A DNA stretch of 64,000 nt from Ferranicluibacter rubi (GTDB lineage: Bacteria; Pseudomonadota; Alphaproteobacteria; Rhizobiales; Rhizobiaceae): NCBI RefSeq assembly GCF_011603255.1, contig NZ_JAANCM010000004.1, forward strand, positions 124,001 through 188,000. The letters are read 5' to 3'. This document shows positions 1 through 64,000 of this stretch, piece by piece. The translations under genes were made by a program, and so were the position numbers. Within the stretch, counting starts at the first letter, position 1. Each line of letters opens with the position of its first letter. The notes beneath the pieces are model-generated. The model was given only the letters and a program-made list of their open reading frames with translations, was not told the origin of the DNA and did not search any database.

Positions 1-521
1 CACCGATCGAAACCCTTGAACTGCGGACAGGCGAAGACGTCGATCCGGACAACGAGCCCCTGGTCGAGGCCCCGCCAGACGAGCCCCCGCCACCACAGCA
101 GTCCTCCGTCTTCGTGCTGCTGAAGGGCGATCTCAAGGGTCGCGTGCTCTCTTTCCGCGTGAAATTCAACATCGAGATCGAGGCGGACCGCGCGGCCGTG
201 ATCGCGGCCGGCAGCCGTGCGGTGGAGTCCTTTCTCGCGCAGGTACACTGGCAGGACGATGGCGACATGCTCCGCCAGATCGCCGCGTTGCAGGAGTTCG
301 ACAGGGACGACTTCGGCAGCCACATCCTGTTCAGGCGGGAAATGGGCGATCTGCCGCGATACAACTTCCTCGCCCGCCAGAGCGACAAGCCCCGTCGCAA
401 GATCAGCGACGCGTTCTTCGATCCCTTTGCCTGGTTGCCGCTGAGCGATGCCGGTCTTTCGCTCTGGATGCCGAAAAACGCGCTCCACAGCTTCAAGCTC
501 CCGCCATTTCCCGGCAAGTAA
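1..521 (+). CDS. Hypothetical protein, 5' end outside the window
   Basis: The open frame is already running at base 3 and ends with TAA at 519-521, giving 172 visible residues; the true start lies upstream. The visible N-terminal part is acidic and proline-rich (a run of prolines near residues 24-32), like a linker. It is followed by a compact region with several tryptophans and phenylalanines and a basic RRK stretch near residue 132. I see no membrane segment, signal peptide or catalytic motif and do not recognise the family. It is followed by 276 noncoding bases before the sugar transferase gene, so the two are probably separate transcripts. Function unknown. Confidence 0.6.
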   Translation, partial: PIETLELRTGEDVDPDNEPLVEAPPDEPPPPQQSSVFVLLKGDLKGRVLSFRVKFNIEIEADRAAVIAAGSRAVESFLAQVHWQDDGDMLRQIAALQEFDRDDFGSHILFRREMGDLPRYNFLARQSDKPRRKISDAFFDPFAWLPLSDAGLSLWMPKNALHSFKLPPFPGK

Positions 522-619
522 CCGCATACGCGGGACAGGCACAGCGCATAACATTAGAATTTTAGGATTAACCAATAGACAAGGCTTTTGAGATGCCTGG
601 TTGCCAAAAACCCGCGTCT

Positions 620-634
620 TTAATAAATCGTTAA
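620..634. promoter_or_regulatory. Perfect CtrA-type box upstream of the sugar transferase gene
   Basis: TTAA-TAAATCG-TTAA is an exact TTAA-N7-TTAA match, the full-length binding site of the cell-cycle regulator CtrA in alphaproteobacteria. It lies 164 bases before the sugar transferase start in an AT-rich intergenic region. Binding is inferred from the motif only. Confidence 0.55.
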
Positions 635-797
635 ATGCAAATATTGATCGGCCGAATACTTCTAGGAGGCCGAGTTTAAAGGGCACATTGGTGTATCAAT
701 ACGGCACAAATTTGTGTCGTTTCATCGAGACCGTGTGCTTCTTACCCATTCATCACGTCACATCGACGACATTGCTTTAGTTGCGGGGAAATAGCCG

Positions 798-1565
798 ATG
801 AGCATCCATCCCATACTGCAGATGATAGGCCGTCCTGAGGCAGACGTCGCTGGACAGAATGCCGGCACGCGTTCGCCCATGCTGGAGGCCCTGCTGGCCG
901 ATACCGTGCTGGCAAACGACAATGTCCCGACACTTGTCGCTCGCACACGTCCTCATGCACCGGTCCAGTTCGCCCTCAAGCGGGCGATGGACGTCGGGGG
1001 GGCTTTTGCCGGACTGATCGTTCTCGCCCCGATCCTTCTGCTGATCGCCATCATGATCCGCCTGGAGAGCAAGGGCCCCGTCTTCTTCCGCCAGCTGCGC
1101 ACGGGCCGAAACGAAGTGCCTTTCGAGATCCTGAAATTCCGCTCGATGTATGTCGAGCAATGCGATCATGCCGGCGTGAGGCTGACGGTCGATGGCGACC
1201 CCCGTGTGACCCGCATGGGCCGGTTCCTGCGCAAGACCAGCCTCGACGAGATCCCGCAGCTCTGGAACGTCGTCGTCGGGCATATGTCGCTCGTCGGACC
1301 CCGCCCGCATGTGCCCGACATGGTCGCTGGCGGCATGAACTACGCAGACCTCGTACGTGGCTATGAGAACCGCCATCTGGTTCGGCCGGGATTGACGGGT
1401 CTTGCCCAGTCCCGCGGCCTTCGCGGCCCGACGACGGACAGCGACACGGCCATCCGCCGCATCCTGAGCGATGTCGAATACATCAGGACCTTCTCCATCC
1501 TTCTCGACATCCGCATCCTCGTTCGCACCATCATCAACGAACTCCGGGGCGGCACGGGCTCCTGA
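798..1565 (+). CDS. ExoY/WcaJ-type undecaprenyl-phosphate sugar phosphotransferase
   Basis: This is a bacterial sugar transferase (PF02397 type) that moves a sugar-1-phosphate from a UDP-sugar onto undecaprenyl phosphate to start exopolysaccharide or capsule repeat units. In the 255 residues, one hydrophobic segment (about 67-87) anchors the protein. The catalytic part follows, with KFRSM (113-117), the LRKTSLDE region carrying the conserved Asp-Glu pair (150-151), the LVGPRP motif (165-170) and the RPGLTG region. Like ExoY it has the short single-segment architecture, not the long WbaP form. No other polysaccharide genes flank it here, so it may serve a polymer made elsewhere. The sugar specificity cannot be read. 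A perfect CtrA box lies upstream. Confidence 0.85.
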
Positions 1566-1684
1566 TCTCGGAGCCCTGCCCATCGAACCGGACGGTTGGG
1601 GGACAGGATACCCGACCGGCCGTTGCCCAAACGATCGGGCCATCAGTTGCCCAGATGGCCGGGAAAGCGCATGATACCGCTTGC

Positions 1685-2578
1685 ATGATCGACAAGCTCG
1701 AATTCTTCATAGCTCTCGCACAGGAGCGGCACTTCGGCCGCGCCGCCGAGCAATGCGGCATTACTCAGCCCACCCTGTCCGCCGCCATCCGCCAGCTTGA
1801 AGACAACCTCGGCGTCATGCTCGTCAATCGCGGCTCCCGGTTCCAGGGGCTGACGCCTGAAGGCCAGCGCGTGCTGGAATGGGCCCGCCGCATCGTCGGC
1901 GATGCCCGCACGATGCGACAGGAGATGCGGGCGGCGAAGAAGGGTCTCGTCGGCCATATCCGTCTCGCAGCCGTTCCGACCACGCTCGCGATGGTGCCGC
2001 GGCTGACCGCGCCCTTCCAGGAAAAACATCCCGACGTCACCTTCTCCGTCCTGTCGACCACGTCCTCGAAAATGCTGGGTCTTCTGGAAAATCTCGAGAT
2101 CGACGCGGGCCTCACCTATCTCGACAACGAGCCGGTGGGACGCGTGACCAGCGTGCCCCTGTCGGTGGAGCGCTACCATCTCGTCACGGCCTCCGGCACG
2201 CCGCTGTCCGACCGGGCATCGGTAACCTGGGCGGAAGCCAGCAGCATTCGGCTTTGTCTATTGACCAACGACATGCAGAACCGCCGCATCATCAACCAAC
2301 ACTTCAGCGCGGCAGGCGTTCAGGCCCGCCCGACGCTCGAATCCAACTCGATGATCGTGCTTTTCTCCCACATCCGCACCGGCCAGTGGGCGAGCATCAT
2401 GCCTTACAACGTCGCGAAATCCTTCGGCTTTCACGATGACATCCATGTGATCCCGATCGAAGAGCCGGATGCCGGCCACCTCGTCGGTCTTGTGGCGACG
2501 CACCGCGAACCCTATACGCCACTGGTCTCGGCCCTCCTGCACGAGGCGCGCAAGCTCGCAGAACAGCAAGGCGTTTGA
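1685..2578 (+). CDS. LysR-type regulator beside the formate dehydrogenase operon (FdsR-like)
   Basis: LysR-family activator of 297 residues. The N-terminal winged helix-turn-helix (about 1-60) includes the typical RHFGRAAEQCGITQPTLSAA stretch, followed by the linker helix and a periplasmic-binding-protein-like effector domain. An in-frame ATG at 1655 exists, but the 1685 start matches the family, which begins almost directly with the helix preceding the HTH. It lies in the same direction immediately ahead of the fds operon, with a dyad-symmetric LysR box overlapping its own stop codon. By position, and by analogy to FdsR of Cupriavidus, it probably controls fds in response to formate. The effector is inferred, not seen. 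Confidence 0.85.
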   Translation: MIDKLEFFIALAQERHFGRAAEQCGITQPTLSAAIRQLEDNLGVMLVNRGSRFQGLTPEGQRVLEWARRIVGDARTMRQEMRAAKKGLVGHIRLAAVPTTLAMVPRLTAPFQEKHPDVTFSVLSTTSSKMLGLLENLEIDAGLTYLDNEPVGRVTSVPLSVERYHLVTASGTPLSDRASVTWAEASSIRLCLLTNDMQNRRIINQHFSAAGVQARPTLESNSMIVLFSHIRTGQWASIMPYNVAKSFGFHDDIHVIPIEEPDAGHLVGLVATHREPYTPLVSALLHEARKLAEQQGV

Positions 2579-2593
2579 TAGAAATCTTCTATC
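2577..2593. promoter_or_regulatory. Candidate LysR operator before fdsG
   Basis: GATAGAAATCTTCTATC is a perfect 7-3-7 inverted repeat containing a T-N11-A core (2579-2591) and the ATAG-N7-CTAT form of OxyR-like sites. It starts within the lysR stop codon and lies 146 bases before the fdsG start. A further GATAG half-site sits at 2643-2647. This is the expected layout for an activator-bound LysR operator. Confidence 0.5.
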
Positions 2594-2738
2594 GCTCCAC
2601 GGTTCTTGCCCCTTGCCCGCAGAATTTATCTCTGAGACCTTCGATAGCCGACGCTAGGTTTCGTGTTTTCGGACACGCCCCGCTTGGAGGAGGCCGGTGC
2701 AACAGCCGGCGCGTCGCAGAGAGACTTGGAGGAACCCG

Positions 2739-3218
2739 GTGGATCGACACCTTGTCAGCAGCGACATCGCAACGAGCGTCGCCGAGATCATTTCCGATCT
2801 GAAGCATCTGGAAGGCCCGCTGCTGCCAATCCTGCATGCCGTTCAGGATACGTTCGGGCATATCCCGAATGAAGCCGTTCCGATGATCGCCTTGGGGCTC
2901 AACCTCTCGCGCGCCGAAGTTCACGGCGTCGTTACCTTCTATCACGACTACCGCAGCCATCCTGCCGGCCGGCATGTGCTCAAACTCTGTCGCGCCGAAG
3001 CGTGCCAGGCCATGGGCGGCGACCGTCTGGGTGACCGGGCAAAAAGGCGCCTCGGCATCGATTTCCACCAGACGTCCGCGGACGGCTCGGTGACGCTGGA
3101 GCCGGTCTTCTGTCTCGGGCTCTGTTCCACCGCACCCGCCGCCATGCTGGACGGCGCGGTGCACGGACGGTTGGATGCACACGGGCTCGACACGCTTCTG
3201 GCGGAGGTGGGCGCATGA
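2739..3218 (+). CDS. fdsG: NAD-dependent formate dehydrogenase gamma subunit
   Basis: Small electron-transfer subunit of the soluble Mo-containing formate dehydrogenase, homologous to NuoE. It carries one [2Fe-2S] cluster, with ligands visible as the CRAEAC pair and the later CLGLC pair. It passes electrons between the FdsB flavin module and the catalytic subunit. I chose the GTG at 2739 (159 aa) because GGAGG precedes it closely and the conserved VAEIIS...HLEGPLLPILHAVQ core then starts at the usual distance. An in-frame GTG at 2697 also has a purine-rich leader and cannot be excluded. First gene of the fds operon; it overlaps fdsB by ATGA. Confidence 0.92.
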   Translation: MDRHLVSSDIATSVAEIISDLKHLEGPLLPILHAVQDTFGHIPNEAVPMIALGLNLSRAEVHGVVTFYHDYRSHPAGRHVLKLCRAEACQAMGGDRLGDRAKRRLGIDFHQTSADGSVTLEPVFCLGLCSTAPAAMLDGAVHGRLDAHGLDTLLAEVGA

Positions 3219-4783
3219 CCCGCATCTTCATCCCCCGCGATGCCGCAGCCCTTGCCGTCGGTGCCGACCGCGTTGCAGCGCGCCTCGCACAGGAAGCGGC
3301 AGCCCGCGGGCTCGATCTCACCATCGTCCGCACCGGCTCGCGCGGCCTGCACTGGCTGGAGCCGCTGGTGGAAGTGGAGACACCGTCAGGCCGCGTGGCC
3401 TACGGTCCCGTTACACCGGCCGATGTCGTCCCCCTGCTCGGCGCCGGCATCCTCGACGGCGATACATCTGAAAGCGACAACCATCCACTCTTCCTCGGAC
3501 CGACCGAGGAGATCCCATTCCTCAAAAACCAGACCCGCCTCACCTTCGCGCGCTGCGGCGTCATCGATCCGCTGTCGCTCGACGACTACCGCGCCCATGG
3601 TGGGCTTGCCGGTCTCACCAAAGCGGTCGCGATGACCCCTGCGGCGATCGTCGAAGCCGTCACCCTCTCCGGCCTGCGCGGCCGCGGCGGCGCGGGCTTC
3701 CCGACCGGCATCAAGTGGAAGACCGTTCTCGACTGTCCGGACGCACGGAAATACATCGTCTGCAACGCCGACGAAGGCGACAGCGGCACCTTTGCCGACC
3801 GGATGATCATGGAAGGCGATCCCTTCGTCGTCATCGAGGGCATGGCGATCGCGGGGCTCGCGACGGGTGCCACCAAGGGCTTCGTCTACATCCGCTCGGA
3901 ATATCCCCATGCCATCGACACGATGACGAGAGCCGTCGGCATCGCCCGGCGCGCCGGCATGCTCGGAACCTCGGTTCTCGGGCAGGGTAGCAGCTTCGAT
4001 ATCGAGATCCGCACCGGCGCCGGCGCCTATGTCTGCGGCGAGGAAACCGCGCTCCTGAATTCGCTGGAAGGCAAGCGCGGCGTTGTGCGCGCCAAGCCGC
4101 CGCTGCCGGCGCACAAAGGCCTGTTCGGCCAGCCGACCGTCATCAACAACGTCATCTCGCTCGCCTCGGTGCCGGTCATCCTCGACAAAGGCCCCGAACA
4201 TTACCGCGACTTCGGCATGGGCCGCTCCCGCGGCACGATCCCCATCCAGATCGCGGGCAACGCCCGGCATACCGGCCTTTACGAGGTCGCCTTCGGCCTC
4301 ACCCTCGGCGAGATCGTCGATACCGTGGCCGGCGGCACCGCCACGGGACGCCCCGTCAAGGCGGTGCAGGTGGGCGGCCCCCTCGGCGCCTATTTCCCGC
4401 GCGCTTTGTTCGACACGCCCTTCGACTACGAGGCCTTCGCGGCCGCCGGCGGCCTCATTGGCCACGCGGGCATCACCGTCTTCGACGACACCGCGGACAT
4501 GCTGAAACAGGCCCGTTTCGCCATGGAATTCTGCGCCGTGGAAAGCTGCGGCAAATGCACCCCCTGCCGCATCGGCTCGACGCGCGGCGTGGAGGTCGTC
4601 GACCGCATCGGCCGCGGCATTGAGCCCGAGAAGAACCTCGCGCTGCTGACCGACCTCTGCAACACCATGAAGTTCGGCTCCCTCTGCGCGCTGGGCGGCT
4701 TCACGCCCTATCCGGTCATGAGCGCGGTCACGCATTTCCCGGACGATTTCGTTGCGGCACCGGTTGTGGAGGCTGCGGAATGA
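3215..4783 (+). CDS. fdsB: NAD-dependent formate dehydrogenase beta subunit (NuoF-like, NAD/FMN)
   Basis: Diaphorase subunit of FdsABG (522 aa), which reduces NAD+ with electrons from formate. The N-terminal ~110 residues resemble a thioredoxin-like ferredoxin domain. The NuoF-like part follows, with the GRGGAGFPTG nucleotide-binding loop near residue 156, the NADEGDSGTFADR flavin region, and the C-terminal [4Fe-4S] motif CGKCTPC near 445. It overlaps fdsG by four bases, so translation is probably coupled. It ends in VEAAE, and its last 17 coding bases are identical to the last 17 of fdsA. A palindromic element separates it from fdsA. Confidence 0.95.
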   Translation: MTRIFIPRDAAALAVGADRVAARLAQEAAARGLDLTIVRTGSRGLHWLEPLVEVETPSGRVAYGPVTPADVVPLLGAGILDGDTSESDNHPLFLGPTEEIPFLKNQTRLTFARCGVIDPLSLDDYRAHGGLAGLTKAVAMTPAAIVEAVTLSGLRGRGGAGFPTGIKWKTVLDCPDARKYIVCNADEGDSGTFADRMIMEGDPFVVIEGMAIAGLATGATKGFVYIRSEYPHAIDTMTRAVGIARRAGMLGTSVLGQGSSFDIEIRTGAGAYVCGEETALLNSLEGKRGVVRAKPPLPAHKGLFGQPTVINNVISLASVPVILDKGPEHYRDFGMGRSRGTIPIQIAGNARHTGLYEVAFGLTLGEIVDTVAGGTATGRPVKAVQVGGPLGAYFPRALFDTPFDYEAFAAAGGLIGHAGITVFDDTADMLKQARFAMEFCAVESCGKCTPCRIGSTRGVEVVDRIGRGIEPEKNLALLTDLCNTMKFGSLCALGGFTPYPVMSAVTHFPDDFVAAPVVEAAE

Positions 4784-4818
4784 CGAATGTGTTCAGCACG
4801 GCTGTGGCTCGTGGGCAG

Positions 4819-4956
4819 CCCCTCACCCTAACCCTCTCCCCGCATGCGGGGAGAGGGGACGCGACCTGCTCACCGTTTTCGAACAGGGCAACACCTCGCC
4901 ACTCGTCCCTTCTCCCCGTCATAACGGGGAGAAGGTGCCGGCAGGCGGATGAGGGG
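4819..4956. repeat. RIME-like palindromic intergenic element between fdsB and fdsA
   Basis: The element is 138 bases bounded by a 7-base inverted repeat, CCCCTCA (4819-4825) and TGAGGGG (4950-4956). Inside are two strong hairpins: a 22-base perfect palindrome centred on GCATGC at about 4833-4854, and a CCTTCTCCCCGT / ACGGGGAGAAGG stem at about 4908-4937. Opening with CCCTCACCCTAACCCTCTCC and closing with GGCAGGCGGATGAGGGG is typical of the mosaic palindromic repeats scattered through rhizobial genomes. I see no clear target-site duplication. It fills most of the 222-base gap between two genes of one operon and may affect fdsA mRNA level or stability. Confidence 0.75.
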
Positions 4957-5005
4957 CAACGCAACAGCACCATCAAACCGCACCCGCACCTTTCAGGAGA
5001 CCCCC

Positions 5006-7885
5006 ATGCTTCTCGTTCCTGAAACCGATTTTGGCACCCCCGCCTCTCATGCGGAAAAGATGATCACCCTCACCATCGACGGCCGTGAGATCACGGTGCC
5101 CGAGGGTACCTCCATCATGCGCGCCTCCATGGAGGCCGGCATTCAGGTGCCGAAACTCTGCGCCACCGACATGGTCGATGCCTTCGGCTCCTGCCGGCTC
5201 TGTCTGATCGAGATCGACGGGCGTAACGGCACGCCGGCCTCCTGCACCACCCCTGTTGCTCCGGGCCTCGTCGTTCACACCCAAACGGCGCGGCTGAAGG
5301 ACATCCGCAAGGGCGTGATGGAACTCTATATCTCCGACCACCCGCTCGATTGCCTGACCTGCGCGGCCAATGGCGATTGCGAGTTGCAGGACATGGCAGG
5401 TGCCGTCGGCCTGCGCGACGTGCGCTACGGCTACGAGGGCGACAACCACGTGAAGGCCCGTGACAGCGACGGCACCAACGCCCGCTGGATGCCGAAGGAC
5501 GAATCCAACCCGTACTTCACCTACGACCCGTCCAAATGCATCGTCTGTTCGCGCTGCGTGCGGGCCTGCGAGGAGGTGCAGGGCACGTTCGCGCTAACGA
5601 TCGAGGGCCGAGGCTTCGACAGCCGCGTCTCGCCCGGCCAGCACGAAGATTTTCTCTCCTCCGAATGCGTCTCCTGTGGCGCCTGCGTCCAGGCCTGTCC
5701 CACGGCGACGCTGACCGAGAAGTCGGTGATCGCGATCGGCCAGCCGGAGCATTCGGTCGTCACCACCTGCGCCTATTGCGGCGTCGGCTGTTCGTTCAAG
5801 GCGGAGATGCGGGGCGAAGAGCTGGTGCGAATGGTCCCCTGGAAGGACGGACAGGCCAATCGTGGCCACTCCTGCGTCAAGGGCCGCTTCGCCTATGGCT
5901 ACTCGACGCACAAGGAACGCATCCTCAACCCGATGATCCGCGAGAAGGTGACGGACCCCTGGCGGGAGGTCAGCTGGGAAGAGGCGTTCGCCCACACGGC
6001 CGCCGAGTTCCGCCGCATCCAGTACCAGTACGGCCGCGAATCGATCGGCGGCATCACCTCCTCGCGCTGCACCAACGAGGAGACCTACCTCGTCCAGAAG
6101 CTGATCCGCGCCGGCTTCGGCAATAACAATGTCGATACCTGCGCCCGCGTCTGCCATTCGCCGACCGGCTACGGCCTCGGCCAGGCCTTCGGCACCTCGG
6201 CCGGCACGCAGAATTTCGATTCGGTCGAAAAGACCGATGTCGTCATCGTCATCGGCGCGAACCCCACCGACGGCCATCCCGTCTTCGGCTCGCGGCTGAA
6301 GAAGCGGTTGAGGCAGGGCGCCAAGCTGATCGTCATCGATCCTCGCCGCATCGATCTTGTCCGCTCGCCGCATGTGGAGGCTGCCTATCACCTGCCGCTG
6401 CGGCCGGGCACCAATGTCGCCGTCGTCACGGCGCTGGCGCATGTCATCGTCACCGAAGGCCTCTGCGACGAGGACTTCATCCGCACCCGTTGCGACTGGT
6501 CGGAGTTCGAGGACTGGGCCGGGTTCGTCTCGGAAGAGCGGCATAGCCCGGAAGCGACCGAAGCGCTGACCGGCGTGCCCTCGGAAGCCCTGCGCGGCGC
6601 GGCACGCCTGTTTGCCACAGGTGGCAATGGCTCGATCTACTACGGCCTCGGCGTGACCGAGCACAGCCAGGGCTCGACCACCGTCATGGCGATCGCCAAT
6701 CTGGCTATGGCGACCGGTAATATCGGCCGCCCCGGCGTCGGCGTGAACCCGCTGCGCGGGCAGAACAACGTGCAGGGCTCCTGCGACATGGGCTCTTTCC
6801 CGCACGAACTGCCCGGCTATCGCCACGTCTCGGACGATGCGACACGCGACATCTTCGAAAAGCTCTGGGGCGTGACGCTCTCCGACGAGCCGGGCCTGCG
6901 CATTCCCAATATGCTGGATGCCGCCGTCGATGGCTCCTTCAAGGGGCTCTACATTCAGGGCGAAGACATTCTCCAGTCCGATCCGGATACCAAACACGTC
7001 GCGGCCGGCCTTGCCGCCATGGAATGCGTCGTCGTGCAGGACCTGTTCCTGAACGAGACGGCGAACTACGCCCACGTCTTCCTGCCGGGCTCGACCTTCC
7101 TTGAGAAGGACGGAACCTTCACCAATGCCGAGCGCCGCATCAACCGCGTCCGCAAGGTGATGACCCCGCGCAACGGCTATGCCGACTGGGAGGTGACGCA
7201 GAATCTCGCCCGCGCCATGGGCCTGACGTGGGATTATACACACCCGTCACAGGTCATGGACGAAATCGCTGCGACCACGCCGAGCTTTGCCAAGGTTTCC
7301 TACGCCTATCTGGAGGAAAAGGGCTCGGTGCAGTGGCCCTGCAACGAAAAGGCGCCCGAGGGCTCGCCGATCATGCATGTCGATGGCTTTGTGCGCGGCA
7401 AGGGCAAGTTCATCCGCACGGAATATGTGGCGACCGACGAGAAGACCGGCCCGCGCTTCCCGCTGCTTTTGACCACCGGCCGCATTCTCAGCCAGTACAA
7501 TGTCGGCGCGCAGACGCGGCGCACCGAAAACGTCGTCTGGCACGAGGAGGACCGCCTGGAGATCCACCCGCACGATGCCGAACTGCGCGGCATTCGCGAT
7601 GGCGACTGGGTGCGATTGGCGAGCCGCTCTGGCGAGACGACGCTGCGTTCGCTGATCACCGACCGCGTTGCGACCGGCGTCGTCTACACCACATTCCACC
7701 ACCCGACGACACAGGCAAACGTCATCACCACGGACTTCTCCGACTGGGCGACCAACTGCCCGGAATACAAGGTCACCGCCGTGCAGATCTCGCCCTCGAA
7801 CGGCCCGTCGGAATGGCAGACCGAATATGAGGACCAAGCCCGCCAGTCGCGCCGCATCGCCGCCAAGCTGGAGGCTGCGGAATGA
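5006..7885 (+). CDS. fdsA: NAD-dependent formate dehydrogenase alpha subunit (Mo-bis-MGD, catalytic)
   Basis: Catalytic subunit (959 aa) oxidising formate to CO2 at a molybdenum bis-MGD centre. Domains in order: N-terminal [2Fe-2S] ferredoxin (about 18-95); a HPLDCLTCAANGDC His/Cys [4Fe-4S] motif near 112; two ferredoxin-type clusters CIVCSRCVRAC (178-188) and CVSCGACVQAC (221-231); then the molybdopterin part beginning with CAYCGVGC (255-262). The Mo-ligand cysteine and the active-site histidine are in VCHSPTGYG (Cys383-His384), and a C-terminal MGD-binding domain follows. ATG 5006 follows CAGGAGA and gives the family length. An upstream in-frame ATG at 4949 falls in the repeat and is unlikely. 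Confidence 0.96.
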   Translation: MLLVPETDFGTPASHAEKMITLTIDGREITVPEGTSIMRASMEAGIQVPKLCATDMVDAFGSCRLCLIEIDGRNGTPASCTTPVAPGLVVHTQTARLKDIRKGVMELYISDHPLDCLTCAANGDCELQDMAGAVGLRDVRYGYEGDNHVKARDSDGTNARWMPKDESNPYFTYDPSKCIVCSRCVRACEEVQGTFALTIEGRGFDSRVSPGQHEDFLSSECVSCGACVQACPTATLTEKSVIAIGQPEHSVVTTCAYCGVGCSFKAEMRGEELVRMVPWKDGQANRGHSCVKGRFAYGYSTHKERILNPMIREKVTDPWREVSWEEAFAHTAAEFRRIQYQYGRESIGGITSSRCTNEETYLVQKLIRAGFGNNNVDTCARVCHSPTGYGLGQAFGTSAGTQNFDSVEKTDVVIVIGANPTDGHPVFGSRLKKRLRQGAKLIVIDPRRIDLVRSPHVEAAYHLPLRPGTNVAVVTALAHVIVTEGLCDEDFIRTRCDWSEFEDWAGFVSEERHSPEATEALTGVPSEALRGAARLFATGGNGSIYYGLGVTEHSQGSTTVMAIANLAMATGNIGRPGVGVNPLRGQNNVQGSCDMGSFPHELPGYRHVSDDATRDIFEKLWGVTLSDEPGLRIPNMLDAAVDGSFKGLYIQGEDILQSDPDTKHVAAGLAAMECVVVQDLFLNETANYAHVFLPGSTFLEKDGTFTNAERRINRVRKVMTPRNGYADWEVTQNLARAMGLTWDYTHPSQVMDEIAATTPSFAKVSYAYLEEKGSVQWPCNEKAPEGSPIMHVDGFVRGKGKFIRTEYVATDEKTGPRFPLLLTTGRILSQYNVGAQTRRTENVVWHEEDRLEIHPHDAELRGIRDGDWVRLASRSGETTLRSLITDRVATGVVYTTFHHPTTQANVITTDFSDWATNCPEYKVTAVQISPSNGPSEWQTEYEDQARQSRRIAAKLEAAE

Positions 7886-7934
7886 GACCCGCGACGAACT
7901 GCAGGGCGGTGGACAGAGCGGGGATCGCACTTAG

Positions 7935-8786
7935 ATGATGCCCATGACCCAATCCACCGCCACGCCCCTCGCCCGCACCGTGCCGCAGCTTTCCCGCCGC
8001 AACGGTCGCATCCGCCCGTCCACCCGCATCGTTCCCGAAGAAACGCCCGTCGCCTTCAGCTATGGCGGCTCCACCCATGCGGTGATGATGGCGACGCCCG
8101 CCGATTTCGAGGATTTCGCCACCGGCTTCAGCCTGACCGAAGGCATCGTCTCCGATCCCGCCGACATCGAAAGCATCGAGGCCGTGGAGACGCCGGAAGG
8201 CTACGACCTGCAGATTACCCTGCGCGACGCGCAACACGAGGCGCTGGTCACCCGCCGCCGGCACATGGCCGGACCCGTCGGCTGCGGTCTCTGCGGCATC
8301 GAATCGCTGGAGCAGGCCGTGCGTGAAACACCGTCGGTCTCCGCCTCCAGCCTTAGTCTGACGCCCAACGAGATCGCGCAGGCCGTCGCCATGCTCAACA
8401 CCCGACAGCCGCTGCATGCCGAGACGCGCGCCGTCCACGGCGCCGGCTTCTACACGCCCGGCGAAGGACTGGTCGCCGTGCGCGAGGATGTCGGCCGGCA
8501 CAATGCGCTCGACAAACTGGCCGGTGCCGCCGCCCGGCAAGGCTACAAAGGCGCCGAAGGTGCGGTGGTGGTGACGAGCCGGGTTTCGGTCGAGATGGTC
8601 CAGAAGACGGCCATACTCGGCAGTCCCTTCATCATCGCCATATCGGCCCCGACGGCGCTGGCCATCCGCACCGCCGAAAAGGCCGGCATGACGCTGGTGG
8701 CGCTGGTGCGCGGCGAGGAGTTCGAGGTCTTCACGCACGCCGACCGCATCGTCTACGCCGAGGAGAGGACGAGCCATGTCGCCTGA
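7935..8786 (+). CDS. fdhD: Formate dehydrogenase accessory sulfurtransferase FdhD/FdsC
   Basis: FdhD-family chaperone (283 aa) that binds bis-MGD and transfers sulfur from a cysteine desulfurase to the molybdenum cofactor before insertion into FdsA. The conserved CxxC loop is present as CGLCG (Cys117/Cys120), followed by the family regions around HGAGFYTP and REDVGRHNALDKL. It starts 49 bases after fdsA; ATG 7935 and the in-frame ATGs at 7938 and 7944 are all possible starts. It overlaps fdsD by 11 bases. Its place between fdsA and fdsD is the standard fdsGBACD order (FdsC naming). Confidence 0.93.
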   Translation: MMPMTQSTATPLARTVPQLSRRNGRIRPSTRIVPEETPVAFSYGGSTHAVMMATPADFEDFATGFSLTEGIVSDPADIESIEAVETPEGYDLQITLRDAQHEALVTRRRHMAGPVGCGLCGIESLEQAVRETPSVSASSLSLTPNEIAQAVAMLNTRQPLHAETRAVHGAGFYTPGEGLVAVREDVGRHNALDKLAGAAARQGYKGAEGAVVVTSRVSVEMVQKTAILGSPFIIAISAPTALAIRTAEKAGMTLVALVRGEEFEVFTHADRIVYAEERTSHVA

Positions 8787-9159
8787 CGCCGCGCAGAACA
8801 CCCATCCGTCTTCCGAAGACGGCCCGCCGCACGGCACGAACGCGAAGCTCGTGCGCATGGCGAACCAGATCGCCACATTCTTCCGCTCGCAACCGCACGA
8901 AGACGGCCCGGCCGGCATCGCCATCCATATCAACAAGTTCTGGGAGCCCCGCATGCGCGGCGCCTTCTTCGCACTCATCGAAAAGGGAGACGCGGGTTTC
9001 GATCCCATGGTGATAACAGCAGCCCCGCTGATCAAGCGTCCGCATTCCAAAGAAGACGCCATCGGGCTTGGAGCGGATGCCGAACGCGGCGCCCCCGGCG
9101 GCAAAGGCACAGCGGCCGGCGAATCGCTGTCCGAGCCCAACATGCCCGAGACGACATAG
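8776..9159 (+). CDS. fdsD: Formate dehydrogenase delta subunit, with long C-terminal tail
   Basis: FdsD is a small protein needed for assembly and activity of the soluble NAD-dependent formate dehydrogenase. The conserved core lies at about residues 24-88 (from KLVRMANQIATFF through INKFWEPRMRGAFF to ITAAPLIK). FdsD proteins are usually near 70-80 residues. This one has 127, with a glycine/alanine/proline-rich tail of about 39 residues that looks disordered. ATG 8776 overlaps the end of fdhD in another frame, indicating translational coupling. The tail could be real or could be read-out of formerly noncoding DNA after loss of an earlier stop. Confidence 0.85.
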   Translation: MSPDAAQNTHPSSEDGPPHGTNAKLVRMANQIATFFRSQPHEDGPAGIAIHINKFWEPRMRGAFFALIEKGDAGFDPMVITAAPLIKRPHSKEDAIGLGADAERGAPGGKGTAAGESLSEPNMPETT

Positions 9160-9269
9160 ACCGCGCACGCGCTTCGGGATCTTGCAGTGTGGAGGCTGCA
9201 AATCCTTCGATGCGCGCGTGACGACGCAGACCAACCGCCCGAGGAGGGGCGAAGAGGAGGAGGACGACC

Positions 9270-10922
9270 ATGTCGGCAACGACGGAACCACTCGGCATTC
9301 CCGTGTCAGCGGGACTACTCGACCGGGAGCGCATCATCGCCAAGCCCGGCTTCAACCGCTGGCTCGTGCCGCCGGCAGCGCTTGCCATCCATCTCTGCAT
9401 CGGCATGGCCTATGGCTTCAGCGTCTTCTGGCTGCCGTTGTCGAAGGCGATCGGCATTTCCGCTCCCGCGGCCTGCGCCGATCTCACGCTCGGCTCCGCC
9501 CTCTTCACCACCACCTGCGACTGGCGCGTCAGCGATCTCGGCTGGATCTACACCCTCTTCTTCGTGCTTCTCGGCTCATCCGCCGCGATTTGGGGCGGCT
9601 GGCTGGAAAAGGTCGGCCCGCGCAAGGCTGCGACCGTTTCCGCTTTCTGCTGGAGCGGCGGCATTCTGATCGCCGCCCTCGGCGTCGCGACGCACCAACT
9701 CTGGCTGATGTGGCTCGGCGCCGGCGTCATCGGCGGTATCGGGCTTGGCCTCGGCTATATCTCGCCCGTCTCCACTCTCATCAAATGGTTTCCGGACCGG
9801 CGCGGCATGGCGACAGGCATGGCGATCATGGGCTTTGGCGGCGGCGCCATGATCGGCGCACCGCTCGCCAATATCCTGATGACGCATTTCCGCTCCGATA
9901 CCTCGGTCGGTGTCTGGCAGACCTTCGTCGTCATGGCGCTCGGCTATCTCGTCTTCATGCTCGCCGGCGCCTTCGGCTACCGCATCCCGCCCGCCGGCTG
10001 GCGTCCGGAAGGGTGGAGCCCGCCGGCCGCCAAGAGCACGATGATCACGACGCGGCATGTGCATCTGCGCGATGCGCACAAGACGAAGCAGTTCTGGCTG
10101 ATCTGGGCTGTCCTCTGCCTCAACGTCTCTGCCGGCATCGGCGTCATCGGCATGGCCTCGCCCATGCTGCAGGAAATCTTCGCAGGCTCGCTCATCGGCG
10201 CACCGGGTGTCGCCTTCACCGACATGTCAAGAGAGCAACTGGCGGGCGTTGCGGCGATCGCGGCCGGCTTCACCGGGCTTCTCTCGCTGTTCAACATCGG
10301 CGGGCGCTTCTTCTGGGCCTCTCTCTCCGACAGAATAGGGCGCAAGAACACCTATTACTGCTTCTTCCTGATCGGCATCGTGCTCTACGCGCTTGCCCCC
10401 TGGGCGGCAGGTATTCAGAGCAAGCTATTCTTCGTCGGCATGCTCTGCATCATCCTGTCGATGTATGGCGGCGGCTTCGCCACCATTCCCGCCTACCTCG
10501 CCGATATCTTCGGCACGCAGTTCGTGGGCGCCATCCACGGCCGGCTGTTGACGGCCTGGGCGACGGCCGGCATCATCGGCCCGGTCGTGGTCAACTACAT
10601 CCGCGAGGCGCAGATCGCCGCCGGCCTACCGCGAGATCAGGTCTACAACACCACCATGTACATTCTCGCCGGAATGCTGGCGCTCGGCCTCGTTGCCAAT
10701 GCCTTCGTGCGGCCGCTGGCCGACAAGTGGTTCATGAAGGATGCGGAGGTCGCAGCGCTTCAGGCAAAGTCCGCCGCCGTAAACGCTGGCCCGTCCGGCT
10801 CATTCGGTATCGATCGCGGCGGGCTCGATGCCAAGGCGCTCCTCGCCTGGGCCTGCGTCGGCTTGCCCCTCGCATGGGGCGTCTGGGTCACGGTGAAGGC
10901 GAGCCTCGCGCTCTTCGGCTGA
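9270..10922 (+). CDS. OFA-family MFS transporter (oxalate/formate antiporter-like)
   Basis: Major facilitator of 550 residues with about 12 membrane segments. The opening (residues ~26-60, FNRWLVPPAALAIHLCIGMA then YGFSVFWLPL), the WFPDRRGMATGMAIMGFGGG motif and the SDRIGRK loop are typical of the oxalate:formate antiporter (OFA) family. Family members carry formate, oxalate, lactate or related anions. It has extra loops, including one near residues 60-90, making it longer than OxlT (~420 aa). It starts 110 bases after fdsD behind a strong GAGGAGGAGG ribosome site. Its position after the fds operon suggests formate or oxalate transport, but substrate cannot be read from sequence. It ends just before a bidirectional terminator. 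Confidence 0.82.
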   Translation: MSATTEPLGIPVSAGLLDRERIIAKPGFNRWLVPPAALAIHLCIGMAYGFSVFWLPLSKAIGISAPAACADLTLGSALFTTTCDWRVSDLGWIYTLFFVLLGSSAAIWGGWLEKVGPRKAATVSAFCWSGGILIAALGVATHQLWLMWLGAGVIGGIGLGLGYISPVSTLIKWFPDRRGMATGMAIMGFGGGAMIGAPLANILMTHFRSDTSVGVWQTFVVMALGYLVFMLAGAFGYRIPPAGWRPEGWSPPAAKSTMITTRHVHLRDAHKTKQFWLIWAVLCLNVSAGIGVIGMASPMLQEIFAGSLIGAPGVAFTDMSREQLAGVAAIAAGFTGLLSLFNIGGRFFWASLSDRIGRKNTYYCFFLIGIVLYALAPWAAGIQSKLFFVGMLCIILSMYGGGFATIPAYLADIFGTQFVGAIHGRLLTAWATAGIIGPVVVNYIREAQIAAGLPRDQVYNTTMYILAGMLALGLVANAFVRPLADKWFMKDAEVAALQAKSAAVNAGPSGSFGIDRGGLDAKALLAWACVGLPLAWGVWVTVKASLALFG

Positions 10923-10927
10923 ACGCG

Positions 10928-10963
10928 AAAAGCCCTTCGCGCGGGTTTGCGCGAAGGGCTTTC
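10928..10963. terminator. Bidirectional terminator between the MFS gene and yggT
   Basis: AAAGCCCTTCGCGC (10929-10942) pairs perfectly with GCGCGAAGGGCTTT (10949-10962) across a six-base loop, flanked by A-rich and T-rich ends. It sits between two convergent genes and can serve both. Confidence 0.85.
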
Positions 10964-10987
10964 ATATCCGACATGACGAAACGTTGA

Positions 10988-11290
10988 TCAGTAGCTCGGT
11001 GCGAGCAGGGCCGGAGCGATCGTCGTGTTCAAAAGCTGCTGCAGGAAGAACAGGATGACCAGCACCACCAGCGGCGACAGGTCGACGCCGCCCATGTTCG
11101 GCAGGATCCGGCGGATCGGGCGGTAGAGCGGCTCCGTCAGCTGGTAGAGCGAGCGGCCGATCATGCTGATCGCCTGATTGTTCGTATTGATGATGTTGAA
11201 GGCATACAGCCAGGAAAAGATCGCCGAGGCGATGATCAGAAACCAGGCGATATTGATGATGAAGTTCAGTGTTGCGATGACGGCGAGCAT
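10988..11290 (-). CDS. YggT family membrane protein
   Basis: Small integral membrane protein of 100 residues with two hydrophobic segments (about 1-25 and 70-95). Between them is the YggT hallmark region around SLYQLTEPLYRPIRRILP. The family is widespread and linked to osmotic tolerance and, in some bacteria, to cell-division or membrane-complex assembly; the biochemical role is unknown. I use the ATG ending at 11290, which gives the family start MLAVIATLNF; a longer in-frame start at 11353 adds a basic stretch unlike the family. It is transcribed away from the MFS gene at 11551, with 260 noncoding bases between them. Confidence 0.88.
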   Translation of the reverse strand: MLAVIATLNFIINIAWFLIIASAIFSWLYAFNIINTNNQAISMIGRSLYQLTEPLYRPIRRILPNMGGVDLSPLVVLVILFFLQQLLNTTIAPALLAPSY

Positions 11291-11550
11291 GCCGGGCCTC
11301 CGGTTCCTGGACCGCCGTGCGCCATCGGCGATGGGCGACCGTCGTTCCAACATTCATGGCTGCACAGCATTTTCCCCGCGACCCGATTCCGGGAGCGCGG
11401 CATTGTGCAGGTGTTGACTGACATGTAGACACTGGCAGCGAAAGCGGCAACCCTGCGTCGCGCGCGGTGTGGCAACATGTTTAAGACGGCGCAACGGCCG
11501 GCGCCCCCAGCGAACGGCCCGATGCAACCAAGGCCGGGAAAGACCAGTTC

Positions 11551-12792
11551 ATGTCCATCGTCGAAACCGGAGACCGCTACGCCGCCTTTCGGCATGTCGG
11601 GTACCGCCGCTACTTCTTCGCCCGGTTCCTCGCCTATTTCGCCATCCAGATCGTCAGCGTCTCCGTCGGCTGGCAGATCTACGACCTGACGCGCGATCCG
11701 TTCGACCTCGGGCTCATCGGCCTTTTCCAGTTCCTGCCGTCACTGGTGCTGATCCTCGTCACCGGCTCGGTCGCCGACCGCTACAACAGGCGCATGATCA
11801 TGGGCATCTGCATGGGCGTGAGCACGCTCTGCGCGGCGGCCCTTCTCGCCCTCACCCTCACCGGTACCTTCACCCTCTGGCCGGTCTACACCATCCTCGT
11901 CGTCTTCGGCATCGAGCGAGCCTTCCTAGCGCCAGCCTCGCAGTCGCTTGCGCCCAATCTCGTGCCCGAGCGGGATCTGGCCAACGCGATCGCCTGGAAT
12001 TCCACCTCCTGGCAGACGGCGATGATCGTCGGCCCCGTCGTCGGCGGCCTTATCTATGCGCTGGGGCCGGCCGTTCCCTACAGCGTCGCCGTGCTGTTCT
12101 TCGCCGCCAGCGTCGTCATGGTCTATGCCATACCTAAGCCCGCGCAGAAAAACAGCCAGACAGCCCAAAGCTGGCAGGCCATCACCGCCGGTTTTCGCTA
12201 TATCAAGGCGGAGAAAATCGTGCTCGGCGCGATCTCGCTCGATCTCTTCGCCGTTCTCCTCGGCGGCGCCATCGCGCTCATGCCGGTCTTCGCCCGCGAT
12301 ATCCTCGATCTCGGGCCTTGGGGTCTCGGCCTCCTGCGCGCGGCCCCGGGCGTCGGCGCGGTTGGCATGGCCATGTGGCTCGCCGCCCATCCGATCCGCC
12401 ATCGCGCCGGCGTGCTGATGTTCGTGGGCGTCGCGCTCTTCGGCCTCGCCACCGTCGTCTTCGGCCTGTCCGCCACGCCGTGGATCTCGATCGTGGCGCT
12501 CGTCATCATGGGCGCCTCCGATATGATCTCGGTCTATGTGCGGGAAACGCTGATCACGCTCTGGACGCCGGACGAGCTGCGCGGCCGCGTCAACGCCGTC
12601 AACATGGTCTTCGTCGGCGCGTCGAACGAGCTGGGAGAATTCCGGGCCGGCATGATGGCATCCGCCTTCGGCGCGGTCCCGGCCGTCGTCATCGGCGGCG
12701 CCGGCACACTGGTCGTGGCTGTCCTCTGGTCCTTGGGCTTCTCGCAGCTCCGCCGGATCGACGCGCTGGATGCGCCCGAGACGAAGCGATAA
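11551..12792 (+). CDS. MFS transporter, EntS/MFS_3-like exporter
   Basis: A 413-residue major facilitator with about 12 hydrophobic segments. The early motif GSVADRYNRRMIM (cytoplasmic loop 2-3), the conserved AIAWNSTSWQ region and the PDELRGRVNAVN loop place it with the EntS-like (MFS_3) exporters, which export siderophores or drugs. No siderophore or drug-resistance genes are nearby, so the substrate is open. The ATG at 11551 follows GGGAAAGACC. It is a stand-alone gene, divergent from yggT and convergent with the TerB-like gene. Confidence 0.8.
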   Translation: MSIVETGDRYAAFRHVGYRRYFFARFLAYFAIQIVSVSVGWQIYDLTRDPFDLGLIGLFQFLPSLVLILVTGSVADRYNRRMIMGICMGVSTLCAAALLALTLTGTFTLWPVYTILVVFGIERAFLAPASQSLAPNLVPERDLANAIAWNSTSWQTAMIVGPVVGGLIYALGPAVPYSVAVLFFAASVVMVYAIPKPAQKNSQTAQSWQAITAGFRYIKAEKIVLGAISLDLFAVLLGGAIALMPVFARDILDLGPWGLGLLRAAPGVGAVGMAMWLAAHPIRHRAGVLMFVGVALFGLATVVFGLSATPWISIVALVIMGASDMISVYVRETLITLWTPDELRGRVNAVNMVFVGASNELGEFRAGMMASAFGAVPAVVIGGAGTLVVAVLWSLGFSQLRRIDALDAPETKR

Positions 12793-12823
12793 GACGCTTT
12801 GCGGATGACGGAGGGCGAACCCG

Positions 12824-13300
12824 TCAGTGCTCCGCCGTCTCCACGATGTCGGATTTCGCCGCGGCTTCCTGACGCTTCATGATGCGGTCGCGGCCGGAAA
12901 CGCCGAGCAGGTCTGCGATCCGCCAGATCACGTGATCTTCCATCTCGCTGCGCTCACCATCGACATAGACGATCTCCCACAGCATGCCGACGAGATCGAT
13001 CCGCTGCTCTTCGCTGAAGTGCCGCTTGATATCGGAGGTGAAGCGGAAGAAATCGATCGCCTCGCTCTCGGCATCCTCGCCGGCAGCGATCAGCGCATCG
13101 AGCGCCGCATCGTCTAGCGTGTAGTGCTCCTTGATCATCGAGCGGACCTTGCGACGCTCGATATCGTCGGCGTGCCCGTCGGCCTCCATCACCTGGATGC
13201 AGAGCGCGACGATGGCGATACGCGGATCGCCAGCCTCGATCGGGTTCGGGTGCTCGGCACCGGTGAGACTGTCGATGAAAGTGCGGATACGATCAAACAT
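12824..13300 (-). CDS. TerB family (tellurite resistance-like) protein
   Basis: Soluble, acidic, all-helical protein of 158 residues with the TerB fold. The typical helix pairs with acidic residues are seen at ALCIQVMEADGHADDIER and VDGERSEMEDHVIWRIADLL, which resemble a duplicated metal-binding helical hairpin. No other ter genes (terC, terD) are present, so a true tellurite role is doubtful; stand-alone TerB proteins are common in rhizobia. I use the ATG ending at 13300. An in-frame ATG at 13318 would add six residues. It lies 123 bases downstream of hemY, with a terminator between, so it is probably a separate unit. Confidence 0.8.
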   Translation of the reverse strand: MFDRIRTFIDSLTGAEHPNPIEAGDPRIAIVALCIQVMEADGHADDIERRKVRSMIKEHYTLDDAALDALIAAGEDAESEAIDFFRFTSDIKRHFSEEQRIDLVGMLWEIVYVDGERSEMEDHVIWRIADLLGVSGRDRIMKRQEAAAKSDIVETAEH

Positions 13301-13395
13301 GGGGTGCGCGGCGCTCACGGGAAGAGGGTCGTTGATGCCGACAGGAAAGACGAGGCTGAAAGCCGGGTCCAGCCCTATTCACGCCGCAAACGCGG

Positions 13396-13416
13396 AAAGG
13401 GGCCCCGCAGGGCCCC
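13396..13416 (-). terminator. Terminator downstream of hemY
   Basis: GGGGCCC (13399-13405) pairs with GGGCCCC (13410-13416) over a CGCA loop. On the minus strand the stem is followed by TTTCC, just past the hemY stop codon. Confidence 0.6.
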
Positions 13417-13423
13417 CGAACCA

Positions 13424-15154
13424 TCAGAAAAGTTTGAATGTCGTCTTTTCTGCAACTCTATCCGTGCGCACGCCGGGATCATCCGGCGGCCGGCCGAAGA
13501 ACGGCTCGACCGGCGCTTCCGCAGGCTTCGCCGCAGAGGTGGGACCAGAGACTGGCTGAGCCGGAACCTTGGCTGCCACCGCACCCTCGTCCTTCTTGAC
13601 CGGCTCCTTGCGCGTCGCCTCTTCAGGTTGCGTGACAACGACGGAACGCGCCGGCTCAATGGGCTCGTGAACGATGACCGATTCGGTCGGAACGGGAACG
13701 GCAATCGCCGCCGTCCGCTCCACCGTCTCAACGGGCGCTTCCGGTACGGTCACGACGGCTTCCGGCTCGATCCGGTCCGGGGCGGCAACAGGTGTCGCAA
13801 CCGGCGGCAGGCTGCGAATGGCGGCTTCGCCACGGCTGACGCCACCGTCCTCAAGTGGTCCGTCGATGGTATTGACGGGCATTTTCCACTCGAACGCATC
13901 CAGGCGTCCGCTGACCGGCGAAACCGGCAGCCACTCCTGCGACACGACGCCGTCGGCAATCCAGGCCGCATCGCGCGGGCTCTTCAGCGCCTGGTTCATC
14001 CAGTGACGGATACGTCCGTCGTCGCCGGTATCGGCTTCCTCGATATCGGCGAGCAGCAGGAAGACGCTTTCGGTCGGCGCGATACGGGCGGCCGCTTCCG
14101 CCATGGAGCGAGCCAGCGCCAGTTCGCGGGCTTCCAGCGCGCTTTCCGCAACCGCCATCAGCGAGATGGCATTGTTCGGCTTCCACGCCTCCAGCTTGCG
14201 GGCACGCTTCAGCCGATCGACGGCCGAATCGCCACTCCGCGCCCTAACATAGGCCTTGGCGACCTCGGGATGCGGCGCCTGCTTCCACAGCTTTTCAAGA
14301 ACGGAGGCAGCTTTCCGCAGGTTGTCTTCGCGAAACAGCGCTTTAGCGGCGATCAGGCCGGCCGGCACGAGGGTAGCGTCGAGCTTGAGCGCCGCCAGCG
14401 CATCGTCGCGTGCGGCCTTCGGGTCTGCATCGAGCTTTTCGCGCGCACGGGCGGTCAAAAGTACCGCCTTCTTGCGGTCGGCTTCCTTGCGGTCGATGAC
14501 ATGGCTGGTGCGGCTCTGGTCGAGCAGATGTACGGCCTCGTCCCAGCGGCCCGCCTGGCTGCGCTCGTCGAGCGTTGCTAAGGTCGCCCAGGCGAGATGC
14601 GGCGCCTTGTCGGCGGCGCGCTCGGCATATTGACGGGCCGCTTCATTGGCGCCCAGGCGCTTGGCTTCGAGATAGAGCCCGCGCAGGCCGAGCTCGCGCG
14701 TTTCCGGGTCTTCGGCCATCCGCTCGAATTTCCGCCGGGCATCGTCATGCTTGCCCTCGATCAGCGCCGTCTGCGCTTCGAGAAGATGGATCAGTGGTTC
14801 CTGATCGGCCGACAACAGCCCGCGCGTGCGCGCCGTCATCTTGCGCGCGAGGATTGCATCGCCGGCACCGGCTGCAATCAGCCCGGTCGAGAGCGCCTGA
14901 TAGCCGCGGTCGCGCTTGCGAACACGGAAATACCGGGCGATCGAGTGTGGCGAGAACCAGATGACGCGGACAAGCCAGACCACGAGCAGAATGGCCGCGA
15001 TGAGCGCGACGAGAAGCGTGGCGCCGACCATCAGGCTGGTCTCGATGCGCTGGCCCATCCAGATCAGCGAGAGTTCGCCCGGCCGATCGGCAAGCCATGA
15101 GAAGCCTGCGCCGAGCGCAAGGACGATCAGGAAGAAGATGAGAATACGGATCAA
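13424..15154 (-). CDS. hemY: HemY-type membrane protein of the heme operon
   Basis: HemY-N family protein (576 aa) of proteobacterial hem operons; it is not the Bacillus protoporphyrinogen oxidase of the same name. It starts with TTG and has two membrane segments (about 1-20 and 40-62). A cytoplasmic TPR-like region follows (about 85-400), seen in alternating small/aromatic residues such as LRGLYLEAKRLGANEAARQY. The last ~130 residues are a low-complexity Val/Pro/Glu/Ala tail, probably disordered, ending in a short basic-hydrophobic peptide. Its exact role is unknown; the family is proposed to act in late heme synthesis or assembly. It is last in hemC-hemD-mitofilin-like-hemY, starting 11 bases after the preceding gene. 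Confidence 0.9.
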   Translation of the reverse strand: MIRILIFFLIVLALGAGFSWLADRPGELSLIWMGQRIETSLMVGATLLVALIAAILLVVWLVRVIWFSPHSIARYFRVRKRDRGYQALSTGLIAAGAGDAILARKMTARTRGLLSADQEPLIHLLEAQTALIEGKHDDARRKFERMAEDPETRELGLRGLYLEAKRLGANEAARQYAERAADKAPHLAWATLATLDERSQAGRWDEAVHLLDQSRTSHVIDRKEADRKKAVLLTARAREKLDADPKAARDDALAALKLDATLVPAGLIAAKALFREDNLRKAASVLEKLWKQAPHPEVAKAYVRARSGDSAVDRLKRARKLEAWKPNNAISLMAVAESALEARELALARSMAEAAARIAPTESVFLLLADIEEADTGDDGRIRHWMNQALKSPRDAAWIADGVVSQEWLPVSPVSGRLDAFEWKMPVNTIDGPLEDGGVSRGEAAIRSLPPVATPVAAPDRIEPEAVVTVPEAPVETVERTAAIAVPVPTESVIVHEPIEPARSVVVTQPEEATRKEPVKKDEGAVAAKVPAQPVSGPTSAAKPAEAPVEPFFGRPPDDPGVRTDRVAEKTTFKLF

Positions 15155-15165
15155 ATCGGCTCTCC

Positions 15166-16500
15166 TCAGCCCTGTTTGGCGGGTATGGAGCCTGAAGCGG
15201 CTCCGGCCACGGCGGCGTCGATCAGGCCTTCGACCTTGATGCGTTCATCGAGCTTCGTGCGGAATTCAGCTCCGGCATCCTTGGCAGGCTGCGGCAGGCC
15301 ATCCCATTCGAGACTCGCGCCCTTCAGGTCGCCGTTCGTCAGACGATCTTCGATCCGGGCGACGACGGCTTCCGGGCCCGTGCCCTCGACGCTGCCGACG
15401 GGGCGAACGCGCACGGCGGAAGCGGCGCTATCCACCAAGCGCGAGAAGATGCCCTGATTCGGGTCGGCCCCACGAATGGCCGCGAGCATCGCATCGGCCG
15501 TATCGGGGAAGGTGCGCGTCAGGTCTGCGCGCGACGAGACGCCGCGCGGCGCGACGTCGGCCAGACCGGCGATGGCGGGATCATCCGGCGAAATGCTCTT
15601 GAGAGCGTCGAGCTCGGCCAGAAACGGCCCACCCCTGTCGATCGACGTCTTCAGCGCCGTCACAGCGATGGCGCGGGCAAGCTGGACATCGCTTGCCGGC
15701 TCCTCAAGCTTCTTCTCCGCTTCCTCGATGCGTGTCGAAAGCTCAGACGTCGCCGTCTCAGCCGCTCGGCTCTGGTCGGCGAGACCGGATTTCACGGTTG
15801 CAAGCTCTTGCGTCAGGCTCTCGATCTGCGCCTTCAGAGTGTCGGCACCGGACGCCTCGCCGGTCGCACCGACGCTCTGCTCGACTGCGGCGAGCCGCTG
15901 CTCCAGCCCCTCGCCACCGGATGAACCTGCTGCCGAAACCTGTGCCTTCAATGCATCGACCTCGGCGCCGAGATCGCGTCCCGAATCGGCAGTCCCGGAC
16001 GATGAAGGGCCGATCGAGGGTACGATCCCGGCATATTGCAGCACGCCGGCACCGGCGAGGGCTATCAGGCCACCAAGAATGCCGGCCGCCAGTGCACCGG
16101 AGCGCGATGGGCTTGCAGCCTGCGAAGAATGGGTCGGCTGCGTCGGCGGAACGGAGGCCGCATCAGGGCGCGCTGAGGATGCAGGCTCCTCGGCAAAAAC
16201 CGCAGCAGCCGCTTCGGCGCGCGCCTCATCTTCGGCTTCGGTCTGCCGGCTCTTTTCGTGAAACGTCTCGGTCGGGGCCTCGCCACCGGCGTGAATGCTC
16301 TCGGCAGGATCACGCGCGGCAAAGGCGATCTCTGCGTCTCTCACGACCGCGTCATCGGACGAGACCGGCTCCGCCGTATCTCGGCGAGCGTCCACGTCCT
16401 CCGGGCGCGTCGCATCCGACGCATCCGGCGTGGCATGCAGATCGATCGTTAGCGGCTCCTGATCGGGCTTGGTGCGGCGCGGCGGGTTCTCCGGATCCAT
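15166..16500 (-). CDS. Mitofilin-like (COG4223) membrane protein of the heme cluster
   Basis: A 444-residue protein with the layout of alphaproteobacterial Mic60/mitofilin relatives. It has a long acidic, Ala/Glu-rich N-terminal region (1-130), one membrane segment (about 138-163), a coiled-coil region (about 180-275, heptad-like Leu/Ala with Glu/Lys), and a conserved C-terminal domain (about 290-440). Relatives in this position, between hemD and hemY, are known as bacterial mitofilin homologues that shape intracytoplasmic or inner membranes, ancestral to the mitochondrial cristae-junction protein. Here it is co-transcribed with the heme genes; the tie between heme synthesis and membrane shaping is positional. 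Identification rests on architecture and gene order. Confidence 0.8.
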   Translation of the reverse strand: MDPENPPRRTKPDQEPLTIDLHATPDASDATRPEDVDARRDTAEPVSSDDAVVRDAEIAFAARDPAESIHAGGEAPTETFHEKSRQTEAEDEARAEAAAAVFAEEPASSARPDAASVPPTQPTHSSQAASPSRSGALAAGILGGLIALAGAGVLQYAGIVPSIGPSSSGTADSGRDLGAEVDALKAQVSAAGSSGGEGLEQRLAAVEQSVGATGEASGADTLKAQIESLTQELATVKSGLADQSRAAETATSELSTRIEEAEKKLEEPASDVQLARAIAVTALKTSIDRGGPFLAELDALKSISPDDPAIAGLADVAPRGVSSRADLTRTFPDTADAMLAAIRGADPNQGIFSRLVDSAASAVRVRPVGSVEGTGPEAVVARIEDRLTNGDLKGASLEWDGLPQPAKDAGAEFRTKLDERIKVEGLIDAAVAGAASGSIPAKQG

Positions 16501-16587
16501 GCTCTCTTCTCTATGCGTGAGGTCAACAGCATAAACCTAGACACCGACCCCGGCGAGGGAAAGGCCCCACCGGTCGATTTGCGCGAT

Positions 16588-17289
16588 TCAGGCGTCGATG
16601 AGAGCGAGCAATGCATCCTCGTCCGGGCGCACCGCGATCTCCACATGGCGACATCCGGGCGGTACGGCGTCGGCAATCCGGGGGCCGAGACAGAGGATCC
16701 GCACGCTGTCGGCCAGCATCGCCGGGGCGATCTCGGAAAAGAACTGTCGGGCCGCTTCTCGCGAGTAGAACAGCACCGCTTCCGGGTGAAAAGCCTTTAC
16801 GCGCGCGGAAAACTCGCCCGGCGCCCGCACGACCGGCCGCATGCGATAGACGAGACGAACCTGCAGCGGCACGCCGGCAACCGTCATGCGCGTTTCCAGC
16901 TCCGGCAACCGCGGCGTGCCTGCGAGATAGAGAAGAATGCCCGTTTGCGTGCCGCGATCACGCAGGATCAATTCCGCGAGGCCCGTCGCATCGCCGGGAC
17001 CGACCCGCACGTGGGAAAAGCCCAGATCAACCGCCGCCTCCGCCGTCGCAGCCCCCACGCAGTAGACAGGCAGGGATGTAAGCGAAGACAGCGCGTCCGG
17101 GGAATGGCGCAATGCCCGAAACGCCTCGGCGCTGGTGGCGACAACGCCCGATGTGGCAAGCGCCGTCGCCCGGATCGGCAGATGCTCCGCTTCGCTCAGC
17201 GGCAGGAGCAGCGTTTCATGGCCGGCAAGCGCCAGCCGTCGGAGCGTGTTGTCCGCTGTGGTTTCCGGGCGCGTGACGAGGACGCGCAC
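16588..17289 (-). CDS. hemD: Uroporphyrinogen-III synthase
   Basis: HemD closes and isomerises the linear tetrapyrrole hydroxymethylbilane to uroporphyrinogen III in the cytoplasm. The family is poorly conserved; support comes from the VLVTRPE start, the two-lobed pattern, and the position directly after hemC. I choose GTG at 17289, giving 233 aa beginning VRVLVTRPE four bases after the hemC stop. An ATG at 17328 overlapping hemC would add 13 residues not typical of HemD. The protein ends about 87 bases before the mitofilin-like gene. Identity is secure by context, the start less so. Confidence 0.88.
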   Translation of the reverse strand: MRVLVTRPETTADNTLRRLALAGHETLLLPLSEAEHLPIRATALATSGVVATSAEAFRALRHSPDALSSLTSLPVYCVGAATAEAAVDLGFSHVRVGPGDATGLAELILRDRGTQTGILLYLAGTPRLPELETRMTVAGVPLQVRLVYRMRPVVRAPGEFSARVKAFHPEAVLFYSREAARQFFSEIAPAMLADSVRILCLGPRIADAVPPGCRHVEIAVRPDEDALLALIDA

Positions 17290-17293
17290 GCGC

Positions 17294-18223
17294 TCAAACC
17301 CAGCTTGAGAAGAAGCCGGGCGCTGCATCGGCCCGAATGTCTTCGCCCGCCTGCGTCCCGATCTTTACCGCATCGACCGCCCGCCCCTCGGCGAAAACCC
17401 GGTGATGCTGCGTCCCGTCCGGCGTCAGGATCATCCCGGAGAACGAGATCTGCTCCCCGTCGGAAATCGCATAGCCGGCTATAGGCGTGCGACAGGATCC
17501 GTCGAGCGTATTGAGAAAAGCCCGCTCGCAGGTCACGGCCTCGTGCGTTCTCGGATCGTCAATGGCTGAGAGGAGATCGTTGATGGCAGTGTCGCCGATG
17601 CGGCTTTCCACAGCGATGGCACCCTGCGCGGGTGCCGGCGGAAAATAGGTGGGATCGAGGATCTCGGTGGCGACGCCTTCCAGATTCAGCCGCTTCAGCC
17701 CGGCAAGCGCGAGCAGCGTGCCATCCACCTGGCCCTCGGCCAACTTGCGCAGCCGGGTCTCCACGAGACCGCGATAGACGATGACGTTGATATCGGGCCG
17801 CAGCCTGCGGATCAGCGCCTGCCGACGCAGCGAAGCCGAGCCGACCGTCGCCCCTTCCGGCAGGGCAAGGAGCGTCGGCGCGGTACCGCCGATGAAGGCA
17901 TCGCGGGCATCCTCGCGTGGCAGGAAGGCGGAGAGGAACAGACCGTCCGGCAGGCGCGTCGCCATGTCCTTTGCCGAATGAACGGCGAAATCGAGCGTGC
18001 CCGCCAGAAGCTGGTCTTCCAGCTCCTGGGTGAAGAGGCCCTTGCCGCCGATTTCGGACAGTGCGCGATCGGTGATCCGGTCGCCCGCCGTCGACAGCGG
18101 GACGATCTCGAACATCTCCTCCGGCAGGCCATGCGCCAGCATCAGCCGGTCGCGCGTCTCATGGGCCTGAGCCAGCGCCAGCCGGCTGCCGCGCGTGCCG
18201 ATCCGGAAAGGTTTCGTTTGCAT
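17294..18223 (-). CDS. hemC: Porphobilinogen deaminase (hydroxymethylbilane synthase)
   Basis: HemC polymerises four porphobilinogens to hydroxymethylbilane using a covalently bound dipyrromethane cofactor. In the 309 residues the N-terminal [15 protein letters not shown] motif, the [18 protein letters not shown] stretch, the [15 protein letters not shown] catalytic region with its active-site Asp, and the cofactor cysteine in [11 protein letters not shown] (near residue 243) are all present. It is the first gene of the minus-strand heme cluster and is divergent from tsaD, with about 75 bases for both promoters. This divergent hemC/tsaD layout is common in rhizobia. Confidence 0.96.
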
Positions 18224-18298
18224 CCGCTACGATCCGTTGTTACCGGAGGTCCGTGTATCCCCCTTTATTCCCGACCGCAATCTTCGAGTAACCCGCCC

Positions 18299-19393
18299 AT
18301 GAACCGGCCCCTGCGTATTCTCGGCATCGAGACGAGCTGCGACGAAACCGCCGCTTCCGTCGTGCTGCGCGAAACGGACGGACGCGGTGAAATCCTTTCA
18401 GACGTAGTGCTGAGCCAACTCGAAGAGCACAGCGCCTACGGCGGCGTGGTGCCGGAAATTGCGGCCCGCGCGCATGTCGAGGCACTGGATACGCTGATTG
18501 CCGAAGCGCTCGCCCGCGCGCAAATGTCGCTGTCGCAGGTCGATGCGATCGCCGCAACGAGCGGTCCGGGCCTCATCGGCGGACTGATCGTCGGCCTCAT
18601 GACCGGCAAGGCGATGGCGCGCGCCGCGGGCAAGCCGCTCTATGCCATCAACCATCTCGAAGGCCATGCGCTGACCGCGCGCCTGACGCACGGTCTCGCG
18701 TTCCCCTATCTGATGCTGCTGGTATCCGGCGGCCATACCCAGCTGGTGCTGGTGCGCGGCATCGGCGACTACGAGCGCTGGGGCACGACCATCGACGATG
18801 CGCTGGGCGAGGCCTTCGACAAGACGGCAAAGCTTCTGGGCCTGCCCTATCCCGGCGGCCCGGCAGTGGAACGCGCCGCCCGCAGCGGCAATCCCGAACG
18901 CTTCACCTTTCCCCGCCCGCTCGTCGGCGAAGCCCGGCTGGACTTCTCCTTTTCGGGCCTGAAGACCGCGGTGCGGCAAGCGGCGCAAGCAATCGCTCCG
19001 GTCGGCGAGCAGGATATCGCCGACATCTGCGCCTCCTTCCAGCATGCGGTGTCACGCACGCTGAAGGACCGGATCGGCCGCGGCCTCCAGCGCTTCCGCG
19101 AAACCTACCCGGATGTCGGCAGGCCCTCGCTCGTCGTTGCCGGCGGCGTTGCCGCCAACCAGGCCCTGCGCGTGACGCTCGACAGCCTCTGCGACAAGAA
19201 CGGCTTCGATTTCGTCGCGCCGCCGCTCCACCTCTGCACCGACAATGCTGCCATGATCGCCTGGGCAGGCGCCGAACGCATCGCCGCAGGCCTGCCCGCC
19301 GACGATCTCTCCGTTTCGCCCCGCGCGCGCTGGCCACTCGACGGGAACGCCGAAACCCTGCTCGGCTTCGGCAAGCGGGGCGCCAAGGCATGA
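18299..19393 (+). CDS. tsaD: tRNA N6-threonylcarbamoyladenosine synthase subunit TsaD
   Basis: TsaD (formerly Gcp) transfers the threonylcarbamoyl group from TC-AMP to A37 of tRNAs decoding ANN codons, together with TsaB and TsaE. In the 364 residues the start [15 protein letters not shown], the metal-binding HLEGH histidine pair (near 119-123), the LVSGGHTQL motif and the [10 protein letters not shown] region define the family. ATG 18299 is chosen because the protein then begins directly with the conserved strand. It overlaps gpsA by ATGA, so the two are translated together. Also seen as an ASKHA-fold ATPase family member. Confidence 0.96.
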
Positions 19394-20394
19394 GCGAGGC
19401 GAACACTCCCGCGACCGACAAGGTTGCCGTCGTCGGCGCCGGCGCCTTCGGAACAGCGCTTGCTACCGTCATCGCCCGCACCGGCCGATCAGAGGTGACC
19501 CTCATCGCCCGCAAAAGGGACGTCGCCGACGCGATCCTCTCCCGCCGCCGGCACGAGGACGCACTGCCCGGCATCGATCTGGCCGAAAGCCTTCTCGCCA
19601 CCGCAGACCCGGCCTCTGTTTCCACCGCCGGCATCGTTCTCTTCGCCATGCCGTCGCAGGCGCAGCGCGAGGCCGCGCAAGCGCTCCGGCCGTATCTCGC
19701 GCCCGGCGCCGACATCGTTATCTGTGCCAAGGGGCTGGAACGCGGCACCGGCCGGCTGCTGACGGACGTCGTCGCCGAGGAACTGCGCGACCTCGAGGTT
19801 TCCGTCCTCTCCGGCCCCGGCTTTGCCGCCGATATCGCCACCGGCCTGCCGACCGCCATGGTCATCGCATCCGCTTCTGCGGAGCGCGCCGCACGGCTCG
19901 CAACCGCCCTGTCCGGCCCCACCTTCCGCCTCTACCCCTCCGCAGATCGAACGGGTGTACAACTCGGCGGCGCACTGAAGAACGTGCTGGCCATCGCCTG
20001 CGGCATCGTCGAGGGCGCAGGCCTTGGCGAATCCGCCCGCGCCGCCATGATCGCCCGCGGCCTTGCCGAACTCTCGCGCTACGTCGCGGCCTGCGGCGGC
20101 CGGGGCGACACGGTTCGCGGCCTCTCCGGGCTCGGCGATCTCGTTCTCACCGCCACCAGCCACCAGTCGCGCAACCTGCGCTATGGCATCGCGCTTGGTC
20201 GCGAGCGCCGCGCGGCCCAGCCGACCGTCGATCTCGTCGAAGGCGCGCTTGCAGCTTCTGTCGCGGCCGCGGAGGCCCGACGCCTCGGCCTCGACATGCC
20301 GCTGACCTTCGCCGTCGCCGCCATGATCGACGGGACCATCGACGTGGAAACGGCACTCGAACAGCTCATGTCCCGCCCCATCACTCAAGAATAG
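19390..20394 (+). CDS. gpsA: NAD(P)-dependent glycerol-3-phosphate dehydrogenase
   Basis: GpsA reduces dihydroxyacetone phosphate to sn-glycerol-3-phosphate for phospholipid synthesis. In the 334 residues the Rossmann motif [10 protein letters not shown] (about 16-25), the KGLERGTG substrate loop, the LSGPGFA motif and the catalytic-lysine stretch [14 protein letters not shown] are intact. The start codon overlaps the tsaD stop (ATGA). It is followed closely by the YciI and EVE genes in the same direction, so a four- to five-gene operon of housekeeping genes is likely. Confidence 0.96.
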
Positions 20395-20412
20395 CTTCGG
20401 AAAGGCACGACC

Positions 20413-20703
20413 ATGCTCTTTGCAGCCCTTTGCACCGACAACCACGGCGCACTCCAGATCCGCCTCGACACGCGGCCGACCCACGTCGCCTATCTCGACG
20501 ACCTGAATGCCCGCGGTATCCTGAAAGTCGCTGGCCCCTTCCTGGGCGACGACGGCAAGCCGAACGGCAGCCTCGTCATCATCGAGGCGGAAACGAAGGA
20601 AGCGGCGACCGCGATCTTCGCAGAAGACCCCTACGCCAAGGCCGGCCTTTTCGCCTCCGTCGAGGTCAAGGCCTGGAACTGGGTCTTCAACAAGCCGGAG
20701 TGA
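20413..20703 (+). CDS. YciI family protein
   Basis: A 96-residue protein of the YCII-related superfamily (dimeric alpha+beta barrel). The core HVAYLDDLNARGILKVAGPF and the conserved EDPYAKAGLF near the C-terminus carry the typical His/Asp pair of the putative active site. Members include chloromuconolactone dehalogenase-like enzymes, but most have no known function. It begins 18 bases after gpsA behind GGAAAGG and ends six bases before the EVE-domain gene. The tsaD-gpsA-yciI-EVE order is common in rhizobia and suggests co-transcription. Confidence 0.88.
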   Translation: MLFAALCTDNHGALQIRLDTRPTHVAYLDDLNARGILKVAGPFLGDDGKPNGSLVIIEAETKEAATAIFAEDPYAKAGLFASVEVKAWNWVFNKPE

Positions 20704-20709
20704 CGTGCG

Positions 20710-21153
20710 ATGGCCTACTGGCTCTGGAAATCCGAACCGTTCAAATGGTCCTGGGCCATGCAGAAGGATGCCGGCGAAGCCGGCACCGAATGGACCGGCG
20801 TGCGCAACTATCTCGCCCGCAACAACATGCGGGCCATGAAGATCGGCGACAAGGGCTTCTTCTACCACTCCAACGAAGGTCTTGAGATCGTGGGTATCGC
20901 CGAGGTCTGTGCCCTCTCGCATCCGGACTCGACGGCAGAGGGCGACGCCCGCTGGGACTGCGTCGACATCCGCGCCGTCAGCGACATGCCGAAGCCCGTT
21001 ACGCTGAAAGACGTGAAGGCCAGCGAGCGGCTGAAGGACATGCAGCTCGTCACCTCCATGCGCCTGTCCGTTCAGGCCGTGACGGAAGAAGAATGGCGCG
21101 AAGTCTGCCGCATGGGCGGCCTCGACCATCCGCCGGAATCGCCCCCCGCGTGA
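20710..21153 (+). CDS. EVE domain-containing (PUA-like) protein
   Basis: A 147-residue EVE protein. The domain opens with WLWKSEP and continues with TEWTGVRNYLARNNMRAM, KIGDKGFFYHSNEG and VGIAEV, giving the aromatic cage residues typical of the fold. EVE and YTH domains are PUA-like folds that bind modified bases in nucleic acids; stand-alone bacterial EVE proteins often accompany modification or restriction genes. Here its neighbours are housekeeping genes, which argues for a core RNA- or DNA-related role rather than phage defence. The ligand is unknown. Confidence 0.9.
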   Translation: MAYWLWKSEPFKWSWAMQKDAGEAGTEWTGVRNYLARNNMRAMKIGDKGFFYHSNEGLEIVGIAEVCALSHPDSTAEGDARWDCVDIRAVSDMPKPVTLKDVKASERLKDMQLVTSMRLSVQAVTEEEWREVCRMGGLDHPPESPPA

Positions 21154-21163
21154 AGACCCCCGC

Positions 21164-21808
21164 GTGAAGACGGACCCCGAACGCTTCATCCGCGAGAACA
21201 CGAGCGTCCTCGCTCCCCCGCATGTTCCCGAGGTGCGGCTGTTTCTGGCGAGCGAGGCGCACGACCTCTGGCTGAAGACGGAAGACGAACTCGACGCCAT
21301 CGGCCTGCCGCCGCCCTTCTGGGCCTTTGCCTGGGCCGGGGGACAGGGCCTTGCCCGCTATGTGCTCGATCACCCGGAGATCGTCGAGGGCCGCACAATC
21401 GTCGATTTTGCCTCCGGCTCCGGGCTGGTGGCGATCGCCGCCATAAAGGCCGGCGCGGCATCGGTCCTGGCATTGGATACCGATCCTTGGACGGGAACCG
21501 CGATCGCGCTCAATGCGCAGCTGAACGATGTTGTCATCATGCACGAGAACGCGGATCGGATCGGCCAGCCCATCGCATACGACGTCTTCCTTGCCGGTGA
21601 CGTCTTCTACGACAAGGCCTTTACCGACAGGTTGATACCCTGGTTCGAGGATCTGGTTGCAAGCGGCATCGAGGTCATCGTCGGTGATCCCGGCCGCGCC
21701 TATTGTCCCCGCGACCGCATGGAGCCGCTTGCGACCTATGAAGTTCCGGTAACGCGGGCACTCGAAGACAGCGAGGTCAAGAAGACCACCGTCTGGCGGT
21801 TCCGCTAG
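21164..21808 (+). CDS. Class I SAM-dependent methyltransferase (COG3897, ETF-beta lysine methyltransferase-like)
   Basis: A 214-residue seven-beta-strand methyltransferase starting with GTG. The SAM-binding motif I is VDFASGSGLVAIAAIKAGA (near 84-102), with the acidic LALDTDPW following it. A DVFLAGDVFYDK segment replaces the NPPY-type motif, as in the METTL20-like group. Proteins of this group were annotated as nicotinamide N-methylase, but the human relative and an Agrobacterium homologue are reported to methylate lysines of electron-transfer flavoprotein beta. That function is inferred here by family only. The start lies 10 bases after the EVE gene, suggesting the same operon. Confidence 0.8.
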   Translation: MKTDPERFIRENTSVLAPPHVPEVRLFLASEAHDLWLKTEDELDAIGLPPPFWAFAWAGGQGLARYVLDHPEIVEGRTIVDFASGSGLVAIAAIKAGAASVLALDTDPWTGTAIALNAQLNDVVIMHENADRIGQPIAYDVFLAGDVFYDKAFTDRLIPWFEDLVASGIEVIVGDPGRAYCPRDRMEPLATYEVPVTRALEDSEVKKTTVWRFR

Positions 21809-21838
21809 ATCGCCACGAACCGGCTCGGCATTGCCGCC

Positions 21839-22354
21839 TCAGCGCCCGCGAATGACGCAGACACCCGCCTCGAAGCTGCAGGCGGTGTCGTTGCGGCGAG
21901 CCGCACCGCGATCGACCGTGATGACCCGGCTGCGTGTTTCCGGCGCGACATACCGTTCGACGGCGCCGTAGCCGATATCCTCGTCGTAGTTCGTGATGCT
22001 AAAATAACTGCCGGCGCCGCTGCGATACCAGCCATTCGCATTGCCGGAATATCGCCCGGACCCGACGATGACGGCGGCTGGGGCGCGCCAGCTGCGGCGA
22101 TATCCCGTCGCATCCTCCCGCACACGATATCGGCGCTCGCCATCGAAAGTGCCGCGCACGACGCGATAATCCGGCACCGCTTGCCGATCGCCCTGAAGGC
22201 GTACGCCGGATCTCTGTTCGCGCTGGTCCTGCTGCGCGGGATCGTACAGTCCGCGATATCCCTCGTCCCTCGCTTCGGCATGTCCGAACGCCGACAAGAC
22301 AAGGGCAAACGCGACCGCGACCGCGACCGATCGCAGGGAAATGTCCCGAACCAT
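21839..22354 (-). CDS. Small exported protein of unknown function
   Basis: A 171-residue protein with a clear Sec signal peptide: positive start, hydrophobic core about 10-26, and likely cleavage after GHAEA near residue 28. The mature part is rich in Arg, Tyr and Gly, with repeated short YR/RR patterns, then a conserved-looking C-terminal section ending TACSFEAGVCVIRGR with two cysteines that could form a disulfide. I do not recognise the family. ATG 22354 has GGAGG seven bases upstream. A perfect CtrA box lies 20 bases before the start codon, so expression may be tied to the cell cycle. Confidence 0.7.
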   Translation of the reverse strand: MVRDISLRSVAVAVAFALVLSAFGHAEARDEGYRGLYDPAQQDQREQRSGVRLQGDRQAVPDYRVVRGTFDGERRYRVREDATGYRRSWRAPAAVIVGSGRYSGNANGWYRSGAGSYFSITNYDEDIGYGAVERYVAPETRSRVITVDRGAARRNDTACSFEAGVCVIRGR

Positions 22355-22373
22355 GATGAACCTCCGACGGATC

Positions 22374-22388
22374 TTAACAAAACGTTAA
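22374..22388. promoter_or_regulatory. Perfect CtrA-type box before the exported-protein gene
   Basis: TTAA-CAAAACG-TTAA matches TTAA-N7-TTAA exactly. Its edge is 20 bases from the start codon of the minus-strand exported-protein gene and 268 bases from sdhC. So close to the start it could overlap the transcription start and act as a repressor site as well as an activator site. Confidence 0.5.
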
Positions 22389-22580
22389 GAGCAATCTGGA
22401 GCAGGTCGCCGTGAAAGTCAGGCGGTTGCATTGGATTTCGCTGGATATGCTTAATCGTTAAAATGCCGTTTAACGGTCGTTCCGATAAACCTCCGTCTCT
22501 AATCGATTAATTTTCTTTCGCACCGCAAACAGGCTTGTGAAGACCCCTGCCGAAGATTAAAGCTCGCCACAACTGAATGC

Positions 22581-22610
22581 TGCGCAATCCCTGCGCAAAC
22601 CGGATATAAA
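22581..22610 (+). promoter_or_regulatory. Candidate sdhC promoter with paired TGCGCA repeats
   Basis: Two TGCGCA palindromes (22581-22586 and 22592-22597) are spaced 11 bases apart, one helical turn, and sit directly before a TATAAA -10-like box (22605-22610), 46 bases ahead of the sdhC start. A regulator binding one face of the helix is possible; none is identified. Confidence 0.35.
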
Positions 22611-22655
22611 AAGTCTAGTTTTTGGACGATTGACCGGTCGTTCCGTGAGGTTCAG

Positions 22656-23048
22656 ATGACGAATGTCACCAAAAGCCGGCCGCTTTCGCCGCATCTTCAA
22701 ATCTACAAACTCATTCCGACCATGCTCATGTCGATTGTGCACCGCATCACCGGCGCGGCACTCTACTTCGGCACGGTTCTGGTCGCATGGTGGTTGATCG
22801 CAGCGGCCAGCGGCCCGGCCTATTACGATTGGGCCAGCTGGTTCTTCGGCACCATCATCGGCCAGGTCATCCTGTTCGGCTACACCTGGGCATTGATCCA
22901 CCACATGTTCGGCGGCCTGCGCCACTTCATGTGGGATATGGGCTATGGTTACGAGAAGGAATTCTCGACCAAGCTCGCCATCGCCAGTGCCATCGGCTCC
23001 ATCACTGTGACGCTCCTTCTTTGGATCGTCGGCTTTATCGTTCGCTGA
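22656..23048 (+). CDS. sdhC: Succinate dehydrogenase cytochrome b556 subunit
   Basis: Membrane anchor subunit of respiratory complex II (130 aa) with three transmembrane helices (about 30-55, 68-92 and 108-128). The diagnostic start RPLSPHLQIYKL and the SIVHRITGAALYFG stretch, with quinone-site serine and arginine, are present. The haem-ligand histidine lies in HHMFGGLRHFMWD. It is the first gene of sdhCDAB, preceded by GTGAGG and a TATAAA box. SdhC binds haem b together with SdhD and forms the ubiquinone site. Confidence 0.94.
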   Translation: MTNVTKSRPLSPHLQIYKLIPTMLMSIVHRITGAALYFGTVLVAWWLIAAASGPAYYDWASWFFGTIIGQVILFGYTWALIHHMFGGLRHFMWDMGYGYEKEFSTKLAIASAIGSITVTLLLWIVGFIVR

Positions 23049-23059
23049 GGGCTCCGATC

Positions 23060-23440
23060 ATGGATATGCGCACACCACTCGGCAAGGTCCGCGGTCTCGG
23101 TTCGGCCAAGGAAGGCACGGACCACTTCTGGCGCCAGCGCCTGACGGCCGTCGCCAACGTGCCCCTTCTGATCTTCTTCGTCGTCTTCATCATGACCTAT
23201 GCCGGCGCGCCGCATGCAGACGTGGTCGCAGCGCTCGCCAATCCGTTCGTCGCGGTGGTCATGGCCCTTGTTGTCATCTCTGCCCTGACCCACATGCGGA
23301 TCGGCATGCAGGTGATCGTCGAGGACTACGTTCACGCCGAAGGCATCAAGATCGTCCTTCTCATGCTCAATACATTCTTCGCGATCGCGGTTGGCGGGCT
23401 CTGTCTTTTCGCCATCCTGAAGCTCGCCTTTGCAGGATAA
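23060..23440 (+). CDS. sdhD: Succinate dehydrogenase membrane anchor subunit
   Basis: Second membrane anchor of complex II (126 aa) with three hydrophobic segments. The N-terminal [20 protein letters not shown] and the conserved [15 protein letters not shown] carry the family residues near the quinone site. The haem-ligand His is expected in [16 protein letters not shown]. The start at ATG 23060 lies 11 bases after sdhC, and the stop codon lies four bases before the sdhA start. In-frame codons run further upstream through sdhC but have no family similarity, so the short start is used. Confidence 0.93.
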
Positions 23441-23444
23441 AACC

Positions 23445-25307
23445 ATGGCATCGACCGAAGCACCGTCCGTCAACGGCCCGACTTCCATCAACGGTAAGGC
23501 CTACCAGTATGTCGACCATTCCTACGACGTCATCGTCGTAGGCGCTGGCGGCGCCGGATTGCGCGCCACGCTCGGCATGGCCGAGCAGGGTTTCAAGACG
23601 GCCTGCATCACCAAGGTCTTCCCGACACGTTCCCATACGGTCGCAGCCCAGGGCGGCATCGCCGCCTCGCTGCAGAACATGACGCCGGACAGCTGGCAGT
23701 GGCACCTGTATGACACCGTCAAGGGCTCCGACTGGCTCGGCGACGTCGATGCCATGCAGTATCTCGCCATGGAAGCGCCAAAGGCGGTCTATGAGCTCGA
23801 GCATTACGGCGTGCCCTTCTCGCGCAATGCCGAAGGCAAGATCTACCAGCGCCCGTTCGGCGGCCACATGCAGAATTACGGCGAAGGCCCACCGGTGCAG
23901 CGCACCTGTGCTGCGGCCGACCGGACCGGCCACGCCATTCTGCACACGCTCTACGGCCAGTCGCTGAAGCACAATGCCGAATTCTTCATCGAGTATTTCG
24001 CGCTCGACCTGATCATGTCGGACGACGGCAGCCGCTGCACCGGCGTCGTCGCCTGGTGCCTGGATGACGGCACGATCCACCGCTTCTCGGCCAAGATGGT
24101 CGTGCTGGCGACCGGCGGCTATGGTCGCGCCTATTTCTCCGCCACCTCGGCCCACACCTGCACGGGCGATGGCGGCGGCATGATCGCGCGCGCCGGCCTG
24201 CCGCTGCAGGACATGGAGTTCGTTCAGTTCCACCCGACCGGCATCTATGGTGCCGGCTGCCTGATCACCGAGGGTGCACGCGGCGAAGGCGGTTACCTCG
24301 TCAACTCTGAAGGCGAGCGCTTCATGGAGCGCTATGCACCGTCTGCCAAGGACCTTGCCTCGCGCGACGTCGTCTCGCGCTGCATGACGCTGGAAATTCG
24401 CGAAGGCCGCGGCGTCGGCAAGGCGAAGGACCACATCTTCCTGCATCTCGACCATCTCGATCCCGCCGTTCTCAACGAGCGCCTGCCGGGGATTTCCGAG
24501 AGCGCCAAGATCTTTGCCGGCGTCGATGTGACGCGCGAGCCGATCCCGGTCCTGCCGACCGTGCACTACAACATGGGCGGCATTCCCACCAATTACTGGG
24601 GCGAAGTGCTGAATGCCGACGGCAAAAATCCGGAACGCATCATCCCCGGCCTGATGGCCGTCGGTGAAGCCGGCTGCGCTTCGGTGCACGGCGCGAACCG
24701 CCTCGGCTCCAACTCGCTGATCGATCTCGTGGTCTTCGGCCGCGCCGCCGCCATTCGCGCCGGCGAGGTCATCGACCGCGCGAGCCCGATCCCGGCGCTG
24801 AACACCGCCGCCTGCGACAAGATCGTCGGCCGTCTCGACACGCTGCGCTATGCCAGCGGGGGAACACCGACGTCGGTTCTGCGCGAAAAGATGCAGCGCA
24901 CGATGCAGGAAGACGCCGCCGTGTTCCGCACGCAGGAATCGCTCGAAAACGGCTGTAAGCGCATGAGCGCCATCTGGTCGGAAATGTCGGACATCAAGGT
25001 CACCGACCGCTCGATGATCTGGAACTCGGACCTGGTGGAAACGCTGGAACTCGAAAACCTGATGGCCAACGCCATCACCACGGTCGTCGGCGCGGAAGCC
25101 CGCAAGGAAAGCCGCGGCAGCCACGCACGCGAGGACTACACCTCCGGTCCGTTCGCCGGCCGCGACGACGTCAACTGGCGTAAGCACACGCTGGCCTGGG
25201 TCAATGAGGCCGGCGACGTCAAGCTCGACTATCGCCCGGTTCACACCGAATTGCTCGCGGAAGGCATCGATCCCTACAAGATCGAGCCCAAAGCGCGTGT
25301 CTACTGA
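23445..25307 (+). CDS. sdhA: Succinate dehydrogenase flavoprotein subunit
   Basis: Catalytic subunit of complex II (620 aa), oxidising succinate to fumarate with a covalently bound FAD. The dinucleotide fold [11 protein letters not shown] is near residues 28-38. The FAD-linking histidine is in [11 protein letters not shown] (near 63). The substrate-binding stretch [13 protein letters not shown], the active-site HYNMGG and the C-terminal [10 protein letters not shown] and [10 protein letters not shown] are intact. ATG 23445 fits; an in-frame TTG 15 bases earlier overlaps sdhD and is not needed. It feeds electrons to SdhB, whose gene follows after 26 bases. Confidence 0.97.
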
Positions 25308-25333
25308 CGGAAGCCCGGTCAAGGAAAACAGAT

Positions 25334-26113
25334 ATGGTTGAACTTGCACTTCCCAAGAACTCGCAGATGACCGAGGGCAAGGTGTGGCCGAAGCCCGCCG
25401 GCGCGACGAACACCCGCGAATTCCGCGTCTATCGCTGGAGCCCCGACGACGGCAAGAACCCGTCGATCGACACCTTCTTCATCGATGTCGACGATTGCGG
25501 CCCGATGGTTCTCGATGCCCTGCTCTACATCAAGAACAAGATCGACCCGACGCTGACGCTGCGCCGCTCCTGTCGCGAGGGGATCTGCGGATCCTGCGCC
25601 ATGAACATCGACGGCACCAACACGCTAGCTTGCACCAAGGGCATGGACGACGTGAAGGGCACGGTAAAGGTCTATCCCCTGCCGCATATGCCCGTGGTCA
25701 AAGACCTCGTGCCGGACCTCACCAACTTCTACGCCCAGCACCGCTCGATCGAGCCCTGGCTGAAGACGGTTTCGCCGGCTCCCGCCAAGGAGTGGAAGCA
25801 GAGCCATGACGATCGCGCCAAGCTCGACGGTCTCTACGAGTGCATTCTCTGCGCCTGCTGCTCGGCATCCTGCCCGAGCTACTGGTGGAACGGCGATCGC
25901 TATCTCGGCCCGGCCGTCCTGCTTCAGGCCTATCGCTGGCTGATCGACAGCCGCGACGAAGCCAAGGGCGAGCGTCTGGACAATCTGGAAGATCCCTTCC
26001 GCCTCTATCGCTGCCACACCATCATGAATTGCGCTCAGACCTGTCCCAAGGGCCTCAACCCGGCCAAGGCGATCGGCGAGATCAAGAAGATGATGGTCGA
26101 ACGCCGCGTCTAG
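25334..26113 (+). CDS. sdhB: Succinate dehydrogenase iron-sulfur subunit
   Basis: Electron-transfer subunit of complex II (259 aa). Three cluster motifs are visible in order: [15 protein letters not shown] for [2Fe-2S], [16 protein letters not shown] for [4Fe-4S], and [17 protein letters not shown] for [3Fe-4S]. It links the SdhA flavin to the quinone site in SdhCD. It is the last gene of sdhCDAB; the following 160 bases contain a CtrA box and the promoter of the Omp19-like lipoprotein. No strong terminator is obvious after it. Confidence 0.97.
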
Positions 26114-26194
26114 AAGGCGATTTTACGAGAGGAAACGCGGATCGGCGTTTCCTGTACGCCACAGGGCTGTAGGAAAGGACGTTTTTCAACAGCC

Positions 26195-26209
26195 TTAAAG
26201 GTCGATTAA
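26195..26209. promoter_or_regulatory. Perfect CtrA-type box before the Omp19-like gene
   Basis: TTAA-AGGTCGA-TTAA is an exact TTAA-N7-TTAA site 64 bases before the lipoprotein start. It is followed by a TATATC sequence about 12 bases further on, so it sits at a -35-like position, as in CtrA-activated promoters. Its spacer differs from that of the ftsK box by one base. Confidence 0.6.
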
Positions 26210-26273
26210 CCTTAATCCGGCCTATATCTGTCTCGAACGTTCATTTTTCATACGAGACGACCGGGAGTTCGAA

Positions 26274-26822
26274 ATGCGGGCATATCATGTTGCGGCGGGT
26301 CTGGTGGCGGTGCTGGCCCTTTCGGGATGCCAGCGCACGTCGGTGGGCGCTTTCGATCAGCGTGACATGGGTGGGCCTGCCCCCCTGCAGGCGCAGCCCG
26401 TTCCCTCCGTTTCCGGCGGCGCCCTGCCGCCTCCGACGAGCGGCGACACCTCCCAATTTCCGGCAGCGCCCGTCAACCAGACGGCGGCCCTCGGCGGCGC
26501 GCAGGTTCCCCCCGGGGCTTCGGCAGCACCCGCAGCCTCGCTGGACGTCACCAAGGAATCCATGGTCGGCAACTGGCGCGTCGCCAATGGCGGCAGCTCC
26601 TGCGATATGTTCCTGACGCTGACCAATCTCGGCTCCGGCTCGCGCGGCGGAACCCGCGGTTGCGCCGGTGAGCTGACGCAGATGGGCTCCTGGGAAGTGG
26701 CCGGCAAGCAGGTCGTCCTCAAGGACCGCAGCGGCAACGCGCTCGCCCGTCTCTACAAGACGGCTGATTCCCGCTACGACGGCCAAACCAATGGCGGCCA
26801 GCCCGTCAGCCTGAGCCGCTGA
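26274..26822 (+). CDS. Omp19-like outer-membrane lipoprotein (Inh/AprI protease-inhibitor fold)
   Basis: A 182-residue lipoprotein with a signal peptide and lipobox ALSGC (modified Cys at residue 20). A Pro/Ala/Gly-rich linker (about 25-95) comes next, then a C-terminal beta-barrel domain (about 100-182) with [16 protein letters not shown], a second cysteine in TRGCAGEL, and the ending [15 protein letters not shown]. This matches Brucella Omp19 along its whole length, including the closing GQTxGGQxVxLSR. Omp19 belongs to the Inh metalloprotease-inhibitor fold and in Brucella inhibits host proteases; in a rhizobium the target is unknown. A perfect CtrA box lies upstream. Confidence 0.85.
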
Positions 26823-26901
26823 TCCCCGAGCGATCGAAGCCGAGATCTACAGCGCCGGGCCCTTGCCGGGCTTCTTCTTCTGATGGCCAGGAAGGCTGCG
26901 C

Positions 26902-28056
26902 GTGCCAAACGCCGAGAACACCATCTCCAGACGCCTCGAGGTCCGCATCGCCAGCGGCGACATGCGCCGCGATCCGGCCCAGCTTGCCATTGCCACCCGC
27001 CTCGACCGCCTGTCCACAGACCTGGCCGCCAGCCGCGCCAACCGCAAGTCGAATGCGCTCGGCTGGCTCTTCGCCTCGAAGCGAGACCAGCGCCCGCCGA
27101 TCAAGGGTCTCTACCTCTATGGCGGCGTCGGGCGCGGCAAGACAATGCTCATGGATCTTTTCTTCGAGACCGTACCGATCAAGCGCAAGCGGCGGGCGCA
27201 TTTCCATGAATTCATGGCCGAGGTACAGGACCGCATCTTCAAGCACCGCCAGAAGCTGAAGAACGGCGAGACGAAGGACGCGGACCCGATGCCGCCCGTC
27301 GCCGCCGATATCTATGCGGAAGCCCGCCTTCTCTGCTTCGACGAGTTTTCGGTGACCGACATCGCCGATGCGATGATCCTGTCGCGCCTGTTCGGGGAAC
27401 TGTTCAAGCGCGGCTGCGTCCTCGTCGCCACCTCCAATGTCGAGCCGGGCGATCTCTATCGCGACGGCCTCAACCGCTCGCTCTTCCTGCCCTTCGTTGA
27501 TCTCCTGCGTGCTCACGCCGACGTCGTGCCACTCGACACGCAGACGGATTATCGCCTGGAGAAGACCAGCGGCCTGCCCGTCTGGTCCTCTCCGCTCGAC
27601 GATGCAGCCCGTCAGGCAATCGACACCTCTTGGGCGAAGGCAACGGCGGGCCTCACGCCCGCCCCCGCCGATCTCACCTTCAAGGGCCGCACGATCCACG
27701 TTCCATCCGCGGCCGGTGACTGCGCACGCTTCTCCTTTGCGGATCTTTGCGCCCGTCCGCTCGGTGCGACCGACTATCTCACCATCCTGTCGCATTACCG
27801 TGTCATCTTCATCGACAACATCCCGTTGCTCGACCCCGAGCGGCGAAACGAAACCAAGCGTTTCATCATGCTGGTAGATACGATCTATGACCAGGGCGCG
27901 CGCCTGTTCGCATCGGCCGCAGCGCGCCCGGAGAACCTCCTGACCGTCAAGCGCGGCACGGAAGGCTTCGAGTTCGACCGGACGGTTTCCCGCCTGATCG
28001 AACTGCAAAGCAGCGAATATGCCGGTGCGCATGCTGCAAATGCGAAGAATTCGTGA
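26902..28056 (+). CDS. zapE: Cell division protein ZapE (AFG1-like ATPase)
   Basis: P-loop ATPase of the AFG1/ZapE family (384 aa). The Walker A is GGVGRGKTMLMD (near 74-85), the Walker B is LLCFDEFSVTD, and the family-specific HFHEFMAEVQ follows Walker A. ZapE acts on the Z-ring during constriction in E. coli, and its mitochondrial relative AFG1 assists turnover of respiratory-complex subunits. Here it lies between sdhCDAB and the mdh-suc block, a position common in alphaproteobacteria. I take the GTG at 26902, preceded by AGGAAGG; a downstream in-frame ATG near residue 21 is an alternative. Confidence 0.9.
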   Translation: MPNAENTISRRLEVRIASGDMRRDPAQLAIATRLDRLSTDLAASRANRKSNALGWLFASKRDQRPPIKGLYLYGGVGRGKTMLMDLFFETVPIKRKRRAHFHEFMAEVQDRIFKHRQKLKNGETKDADPMPPVAADIYAEARLLCFDEFSVTDIADAMILSRLFGELFKRGCVLVATSNVEPGDLYRDGLNRSLFLPFVDLLRAHADVVPLDTQTDYRLEKTSGLPVWSSPLDDAARQAIDTSWAKATAGLTPAPADLTFKGRTIHVPSAAGDCARFSFADLCARPLGATDYLTILSHYRVIFIDNIPLLDPERRNETKRFIMLVDTIYDQGARLFASAAARPENLLTVKRGTEGFEFDRTVSRLIELQSSEYAGAHAANAKNS

Positions 28057-28063
28057 CTGAATA

Positions 28064-28081
28064 TCTTACGTTTACGTAAGA
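28064..28081. promoter_or_regulatory. Inverted repeat in the mdh leader
   Basis: TCTTACG-TTTA-CGTAAGA is a seven-base inverted repeat just past the zapE stop and about 165 bases before mdh. It is followed by AAAATATT. It could be a weak zapE terminator or an operator of the mdh-suc operon. Confidence 0.35.
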
Positions 28082-28103
28082 AAATATTGATCTAAACGAT
28101 TGA

Positions 28104-29207
<1,104 letters not shown>

Positions 29208-29238
29208 TCTTTTCCGACATCAGACAGGAATATGTCCC

Positions 29239-30435
<1,197 letters not shown>

Positions 30436-30439
30436 ACAG

Positions 30440-30817
30440 ATGAGTGATGCAAAAAAGACGGTCAATCGCCAGTCCTTCGGACCGAACGAAACCGACATCA
30501 ACCTGTGCTACTTCGTCTGCTGGGACACCACACCGGACCTCGACGACGAGGCTGCCGATCGCTGGGCGCATTTCACGCATGACGAAGATGCCGTCGAGTT
30601 CTTCAAGCTGAAGTCGAAGGACGATACGCTGTACGTCTGGAAGGGCGAACTGGGCATTTCGGCGGCCGACAAGCAGTTCGACTGGTTCCACACCCACTGG
30701 TCGAAGAACCTCAACAGCCATCTTGGTGAGAAGTCGATAGCCGGCAAGGGTTACCGCTGGTCCAACGACGCCTTCGAAGAATTTGATTCCCTCGAATTCG
30801 AGGAAGAGGAAAACTGA
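30440..30817 (+). CDS. Unknown small acidic protein between sucC and sucD
   Basis: A 125-residue soluble protein with no signal peptide or membrane segment. It is acidic (C-terminus SLEFEEEEN) and unusually rich in aromatic residues: seven Trp, in [21 protein letters not shown] and YRW. I do not recognise the family. It starts four bases after sucC and stops three bases before sucD, so the gene is firmly inside the operon, and the sucD ribosome site (GAGGAAGAGG) is formed by its last codons. Base composition matches the neighbours, so it is not a recent foreign insert. In the rhizobial genomes I know, sucC and sucD are adjacent. A role connected with succinyl-CoA synthetase is inference from position. 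Confidence 0.75.
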
Positions 30818-30820
30818 TCC

Positions 30821-31723
30821 ATGTCCATTCTCATCAATAAAGATACCAAGATCCTCGTCCAGGGTCTGACGGGCAAGACCGGCACGTTCCACACCGAACA
30901 GGCGCTCGCCTATCACGGTACGCAGATGGTCGGCGGCATCAACCCGAAGAAGGGTGGCGAGACCTGGGAAGGCTCCAAGGGCGAAAAGCTGCCGATCTTC
31001 GCCACGGTTGCCGAAGGCAAGGAACAGACCGGCGCCGACGCGTCCGTCATCTACGTTCCCCCGGCCGGCGCTGCTGCCGCCATCATCGAGGCGATCGAAG
31101 CGGAAATCCCGCTGATCGTCTGCATCACCGAAGGCATTCCGGTTGCCGACATGGTCAAGGTCAAGGCGCGTCTCGATGCGTCGAAGTCCCGTCTGATCGG
31201 CCCGAACTGCCCCGGCGTCATGACGCCGAACGAGTGCAAGATCGGCATCATGCCGGGCAACATCTTCAAGAAGGGCTCCGTCGGCGTCCTCTCGCGTTCG
31301 GGCACGCTCACCTATGAAGCCGTGTTCCAGACGACCAACGAAGGCCTCGGCCAGACCACGGCCGTCGGCATCGGCGGCGACCCGGTCAAGGGCACCGAAT
31401 TCATCGACGTGCTCGAAATGTTCCTGGCCGACGACGAGACCAAGTCGATCATCATGATCGGTGAAATCGGCGGCTCCGCCGAAGAAGAAGCCGCGCAGTT
31501 CCTGATGGACGAAGCCAAGCGTGGCCGCAAGAAGCCGATGGTCGGCTTCATCGCCGGCCGCACGGCACCTCCCGGCCGCACCATGGGCCATGCAGGCGCC
31601 GTGATCTCCGGCGGCAAGGGTGGCGCAGAAGACAAGATCGCCGCCATGGAACAGGCCGGCATCCGCGTTTCGCCCTCCCCGGCCCGCCTCGGCAAGACGC
31701 TGGTGGACGTCCTCAAGGGCTGA
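30821..31723 (+). CDS. sucD: Succinyl-CoA synthetase alpha subunit
   Basis: CoA-binding subunit (300 aa) carrying the phosphorylated histidine. The N-terminal [17 protein letters not shown], the CoA-site strand [33 protein letters not shown] and the active-site [20 protein letters not shown] with the phospho-His are all intact. It partners with sucC, from which it is separated by the unknown 125-aa gene. A strong hairpin follows, and then sucA 221 bases downstream. Confidence 0.97.
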
Positions 31724-31733
31724 TGCAACGTTT

Positions 31734-31768
31734 AAGGGACGGCCGGCCATTGGCGCCGGCCGTCCCTT
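31734..31768 (+). terminator. Strong hairpin between sucD and sucA
   Basis: AAGGGACGGCCGGC (31734-31747) pairs perfectly with GCCGGCCGTCCCTT (31755-31768) across seven bases. No T-run follows, so it is more likely a partial terminator or mRNA-stabilising structure within the TCA block than a full stop. Confidence 0.55.
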
Positions 31769-31944
31769 GCCCCATCTAAGATGAAAGGCAGTCAAAGCCT
31801 CGCGCTGTGGTCCTGCCAAACAAATGACACGCATACGGCCGTATTGGATGGCCGTCGCAAAGTCGGCCCGGGATGGCGCATCGCATGTCCCCAAGGCCGC
31901 ATCCAACAAGTCAGGAGGCGGACGGACAGGTCCGCGATAAAACC

Positions 31945-34941
31945 ATGGCAAGGCAAGAGGCCAACGAGCAATTTCAACTGACGTCCTTTCTGGACGGCGC
32001 CAATGCGAGCTACATCGAGCAGCTCCACGCGCGCTATGAGGCGGACCCGTCGTCCGTCTCGGGCGAGTGGCAGTCCTTTTTCAAGGCGCTGGCCGACAAT
32101 CCCGAAGACGTCGTGAAGGCCGCCAAGGGCGCCTCGTGGAAGAAGCCGAACTGGCCGCTGACGCCGCGCGACGACCTGACGTCGGCGCTCGACGGCGACT
32201 GGGGCACAGTCGAGAAGGTCATCGAGAAGAAGGTGCAGGCGAAGGCCGAAGCCAAGGCGGAAGCGACCGGCGTTGCCGCCACCCCCGCCGACATTCACCA
32301 GGCGACCCGCGACAGCATCCGCGCCATCATGCTCATCCGCGCCTATCGCATGCGCGGCCACCTGCATGCCAAGCTTGATCCGCTGCAGATCGCAGCCCCG
32401 GTCGAGGACTATCACGAACTGTCCCCGTCCAATTACGGCTTCGAAGCCGCCGACATGGACCGCAAGATCTTCCTCGATAACGTGCTGGGGCTCGAATATG
32501 CCTCGATGCGCGAAATCGTCGACATTCTGGAGCGGACCTACTGCTCGACGCTCGGCGTCGAGTTCATGCACATTTCCGATCCCGAGATCAAAGGCTGGAT
32601 CCAGGAGCGCATCGAAGGCCCCGCAAAGGGCGTGGAGTTCACGCCGGAAGGCAAGAAGGCGATCCTTTCCAAGCTGATCGAGGCCGAAGGCTTCGAGCAG
32701 TTCATCGACGTGAAGTACAAGGGCACCAAGCGCTTCGGCCTCGACGGCGGCGAATCGCTCATTCCGGCGCTCGAACAGATCATCAAGCGCGGCGGCCAGG
32801 ACGGGATGAAGGAAATCATCCTCGGCATGGCCCACCGTGGCCGCCTCAACGTTCTGACCAACGTCATGGGCAAGCCGCACCGCGCCGTGTTCCACGAGTT
32901 CAAGGGCGGCTCGGCCGCGCCTGACGACGTGGAAGGCTCCGGCGACGTGAAGTACCACCTCGGCGCCTCGTCGGACCGTGAGTTCGACGGCAACAAGGTT
33001 CACCTGTCGCTGACGGCCAACCCCTCGCACCTCGAAATCGTCAACCCCGTGGTCATGGGCAAGGCGCGCGCCAAGCAGGACCAGATGGCGACCACCTTCG
33101 AAGGCGACGTGATCCCGCTGAAGGAACGCTCCAAGGTCCTGCCGCTGCTGCTGCATGGCGATGCGGCCTTTGCAGGTCAGGGCGTCACCGCCGAAATCCT
33201 CGGTCTCTCCGGCCTGCGCGGCCACCGCGTCGGCGGCACGCTGCACTTCATCATCAACAACCAGATCGGCTTCACCACCAATCCGGCCTTCTCGCGCTCG
33301 TCGCCCTATCCGTCCGACGTCGCCAAGATGATCGAAGCGCCGATCTTCCACGTCAACGGCGACGATCCGGAAGCGGTGACCTATGCCGCCAAGATCGCCA
33401 TCGAATTCCGGATGAAGTTCCACAAGCCGGTCGTGATCGACATGTTCTGCTACCGCCGCTTCGGCCATAACGAAGGCGACGAACCGTCCTTCACGCAGCC
33501 GAAGATGTACAAGGTCATCCGCGGCCACAAGACGGTCGTGCAGATCTATGGCGAACGCCTGATCGCCGAAGGCCTGATCACCGAAGGCGAACTGGAGAAG
33601 ATGAAGGCCGACTGGCGCGCCCGTCTCGAACAGGAGTTCGAAGCCGGCCAGTCCTACAAGCCCAACAAGGCCGACTGGCTGGATGGTGCATGGTCGGGCC
33701 TGCGCACCGCCGACAATCAGGACGAACAGCGCCGCGGCAAGACCTCGGTGCCGATGAAGTCGCTGAAGGAAATCGGCCGCAAGCTCTCGGAAGTTCCGGA
33801 AGGCTTCAACGTCCATAAGACGATCCAGCGCTTCATGGACAACCGCGGCAACATGATCCAGACGGGCGAAGGCATCGACTGGGCGATGGCGGAGGCGCTG
33901 GCCTTCGGATCGCTCGTCGTCGAAGGCACGAAGATCCGCCTGTCGGGCCAGGATTGCGAGCGCGGCACGTTTTCGCAGCGCCACACCGTGCTCTACGATC
34001 AGCAGACCGAAGAGCGCTATATCCCGCTCGCCAATCTTGCGCCTACCCAGGCGCGCTACGAGGTCATCAACTCGATGCTGTCGGAAGAAGCCGTCCTCGG
34101 CTTCGAATACGGCTATTCGCTCGCTCGTCCGAATGCGCTGACGCTGTGGGAAGCCCAGTTCGGCGACTTCGCCAACGGTGCGCAGGTCGTCTTCGACCAG
34201 TTCATCTCCTCGGGCGAACGCAAGTGGCTGCGCATGTCGGGCCTCGTCTGCCTGCTGCCGCACGGCTATGAGGGCCAGGGTCCGGAGCACTCCTCCGCCC
34301 GCCTCGAGCGCTGGCTGCAGATGTGCGCGGAAGACAACATGCAGGTCGTCAACGTCACGACGCCGGCAAACTACTTCCACGTGCTGCGCCGCCAGATGAA
34401 GCGCGACTTCCGCAAGCCGCTGATCATCATGACGCCGAAGTCTCTGCTGCGTCACAAGCGCGCCATTTCCAGCCTGTCGGAAATGGCCGGGGAGACCTCG
34501 TTCCACCGCCTGCTGTGGGACGATGCGGAGGTCATCAAGGACGGCCCGATCAAGCTCCAGAAGGATGCGAAGATCCGCCGTGTCGTGCTCTGCTCGGGCA
34601 AGGTCTATTACGACCTGCTGGAAGAGCGCGAAAAGCGCGGCATCGACGACATCTACCTTCTGCGCCTGGAACAGCTCTATCCGTTCCCGGCCAAGGCGCT
34701 GATCAACGAGCTCAGCCGCTTCCGCAATGCGGAGATGGTCTGGTGCCAGGAAGAGCCCAAGAACATGGGGTCGTGGTCGTTCATCGATCCCTATCTCGAA
34801 TGGGTTCTGGCGCACATCGATGCCAAGTACCAGCGGGTGCGCTACACCGGCCGCCCGGCCGCAGCCTCGCCGGCAACAGGCCTGATGTCGAAGCATCTGG
34901 CCCAGCTTGCCGCCTTCCTCGAAGACGCGCTCGGAGGCTGA
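31945..34941 (+). CDS. sucA: 2-oxoglutarate dehydrogenase E1 component
   Basis: Thiamine-diphosphate E1 subunit (998 aa) that decarboxylates 2-oxoglutarate and passes the succinyl group to SucB. The N-terminal SYIEQLHARYEADPSSVSGEW mediates E2 binding. The ThDP domain includes GMAHRGRLNVL and the GDxxN-type motif GDAAFAGQGVTAE. Further on are HFIINNQIGFTT, CYRRFGHNEGDEP and the C-terminal EEPKNMGSW. I start at ATG 31945 because the protein then begins with the family's ARQEANEQFQLTSFL; a longer frame from 31873 adds unconserved residues. Confidence 0.96.
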   Translation: MARQEANEQFQLTSFLDGANASYIEQLHARYEADPSSVSGEWQSFFKALADNPEDVVKAAKGASWKKPNWPLTPRDDLTSALDGDWGTVEKVIEKKVQAKAEAKAEATGVAATPADIHQATRDSIRAIMLIRAYRMRGHLHAKLDPLQIAAPVEDYHELSPSNYGFEAADMDRKIFLDNVLGLEYASMREIVDILERTYCSTLGVEFMHISDPEIKGWIQERIEGPAKGVEFTPEGKKAILSKLIEAEGFEQFIDVKYKGTKRFGLDGGESLIPALEQIIKRGGQDGMKEIILGMAHRGRLNVLTNVMGKPHRAVFHEFKGGSAAPDDVEGSGDVKYHLGASSDREFDGNKVHLSLTANPSHLEIVNPVVMGKARAKQDQMATTFEGDVIPLKERSKVLPLLLHGDAAFAGQGVTAEILGLSGLRGHRVGGTLHFIINNQIGFTTNPAFSRSSPYPSDVAKMIEAPIFHVNGDDPEAVTYAAKIAIEFRMKFHKPVVIDMFCYRRFGHNEGDEPSFTQPKMYKVIRGHKTVVQIYGERLIAEGLITEGELEKMKADWRARLEQEFEAGQSYKPNKADWLDGAWSGLRTADNQDEQRRGKTSVPMKSLKEIGRKLSEVPEGFNVHKTIQRFMDNRGNMIQTGEGIDWAMAEALAFGSLVVEGTKIRLSGQDCERGTFSQRHTVLYDQQTEERYIPLANLAPTQARYEVINSMLSEEAVLGFEYGYSLARPNALTLWEAQFGDFANGAQVVFDQFISSGERKWLRMSGLVCLLPHGYEGQGPEHSSARLERWLQMCAEDNMQVVNVTTPANYFHVLRRQMKRDFRKPLIIMTPKSLLRHKRAISSLSEMAGETSFHRLLWDDAEVIKDGPIKLQKDAKIRRVVLCSGKVYYDLLEEREKRGIDDIYLLRLEQLYPFPAKALINELSRFRNAEMVWCQEEPKNMGSWSFIDPYLEWVLAHIDAKYQRVRYTGRPAAASPATGLMSKHLAQLAAFLEDALGG

Positions 34942-35180
34942 CGCGTCGATATGGGCATCCTCTCCACCACGCCAGTCTGGATCGGACGGACCGCTGCATC
35001 GGCAGCGGTTCTCACCCGTCTGGCGGCGTGGCTGGACTGTCAGCCCGATACCGGTCTGCCTCATGGCCGGTCCCGTGGGCGGAACGCCGTTCCGCCGCGG
35101 TCTGCTTCCCCCCTTCTTCCCTTTTCAGGCGCGACTGACCGGTCCGGCAGCAACGCCCGCAACATCAGGACGTTTTAACA
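34942..35180 (+). other. sucA-sucB spacer with two small hairpins
   Basis: In these 239 bases I see no convincing gene. Two short stem-loops stand out: CCGCTGC-ATCG-GCAGCGG (34991-35008) and GCGGAAC-GCC-GTTCCGC (35079-35095). Neither is followed by a T-run. The spacing is longer than usual for E1-E2 pairs, so the hairpins may tune the sucA:sucB ratio. Confidence 0.4.
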
Positions 35181-36425
35181 ATGGCAACCGAAATCCGCGT
35201 GCCCACCCTGGGTGAATCCGTCAGCGAAGCCACGATCGGCACCTGGTTCAAGAAGGTCGGCGATACTGTGAACGCCGACGAGCCGCTGCTCGAACTCGAA
35301 ACCGACAAGGTCACCATCGAAGTCCCCGCGCCGTCTTCCGGCACGCTGTCGGAAATCGTTGCCAAGGAAGGCGAAACCGTCGGCCTCGGCGCGCTCCTCG
35401 GCCAGATCGCAGAAGGTGCGGGCGCGAGCGCCCCCGCTGCCAAGCCTGCCGAAGCCGCGGCTCCTGCACCGGCCGCGGAAAAGCCTGCCGCCGAAGCGCC
35501 GGCTGCGTCGTCCGCCCCCTCCTCCTCCATGCCGCCCGCTCCCGCTGCCGCCAAGATGCTGGCCGAGAACAATGTACAGGCTGCCGACGTCGATGGCTCC
35601 GGCAAGCGTGGCCAGGTCCTGAAGGGCGACGTGATCGCCGCCGTCAACCGCGGCCTTCAGGCACCGGCAGCGCCTGCCGAACAGGCGAAGGCCCCGGCAC
35701 GCGGCCCCTCGAACGCGGCCGACGCACCACGCGAAGAGCGTGTGAAGATGACGCGTCTGCGCCAGACCATCGCCAAGCGCCTCAAGGACGCCCAGAATAC
35801 CGCCGCCATGCTGACCACCTACAACGAGGTGGACATGAAGGCTGTCATGGACCTGCGCACCAAGTACAAGGACGTCTTCGAGAAGAAGCACGGCGTGAAG
35901 CTCGGCTTCATGGGCTTCTTCACCAAGGCCGTGACGCACGCACTGAAGGAACTGCCGGCCGTCAACGCCGAGATCGACGGCACGGATCTGGTCTACAAGA
36001 ACTTCTGCCACGTCGGCATGGCCGTCGGCACGGACAAGGGCCTCGTCGTGCCCGTTATCCGCGATGCGGACCAGATGTCGATCGCCCAGATCGAGAAGGA
36101 ACTCGGCCGCCTCGCCAAGGCTGCCCGTGACGGCTCGCTCTCGATGGCCGACATGCAGGGCGGCACCTTCACCATCACCAATGGCGGCGTCTACGGCTCG
36201 CTGATGTCCTCGCCGATCCTCAATGCCCCGCAGTCCGGCATTCTCGGCATGCACAAGATCCAGGATCGTCCGGTCGTCGTCGGCGGCCAGATCGTCATCC
36301 GCCCGATGATGTATCTCGCGCTCTCTTACGATCACCGCATCGTCGACGGCAAGGAAGCCGTGACCTTCCTCGTCCGCGTCAAGGAAAGCCTCGAAGATCC
36401 GGAACGCCTCGTTCTCGATCTCTAA
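35181..36425 (+). CDS. sucB: Dihydrolipoamide succinyltransferase (2-oxoglutarate dehydrogenase E2)
   Basis: E2 core subunit (414 aa), which transfers the succinyl group to CoA. The lipoyl domain (1-80) has the lipoylated lysine in [14 protein letters not shown] (near 44). An Ala/Pro/Glu-rich flexible linker follows (about 80-120), then the E1/E3-binding domain ([20 protein letters not shown] to the GDV motif) and a second Ala/Pro linker. The catalytic domain ends in [14 protein letters not shown], with the active-site His and Asp. A terminator-like hairpin follows. The lpdA gene for the matching E3 comes after two unrelated small genes. Confidence 0.96.
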
Positions 36426-36444
36426 GACTCGGATCATGAGGCCT

Positions 36445-36464
36445 GCCCGCAAGGGCGGGCCTTT
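36445..36464 (+). terminator. Terminator downstream of sucB
   Basis: GCCCGC (36445-36450) pairs with GCGGGC (36455-36460) over AAGG, with further pairing of AGG and CCT around a small bulge, followed by TTTCG. It lies 20 bases after the sucB stop. Confidence 0.55.
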
Positions 36465-36486
36465 CGCCTGACCGAAAGATGCCTGC

Positions 36487-36900
36487 ATGGAACCGACCGT
36501 GATTGCCACCTCGCCCTTTCCAGCGCTCGTCGCCTGGAGCGCGGTGCTGCTCGTCTTCCAGATCTGCCTGCATAGCACGCTGGTGACCCGCGAACTCGGG
36601 TCCGGCTGGAATGCAGGCCCGCGCGACGACAACGAGCAGCCGAGAGACGTGCTTGCGGGCCGGGCTGGCCGGGCGTCGAAGAACCTTCGGGAAACCTATC
36701 CGGCCTTCGTCGGCCTAGCTCTCGGTCTCGCCATCGCCGGCGACCCCTCGGGCTGGGGTCTCATCGGTGCCTGGATCTGGTTTGCCTGCCGCATCGTCTA
36801 CATCCCGCTCTACCTCGCGGGCATCCCCTATATCAGGTCCCTCGTCTGGCTCGGCGCTCTTTCCGGCCTCGGCCTGATGGGCCTCGCTCTGGTCTTCTGA
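36487..36900 (+). CDS. MAPEG family membrane protein
   Basis: A 137-residue integral membrane protein with four hydrophobic segments (about 8-30, 58-80, 83-103 and 112-135). It carries the MAPEG signature around RAGRASKNLRETYPAFVGLAL, with the conserved Arg-Asn-Glu/Tyr-Pro residues. Bacterial MAPEG proteins are often annotated as glutathione-related membrane enzymes, but most are uncharacterised. It sits between sucB and lpdA with a LysE-type gene; co-location of these two with lpdA is common in rhizobia. It is separated from sucB by a terminator, so it probably has its own promoter. Confidence 0.85.
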   Translation: MEPTVIATSPFPALVAWSAVLLVFQICLHSTLVTRELGSGWNAGPRDDNEQPRDVLAGRAGRASKNLRETYPAFVGLALGLAIAGDPSGWGLIGAWIWFACRIVYIPLYLAGIPYIRSLVWLGALSGLGLMGLALVF

Positions 36901-36978
36901 GGACGCTATCGTTCCGGGCGGCCTGGGTTGCCCGAACCTTTTTCCCTGCCCGAAGCTGCAGGCACCGACCGGAGACGC

Positions 36979-37644
36979 ATGATGGAACTGTCCGTGCATC
37001 CCTATCTCTTCGAACTCGCCTCGTTGATGGCGATCTTCGCCTTCGCGATCGTCTCGCCCGGCGCCGATCTCGCCATGGTCATGCGGCAATCCATCCTGCA
37101 CGGACGCCGCTCGGCGATCCTCACCTCCTTCGGCGTCGGCACATCGCTGATGGTCCACGTCACCTATACGATCCTCGGTCTCGGTCTCGTCATCTCGCAG
37201 TCGATCACCCTGTTCAACATCGTCAAATGGTGCGGCGTCGCCTACCTGCTCTACATTGGCATCAAGGCTCTGAAGGCAAAGCCGGCGGACACGCCCGATG
37301 CGGCTGCAATGGCAGCGCCGGAGCCTGCCGCCCGCGGCCCGCAATCCGCCTTCAAGGCCTTCGGTCTCGGCTTTGCCGCCAATGCGCTGAACCCGAAGCC
37401 CGTCTTCTTTTTCCTGTCGATCTTCTCGACGGTGGTCAGCACGCAGACGCCGGTCGCGGTCAAGTTCGGTTATGGCCTCGTCATGGCGAGTTGCCTCATC
37501 CTGTGGTTCGTGGCCGTCAGCCTGTTCATGACGACACCCGCCATGCGCGCCCGCTTCGCCCGCATCAGCCACTGGATCGACCGCGCCAGCGGCATGGTTT
37601 TCATCGCGCTCGGCCTGAAACTCGCAACCGAGAAGGCAGCCTGA
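36979..37644 (+). CDS. LysE/RhtB family amino-acid exporter
   Basis: A 221-residue LysE-superfamily translocator with about six membrane segments. The N-terminal SPGADLAMVMRQSILHGRRSA is the family signature, followed by GVGTSLMVHVTYTILGLG and the central KWCGVAYLLYIGIKAL. NALNPKPVFFFLSIFS matches the conserved second-half motif. The family exports amino acids or homoserine lactones; substrate is unknown here. ATG 36979 follows CGGAGACGC and starts at the usual family position; an upstream in-frame start at 36928 would add residues without similarity. Confidence 0.88.
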   Translation: MMELSVHPYLFELASLMAIFAFAIVSPGADLAMVMRQSILHGRRSAILTSFGVGTSLMVHVTYTILGLGLVISQSITLFNIVKWCGVAYLLYIGIKALKAKPADTPDAAAMAAPEPAARGPQSAFKAFGLGFAANALNPKPVFFFLSIFSTVVSTQTPVAVKFGYGLVMASCLILWFVAVSLFMTTPAMRARFARISHWIDRASGMVFIALGLKLATEKAA

Positions 37645-37745
37645 ACCCATCGGCTCCTCTCGACACGTACATCCGGTAGCCGCTGAGCGGCCGCCACGGT
37701 CAACATCGGCAGCCGGGACAGGCTGCGCACGGAAGGACAGTATCC

Positions 37746-39149
37746 ATGGCTTATGACGTCGTTATCATCGGAACCGGCCCCGGCGGCTACGTCGCCGCCG
37801 TCAAGGCAGCCCAGCTCGGCCTGAAGGTCGCCGTCGTCGAAAAGCGTGCCACCTATGGGGGCACCTGCCTCAACATCGGCTGCATTCCCTCCAAGGCGCT
37901 GCTGCACGCCTCCGAGATGTTCCACGCCGCCGGGCACCTGGACAGCCTCGGCATCGAGGTCGAAGCCCCGCGCCTCAACCTGCCGAAGATGATGGAACAC
38001 AAGGACGCGACGGTAAAGTCGAACGTCGAAGGCGTCGCCTTCCTGTTCAAGAAGAACAAGATCGACGCCATCCAGGGCACCGGCCGCATCGCCGGTGCTG
38101 GCAAGGTCGTCGTCACCAATGACGCCGGCGAAGAGCAGACGATCGAGACCAAGAACATCGTCATCGCCACCGGCTCCGACGTCGCCGGCATTCCCGGCGT
38201 TCCCGTCGAGATCGACGAAACGGTCATCGTCTCCTCCACCGGCGGCATCGCGCTCGAAAAAATGCCCGGCACCATGGTCGTGGTCGGCGGCGGCGTGATC
38301 GGGCTTGAGCTCGGCTCGGTCTGGGCACGCCTCGGCGCACAGGTCACCGTGGTCGAATATCTCGATAACATCCTCGGCGGCATGGATGGCGAAGTCTCCA
38401 AGCAGTTCCACCGCATCCTCGCCAAGCAGGGCATCACCTTCAACCTTGGCGCCAAGGTCACCGGCGTCGCGCGCGAGGGCGACGGCGCGACCGTGACCTT
38501 CGAACCCGTCAAGGGTGGCGAGGCGCAGACGATTTCGGCCGACGTGGTTCTCGTGGCAACCGGCCGCAAGCCCTACACGGCCGGTCTCGGCCTCGAGGAA
38601 GCGGGCGTCGCGCTCGACAATCGCGGCCGCGTCGAGATCGACGGCCACTTCAAGACGAATGTCGAAGGCATCTACGCCATCGGCGACGTCGTGCGCGGCC
38701 CGATGCTCGCCCACAAGGCGGAAGACGAAGGCGTGGCGCTGGCCGAAATTCTTGCGGGCCAGGCGGGCCACGTGAATTACGATGTCATCCCCGGCGTCGT
38801 CTACACCCAGCCGGAAGTCGCCTCCGTCGGCAAGACCGAGGAAGAGCTGAAGAGCGCTGGCATCGCCTACAAGGTCGGCAAGTTCCCCTTCACCGCCAAC
38901 GGCCGCGCGCGCGCCATGCAGGCCGTCGATGGCTTCGTGAAGATCCTCGCCGACAAGGAAACCGACCGCGTTCTCGGCGGCCACATCATCGGCTTCGGCG
39001 CCGGCGAGATGATCCACGAGATCGCCGTCCTCATGGAATTCGGCGGCTCCTCCGAAGACCTCGGCCGCACCTGCCACGCCCACCCCACCATGTCGGAAGC
39101 CGTCAAGGAAGCAGCGCTGGCGACCTTCTTCAAGCCGATCCACATGTAA
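37746..39149 (+). CDS. lpdA: Dihydrolipoamide dehydrogenase (E3)
   Basis: FAD enzyme (467 aa) that reoxidises the lipoyl groups of SucB with NAD+. The start YDVVIIGTGPGGYVAAVKAAQLG binds FAD. The redox-active disulfide is in GGTCLNIGCIPSKALL (Cys about 40 and 45). The NAD fold is VVGGGVIGLELGSVWARLG, and the C-terminal HAHPTMSEAVKEAAL holds the catalytic His-Glu pair. Its location after sucB supports a primary role in the 2-oxoglutarate dehydrogenase complex. A 17-bp perfect terminator hairpin follows. Confidence 0.97.
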   Translation: MAYDVVIIGTGPGGYVAAVKAAQLGLKVAVVEKRATYGGTCLNIGCIPSKALLHASEMFHAAGHLDSLGIEVEAPRLNLPKMMEHKDATVKSNVEGVAFLFKKNKIDAIQGTGRIAGAGKVVVTNDAGEEQTIETKNIVIATGSDVAGIPGVPVEIDETVIVSSTGGIALEKMPGTMVVVGGGVIGLELGSVWARLGAQVTVVEYLDNILGGMDGEVSKQFHRILAKQGITFNLGAKVTGVAREGDGATVTFEPVKGGEAQTISADVVLVATGRKPYTAGLGLEEAGVALDNRGRVEIDGHFKTNVEGIYAIGDVVRGPMLAHKAEDEGVALAEILAGQAGHVNYDVIPGVVYTQPEVASVGKTEEELKSAGIAYKVGKFPFTANGRARAMQAVDGFVKILADKETDRVLGGHIIGFGAGEMIHEIAVLMEFGGSSEDLGRTCHAHPTMSEAVKEAALATFFKPIHM

Positions 39150-39188
39150 GGAATGTGCGACCGGTCTCGGCCGGAAGTGTCCTTTCCA

Positions 39189-39230
39189 AATGCAAAAAGC
39201 GGGCGTCGTCAGGCGCCCGCTTTTTGCATT
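39189..39230. terminator. Bidirectional terminator between lpdA and gabD
   Basis: A perfect 17-bp stem, AATGCAAAAAGCGGGCG (39189-39205) with CGCCCGCTTTTTGCATT (39214-39230), with an eight-base loop. A-run and T-run ends allow termination in both directions between the convergent genes. Confidence 0.9.
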
Positions 39231-39245
39231 CAAGGTCCGATACGC

Positions 39246-40727
39246 TCAGACGCTCAGGCAGAGATACTTCACCTCGATATAGTCCTCGATCCCGTATTTC
39301 GAGCCTTCCCGGCCTTGGCCGGACTGCTTGATACCGCCGAAGGGGGCGACTTCGGTGGAAATCAGGCCGGTGTTGATGCCGACCATGCCGTATTCCAGTT
39401 CTTCCGCCACGCGGAAGATCCGGGATATATCGCGGGCATAAAAGTAAGCGGCCAGCCCGAATTCCGTGTCGTTGGCCATGGCGATGACATCCTCTTCCGT
39501 CTCGAACCGGAAGAGCGGCGCGACGGGGCCAAAGGTCTCCTCGCGGGCGAGTTTCATGTCCGGTGTGACGTCGGTGAGGATCGTTGGCTGGAAGAACAAC
39601 GCGCCCTTGTCCGTGTCCCGCGCACCGCCGACGGCGATGAAGGCTCCCTTGGAGACCGCGTCGGCGATGTGATCCTCGACCTTGGCCAGCGCCTTTTCCG
39701 AGATCAGCGGGCCGGCACTGACATCCGGCTCGAACCCGCCACCAACCTTGATGGCCCGCACCTTGGCGGCAAGCTTTTCGGCAAAGGCGTCGTAGACGCT
39801 GGCCTGCACATAGAGCCGGTTGGCGCAGACGCAGGTCTGCCCGTTGTTCCGGTATTTCGACACCATCGCGCCTTCGACCGCCGCATCGAGATCGGCATCC
39901 TCGAAGACGATGAAGGGCGCGTTGCCCCCCAGCTCCAGCCCGAGCTTCATCACCTGCCCCGCCGACTGCCGGAACAGGATCTTGCCGACATTCGTCGATC
40001 CGGTGAACGTCAGCTTGCGCACCTTGTCGCTCTCGCACATCTCCAGCCCGACGGATGCCGAATCGGTCGACAGGATGACGCTGAAGAGCCCTGAGGGAAG
40101 GCCCGCCCGCTCGGCAAGGATCGCGAGTGCCAAGGCCGACAGCGGCGTCTCGGCGGCAGGCTTCGACACGATAGCGCAGCCAGCGGCCAGCGCCGGCGCG
40201 ACTTTTCGGGCAAGCATCGCGTTCGGGAAATTCCAAGGCGTGATGGCCGCGACGACACCGATCGGATGCTTGACGACGATGATACGCTTGTCCGGCTGGT
40301 GGCCGGGGATCGTGTCGCCATAAACGCGCTTGGCCTCTTCACCGAACCACTCGACATAGGACGCGCCGTAGAGCACCTCGCCCTTCGCCTCGGCCAGCGG
40401 CTTGCCCATCTCGGTCGTGAGGATGATGGCGAGGTCGTCAGCATTGGCGACCAGAAGATCGTATAGCCGGCGCAGGATCTGCGCGCGGTCCTTGCCGGTC
40501 TTCCGGGCCCAGGCCTTCTGCGCCTTGTGAGCGGCGGCAATGGCCTGCGCCGTCTCGGTGCGCCCCATGTCGGGAAGCGTGGCGACATGGACGCCGGTTG
40601 CCGGGTCGCGCACGTCGAACGTCTTGCCGTCGGCAGAAGCCACCACCCAATCGGCGCCGATCAGCGCCTTGTCGGTCGCAAGGCTCGGGTCTTTCAGCTT
40701 GGCGAGAAGGTCCGGTGATAGGCTCAT
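39246..40727 (-). CDS. gabD: Succinate-semialdehyde dehydrogenase (NADP+)
   Basis: Aldehyde dehydrogenase (493 aa) that oxidises succinate semialdehyde to succinate, the second step of GABA use. Family motifs include ITPWNFPNAMLARKVAPALAAGC, the NAD(P)-site FTGSTNVGKIL, the catalytic glutamate in LELGGNAPFIVF, and the catalytic cysteine in NNGQTCVCANRLYV. ATG 40727 lies two bases after the gabT stop codon, so the pair forms a tight gabTD operon. Much longer upstream frames exist but run through gabT and are not real. Confidence 0.95.
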   Translation of the reverse strand: MSLSPDLLAKLKDPSLATDKALIGADWVVASADGKTFDVRDPATGVHVATLPDMGRTETAQAIAAAHKAQKAWARKTGKDRAQILRRLYDLLVANADDLAIILTTEMGKPLAEAKGEVLYGASYVEWFGEEAKRVYGDTIPGHQPDKRIIVVKHPIGVVAAITPWNFPNAMLARKVAPALAAGCAIVSKPAAETPLSALALAILAERAGLPSGLFSVILSTDSASVGLEMCESDKVRKLTFTGSTNVGKILFRQSAGQVMKLGLELGGNAPFIVFEDADLDAAVEGAMVSKYRNNGQTCVCANRLYVQASVYDAFAEKLAAKVRAIKVGGGFEPDVSAGPLISEKALAKVEDHIADAVSKGAFIAVGGARDTDKGALFFQPTILTDVTPDMKLAREETFGPVAPLFRFETEEDVIAMANDTEFGLAAYFYARDISRIFRVAEELEYGMVGINTGLISTEVAPFGGIKQSGQGREGSKYGIEDYIEVKYLCLSV

Positions 40728-40729
40728 TG

Positions 40730-42010
40730 TCAGTCTCCCTTGACGCAATCGCGCAGCGTATCTTCGAGGATATCGAGCGCTTCGGTGAAGATATGATCCT
40801 GGATGGTGATCGGCGAGAGAAAACGGATGACATTTCCATAAACACCGCAGGTGAGCAGGATCAGCCCCTTCTCCAGCGCCCGCAGCCGGACCCTGTTCGT
40901 GAAATCGGCATCCGGCGTCGCGGTGCCCGGCACGTTGAACTCCACGGCATTCATGAAGCCCGGTCCCCGGATATCGACAATCTGCGGCACGAAATCCTTG
41001 AACGACTGCAGCCGCTGCTTCAGCCGCGCACCCAACTGTTCGGCGCGGGCGCAAAGATCCTCGTCGGCGATGACGTCAAGCACGGCGAGGCCCGCCGCGA
41101 TGCCGATCGGGTTACCGCCATAGGTGCCGCCGAGGCCACCCGGACCCGGTGCGTCCATGATGTCGGCGCGCCCGGTGACGGCCGCGATCGGAAATCCGCC
41201 GCCCAGCCCCTTGGCCATGGTCGTAATATCGGCAACGACCGGATAATGCTCCATGGCAAACATGCGCCCGGTGCGGGCAAAGCCGGTCTGCACCTCGTCG
41301 GCGATCAGCAGGATACCATGCCGGTCGGCAATCTCGCGCAGTGCGATCATCAGCGCCTTCGGCACCTCGTAGAAGCCGCCTTCGCCCTGCACCGGCTCGA
41401 TGATGAAGGCCGCGACCCGTGCCGGGTCCACATCCGCCTTGAACAGCCGGTCGAGCACGGCCAGCGACGCCTCCACCGTCATACCATGCAGCTCGGCGGG
41501 AAAGGGAACGTGGAACACGTCCGGCATCATGGCGCCGAAGCCCGCCTTGTAGGGCGCCACCTTGCCGGTCAGCGCCATACCCATGAACGTCCGGCCGTGA
41601 AAGCCGCCGGAGAACGCGATGACGGCGGAACGCTTCGTTGCCGCCCGGGCGATCTTCACGGCATTCTCGACAGCTTCGGCACCTGTGGTCGCGAAAACCG
41701 TCTTCTTCTCGAAATCGCCGGGCACCAGCGCATTCAGCCGTTCGGCGAGACGCACATAATTCTCGTAGGGCACGACCTGATGGCAGGTGTGGGTAAAGCG
41801 ATCGAGCTGGTCCTTGACCGCGGCGATGACGCGCGGGTGCCGGTGACCGGTGTTGACGACGGCGATACCGGCCGCGAAATCGATGTAGCGCTTCCCCTCG
41901 ATGTCCCAGATCTCCGCATTCTCCGCCCGCTCGGCATAGACCTGCGTGGTCACACCCACGCCGCGCGATATGGCAGCGCCGCGACGTTCGGCGACTTCGA
42001 GATTCAACAT
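40730..42010 (-). CDS. gabT: 4-aminobutyrate aminotransferase
   Basis: Class III PLP aminotransferase (426 aa) moving the amino group of GABA to 2-oxoglutarate. The family pattern is clear: FAAGIAVVNTGHRHPRV, TTGAEAVENAVKIAR, FSGGFHGRTFMGMALTGK, the cofactor region LLIADEVQTGFARTG and the PLP-lysine stretch TTMAKGLGGGFPIAAV. A GAGGGGAT ribosome site precedes ATG 42010. It is first in the gabTD operon, divergent from a MerR-XRE-cupin regulator across 125 bases. Its product feeds gabD, and the resulting succinate enters the TCA genes next door. Confidence 0.95.
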   Translation of the reverse strand: MLNLEVAERRGAAISRGVGVTTQVYAERAENAEIWDIEGKRYIDFAAGIAVVNTGHRHPRVIAAVKDQLDRFTHTCHQVVPYENYVRLAERLNALVPGDFEKKTVFATTGAEAVENAVKIARAATKRSAVIAFSGGFHGRTFMGMALTGKVAPYKAGFGAMMPDVFHVPFPAELHGMTVEASLAVLDRLFKADVDPARVAAFIIEPVQGEGGFYEVPKALMIALREIADRHGILLIADEVQTGFARTGRMFAMEHYPVVADITTMAKGLGGGFPIAAVTGRADIMDAPGPGGLGGTYGGNPIGIAAGLAVLDVIADEDLCARAEQLGARLKQRLQSFKDFVPQIVDIRGPGFMNAVEFNVPGTATPDADFTNRVRLRALEKGLILLTCGVYGNVIRFLSPITIQDHIFTEALDILEDTLRDCVKGD

Positions 42011-42135
42011 GGCATCATCCCCTCTGGCAACAGGCGCCCGCGCGCCTAAAGAAATTACCTATATTTTTTCTGTAGAGTTTGCAATCCCGTTTCCACGGGC
42101 TATGAGAGGCCTCACGCGCACTTAGGCCTACGGAT

Positions 42136-42960
42136 ATGGACGACATTCGCTTCAAGATCACGGAAGCCGCCCGCATGGCCGGCGTGTCCGCCTCGACGCT
42201 GCGTCTCTGGGAAAGTCAGGGGCTGATCGAGCCCCTGCGATCCGCGACAGGCCAGCGCCTCTTCGACCAGACGCTCATGGACCGGCTGAAGACCATCGGC
42301 TGGCTGCGCACGGAGAAGGGCCTCAACCCGGCCGCCATCCGCGAGGTCCTGAAGGATGAGGGCGAGACGGCCGCTCCGATGGAGACACAGACCGCACCGG
42401 ACGAGGGCGACGCAGCGCTCGCCATCGGCCCGAAGATCCGCCATCTCCGCCGCCAGGCCGGGCGAACGCTGCAGAGCGTCGCGGACGAGACCGGCATTGC
42501 CCTGTCCCTCCTCTCCTCCTTCGAGCGGATCTCCCAAGGACTATCCCTGCCGGCGCTCCACGCGCTGGCGGCCTGCTTCGGGACGACGCTGGCGGTCCTC
42601 TCCGGCCAGGAAGGTGGCGATCACCGACAATCACTCGTGCGCGCCGGTCAATGGACCGCCTGGCCCGCGACCGCCTCCGGCGTCAGCATCCAGCCTTTGG
42701 CGGAAGGTCGGCACCAGATGGAGTGCCACCGCTTCGTCCTCGCCCCCGGTGCCTCCAGCGAGGGCGCCTACCTGCATGACGGCGAGGAATTTCTCCATGT
42801 CCTCCAGGGGAGAATGCAGATCGTACTCGACGGCGACCAGTTCTTCGATCTGACGGCCGGCGACAGCTTCTACTTCGAGAGCACCCGCTTCCACGCCTGG
42901 CGCAACCTGCACGAGGCCGAGACCGTGCTGATCTGGATCAACACGCCCGCAACCTTCTGA
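42136..42960 (+). CDS. Triple-domain regulator: MerR HTH, XRE HTH and cupin
   Basis: A 274-residue transcription factor with three recognisable domains. Residues 6-75 form a MerR-type winged helix (FKITEAARMAGVSASTLRLW, then ESQGLIEP). Residues about 96-156 form a second, XRE-type HTH (IRHLRRQAGRTLQSVADETG, then IALSLLSSFE). Residues about 195-274 form a cupin (HDGEEFLHVLQGRMQIVLDG, then DQFFDLTAGDSFYF). XRE-cupin proteins such as PuuR control putrescine/GABA catabolism, and this gene is divergent from gabT, so control of gabTD is the natural inference. Two DNA-binding domains in one chain is uncommon. The effector is unknown. Confidence 0.85.
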   Translation: MDDIRFKITEAARMAGVSASTLRLWESQGLIEPLRSATGQRLFDQTLMDRLKTIGWLRTEKGLNPAAIREVLKDEGETAAPMETQTAPDEGDAALAIGPKIRHLRRQAGRTLQSVADETGIALSLLSSFERISQGLSLPALHALAACFGTTLAVLSGQEGGDHRQSLVRAGQWTAWPATASGVSIQPLAEGRHQMECHRFVLAPGASSEGAYLHDGEEFLHVLQGRMQIVLDGDQFFDLTAGDSFYFESTRFHAWRNLHEAETVLIWINTPATF

Positions 42961-43512
42961 TCAGCCGAGCACCTTCACGAGGGTACCCTTGCGCGCGAAG
43001 GCGAGGATGCGCCGCATGGCGGGCAGGCTGACGGCGATGCAGCCTTCCGTCGGCTGGTAGCCGGGGCGGATGAGATGGAAGAAGATCGCCGATCCCCCAT
43101 TGCGGCGGCGAACGCGCATGTTCCAGTCCATCACCAGACAGACATCGTAGAGCCCATCGCTCCGCATCATCGTCTCGTGACGACCGGCAAAGGGGGCAGA
43201 GACCGGCCGGTTGTAGCACGCGTGATCCGGCGCATCGCACCAGAGCATGTCGCCCCGCGTTCGCTTCAGGAAAAGGCGTGTGGCCGGCGGCACGGTGCGG
43301 TCGGCCCTGACATAGCCATCGATCAGCGGCATGGCCGCAATCGGCGTCGCACCATCGCCCTCGCGCTTGCGCGCTGTCATGCCACCACGCCCGATCGCCG
43401 CCTGCTCCGTCCGTCCGGCAAACGATACCAGCGCCCGGCAGCGGTTCCCCGGTGCCGCTCTCACCGTGATCGTGCCAGGGGATGGACGCGGTTTCGGGGG
43501 AATCTTGCGCAT
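42961..43512 (-). CDS. L,D-transpeptidase family (YkuD) protein
   Basis: A 183-residue YkuD-domain protein. The catalytic signature is HLIRPGYQPTEGCIAVS, with the His and Cys of the HxnxSxGCxR/V type motif, near the C-terminus. YkuD enzymes form 3-3 cross-links or attach lipoproteins to peptidoglycan. No obvious signal peptide is visible, as in many short rhizobial members, so cellular location is unclear. Start choice is uncertain: ATG at 43512, with in-frame ATGs at 43533 and 43572, none with a good ribosome site. The gene is convergent with the regulator at 42136, the two stop codons abutting. Confidence 0.8.
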   Translation of the reverse strand: MRKIPPKPRPSPGTITVRAAPGNRCRALVSFAGRTEQAAIGRGGMTARKREGDGATPIAAMPLIDGYVRADRTVPPATRLFLKRTRGDMLWCDAPDHACYNRPVSAPFAGRHETMMRSDGLYDVCLVMDWNMRVRRRNGGSAIFFHLIRPGYQPTEGCIAVSLPAMRRILAFARKGTLVKVLG

Positions 43513-43776
43513 GAGGCTCACAGGAAAGTGCATGGGTCGTGATGGTGCAGTGCCATCATGCCATGTTAGCAAGGTTTCGTCAGCGAAGGGACGCCATGCT
43601 TGCCATAGAATATGGTTTTCGCTGATAGCCCTCTCGCGAAGGGAACGCCGGGATGACCGATTTCCGGCGTGAAGCGGGCCTCCTCGGCCTGCAGAGTGCC
43701 GGCTTGGCTTGCCCGAGTGCTTGCCAAGTCCGATGCGAGAGCTAATTTACGTCAGACGCCTAGGAGGAAGTCCAAC

Positions 43777-44460
43777 ATGTCATCCCGCACCATTCTGCTC
43801 GTCGACGATGATGACGTGTTGCGCCAGACGCTGGTCGAGCAGCTGTCGCTCTACGAGGAATTCGTCATTCTGCAGGAGGCGACGGCCAGCAAGGGCGTAC
43901 AGGCGGCGCGAACCGCAACGGTTTCGCTGCTGATCATGGATGTCGGCCTGCCGGACATGGATGGCCGCGAGGCCGTGAAGCTCCTGCGCAAGGGCGGCTT
44001 CAAGGCGCCGATCATCATGCTCACCGGCCACGACACCGATTCCGACACGATCCTCGGGCTGGAAGCCGGCGCCAACGACTATGTCACCAAGCCGTTCCGC
44101 TTCGCCGTCCTGCTGGCCCGCATCCGCGCCCAGCTGCGCCAGCACGAGCAGAGCGAGGACGCGACCTTCACCGTCGGCCCCTATACGTTCAAGCCCAGCC
44201 AGAAGCTGCTGACGCTCGAAAACGGGCAGAAGATCCGCCTGACGGAAAAGGAAGCGGCCATCATCCGCTATCTCTACCGCGCCGACCAGAAGGTGGTGAC
44301 GCGCGATGTGTTGCTGGAGGAAGTCTGGGGCTACAATTCCGGCGTCACCACGCACACGCTGGAGACCCACGTCTATCGTCTCCGCCAGAAAATCGAGCGC
44401 GACCCTTCCAATGCCGAGATTTTGGTGACAGAAAATGGCGGCTACAAGATCGTCCCATAA
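43777..44460 (+). CDS. OmpR/PhoB-type two-component response regulator
   Basis: A 227-residue response regulator. The receiver domain (1-120) has the acidic pocket DDDD (10-13), the phospho-acceptor Asp55 in LLIMDVGLPDMDG, the switch Thr in IIMLTGHD and the Lys in YVTKPF. The C-terminal winged helix (about 130-227) has the EVWGYNSGVTTHTLETHVYR recognition region. ATG 43777 is chosen for its TAGGAGGAAG ribosome site; a frame from 43669 is longer but has no such signal. No histidine kinase gene is adjacent, so this is an orphan regulator here. It is followed 54 bases later by a cNMP-domain gene. Confidence 0.92.
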   Translation: MSSRTILLVDDDDVLRQTLVEQLSLYEEFVILQEATASKGVQAARTATVSLLIMDVGLPDMDGREAVKLLRKGGFKAPIIMLTGHDTDSDTILGLEAGANDYVTKPFRFAVLLARIRAQLRQHEQSEDATFTVGPYTFKPSQKLLTLENGQKIRLTEKEAAIIRYLYRADQKVVTRDVLLEEVWGYNSGVTTHTLETHVYRLRQKIERDPSNAEILVTENGGYKIVP

Positions 44461-44514
44461 GGCCGGCTGACGATCGGCCGTCCGCGTGCGGACGGCAACG
44501 GATCGGAGAGCCCC

Positions 44515-44970
44515 TTGGCGCTGAACGACGATATCGCCCTTCTCTCCATCGTGCCGCTGTTTGCGGATATCGATGACGAAAAGCTTCGCCTCGTCGCATT
44601 CGGCGCCGAACGCCGCCGGCTGGTGCGTGGCCAGCAGCTGTTTCGCGAAGGTGCGCCTGCCGATTGCGCCTATGCGGTCGCCGCCGGACGCCTGGCGCTG
44701 ACCCGGGCGACGGCGAGCGGCGGCATCGAGACCATCGCCAATGTCGGCCGCGGCACGCTCCTTTCCGAACTCGCAATGATCTCACTGGTGGAGCGCAAGT
44801 TCACCGCGACGGCCGAGGTCGAGACCGAGGTCATCCGCATCACCCGGCCGCTCTTCCACCGCATGCTGGAGGAGTATCCCGACGTCGCCGCCCTCGTCGA
44901 CAAGCGCATCCGCGACAATCTCAACGCCATGATCCGCCGCGTCGGCAAGCTCGCTCCGCGCTTTCTCTGA
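44515..44970 (+). CDS. Cyclic nucleotide-binding domain protein (Crp-like, no HTH)
   Basis: A 151-residue protein made almost only of a CAP-type beta-roll: IVPLFADIDDEKLRLVAFGA, REGAPADCAYAVAAGRLAL, GRGTLLSELAMISL and a long C-helix. It stops after the dimerisation helix and lacks the DNA-binding HTH of Crp/Fnr proteins. The start is TTG at 44515, behind GGAGAG. Whether it binds cAMP is uncertain, because the phosphate-binding GE...RxA motif is only partly kept (the GTLLSEL region). Its position next to a response regulator suggests a shared signalling role. Confidence 0.82.
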   Translation: MALNDDIALLSIVPLFADIDDEKLRLVAFGAERRRLVRGQQLFREGAPADCAYAVAAGRLALTRATASGGIETIANVGRGTLLSELAMISLVERKFTATAEVETEVIRITRPLFHRMLEEYPDVAALVDKRIRDNLNAMIRRVGKLAPRFL

Positions 44971-44983
44971 TCCGCCGTTTCCC

Positions 44984-45790
44984 TCAGAGGTCGAAGGTCG
45001 CAATCACAGGCACGTGGTCGGACGGACGCTCCCAGCCGCGGGCTTCCTTGATGATATCGACCTGCCGCAGATGCGCGGAGAGATCGGCGGACGACCAGAT
45101 ATGGTCGAGGCGACGGCCGCGGTCGGCAGCTTCCCAGTCCTTGGCGCGATAGCTCCACCAAGTATAGAGCTTTTCCGGCGAGGGCGTGTGCTGGCGCATC
45201 AGGTCCACCCAGGCGCCGCCCGTCATGATGGCGGTCAGCCCTTCGGTCTCGATCGGCGTATGGCTGACGATCTTCAGAAGCTGCTTGTGAGACCAGACAT
45301 CGTGTTCGAGCGGCGCGACGTTGAGATCGCCGACGAGGATCGAGGACACGCCGGCGTCCGCCTCCGCATGCAGCAGCTTCATCTCCTCGAGGAAATCGAG
45401 CTTGTGGCCGAACTTCTTGTTGATGGTCCGGTCCGGCTCGTCACCCCCGGCCGGCACATAGAAATTGTGCAGGCGGATGCGCTTGAGCCCATGCGTGAAG
45501 ACCACAGAGAGATGCCGCGCATCGCCGACGCCGCAATAGTCCCGCCGGTCCACGAGTTCCGTCAGCGGCAGCCGCGAGAGCGTGGCGACGCCGTGATAGC
45601 CCTTCTGCCCGTGCATCGCCATGTGTCCATAGCCCAGCGCCTCGAAAGCCTTCACCGGGAAGAGATCGTTCGGGCACTTGGTCTCCTGCAGGCAGAGAAT
45701 GTCGGGCTGAAACCGCACGAGGAAATCCGACACCAGCGGCATACGCAGACGAACGGAATTGATGTTCCAGGTTGCGATCGACAAAGTCAT
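44984..45790 (-). CDS. xthA: Exodeoxyribonuclease III
   Basis: Mg-dependent AP endonuclease/3'-exonuclease of the Xth family (268 aa) acting in base-excision repair. Start TLSIATWNINSVRLRM, metal-ligand Glu in LCLQETKC, GDLNVAPLEHDVW, and the C-terminal catalytic SDHVPVIATFDL are present. ATG 45790 is chosen since the conserved start follows at once; an in-frame start at 45850 lies in the preceding terminator. It is convergent with the cNMP-domain gene, with only 13 bases between. Confidence 0.95.
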   Translation of the reverse strand: MTLSIATWNINSVRLRMPLVSDFLVRFQPDILCLQETKCPNDLFPVKAFEALGYGHMAMHGQKGYHGVATLSRLPLTELVDRRDYCGVGDARHLSVVFTHGLKRIRLHNFYVPAGGDEPDRTINKKFGHKLDFLEEMKLLHAEADAGVSSILVGDLNVAPLEHDVWSHKQLLKIVSHTPIETEGLTAIMTGGAWVDLMRQHTPSPEKLYTWWSYRAKDWEAADRGRRLDHIWSSADLSAHLRQVDIIKEARGWERPSDHVPVIATFDL

Positions 45791-45810
45791 GATGTGCCTT
45801 CCGGAATGCG

Positions 45811-45837
45811 AAAAAGGTCCCGCGGGAACGGGACCTT
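45811..45837 (-). terminator. Terminator downstream of the LolA-like gene
   Basis: AAGGTCCCG (45814-45822) pairs with CGGGACCTT (45829-45837). On the minus strand the stem is followed by TTTTTCGC, giving an intrinsic terminator between the LolA-like gene and xthA. Confidence 0.75.
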
Positions 45838-45902
45838 CAACCAGTCCCATCCGGGACCTTTAATCCATTTTAAGCGCGCGCGACAAGCACGACGGCAGAT
45901 GC

Positions 45903-46565
45903 CTACTTGCGGATCTCGTCGTAAGGGATCCGGAAGACGGCATCGTCCATCGGCATGCCGGTCTTCACGTTGAAGATCATCACGGACGTATCCTTCTTCT
46001 GCGGATCGGTGATCGTCCACTGGCGAAGGTCGTAGGTCTTCGGATCGAACATCATGGTGATGGTGCTGTCGCCGAAGATCGAGCGGTCGCCGAGCACGAT
46101 CGTGATCAGGTCCGTCTCTTCCTTCACGTCGCGCACGGTCTTGCCCGAGAGGTCGATGGAATTGGACAGAAGCAGGTTCAGCGGCGTCTTCGACAAGGGA
46201 TAGAGATCCCAGGTCTTGAGCTTCTGGTTGCCGATGACGACCGACTTGCCGTCGGCAATGACGCGCATCGGCGACGGCGCCTCATAGTTAAAGCGGATGC
46301 GCCCCGGACGGCTGATGAAAAACTTGCCGCCCGTCTGCTCGCCGCGCGGGCCGAACTGGACGAACTCGCCGCTCATCGTCTTCACCGATGCGAAGTGATC
46401 GGCGATCTTCTGCGCCGTACCGGTCGACTGCGCCGCGGCCGGGTCGAGCGGAAGCCCGATGGTCGCCAGCACGCCGAAAACCGCCACGCCTGCCACGAAG
46501 GTGCGCCGCGACAGGAGCGACCGATCCGCCTGTCCAGTCCTGTCGGTCGTTCGTGTCTCTGTCAT
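45903..46565 (-). CDS. LolA-like outer-membrane lipoprotein carrier family protein
   Basis: A 220-residue periplasmic protein of the LolA superfamily. The LolA-like core is visible as MSGEFVQFGPRGEQTGGKFF, ISRPGRIRFNYEAPSP and the later TITMMFDPKTYDLRQWTITD. LolA shuttles lipoproteins from the inner to the outer membrane. The signal peptide is odd: it begins with a ~19-residue polar stretch followed by SRRTFVAG, a twin-arginine-like motif, then the hydrophobic core and an AAAQS cleavage site, suggesting Tat export. The ATG at 46565 follows CAGGAG. A terminator follows the gene. Confidence 0.85.
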   Translation of the reverse strand: MTETRTTDRTGQADRSLLSRRTFVAGVAVFGVLATIGLPLDPAAAQSTGTAQKIADHFASVKTMSGEFVQFGPRGEQTGGKFFISRPGRIRFNYEAPSPMRVIADGKSVVIGNQKLKTWDLYPLSKTPLNLLLSNSIDLSGKTVRDVKEETDLITIVLGDRSIFGDSTITMMFDPKTYDLRQWTITDPQKKDTSVMIFNVKTGMPMDDAVFRIPYDEIRK

Positions 46566-46734
46566 GGGAAACTCCTGTTGAATCACTGCGTGATGTGGCG
46601 CGCAACTGCGGCACCTTCAAGACCTCGCGGGACAAGACCTAACCGAGACAAGACGTGCAGGCCAGCCGCGAGCCTCGTCACCACCGCATGGGGCGGAGAT
46701 GTCGGCCTCGCCCAAAGGCCAGGACCGGTCGCCG

Positions 46735-49362
46735 TCAGCGTCCGGTGATCTCGTCTTCCGTCGGCACGAGGATCTCGCGCTTGCCGGCATGGTTGGCCGC
46801 GCCGATGATGCCTTCCTTTTCCATGCGCTCGATCAGCGAGGCCGCCCGGTTGTAGCCGATGCCGAGACGGCGCTGGACATAGGAGGTCGAGGCCTTGCCG
46901 TCCCGCAGGACGATCGCCACGGCCTGGTCGTAAGGATCGTCGGACTCCGCCAGGTTGCCGGTGCCGGCCGGTCCGCCCCCACTGCCGCCCTCGTCGTCCT
47001 CGCCATCGTCCTCAGTGATCGCATCGAGATAGTCCGGCGATCCTTGCGTCTTCAGGTAGGAGACGATCTGCTCGACCTCGTTGTCCGAAACGAAGGGCCC
47101 ATGGACACGCTGGATGCGCCCGCCGCCGGCCATGTAGAGCATGTCGCCCTGCCCCAGCAGCTGTTCGGCGCCCTGCTCGCCGAGAATGGTGCGGCTGTCG
47201 ATCTTCGACGTCACCTGGAAGGAAATGCGGGTCGGGAAGTTCGCCTTGATCGTGCCGGTGATGACATCGACGGACGGACGCTGCGTTGCCATGATCACAT
47301 GGATGCCGGCGGCACGCGCCATCTGGGCCAGCCGCTGCACGGCCCCTTCGATGTCCTTGCCGGCCACCATCATGAGGTCGGCCATCTCGTCGATGATCAC
47401 GACGATATAGGGCATCGGCTGCAGATCGAACTCTTCCGTCTCGTAGGTCGCCTCGCCGGTCTGGCGATCGAAGCCGGTCTGCACCGTGCGGCTGATCGCC
47501 TCGCCCTTCTCCAGCGCCTGCTCGACGCGGGAGTTGAAGCCGTCGATATTGCGAACGCCGATCTTCGACATCTTCTTGTAGCGCTCTTCCATCTCGCGCA
47601 CCGTCCATTTCAGCGCCACGACGGCCTTCTTCGGATCGGTTACCACGGGCGAGAGCAGGTGCGGGATGCCGTCATAGACGGAGAGTTCGAGCATCTTCGG
47701 GTCGATCATGATCAGCCGGCACTGGTCCGGCGTCATGCGGTAGAGAATGGACAGGATCATCGTGTTGATCGCAACCGACTTGCCCGAGCCGGTGGTACCG
47801 GCGACGAGCAGATGCGGCATCTTGGCGATATCGGTGATGACAGGCTCGCCGCCGATCGTCTTGCCGAGCGCCATGGCGAGCTTCGCCTTGCTGCCTTCGA
47901 AGTCTCTGGAACCAATCAATTCGCGCAGGTAGACCGTCTCGCGGCGCTGGTTCGGCAGCTCGATACCGATAGCGTTGCGTCCCGGCACGACGGCGACGCG
48001 GGCGGCGATTGCACTCATCGAGCGGGCGATATCGTCGGCAAGGCCGATGACGCGGGAGGACTTGATGCCCGGTGCCGGCTCCAGTTCGTAGAGCGTGACG
48101 ACGGGTCCCGGACGGACATGGATGATCTCACCCTTGACGCCGAAGTCTTCGAGCACGCCTTCCAGCATACGGGCGTTCTGCTCCAGCGCATCCGCCGAGA
48201 GCGTCGCATCGCGCACGACGTTCTTCGGCTCGCTCAGGAACTCGAGCGGCGGCAGGGTAAAGGTACCGTCCCCATTGCCGCGCCGCTCGAACGCCGTTTC
48301 CGGAGCGCGCGGCCGCGGCTGTGCGGCAACGACGCGGCTGGGAACGGGCGCGCGCCGGGGAGCGGGAGCCGAATGCATGTCGTCATCGCCGGAGAGAAGG
48401 CCCGACGGCAGCATATCCGCGTCGTCCGCATCGTCCTCGTCTTCCGAATCATCCGTATCGAAGCCGGGATCGCGGCGCGGCGTGGCAGGACCATCGAGCG
48501 AAGGCTCGACCCGCACGGCGGACTTGCGCCGCACCGGCTCGTTCAGCGTGCCGAACTCGTCGTCGTTGAAATCATAAGGCTCGTCGAAATCCCGCTCTGC
48601 TGCCGGCGCGCGGCGGGCAAGACCGAAGAGGCGGCGGAAACGGGCCTGTGTCGTATAGCGCATATGCGTGAAGGCGCCGGCGAGGAACATGACGAACCCG
48701 CCGCCCGTCTCGTCGTCCTCGATCTCCTCGCGCACGGTCTTCGCCTTGCTGGGCGTGACGACCGGCACTTCCTCCTCGTCGGGATCGGCAACGCCGAAAA
48801 GGCCGGCGGCATAAACGAGGAAGACGGTTGCGGGAATGGCGATGATCGAGCCGAGCACGGTGGCGAAGGTGCCGGTCGGATACTCCCCGGTAATCAGCGC
48901 CGGCAGGCGCAGGATCATGTCGCCGAACACGCCGCCGAGACCGTTCGGCAAAGGCCAGGTGACGGGTGCCGGCACGCAAGACAGCGCCGCAGCGGCGAGA
49001 ACCGAGCCGACGAACCAGCAGGCGCCGCGCTTGATGATCTTGTCGAACGGCTTGTTGCCGATGAGAACCAGCGCCCAGGCCAGCACGGGCAGCAGCGCCA
49101 CGACGCTGCCGATCCCGAAGAACTGCATCATCCCGTCGGCAAAGGCCGCGCCGCCCGTGCCGAGGATGTTGGTCGGCGGGTTGGCCGTGGCATAGGAAAA
49201 GCTGGGGTCAGCGACGTTCCAGGTGGAAAGGGCGGCAACCGCCGCCATCAGCAGCGCAAACAGCGTGTAACCGGCAAGCGCCACCGACTGGCGCCACACG
49301 AATGCCGACAGCACGAACCTGCCGGACCGGGTGTCGAATGCCGCCTGATTGCTTCTTGCCAT
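46735..49362 (-). CDS. ftsK: DNA translocase FtsK
   Basis: FtsK/SpoIIIE translocase (875 aa), which pumps chromosomal DNA at the division septum and activates XerCD at dif. The N-terminal quarter has four to five membrane segments (about 20-200). A Pro/Glu/Asp-rich linker follows (about 200-380). The motor has Walker [15 protein letters not shown] (near 520) and Walker [16 protein letters not shown]. The C-terminal gamma winged helix ([20 protein letters not shown]) reads KOPS sites. ATG 49362 is used. A perfect CtrA box lies 104 bases upstream. Confidence 0.96.
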
Positions 49363-49465
49363 GGAAAAATCTGCCTGTCCTGATCGCCGAAGCGCCCCGA
49401 TCGTCCGAAACGCCCCGATCGTCTGAAAGAAAAGGCGCCCCAGCCCGCAGGGTAGGCAGAGAGGG

Positions 49466-49480
49466 TTAAAGGTCCATTAA
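49466..49480. promoter_or_regulatory. Perfect CtrA-type box upstream of ftsK
   Basis: TTAA-AGGTCCA-TTAA is an exact CtrA full site 104 bases before the ftsK start codon and 57 bases past the end of the next gene's stop codon region. Division genes are classical CtrA targets, so function is plausible. Confidence 0.65.
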
Positions 49481-49537
49481 CCATGCCCGCCTGAATGGCA
49501 CGGGCCGGCCAAAATCGACGTGTGACCCGTCCTGACC

Positions 49538-49870
49538 CTACAGGACCGCCTGATCGCCGATGCCGAGCGCCCGCTGCGCATCCCGCACCCGCTCCGGCGC
49601 ATCCGCCAGCTTGTAGCCAGCCTCAACGAGCCGCGTCGTGTGGATCTTGTTGTAGATGAACGCCCAGATGATGCCGACGATGAACCAGCCGAGACCGACG
49701 CCGATGAAGCCGGCGATCATGCCCACGACGATCATGCCGAGCCCGAGCCCCACATCGCCTCGCAGCAGCGCCGGAATGCCGCCGAAGAAGAGACTGGTCC
49801 AGCTGAAGCCGTAATATCCGATCTTCGTGATGCCGGTGGCGGGATGTTGCAGGCGGATCGCAGTGGCCAT
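49538..49870 (-). CDS. Small two- to three-helix membrane protein
   Basis: A 110-residue protein with hydrophobic segments about 22-38 (FSWTSLFFGGIPALL) and 42-75 (a long glycine-rich stretch around GMIVVGMIAGFIGVGLGWF). A C-terminal soluble tail begins YNKIHTTRLVEAGYKLADAP. The layout resembles DUF2628-type and other small inner-membrane proteins with an aromatic start, but I cannot assign a family with confidence. The ATG at 49870 follows AAAGAGGGC; a longer in-frame start at 49993 lies in the region before and is unlikely. Function unknown. Confidence 0.7.
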   Translation of the reverse strand: MATAIRLQHPATGITKIGYYGFSWTSLFFGGIPALLRGDVGLGLGMIVVGMIAGFIGVGLGWFIVGIIWAFIYNKIHTTRLVEAGYKLADAPERVRDAQRALGIGDQAVL

Positions 49871-50012
49871 GATGCCCTCTTTTAGAAAAACCGGAAGTTG
49901 AAAATATTTCCCCGCGAAGTCAATCGGCAACGCGCATGCCGTGGGGAAAATCGCGGACGCCGAAAGCCTGCCGGAGAACAGAGGACCCGCCAAGGAACCG
50001 CCAGAACGGGAA

Positions 50013-50038
50013 AAGCCCGGCAGATGACTGCCGGGCTT
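50013..50038 (-). terminator. Terminator downstream of amtB
   Basis: AAGCCCGGCAG (50013-50023) pairs with CTGCCGGGCTT (50028-50038) over ATGA. On the minus strand the stem runs into TTTTCCC, about 60 bases after the amtB stop. Confidence 0.8.
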
Positions 50039-50098
50039 GACGAACCTGCGCCTGAGGCGGGTTGGAGACCGGCTTTCGGCCGATCTCCCGCGAAGCGC

Positions 50099-51466
50099 TT
50101 ACGAGTGGTAGGCAGCTTCGCCATGGCTTGCGAGGTCGAGACCTTCGCGCTCGGCTTCCACCGGTACGCGCAGGCCGACGATGACGTCCACGAGCTTGTA
50201 GAGGATCGCCGAACCGATGCCGCACCAGATGATGGTGATGCCGACGGCCTTGATCTGCGTGACGACCTGAGCACCCATGGTGATGCCTTCGGCATAGCCG
50301 ATGCCGCCCAGCGAGGCGCTGGCGAAGACGCCGGTTGCGATGGCGCCGAAGATGCCGCCGACGCAGTGAACGCCGAAGACGTCAGCCGTGTCGTCGTAAC
50401 CGAACTTGTTCTTCACGACCGAGACGAAGAAGTAGCAAAGCGGCGAGACCACGAGGCCGAGAACGATGGCACCCATGGGGCCGACGATGCCGGCAGCCGG
50501 GGTGACGGCAACGAGGCCGGCAACCATGCCCGAAGCGCCGCCGAGCATGGAGGCCTTGCCGCGGGTGAAGGTTTCCACGATCGACCAGGAAACGATGGCA
50601 GCTGCCGTCGCGACGAAGGTGTTGACCGTTGCGAGCATTGCGCCGCCGGACGCTTCGAGGTTGGAACCGGCGTTGAAGCCGAACCAGCCGACCCAGAGCA
50701 TGGATGCACCGACCATCGTCAGAGTCATCGAATGCGGGGCCATCATGTCCTTGCCGAAGCCGGTGCGCTTGCCGACCATAATGGCGCCGAGGAGACCGGC
50801 AACACCAGCATTGATGTGCACGACCGTGCCGCCTGCGAAGTCAAGCGCGCCCATCTTGAAGAGGAGGCCGTTGGCATCCCAGACCATATGTGCGACCGGG
50901 AAGTACACGAACGTGACCCAGAGGGCGCAGAACAGGACGGCAGCCGAGAACTTGATGCGTTCGGCAAACGCGCCGACGATGAGGGCGGGCGTGATGGCCG
51001 CGAACGTCATCTGGAAGACCACGAAGATGTATTCGGGAATGACGACGCCGGCGGAGAAGGTCGCCGCCGTGGAGTCCTTGGTTACGCCCGAAAGGAACAT
51101 CTTGGCGGTGCCGCCCCAGTAGGCGCTCTCGGATCCGCCGAAGGCGAAGGAGTAGCCATAGGTGACCCAGATGAGCATGACGGTGGCGCCGATGACGGTG
51201 CACTGCATGAGAACCGACAGCATGTTCTTGGTGCGCACCAGGCCGCCGTAGAACAGGGCGAGGCCGGGGATGAGCATGAAGAGGACCAGGATGGTCGAGA
51301 CGAACATGAAGGCGGTGTCGCCCTTGTCCGGAACGGGCAGAGCAGCTGCCGTTTCGGCAACGGCCGGCACCGCGGTGTCCTGGGCAAATGCGACAACCGG
51401 CGCCAGGAAGGCGGCCGTTGCGGCACCGAAGCGCCCGAGGGTTGTCGAGAATGTGTGAGATGTCAT
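50099..51466 (-). CDS. amtB: Ammonium transporter AmtB
   Basis: Ammonium channel (455 aa) with a cleavable N-terminal signal (cleavage near FAQD, residue 28) and 11 membrane segments. The Amt signature region is [20 protein letters not shown], carrying the first pore histidine, with the second in FGVHCVGGIFGAI. Twin-Phe and Trp residues of the ammonium vestibule are present in ALFYGGLVRTKN and YFPVAHMVWDANG. It lies 30 bases after glnK in a glnK-amtB operon, so GlnK can dock on and block it when nitrogen is ample. A terminator follows. Confidence 0.96.
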   Translation of the reverse strand: MTSHTFSTTLGRFGAATAAFLAPVVAFAQDTAVPAVAETAAALPVPDKGDTAFMFVSTILVLFMLIPGLALFYGGLVRTKNMLSVLMQCTVIGATVMLIWVTYGYSFAFGGSESAYWGGTAKMFLSGVTKDSTAATFSAGVVIPEYIFVVFQMTFAAITPALIVGAFAERIKFSAAVLFCALWVTFVYFPVAHMVWDANGLLFKMGALDFAGGTVVHINAGVAGLLGAIMVGKRTGFGKDMMAPHSMTLTMVGASMLWVGWFGFNAGSNLEASGGAMLATVNTFVATAAAIVSWSIVETFTRGKASMLGGASGMVAGLVAVTPAAGIVGPMGAIVLGLVVSPLCYFFVSVVKNKFGYDDTADVFGVHCVGGIFGAIATGVFASASLGGIGYAEGITMGAQVVTQIKAVGITIIWCGIGSAILYKLVDVIVGLRVPVEAEREGLDLASHGEAAYHS

Positions 51467-51496
51467 GTGAAGAAAGCTCCCTCTAACAGCCGTTGC

Positions 51497-51853
<357 letters not shown>

Positions 51854-51923
51854 TCATCTGCGGCTCACGTGCCGTCTTTGCATGCCGATGAGCCTTGTTT
51901 CCCCAACGACCGCTCAGTTCTAT

Positions 51924-51938
51924 TCAAAGCGCGTGCCA
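51924..51938 (-). promoter_or_regulatory. Sigma-54 (-24/-12) promoter of glnK-amtB
   Basis: On the minus strand TGGCACG-CGCT-TTGA matches the RpoN consensus TGGCACG-N4-TTGC, with GA in place of GC at -12. It lies about 90 bases before glnK, the expected site for NtrC-dependent expression under nitrogen limitation. Confidence 0.7.
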
Positions 51939-52047
51939 GTTCCGCGTCAGTGCGAAAAATAGATGAAAAGTCACCAAATCACCGCATTCGCCGACGAGAC
52001 GCCGATGAAACGTTAAATATTCGCCAGATTTTCAGGCTAAAAATTGC

Positions 52048-52065
52048 GCAAATTTAAAAATTTGC
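52048..52065 (-). terminator. AT-rich hairpin downstream of tesB
   Basis: GCAAATTT (52048-52055) pairs with AAATTTGC (52058-52065). On the minus strand it is followed by GCAATTTTTAG, just past the tesB stop. It is probably a weak terminator; it also lies upstream of glnK, so an operator role is possible. Confidence 0.45.
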
Positions 52066-52072
52066 TGAATAA

Positions 52073-52957
52073 TTAGTCATTTGCCTTTTTCCGAATCAGT
52101 CCTTCCTGAGCGACGGATGCGATCAGGTTTCCGGAGCGATCGAACAGGCTGCCGCGGTTCATGCCGCGCGCGCCACTCGTGCTGGGGCTGTCCTGCGTAT
52201 AGAGCAGCCAGTCGTCGAGCTTCACCGGACGGTGGAACCACATGGCGTGGTCGAGGCTCGCTACCTGCAGGCTGCGGTCGAAGATCGAGGTGCCGTGGGC
52301 GCGCAGCGATGTGTCGAGCAACGTCATGTCGGAGAGATAGGCGAGCACCGCCGCCTGCAGCGGCCGGTCGTCCGGCACGGCCCCGGTCGCCTTGACCCAG
52401 ACATGCTGGACCGGCTCCTGCCGCTCGCGCGAGAAATAGTGCTTCAGCGATACCGGGCGGATTTCGATCGGCCGCGGCTGCTCCCAGTATCGCCGGATCG
52501 CCTCCGGCGCGTTCGCCAGAAACATCGCCTTCATCTCGGCTTCGCCCATCAGCTCTTCCGGCTGCGCGACCGTTGGCGGCGACACCTGATGGTCGAGCCC
52601 CTCTTCCTCCACCTGAAAGGAAGCCGACAGCGCGAAGATCGCCGCGCCATGCTGGATCGCCACCACGCGCCGCGTGGTGAAGCTGCCGCCATCGCGGATC
52701 CGGTCGACCTCGTAGATGATCGGCACGGCGGGATCGCCCGGCCGCATGAAATAGGCGTGAAGCGAATGCACGAAGCGATCCGCAGTCACCGTGCGCTGCG
52801 CGGCTACCAGCGCCTGCCCGATCACCTGCCCGCCGAACACCCTCTGCCAGCCGACCTGCGGCGACACGCCGCGGAAGAGATTTTCCTCCAGCTTCTCCAA
52901 GTCAAGCGTCTGGAGGAGCACATCCATGGCAGTTTCGGTTGGGGCATCATTGGACAT
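52073..52957 (-). CDS. tesB: Acyl-CoA thioesterase II
   Basis: Double hot-dog thioesterase (294 aa) hydrolysing medium- and long-chain acyl-CoAs. The first domain has the family start LEENLFRGVSPQVGWQRVFGGQV and the conserved HSLHAYFMRPGD. The second has YLSDMTLLDTSLRAHG (catalytic Asp), ASLDHAMWFHRPVKLDDW and a C-terminal SIASVAQEGL-type strand with the catalytic Gln, here in LIASVAQEGLIR. The ATG at 52957 follows GGAG; a further upstream in-frame ATG at 52984 adds nine residues. It is divergent from the UbiH-type gene. Confidence 0.94.
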   Translation of the reverse strand: MSNDAPTETAMDVLLQTLDLEKLEENLFRGVSPQVGWQRVFGGQVIGQALVAAQRTVTADRFVHSLHAYFMRPGDPAVPIIYEVDRIRDGGSFTTRRVVAIQHGAAIFALSASFQVEEEGLDHQVSPPTVAQPEELMGEAEMKAMFLANAPEAIRRYWEQPRPIEIRPVSLKHYFSRERQEPVQHVWVKATGAVPDDRPLQAAVLAYLSDMTLLDTSLRAHGTSIFDRSLQVASLDHAMWFHRPVKLDDWLLYTQDSPSTSGARGMNRGSLFDRSGNLIASVAQEGLIRKKAND

Positions 52958-53035
52958 TGCGCGGTCTCCGGCGGTAGGAAGCATGAGGTCGATGATCTAT
53001 ATAGTGCGCAAGCACAAGAGCGAAGGACGAGACGG

Positions 53036-54247
53036 ATGATCGATCTATTGGTGGCAGGCGGCGGATATGTCGGGCTTTCGCTGGCGGTCGCCGTCAAGAC
53101 GGCAGCGCCGCACCTCTCGGTGACGCTGATCGACGGCGCACCGGACGGCGCCTGGCGCGGCGACGAGCGGGCGTCCGCTATTGCAGCCGCCGCTTCCTCC
53201 ATGCTCGACGTCCTGAGGATCTGGCAGACGATCGCGCCGGAAGCCGAGCCGATCCGCCGCATGGTCATCACGGATTCCAAGACTGCCGATCCCGTCCGCC
53301 CTGTCTTCCTCACCTTCGAGGGCGACCCGGATGCGGATCGCCCCTTCGCCCATATGGTCCCGAACGTCGCGCTCGTCGGCGCGCTGCGCGACAAGGCGGC
53401 AAGCCTCGGCATCGACATCCGCCCCTCGACGACCGCAAGCGGCTTCACCGCAGACGAACACGCCGTTCGGCTGAAGCTTGCCGATGGCGGCGAAATCGAG
53501 GCCCGCCTGCTCGTCGCCTGCGACGGCGTGCGCTCGAAGCTGCGCGATGCTGCCGGCATCAAGACCGTGAATTTCGATTATGGGCAGTCCGGCATCGTCA
53601 CCACGGTCGAGCACGAGCGGCCGCATGACGGCACCGCCGAGGAGCACTTCCTGCCGGCCGGCCCGTTCGCCACCTTGCCTCTGCGCGGCAACCGCTCGTC
53701 GCTCGTCTGGACCGAGCGGACGGAGGACGCGAACCGCCTCATCGACAGCGACGACCTCGTCTTCGAGGCCGAACTGGAACGCCGCTTCGGCTACAAGCTC
53801 GGCGCCTTGAAGGTGGTCGGCGGACGCCGCGCCTTTCCGCTCGGGCTGACGCTCGCGCGCGCCTTCGTCGCCAATCGCTTCGCGCTGGCCGGCGATTCGG
53901 CCCATGGCATCCACCCCATTTCCGGGCAGGGCCTCAATCTCGGGTTCAAGGATGTGGCGGCATTGGCCGAAACCATCGTCGATGCCGATCGGCTCGGGCT
54001 CGACATCGGCTCGCTCGCCGTCCTCGAGCGCTACCAGACCTGGCGCCGCTTCGACACGGTCCGCATGGGGGTGACGACGGATGTGCTGAACCGCCTGTTT
54101 TCCAACGACATTATGCCCGTGCGCATGCTGCGCGACCTCGGCCTCGGCATCGTGGATCGCCTGACCCCGCTCAAATCCTTCTTCATCCGCCAAGCGGGAG
54201 CCGCCGCAAGCAGCGATCCAAAGCTCCTGACGGGCAAGGCTATCTGA
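53036..54247 (+). CDS. UbiH/COQ6-family FAD-dependent hydroxylase
   Basis: Flavin monooxygenase (403 aa) of the UbiH/UbiF/UbiL/COQ6 family, which hydroxylates the ring during ubiquinone synthesis. The FAD fold is near the start (LLVAGGGYVGLSLAVAVK). The DG motif VACDGVRSKLR and the second FAD motif FALAGDSAHGIHPISGQGLN, followed by LGFKDVAALAE, are the family hallmarks. Which ring position it hydroxylates (C1, C5 or C6) cannot be read; rhizobial UbiL-type enzymes can do more than one. ATG 53036 follows GAAGGACGAG. It is divergent from tesB. Confidence 0.9.
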   Translation: MIDLLVAGGGYVGLSLAVAVKTAAPHLSVTLIDGAPDGAWRGDERASAIAAAASSMLDVLRIWQTIAPEAEPIRRMVITDSKTADPVRPVFLTFEGDPDADRPFAHMVPNVALVGALRDKAASLGIDIRPSTTASGFTADEHAVRLKLADGGEIEARLLVACDGVRSKLRDAAGIKTVNFDYGQSGIVTTVEHERPHDGTAEEHFLPAGPFATLPLRGNRSSLVWTERTEDANRLIDSDDLVFEAELERRFGYKLGALKVVGGRRAFPLGLTLARAFVANRFALAGDSAHGIHPISGQGLNLGFKDVAALAETIVDADRLGLDIGSLAVLERYQTWRRFDTVRMGVTTDVLNRLFSNDIMPVRMLRDLGLGIVDRLTPLKSFFIRQAGAAASSDPKLLTGKAI

Positions 54248-54287
54248 AAGACCGGCCGGGCATGTTTGATTTGCCGCACCGGGACCA

Positions 54288-54476
54288 TCAGTCCTCGATC
54301 TTGCGGGCCTCGGAAATCAGCATGATGGGAATGCCGTCGCGGATGGGATAGGCGAGCCGCGCCTTCTCCGAGACGAGTTCGTTTTCCGCAGCGCTATAGC
54401 TCAGCCGCCCTTTGGTCAGCGGGCAGACGAGAAGCTCGAGCAGCTTCGGGTCGACGCGGCGGGTTCTCTCGTCCAC
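54288..54476 (-). CDS. Trm112-family (UPF0434) protein
   Basis: A 62-residue zinc-ribbon-like protein, [20 protein letters not shown], ending with [16 protein letters not shown]. The [11 protein letters not shown] stretch is the hallmark of the Trm112/UPF0434 family. In eukaryotes Trm112 activates tRNA and rRNA methyltransferases; the bacterial short form is poorly known. Here only one of the usual zinc cysteines (in VCPL) is evident, so metal binding is doubtful. It starts with GTG eight bases after the LON-domain gene on the same strand, so the two are an operon. Confidence 0.85.
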
Positions 54477-54484
54477 AGCAGGGC

Positions 54485-55150
54485 CTATTGCAGCATGGTT
54501 TCGATGTCGCCGAAGGTCTTCGCCAGCACGATCTCGGTGATCGCGATCAGCGTGTCGGCCCGCGTCTTCAGGTCCGGCGCTTCCAGCAGCGCCTGCTTTT
54601 CGGCCGGGCCGTAGGGCAGCATCATCGCCATGGAGTTGACCAGCGTCGTGTTGCCGGCGCGCTCCACGCTCTCCCAGTCGGCTTCCAGCTTGTTGGTGTC
54701 GAGATAGGCCTTGAAGGCGGCCAGCAGCGCTTCGCGATCCACCTGCGCTTCGTCTTCGGATTCCGTGAGATCGCCGGCAAACGGCGTTATCTTGAAAGTC
54801 CGATACCCCTTGACCGGGTGCATCTCGTCGAACAGGCGGAAACGGCAGATGCCGGTCAGCGAGGTAATGTAGCGCCCGTCCTCCATCTCGGCAAACGACG
54901 TGATGCGGCCGACGCAGCCAACCTGACACAGCGCCTGGCTATTCTCGCTGTGATCGGTCAGCGAGGGCTGCACCATGCCGATCAGGCGGTTGCCGCAGAG
55001 CGCGTCGTCGAACATGGCGAGGTAGCGCGGCTCGAAGATGTTGAGCGGCAGCTGCGAGCCCGGCAGCAGCAGAACGCCGGTCAGCGGAAACACCGGAATG
55101 ACGTCCGGAATATCCCTCGGCTTCAGGTAACGTGCATTTCCGACCTGCAT
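54485..55150 (-). CDS. LON peptidase substrate-binding domain protein
   Basis: A 221-residue stand-alone LON N-terminal (substrate-binding) domain with no ATPase or protease part. The domain opens [20 protein letters not shown] and continues [14 protein letters not shown] and [17 protein letters not shown], the classical LON fold, with C-terminal helices. Such proteins are widespread in alphaproteobacteria, possibly as adaptors or relatives of cereblon-type folds; function unknown. I start at the ATG at 55150; an in-frame ATG at 55192 would add 14 residues. The downstream Trm112-like gene is likely co-transcribed. Confidence 0.88.
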
Positions 55151-55312
55151 CTCAGGCAAACTCCGCCGTATCTCGGGCAACGGACCGATCATCGGCCCGT
55201 CCGCCTCGCATTATGGGATGACATGGTGCGCTTGCCGGAAATCTCAAGCGGGAAACATGGCTGGGAGATGCGGCATGTCGAACCGGAGGAAACGGCTCCG
55301 GCGCGAAAAAGT

Positions 55313-56311
55313 TCACGAGAACAGGATGGCCGACATCTTGCGGCGTGCCGACAGCGTTGCCGGATCGGCAGGTCCCCAAACCTCGAAGAAGGCAACCAGC
55401 GCCCGGCGGGCGCCATCGTCGTCAAACGCGCGGTCGCGCCGCATGATCGTCAGCAGATGCTCGGCCGCCGTCTGTCGGTCGCCCTCCACATTGCGGATCT
55501 TGGCAAGGTTCAGCCGGGCGGCATGATCGTCGGGATCGGCAAGAAGGGCAGCTTCCAGCGCCTTAGGGTCGCCCAGCTTGCGCGCTTCGTCGATCTGATC
55601 GAGCCGCTTGAGAAGGGCGGAGACCTGCGGATCGGCCTTCTGCTCGTCGGAAAGCTCCGACAGGATCTCGCGCGCCTGATCGAGCGCGTCCGATGCAATC
55701 ATCACCTCGACAAGCCCGGCGCGCGCCGGCAGGCTTTCCGGCTCGACCTGAAGCACGGAGGCGAAGATGCCGCCGGCATTCTGCAGGTCGCCGGCGTCCA
55801 GCAGCTGCTTCGCTTCGGCAAGCGCCGCTTCGATCTCTGCTGCCTGATCGTCGATCATGGGACCTGCGATTTTCTCGATAAAGGCCCGGATCTGGCTTTC
55901 CGGAACGGCACCCATGAAACCATCCGCCGGACGACCGTCAACGAAGGCGACAACGGCGGGAATGGACTGGATGCCGAGCTGGCCGGCGATCGAAGGGTGA
56001 TCGTCGATGTTCATCTTGACGAGCTTCACGCGCCCGCCCGCTTCCGTCACCACCTTCTCGATGATCGGCGTCAGCTGCTTGCACGGGCCGCACCAGGGCG
56101 CCCAGAAATCGACCAGCACCGGCAGGCCACGGGAGGCCTCCAGCACGTCGCGGGCAAAGGTGGCCGTCGTCGTGTCGGAGATCAATGGACCGCTCGTTGC
56201 GGGCGCAACGGCGGCAGGCGATGGCGACGCCGTTGCGGGCGCGCCGCCATAGGTGGCCGTCGCGCTCATCTGGCTGCCGTAGGAACCGGAATAGGGATTG
56301 TTGCCGCTCAT
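55313..56311 (-). CDS. Thioredoxin-fold co-chaperone (YbbN/CnoX-like)
   Basis: A 332-residue protein with a Gly/Ser/Pro/Ala-rich N-terminal extension (about 1-45). A thioredoxin domain (about 46-155) with the full WCGPC active site (Cys74, Cys77) follows, and then a TPR-like helical region (about 160-330) with repeated LLAD, EARKLGD and DPDDHAARLNLAK motifs. The domain order matches E. coli YbbN/CnoX, a thioredoxin-like holdase that hands oxidised proteins to GroEL and DnaK. E. coli CnoX lacks the CXXC pair, but this one keeps it, as Caulobacter CnoX does. ATG 56311 follows CAAGGAGC. Confidence 0.87.
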   Translation of the reverse strand: MSGNNPYSGSYGSQMSATATYGGAPATASPSPAAVAPATSGPLISDTTTATFARDVLEASRGLPVLVDFWAPWCGPCKQLTPIIEKVVTEAGGRVKLVKMNIDDHPSIAGQLGIQSIPAVVAFVDGRPADGFMGAVPESQIRAFIEKIAGPMIDDQAAEIEAALAEAKQLLDAGDLQNAGGIFASVLQVEPESLPARAGLVEVMIASDALDQAREILSELSDEQKADPQVSALLKRLDQIDEARKLGDPKALEAALLADPDDHAARLNLAKIRNVEGDRQTAAEHLLTIMRRDRAFDDDGARRALVAFFEVWGPADPATLSARRKMSAILFS

Positions 56312-56396
56312 CGAATGCTCCTTGCAGGGACCATGCGCAGCCCCGATCCTCGTCCTTACCGGATGTGCTCCGGCCATTGCCCTCAAAGATCGTATG

Positions 56397-56906
56397 TCAG
56401 GCCGTGACTTTCAAGACAAGCGGCACATGCCCCATCGCCTCGGCAAAGCGGATCAGGTCCTTCGACGCCAGCGATGTCGTGGCGTCGTTCGTCAGCGGAT
56501 GGCAGTTGACGATCTCCTCGCGCATCAGGTCCGCATCCAGCACCAGCGTGACGGCTTGGGCATGGTCATTGATGACGCCGAGCGCGGTCACGGCACCGGG
56601 AATGACGCCTAGATATTCCATCAGCTTCTCCGGCTTGCCGAAGGAGACCTTGCTCGCGGCACCGATCAGCGTGTGCACGGTCTTCAGATCGACCGTCGCA
56701 TGCTCCTCCACCGTCAAGAGGAAGTAATTGTCCTTCTTATCCTTCACGAACAGGTTCTTCGTATGCCCGCCGGGAATCTCGTCGCGGAGCGATACCGATT
56801 CGGCCACGGTGAACACCGGTGCATGCCGCTTCGTCTGGTGGGCGATCCCGAGATCGTCGAGAAAGCGGAAAAGATCCTCTGCCGTCTTCGGCTGCACGTC
56901 CGTCAT
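56397..56906 (-). CDS. ProX/YbaK-type prolyl-tRNA editing deacylase
   Basis: A 169-residue single-domain deacylase of the YbaK/ProRS-INS family (ProXp-ala/PrdX group) that hydrolyses mischarged Ala-tRNAPro in trans. Typical family stretches are HAPVFTVAESVSLRDEIPGG, HTKNLFVKDKKDNYFLL with the key lysine, and SVSFGKPEKLMEYLGVIPGA-like SKVSFGKPEKLMEYLGVIPG followed by AVTALG. Alphaproteobacterial ProRS lacks an internal editing domain, so a free-standing editor is expected. It stands alone on the minus strand, 86 bases after the thioredoxin-like gene. Confidence 0.88.
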   Translation of the reverse strand: MTDVQPKTAEDLFRFLDDLGIAHQTKRHAPVFTVAESVSLRDEIPGGHTKNLFVKDKKDNYFLLTVEEHATVDLKTVHTLIGAASKVSFGKPEKLMEYLGVIPGAVTALGVINDHAQAVTLVLDADLMREEIVNCHPLTNDATTSLASKDLIRFAEAMGHVPLVLKVTA

Positions 56907-57207
56907 GTCTTGGGCTCCTGTCTCTGCTCCTCCATGTGATTACGAAGCGCAGACACGAGACGCAATCGCTGAGACACGTCTGCAAGGTCTTCCGTCGCAA
57001 TACCGCGACGCCCGGCGCATCCGGCCGGTAAAAAATCATCAGGAAAAATCATGTAAATTCAATTATTTAGAAGAACTTTCGGCAAATTTTTTCCACGCCC
57101 GTCATTTCCCTGTTGCATTTCCAAATCGGCTGAGCGATATAGCGCCCGTCGCCAACGAAAACGGCGACGCCACGGTCCACCGACTACCCCCGGACCTTGG
57201 TTGATGA
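56907..57207. other. Spacer between the deacylase gene and tRNA-Gly
   Basis: In these 301 bases I see no gene. The right half is AT-rich and holds the probable tRNA promoter (57113-57141). Short in-frame stretches exist but have no ribosome site or family resemblance. Confidence 0.5.
57113..57141 (+). promoter_or_regulatory. Probable sigma-70-type promoter of tRNA-Gly
   Basis: TTGCAT (57113-57118), 17 bases, then GATATA (57136-57141), placing a start site near 57148, about 60 bases before the tRNA. Confidence 0.5.
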
Positions 57208-57282
57208 GCGGGTGTAGCTCAGGGGTAGAGCACAACCTTGCCAAGGTTGGGGTCGAGCGTTCGAATCGCTTCACCCGCTCCA
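57208..57282 (+). tRNA. tRNA-Gly (anticodon GCC)
   Basis: Full cloverleaf: acceptor GCGGGTG/CACCCGC, D arm GCTC-AGGGGTA-GAGC, anticodon arm CAACC-TTGCCAA-GGTTG with GCC at 57240-57242, T arm GAGCG-TTCGAAT-CGCTT, discriminator T and encoded CCA (57280-57282). It reads GGC and GGU glycine codons. Confidence 0.97.
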
Positions 57283-57321
57283 TTTTCTCTCTTGAGAGTA
57301 TTCTGCTATGCTAGAGCGAAG

Positions 57322-57741
57322 CTAAAGAGGCAGTGCCCTAAGCTTTGTACTTTTTCCTATCGGAATTTCATGCATTGACGGAGCCGATAGGATCTGGGTG
57401 ATCTGCTCGATGTCAGGCCATCGACTGATGAGCAGAGCTGCATTCATGTGCATTGGGTTTTTTTGGTAGGCTGGCGCCAGTATGAAGCCATGGAGGCCCG
57501 AGGAACGAAGCGCCACACGTTCCGGCGGATTCCTCAAGATACGCCCGTCTCCGGAAATAAAAATCCAAGTATCTTGTGCTGAGCGTAATAACTCAATCCA
57601 GTCAACGTCGGGTGCACTTCTGCCTCTAGCGAGTCCGGGAACATCTTTGATGTGGAAGGCCGAGTGACCGTAGTGACTTATAAAGCCATGCAGAGTTGAT
57701 GCGAGAACTGGCGCGGTGCAGTTATCGAAAAAGACCTTCAC
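57322..57741 (-). CDS. VapC45-like PIN-domain toxin
   Basis: A 139-residue PIN-like protein. Acidic metal-site candidates are Asp6 (VFFDNC), Asp47 (SAPDVDWIE) and Asp65 (FISGDGRI), as in PIN ribonucleases. Length and layout match Mycobacterium VapC45 (Rv2019, 138 aa), a PIN-like subfamily distinct from ordinary VapC. I start at GTG 57741, whose bases overlap the antitoxin stop (GTGA), the classic coupled arrangement; a GTG at 57759 is an alternative. PIN toxins cleave RNA, often tRNA or rRNA; target unknown. Base composition here is visibly less GC-rich than in neighbouring genes. Confidence 0.75.
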   Translation of the reverse strand: MKVFFDNCTAPVLASTLHGFISHYGHSAFHIKDVPGLARGRSAPDVDWIELLRSAQDTWIFISGDGRILRNPPERVALRSSGLHGFILAPAYQKNPMHMNAALLISRWPDIEQITQILSAPSMHEIPIGKSTKLRALPL

Positions 57742-58430
57742 GCCGCGTCCCGCTGCCACAACGCGCTTTCGAACTCTATAGCGCGCTTAACTGAACTCCG
57801 CTCTACCGCATAAGACAATGCCGCAACGGCAGTACCTTCCTGTCTGCCCGCCGCTGCAAGAACAGCAGTTGGAACGCTTGATACTGAATCGATCGGTTGA
57901 CCAAAAGATCGCGCTGGATCGACAACGACCTTTGATTTTCGGCCTGATGGCCACCAGAGCTTAGGGTCTCCATTCTCCGTGAAATCAACTGTTTTCAGAA
58001 TTGGATCAATCACGCTCTGAAATTCATACTGCTTTCGGAAGAGATTTAGCAGCCGCTCACTTTTCTGCCCCTCCTCATCCGTTGAAATGATGCTCAGGAA
58101 TATCTCTCGGCCATCGGTGCGAAAGCGATTGCTTGATAAAGGATGGTCTTTTCCAAGTTCCTCTTTAGCGATCTTAATAGCTGAACGAACCTTGATCGCG
58201 GAAACACCTTCACGAATAAGCACGTCGGCGACACGAGCCTCCATAAGATCCTTGAAACCGAGATAAAGCCGTTCGTCTCCAAAGTGGACCGATGGATCCC
58301 ATAATGGGCGATACACGACGCCTTTGACGACGTGCCCCAGAAGCCATCGAGAGATTTTTGTCGGGGAGACGCGAAGAAGTCTTCCCGCCTCTGCAGGAGT
58401 ATACAAACCAACGCCGATGAGATTTTCCAT
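57738..58430 (-). CDS. VapB45-like antitoxin with HTH and DUF433-type region
   Basis: A 230-residue protein. The N-terminus (about 9-32) has a helix-turn-helix of excisionase/MerR style (YTPAEAGRLLRVSPTKISRW). A middle region follows with YLGFKDLMEARVADVLIREG and SAIKVRSAIKIAKEELG, resembling the DUF433-like antitoxin fold. The C-terminal part (about 150-230) probably wraps the toxin. Size and gene order match Mycobacterium VapB45 (Rv2018, 239 aa) with VapC45. It is first in the operon, has its own promoter (58448-58477) and a GGGAGC ribosome site, and should repress that promoter together with the toxin. Confidence 0.72.
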   Translation of the reverse strand: MENLIGVGLYTPAEAGRLLRVSPTKISRWLLGHVVKGVVYRPLWDPSVHFGDERLYLGFKDLMEARVADVLIREGVSAIKVRSAIKIAKEELGKDHPLSSNRFRTDGREIFLSIISTDEEGQKSERLLNLFRKQYEFQSVIDPILKTVDFTENGDPKLWWPSGRKSKVVVDPARSFGQPIDSVSSVPTAVLAAAGRQEGTAVAALSYAVERSSVKRAIEFESALWQRDAA

Positions 58431-58447
58431 GAGCGGCTCCCAGAGAC

Positions 58448-58477
58448 ATTAGAGTCAGTTTATGAGATCAGTGTCAA
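58448..58477 (-). promoter_or_regulatory. Promoter of the VapBC45-like operon
   Basis: On the minus strand TTGACA (58472-58477) and TCTAAT (58448-58453) are separated by 18 bases, ending 17 bases before the antitoxin start. This is a near-consensus housekeeping promoter, unusual in this GC-rich setting and typical of a toxin-antitoxin operon. Confidence 0.6.
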
Positions 58478-58556
58478 CGGAGACTAAGCAGATGGTCTTG
58501 TACCGCTCAGCCTTCGCTGCCCCGAGGCACAGTATGCTTGCCACCAATATGACGTT

Positions 58557-59561
58557 TCAGCTCTTCGAGAAGATATAGTCCGTTTCCTGGCGCAGCGTCT
58601 CGCCGGGGCGCAGGATGGCGTTCGGGAAGCCCGCGTGGTTGACGGCGTCGGGCCAGATCTGGGTTTCCAGGCAGAAGCCTGCAAACGGCCCGTAGGTGCG
58701 GCCTTCGAGACCGGGAACGGGCGTGTTCAGCTTGAAGCCGGAATAGAACTGAACGCCGGGCTCCGTCGTGCGGACCTCGAGCGCGACACCCGAATCGATG
58801 CTGCGGACAAGGGCCGCGGACCGCTTGGGGCCGCGCTCCGGCGAGAGGCAGAAATTATGGTCGTAGAGCACCTTCTCGCCCTCCGTCTGCCGGCGCATAG
58901 ACGACATTTGGCGCAGATCGAACACCGTGCCCTCGACCGGGGCGATCTCGCCGGTCGGTATCTGCTGCTCGTTCGTCGGCAGGTAGTGATCGGCGGCGAT
59001 CATGATGTCGTGGCCGAGCGTGTCGGCACGCCCATCGAGGTTGAAATAGGTGTGCTGGCAGAGATTGGCGATCGTCGGGGTGTCCGTCGTCGCCGTATAG
59101 GTGACGCTGAGGCAGCCATGGCCGGAAAGCCGGTAGGTTGCATTGATCTCGCAGGTGCCGGGATAGCCGGCGCGACCTGCGGGATCGACGATCTTCAGCG
59201 AAACAGAATCCTCGGTGACATCCACGATGGTCCAGAGACGCTTGGCAATACCGTCGCTGCCGCCATGGAGATGCGTCACGCCCTTCTCGTTGAGTTCGAG
59301 CTGGAAGTCCTCTCCGTCGATCGTGAAGCGCCCGTTGCCGATCCGGTTGGCCGAACGACCGGGCGTCGCACCGAAATAGGAGGAGTGGGCCGGATAATCG
59401 TCGAACGCCTCGAAGCCCAGCACCAGCGGTGCCGCATGGCCCTCCAGGCGTAGATCCTGAATGACCGCGCCCCAGGATATGACCTTCGCCGTCAGACCGC
59501 CACCGCGGATCGTCACGCGGTGCACGGGCTCGCCCGTCTTCAGGTGGCCGAAAATTTCCAT
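58557..59561 (-). CDS. galM: Aldose 1-epimerase
   Basis: Mutarotase (334 aa) interconverting alpha and beta anomers of aldoses. The family motifs are ATPGRSANRIGNGRF (substrate Arg), the catalytic histidine in NLCQHTYFNLDG, DHYLPTN with the conserved Asp, and the C-terminal FAGFCLETQIWPDAVN with the catalytic Glu. ATG 59561 gives the usual start MEIFGHLKTGEPV; a longer in-frame start at 59633 has no family support. It is a single gene next to metA; no sugar catabolic genes are adjacent. Confidence 0.92.
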   Translation of the reverse strand: MEIFGHLKTGEPVHRVTIRGGGLTAKVISWGAVIQDLRLEGHAAPLVLGFEAFDDYPAHSSYFGATPGRSANRIGNGRFTIDGEDFQLELNEKGVTHLHGGSDGIAKRLWTIVDVTEDSVSLKIVDPAGRAGYPGTCEINATYRLSGHGCLSVTYTATTDTPTIANLCQHTYFNLDGRADTLGHDIMIAADHYLPTNEQQIPTGEIAPVEGTVFDLRQMSSMRRQTEGEKVLYDHNFCLSPERGPKRSAALVRSIDSGVALEVRTTEPGVQFYSGFKLNTPVPGLEGRTYGPFAGFCLETQIWPDAVNHAGFPNAILRPGETLRQETDYIFSKS

Positions 59562-59692
59562 GGCTGTGCTGCTGGTCAAAATATGGTCCTCGCTCTTGTC
59601 CGGTCGCAGCGCCACAGGCACCGCCGACCTCATCGTCTCCCCGCGTCGATCGCGGAATCTTCAGCGCGCGCCTTTACCCGCGCGCGCAAACC

Positions 59693-60616
59693 TCAGCGCC
59701 CCTTGCCGATCTCCGCCAGCTCATAGGGCGTCGTCTGGTAGATATCGTTGATCCAGTTGCCGAACAGCAGATGCGCATGGCTGCGCCAGCGGTTCTGCGG
59801 CGGCAGGTCCGGATCGTTGTGGGGGAAATAATTGTACGGCATCTTGATCGGCACGCCGGCATTCACGTCGCGGAAATACTCGTCCGACAAGGACGTCGAA
59901 TCATATTCCACATGGTTGAAGACATAGAGACGGTTGCCGGCCTTCTCGTGAACGAAGCAGACGCCCATCTCGTCGGATTCCATCAGGATCTCCAGCCCCG
60001 ACACCGTCTCGATGTCGCCGCGCCGCACCTCGGTCCAGCGGGATACGGGGATCTGGAAATCGTCGGAGAAGCCGCTGAGATAGACCGAGGACGGATTGAG
60101 ATTGTGGTGTGTGTAGACGCCGAACGCCTTCTCCCGCAGCGCATGCTTCGGCACGCCATGGAAATGATAGATCGCCGCCATCGCGCCCCAGCAGATATTG
60201 AGCGTGGAATGAACATGGGTATGCGTCCACTCGAAGACCTGCTGCATCTCTTCCCAATAGGTCACCTCCTCGAAGGGCAACAGCTCCACCGGCGCACCGG
60301 TGATGATCAGCCCGTCGAAATGCCGCTCGCGAACATCCTCGAACGTCTCGTAGAAGGCGAGCAGGTGATCCTCGGACGTGTTCTTCGCCTTGTGGCTGCC
60401 AAGGCGGATCAGCGTGAACTCCACCTGCAGGGGGGAAGCGCCGACGAGGCGCGCCATCTGCACCTCGGTCTTGATCTTGTTCGGCATGAGGTTGAGAAGC
60501 CCGATCTGCAGCGGCCGGATATCCTGACGGATGGCAGCCGTTTCGGTCATCACCCGCACACCCTCGGAGACGAGGGTTTCAAAGGCGGGCAGCGTATCGG
60601 GTATCTTGATGGGCAT
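59693..60616 (-). CDS. metA: Homoserine O-acetyltransferase, MetA type
   Basis: MetA-family acyltransferase (307 aa) for the first committed step of methionine synthesis. Catalytic residues fall exactly in register with E. coli MetA: Cys142 (NICWGAM), His235 and Glu237 (NHVEYD), and Lys47. Residue 111 is Glu (GAPVELLPF); by published structure-function work on the family, Glu111 marks acetyl-CoA users and Gly111 succinyl-CoA users. It should therefore make O-acetylhomoserine despite the succinyltransferase name. ATG 60616 gives the family start [18 protein letters not shown] riboswitch lies 63 bases upstream. Confidence 0.95.
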
Positions 60617-60679
60617 CGGCTTCACTCGGAATAACGACACCGGCCGAAATGGAGGGTAGCGGGCGAAACATCGTCCCAC

Positions 60680-60733
60680 GGCCCTTTAGCGACTTGTTTA
60701 ACGTGGCTGCAAGCCGGCCGGCCAAATCACCAC
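60680..60733 (-). ncRNA. SAM-II riboswitch (metA leader)
   Basis: On the minus strand the segment reads GTGGTGATTTGG, a GC-rich loop, GCTTGCAGCCACGTTAAA, then CAAGTCGCTAAAGGG. It keeps the invariant GTGG/CCAC helix, the CTTGCAGCCACGTTAAA core and the GCTAAA pseudoknot strand of the SAM-II (metA) class. Binding of S-adenosylmethionine should turn off metA. Confidence 0.9.
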
Positions 60734-60801
60734 GCCGCAAGTCATAGACCCGATGCCCCCACGAATCAAGGATGACGCGAATCAGGGACGCTGTGGGGTC
60801 T

Positions 60802-62637
60802 TTACCCCTCCAGCTCCTCGCGCAGCATTTCCAGCTCCAGCCATTCGCCCTCCATCGTTTCGATGGAGGCGCGCAGCTTTTCGAGTTCCGCGGCAAGCGC
60901 TGCAAAACGGGCCGGGTTCTTGGTGAAGAGCTTGGGGTCGGCCATCTCGGCCTCGCGCTTCGCGATCTCGCTTTGCGCCTTCTCCATCTCCTTCGGCAGG
61001 TTCTCCAGCGCGAACTTCTGCTTGAAGGAGAGCTTTCCCTTGGCCGCTTTCCCGGTGCCACCGGCACCGGAGGTCGAAGCAGCGCCGGTCTGGCGGGCCT
61101 TCTCCGCCTTCTCGGCGCGCTTGCGCTCGTCGGCCACGCCCTTGCGCTGCACCATCATGTCGGAATAGCCACCGGCATATTCGATCCAGCGCCCATCCGG
61201 GGCTTCCGGATCGGCCGGTGCGATGGTGGAGGTCACCGTGCGGTCGAGGAAGTCGCGGTCGTGGCTGACGAGGATGACGGTGCCGGCAAAGCCTGCGACG
61301 ATCTCCTGCAAGAGGTCGAGCGTCTCGATGTCGAGGTCGTTCGTCGGTTCGTCGAGGATCAGCAGGTTCGTCGGGCGCGACAGGATGCGCGCCAGCATCA
61401 GCCGAGCCCGCTCGCCACCGGAGAGGTTCTTGATCGGCGTGCGCGCCTGCTCCGGCTGGAACAGAAACTCCTTCATGTAGCCGGTCACATGCCGCTGCTC
61501 GCCATTGACGAGCAGGGTCTCGCCGCGGCCGTCGGTCAGGTAGTTGGCCAGCGTATCCTCAAGGTTCAGATCCTCGCGCTTCTGGTCGAGCGTGGCGATC
61601 TCCAGATTGGTGCCGAGCTTCACCTTGCCCTCGTCAGGCTTCATCTGGCCGGTCAGCATTTTCAAAAGCGTCGTCTTGCCGGCGCCATTCGGGCCGACGA
61701 GACCGATGCAGTCGCCCCGGTGCACCCGGATGGAAAAGGGTGCAACGATGATGCGCTCGCCATAGGCCTTGGTGATCTTCTCCGCCTCGATCACCAGCTT
61801 GCCGGATTCCTGCGCATCGGACACGTTGGCCTGTACCGAACCCTGCGGCCCCTTGTGGCCGCGATAGTTGGAGCGCAGATCCTGCAGCGCGCCGAGGCGG
61901 CGCATGTTGCGCTTGCGCCGGGCGGTCACGCCATAGCGCAGCCAGTGCTCTTCCCGCTCGATCTGCTTGCCGAGCTTGTGCTGTTCCAGCTCTTCCTGCT
62001 CCAGCACCTGGTCCCGCCACGCTTCGAACTGGCCAAAGCCCCGGTCGAGCCGTCGCGATGTGCCGCGATCGAGCCAGACGGTCGCGGTCGAGACCTTCTC
62101 CAGAAAGCGACGGTCGTGCGAGATGAGGATGAGGGCGCTGCGCGTCTTCTGCAGCTCGCCTTCCAGCCATTCTATGGTCGGAAGATCGAGATGGTTGGTT
62201 GGCTCGTCGAGCATCAGGATGTCGGGCTCGGGCGCCAGTACCCGGGCAAGGGCCGCGCGCCGCGCCTCGCCGCCGGAGAGATCGTTCGGGTTCTCCTCGC
62301 CGCTCAAGCCCAGATGCGACAGGAGATAGGTCACACGATAGGGATCGTCGCCCGGCCCGAGGCCCGCCTCGGCATAGGCCTGCACGGTGGTGTAGGCCCC
62401 GAAATCCGGCGCCTGCTCCAGGTAGCGCACGGTCGATGACGGATGCCGAAACACCTCGCCCGACTGCGGCTCGATCAGCCCGGCGGCGATCTTCAGCAGC
62501 GTCGATTTGCCGGAGCCGTTGCGGCCGACGAGGCAGATCCGGTCGCCCGGCTCCACCTGCAGCGCCGCACCGTTCAAAAGCGGCGTGCCACCGAAGGTCA
62601 GCACGATATCGTCGAGTTTCAGAATGGGCGGCGCCAT
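60802..62637 (-). CDS. ABC-F ATPase (Uup-like)
   Basis: A soluble two-domain ABC-F protein (611 aa) without membrane segments. The first ATPase has Walker A GRNGSGKST, signature LSGGEARRAAL and Walker B LMLDEPTNHLDL. The second has GPNGAGKTT, LSGGERARLML and LLILDEPTNDLDIE. A basic inter-domain linker (TARRKRNMRRLGALQDLRSN) and a C-terminal coiled coil (about 520-611) match the Uup group, which acts at the ribosome or in DNA transactions. ATG 62637 is preceded by the thiN stop codon two bases away, so thiN-abcF is an operon. Confidence 0.92.
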   Translation of the reverse strand: MAPPILKLDDIVLTFGGTPLLNGAALQVEPGDRICLVGRNGSGKSTLLKIAAGLIEPQSGEVFRHPSSTVRYLEQAPDFGAYTTVQAYAEAGLGPGDDPYRVTYLLSHLGLSGEENPNDLSGGEARRAALARVLAPEPDILMLDEPTNHLDLPTIEWLEGELQKTRSALILISHDRRFLEKVSTATVWLDRGTSRRLDRGFGQFEAWRDQVLEQEELEQHKLGKQIEREEHWLRYGVTARRKRNMRRLGALQDLRSNYRGHKGPQGSVQANVSDAQESGKLVIEAEKITKAYGERIIVAPFSIRVHRGDCIGLVGPNGAGKTTLLKMLTGQMKPDEGKVKLGTNLEIATLDQKREDLNLEDTLANYLTDGRGETLLVNGEQRHVTGYMKEFLFQPEQARTPIKNLSGGERARLMLARILSRPTNLLILDEPTNDLDIETLDLLQEIVAGFAGTVILVSHDRDFLDRTVTSTIAPADPEAPDGRWIEYAGGYSDMMVQRKGVADERKRAEKAEKARQTGAASTSGAGGTGKAAKGKLSFKQKFALENLPKEMEKAQSEIAKREAEMADPKLFTKNPARFAALAAELEKLRASIETMEGEWLELEMLREELEG

Positions 62638-62639
62638 GG

Positions 62640-63290
62640 TCAGGCTCCTGTCATGTCGAGGGGGCGGGCGAGAAGCATCGCGCGGCCCGTGCCAAGCGTC
62701 AGCTGCACGGGTCCTTCCGCCACATTGGAAAGGGTGCGCGACGACCCGAAGGGCACCGCGAAACGGGCGAGCGAATAGCGCGCACCCGCAATGGAGAGAT
62801 CGCTCAGCGCATCGAAACCGAGCACGGAAAAGAGGCAGCCTTTCGGCAGGTCGATCTGCGTGACGCCGGGAAGCAGCGGCACCGCCTCTTCCTCGCCCGA
62901 GGTCAGGAGCACGTCGAGCCCGGTCTCGGCAAGGTGCAGGCCGTGCAGCAGGTGCTGAAAGGCATGGTCGCTGCGCTCGCCGCCGAGCGCCCCAGCGAGA
63001 ATGAGCCGCGTTGCGCCGCGCATCCGCGCCGCAGCGACCGCAATCTCGCCATCGGTCTCGTTCTTGGCCGGCGGATAGGGCTCGCGCCGCACGTCCGGCC
63101 AAGCCGCGATCAGTGCATCCGGTGTCGAGTCGAAATCGCCGACCCAGAGCTCCGGCGTCAGCCCGATGGCGCTCGCATGCCGCATGCCGCCATCGGCCGC
63201 GATGACGCGCGTGCCGGCCAGCTGCGACGCCAGCCGGTCGGTCATCGTCAGCGGCCCGCCGAGCAGGATGGTGAATGCGGTTGCGGTCAT
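62640..63290 (-). CDS. thiN: Thiamine diphosphokinase
   Basis: ThiN-type kinase (216 aa) converting thiamine to thiamine diphosphate with ATP. Motifs include VIAADGGMRHASAIGLTPEL, WVGDFDST, KNETDGEIAVAAA and ALGGERSDHAFQHLLH, all typical of the TPK catalytic domain; the C-terminal part holds the thiamine-binding strands. ATG 63290 gives the normal family N-terminus. It is divergent from the TPP-riboswitch-controlled thiB gene, a sensible pairing since imported thiamine must be phosphorylated, and overlaps closely with the following ABC-F gene. Confidence 0.93.
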   Translation of the reverse strand: MTATAFTILLGGPLTMTDRLASQLAGTRVIAADGGMRHASAIGLTPELWVGDFDSTPDALIAAWPDVRREPYPPAKNETDGEIAVAAARMRGATRLILAGALGGERSDHAFQHLLHGLHLAETGLDVLLTSGEEEAVPLLPGVTQIDLPKGCLFSVLGFDALSDLSIAGARYSLARFAVPFGSSRTLSNVAEGPVQLTLGTGRAMLLARPLDMTGA

Positions 63291-63442
63291 CGCGCTGCCA
63301 TAGCGCGAAGCCGTCCCGGAGGCAAAGGTCAAAGGACGCAAAAGCCCTAAAGATGCGGGAGGGCACGGGCGTTGGCACGCCGCGCATCCTGCAACCTTGG
63401 ATCTTGCCAACAGGCGGGACCGCGTCTAGATCTTTGCGTGCT

Positions 63443-63553
63443 CTAACGGGGTGCCTTTCTAACGCGACGATCCTTCGTCGCGGGAAGATGGGCTGAGAGG
63501 CTGAAAAGCCAACCCGCGGAACCTGATCCGGCTAGCACCGGCGGAGGGATTAG
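63443..63553 (+). ncRNA. TPP riboswitch upstream of thiB
   Basis: The thi-box elements are in order: CTAACGGGGTGCC (from 63444), GGCTGAGAGG (63491-63500), AACCCGCGGAACCTGATCCG (63511-63530), GCTAGCACCGGCGGAGGGA (63531-63549). These are the conserved TPP-binding parts. It lies about 55 bases before the thiB start and should lower transport-gene expression when thiamine diphosphate is ample. Confidence 0.95.
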
Positions 63554-63606
63554 ACGGCTCGCAAGCGCTACTCCCCTTGAAACACGTATTTTTAAAGGAG
63601 GCGCGC

Positions 63607-64000
63607 ATGCGCGGCACATGGCTTTTCACCACCACGACCACTCTGCTTTTCACCGCCGGCATGATGTTCACCGGGGTACAAGCCGCCGAGAAGAAGGTGC
63701 TGACCGTCTACACCTATGAGAGCTTCACCAGCGAATGGGGCCCCGGCCCGAAGGTCGCCGAAAGCTTCGAGAAGACCTGCGACTGCACGCTGACCTATGT
63801 CAGCGTCGCCGATGGCGTGGAGTTGCTTACGCGGCTGAAGCTCGAAGGCCCGGCCTCCAAGGCGGATGTCGTCGTCGGCCTCGACACAAACCTCGTCACT
63901 GAGGCCAAGGCCACCGGCTTCTTTGCCCCGCATGGCCTCGACACCTCGGCGCTGAAGGTTCCCGGCGGCTTTTCGGACGATAGCTTCGTACCCTATGATT
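63607..64000 (+). CDS. thiB: Thiamine ABC transporter substrate-binding protein, 3' end outside the window
   Basis: The visible 131 residues start with a signal peptide (about 1-24, cleavage after VQAA). The mature N-terminus of the ThiB family follows: [20 protein letters not shown], then [28 protein letters not shown], and [13 protein letters not shown]. ThiB captures thiamine and thiamine phosphates in the periplasm for ThiPQ, whose genes should follow beyond the window. ATG 63607 is preceded by AAAGGAGG and by a TPP riboswitch. The gene runs off the end of the window at base 64000. Confidence 0.95.

Follow-up and report, generated by a model that had tools for sequence, protein, structure and literature searches.

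In textbooks, the subunit pairs of core enzymes are encoded by adjacent genes. In the window, the whole stretch of 64,000 nucleotides analysed here, a 125-codon frame lies between sucC and sucD, the genes for the two subunits of succinyl-CoA synthetase (SCS), and this arrangement raises the question of whether the frame is a gene at all and, in that case, whether its product works with SCS or belongs to a passenger of the tricarboxylic acid (TCA) cycle operon. The operon order is mdh-sucC-X-sucD-sucA-sucB, X being the inserted gene, and all five neighbours were named by NCBIfam matches above cut-off (Table 1). The sequence-only reading that preceded this analysis had placed the frame on the forward strand, four bases past sucC and three bases ahead of sucD, and its coordinates, length and spacing were all correct: the sucC stop codon (30433-30435) is followed by the inserted ATG (30440), the inserted TGA (30815-30817), TCC and the sucD ATG (30821). 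A GTG at 30428 is a possible alternative start, giving a product of 129 aa, and the ATG at 30440 is favoured because it is shared by the homologues. A long reverse-strand frame overlapping this region (30371-31951) is probably a GC-rich artefact.

Table 1. Coordinates of the features at the sucC-sucD junction of the window
Feature	Position	Strand	Basis
Inserted gene; product acidic, 125 aa, from a new family without known domain	30440..30817	+	18 genomes, always at the same junction
sucC, succinate--CoA ligase beta subunit; upstream cistron	29239..30435	+	NCBIfam above cut-off
sucD, succinate--CoA ligase alpha subunit; downstream cistron	30821..31723	+	NCBIfam above cut-off
4-base spacer ACAG between sucC stop and inserted ATG	30436..30439	+	Length of 3 or 4 bases in 17 measured copies
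AAGGG, weak Shine-Dalgarno-like stretch near sucC end	30424..30428	+	Read from sequence; putative ribosome use
GAGGAAGAGGAAAA, tail codons of the inserted gene; putative sucD ribosome-binding stretch	30800..30813	+	Function predicted from position

The inserted gene, its relatives and its product

A profile search of 394 Rhizobiaceae genomes recovered the gene in seven, one of which (G672) belongs to another genus, g147. It is carried by six of the seven genomes of the window's genus (a count that excludes one partial match, G003, E 0.77) and by 12 of the 63 genomes of g147 (excluding a thirteenth weak match, G1151, E 0.009, with internal stops), and all 18 copies are located between sucC and sucD. 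Since the contig of one g147 carrier (G1146) matches, at 100% identity over its first 8 kb, plasmids of Agrobacterium vitis and Allorhizobium ampelinum S4, this second Rhizobiaceae genus is probably Allorhizobium and includes a grapevine Allorhizobium. A search of 397 order-level and 376 class-level genomes gave the window's own copy and, beyond it, nothing but weak partial matches. These are regarded as chance: six at order level (E 0.025-0.063) and two at class level (E 0.005 and 0.011), the latter two with internal stops.

The inserted protein shows 60-63% identity between the two genera, 65 of the 126 alignment columns are invariant across the 18 sequences, and the nucleotide changes fall mostly at third codon positions. 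Moreover, dN/dS was 0-0.28 in the 15 pairs within the window's genus and 0.10-0.43 in the between-clade comparisons, for which dS has partly reached saturation. All copies preserve the protein tail FEEEE, and in the g147 carriers the stop codon of the gene overlaps the sucD start as TAATG. Judged from these substitution patterns, the inserted frame is a real protein-coding gene under purifying selection. That the frame might be open by chance, or belong to a non-coding spacer, could be imagined from the absence of the gene from most sampled relatives and the lack of a known family. Both possibilities are ruled out by dN/dS well below 1 and by homologues in two genera that agree in start and stop and have 60% protein identity. 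Two outcomes had been named beforehand as fatal to the gene, a lack of homologues at this junction in every relative and a dN/dS close to 1, and neither was observed.

The predicted product has a pI of 4.5, a mass of 14.6 kDa and six Trp; it had been described as acidic, which holds, and as having seven Trp, which was one too many. It had also been said to match no recognised family and, in fact, no match above the curated cut-offs was obtained for the 125-aa protein in Pfam or NCBIfam. Among eight family members, one touched Phage_holin_5_1 (E 0.052) and another the flavodoxin model NF005989 (E 0.11), both insignificantly. Sequence searches of the PDB gave nothing significant (best E 0.037, 0.2 and 0.33), the PADLOC search gave no significant match, and no significant relative was found among plasmids, phages and viral contigs. 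The PHROG search returned one borderline match, phrog_3605, which at E 0.007-0.009 was too weak to be used as a sign of kinship. Thus, an origin of the gene in a known family, phage, plasmid or defence system was unsupported in the Pfam, NCBIfam, PDB, PADLOC, plasmid, phage and viral-contig searches. The AlphaFold2 model, built from five near-identical alignment rows, reached a mean pLDDT of 34.

Variable occupancy of the sucC-sucD junction

The sequence-only reading had assumed that rhizobial sucC and sucD are normally side by side, a premise that failed when the spacing was surveyed across relatives. In 151 sampled Rhizobiaceae genomes, SucD was matched in 148 and SucC in 149, and 145 genomes carried both on one contig and strand (the other six gave no such pair). 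The gap between the two genes, taken from the best match per genome with second sucC or sucD copies left out, and counted with the sucC stop codon and with ends not covered by the matches, was at most 26 bp in 84 genomes, 56-108 bp in 11 and 200-2324 bp in 50, the 200-bp line having been chosen after the census was known. In the 61 measurable genomes of g147, the gap was 16-18 bp in 44 and 234-236 bp in four, 12 contained the inserted gene, and one had 515 bp; the four (L146, L155, L164, L166) hold an insert different from the window's, and the gap of 515 bp is L136. In the window's genus, the empty site of G006 reads TGA-TTGCC-ATG. The TGATCC spacer of the empty site of G138 recurs on both sides of the inserted gene (places corresponding to 30433-30439 and 30815-30820 of the window) in some genomes of the window's genus, either as an insertion trace or by chance.

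Sixty inserts were examined, namely 59 fetched of the 61 gaps of at least 56 bp plus that of the window, and 49 of them contain a collinear frame of at least 45 aa. Window's family apart, blastp grouped the slot frames into nine clusters present in at least two genomes, a count that leaves out a cluster made up of five reverse-strand frames and the pair L086/L087, whose frames are probably off-frame readings. These clusters, with Pfam names taken from one representative each and for some clusters only, comprise PIN-domain proteins (15 frames), cupins with a Cupin_2 domain (12), membrane-like proteins of 64-83 aa (8), three clusters of secreted-looking proteins of about 200 aa (7, 4 and 3), which are perhaps distant kin, a membrane-like protein of 105 aa (2), DUF1579 (2) and ribbon-helix-helix proteins (RHH/DUF6364; 2), the membrane-like and secreted-looking labels being assigned by eye. 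Singletons were also present, two of them with transferase domains by Pfam.

The PIN cluster, found in 15 inserts (L066, L069, L072-L076, L081-L087, L089), ends 19-59 bp ahead of sucD, and ribbon-helix-helix frames lie next to PIN genes, where Pfam confirms them in one case and a few more were recognised by eye; we take these PIN-domain proteins to be VapC-like. The slot cupin (L050-L056, L062, L063, L078, L083, L085) resembles the window gene in its similar size (123 aa), slot and strand, and in having close homologues in the slot only: across the 151 genomes, all 12 homologues with 76-100% identity, from nine genus codes, are slot-located, whereas the 16 remoter ones (38-48%) all lie outside it. 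Kinship between the two was rejected, as the window's protein does not share a blastp cluster with the cupin; the Cupin_2 domain is a further difference.

The neighbouring mdh-sucC junction served as a control, in a random sample of 40 of the 140 usable genomes. Of the 37 genomes in which it could be measured, one had at least 200 bp at mdh-sucC and 12 had at least 200 bp at sucC-sucD; the 11 discordant pairs all had the long gap at sucC-sucD (11 to 0; p 0.001 by sign test). The sole exception at mdh-sucC (G177, L222) has about 409 bp, with mdh at a contig end. Between sdhA and sdhB, inserts of 312-926 bp were found in five of the 15 measurable genomes of these 40 (L207, L220, L224, L231, L232), and they carry a Cas2-like gene in two cases (by Pfam in one, by eye in the other), a family-25 glycosyltransferase, a CPCC cysteine-rich protein and one unnamed frame. 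The Cas2-like gene is presumably VapD-like. The sucC-sucD junction is, therefore, a slot that takes many different genes in Rhizobiaceae, and it is not the sole one in TCA operons.

Passenger or partner of succinyl-CoA synthetase

Two options had been offered for the product, a factor of SCS or an unrelated passenger, and the results lean towards the second. It is moderately probable that the sucC-sucD slot of the TCA operon houses the inserted gene as an accessory passenger, a word meant here as a genomic description and not a biochemical one. This reading is favoured because the gene is patchily present, other genes occupy the same slot, and no SucC or SucD residue tracks it: none of the alignment columns of the two subunits separates carriers from non-carriers in both genera, a comparison with a single empty genome in the window's genus, where the six carriers differ from G006 in 22 SucC and 8 SucD columns. 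The product would most likely be soluble and cytosolic and have its own function, without being a required part of SCS.

Where the slot is empty, in G006 and G138, sucC ends with a purine stretch that lies within short range ahead of sucD; in the carriers, the inserted ATG occupies the place after this stretch, and a new purine stretch is found in the tail of the inserted gene. The earlier proposal that the last codons provide the sucD ribosome site thus stands as to position, since GAGGAAGAGGAAAA lies just before the sucD start, and its use by ribosomes is putative. It can be envisaged that recombination in the conserved sucC and sucD sequences on either side brings the inserted gene in or removes it, that the newcomer would take over the sucC-end ribosome site formerly serving sucD, and that its purine-rich tail would serve sucD as a replacement, by which the output of SucC and SucD would be kept, the operon would remain undamaged and the newcomer would gain strong, constant expression. 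The takeover of the sucC-end site fits the window's relatives better than Allorhizobium, because the empty sites of the latter have a GGAC-like stretch within the 16-18 bp spacer itself. The short spacers suggest co-transcription of the inserted gene with sucC and sucD. Additionally, its codon adaptation to TCA genes exceeds that of 41 of the 51 other window frames, which include some spurious ones as well as TCA genes, and is below that of sucC and sucD.

The phylogenetic evidence on whether the gene moved concerns mainly the A. vitis group, as the ten g147 carriers with a SucC near the window's are called here. In the three of these ten genomes that were compared, SucC identity is 92% to the window and 83-84% to G672; for the inserted protein the values are 60-62% and 79-83%, respectively. 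In the SucC tree, the A. vitis group joins the window's genus and G017 (SH-aLRT 98), and G672 and G1189 join the rest of g147 (SH-aLRT 97). There is, consequently, a hint that the inserted gene was exchanged apart from sucC. It is kept as a hint because the tree of the inserted gene, which lacks an outgroup, leaves its split unrooted, the sucC synonymous distances approach saturation in both comparisons (0.96-1.06 and 0.89-0.99), and the SucD distances show no conflict with the inserted gene of the kind seen for SucC. No recombination breakpoint was seen in the flanking sucC and sucD comparisons, those in sucC excluding G770 and G1147, which were out of register. An old presence of the gene followed by many losses is possible as well.

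Beside these comparisons, it was observed that the SucC of the A. vitis group (L125-L134), placed with the window's genus and G017, lies outside its own genus, and so does its SucD; judged by its initial part, its SucA is not closer to the window's than the SucA of its own genus is. This group may have undergone an old replacement of sucCD.

The alternative that comes closest, tentative and rather unlikely, is that the inserted protein is a lineage-specific regulator or assembly factor of SCS, made between the two subunits so as to catch one of them as a nascent chain ahead of the other's arrival. The location of the 18 copies, solely between sucC and sucD, is also what would be expected of a functional partner of SucCD, and the close spacing on both sides and the firm purifying selection agree with it. 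However, SCS manages without the inserted gene in G006 and in most sampled genomes of the family, the same place is taken by other genes, no SucC or SucD residue tracks the gene (with the single empty genome of the window's genus), and the cupin is equally bound to the slot. An obligate subunit or assembly factor would accompany SucCD everywhere, and the protein does not: SucD was matched in nearly every family genome sampled (148 of 151) and the inserted gene in 7 of 394.

It is improbable that the inserted protein is a toxin-antitoxin, defence or phage-derived element that stabilises the operon, as the slot PIN genes might do elsewhere. The PIN cluster in 15 inserts, the Cas2-like gene in the sdhA-sdhB slot of two genomes and the borderline phrog_3605 match (E 0.007-0.009) point in this direction, but the window has a single collinear frame between sucC and sucD, with no second one for a partner, and its product has no PADLOC, phage, plasmid or viral-contig relative. 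Neither an adjacent second small gene nor a known toxin or antitoxin domain was found.

A broader proposal, equally improbable, is that sucC-sucD would be a functional exchange slot in which the diverse inserts (the window family, the cupin, the secreted-looking and membrane proteins and, by comparison, those of sdhA-sdhB) each modulate or attach to the flanking TCA enzyme. If this were true, bacterial lineages would swap TCA modulators like cassettes. The sdhA-sdhB inserts count somewhat against the passenger reading, as they could mean that TCA enzyme pairs are attractors of modulators.

The diversity of the slot advises caution, as position alone is a poor ground for assigning a function in succinyl-CoA metabolism. 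Moreover, it offers a natural panel of many genera in which it could be asked whether slots of this kind give new genes a cheap place to be expressed or are a route by which modulators become attached to the TCA cycle.

Precedents for genes between sucC and sucD

The Roseobacter type of sucCD insertion was already known. In the sections of Christie-Oleza et al. (2012, PMC3305630) that deal with these genes, SPO_PG006 of Ruegeria pomeroyi is described as an orphan gene of 169 aa between sucC and sucD, co-transcribed with them and with its product detected by mass spectrometry. The same sections report variable, poorly conserved genes between sucC and sucD in Roseobacter relatives, together with an insert in the sdh operon, and ask whether such genes are TCA helpers or opportunists that gain high expression. 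The Roseobacter orphans and the window gene are alike in being unrecognised collinear frames between sucC and sucD, absent from most relatives and with other genes found at the same junction. They differ in that SPO_PG006 has 169 aa, is unique and is expressed, whereas the window family has 125 aa, occurs in two Rhizobiaceae genera and is known from sequence, the two being compared by description. The additional sucCD coding sequences were called exclusive to the Roseobacter strains compared in that paper; in contrast, 50 of 145 Rhizobiaceae genomes have at least 200 bp between sucC and sucD.

In the context of Rhizobiaceae, the lines of PMC5118466 that name these loci in Rhizobium leguminosarum 3841 give sucD as RL4436 and sucC as RL4438. 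A slot gene, RL4437, is therefore likely in this strain, because the locus numbers leave it between the two, and its likeness to the window gene is one of locus numbering only. Among the matches listed in a search of the open-access literature, as seen in titles and abstract openings, there was no report of the inserted gene or of the sucC-sucD slot of Rhizobiaceae. Relative to the Roseobacter precedent, as far as the quoted sections of PMC3305630 describe it, the new elements are the extension to Rhizobiaceae and a new family. The subunit pair of a core enzyme is a recurrent insertion slot in Rhizobiaceae, as the 2012 paper described for Roseobacter.
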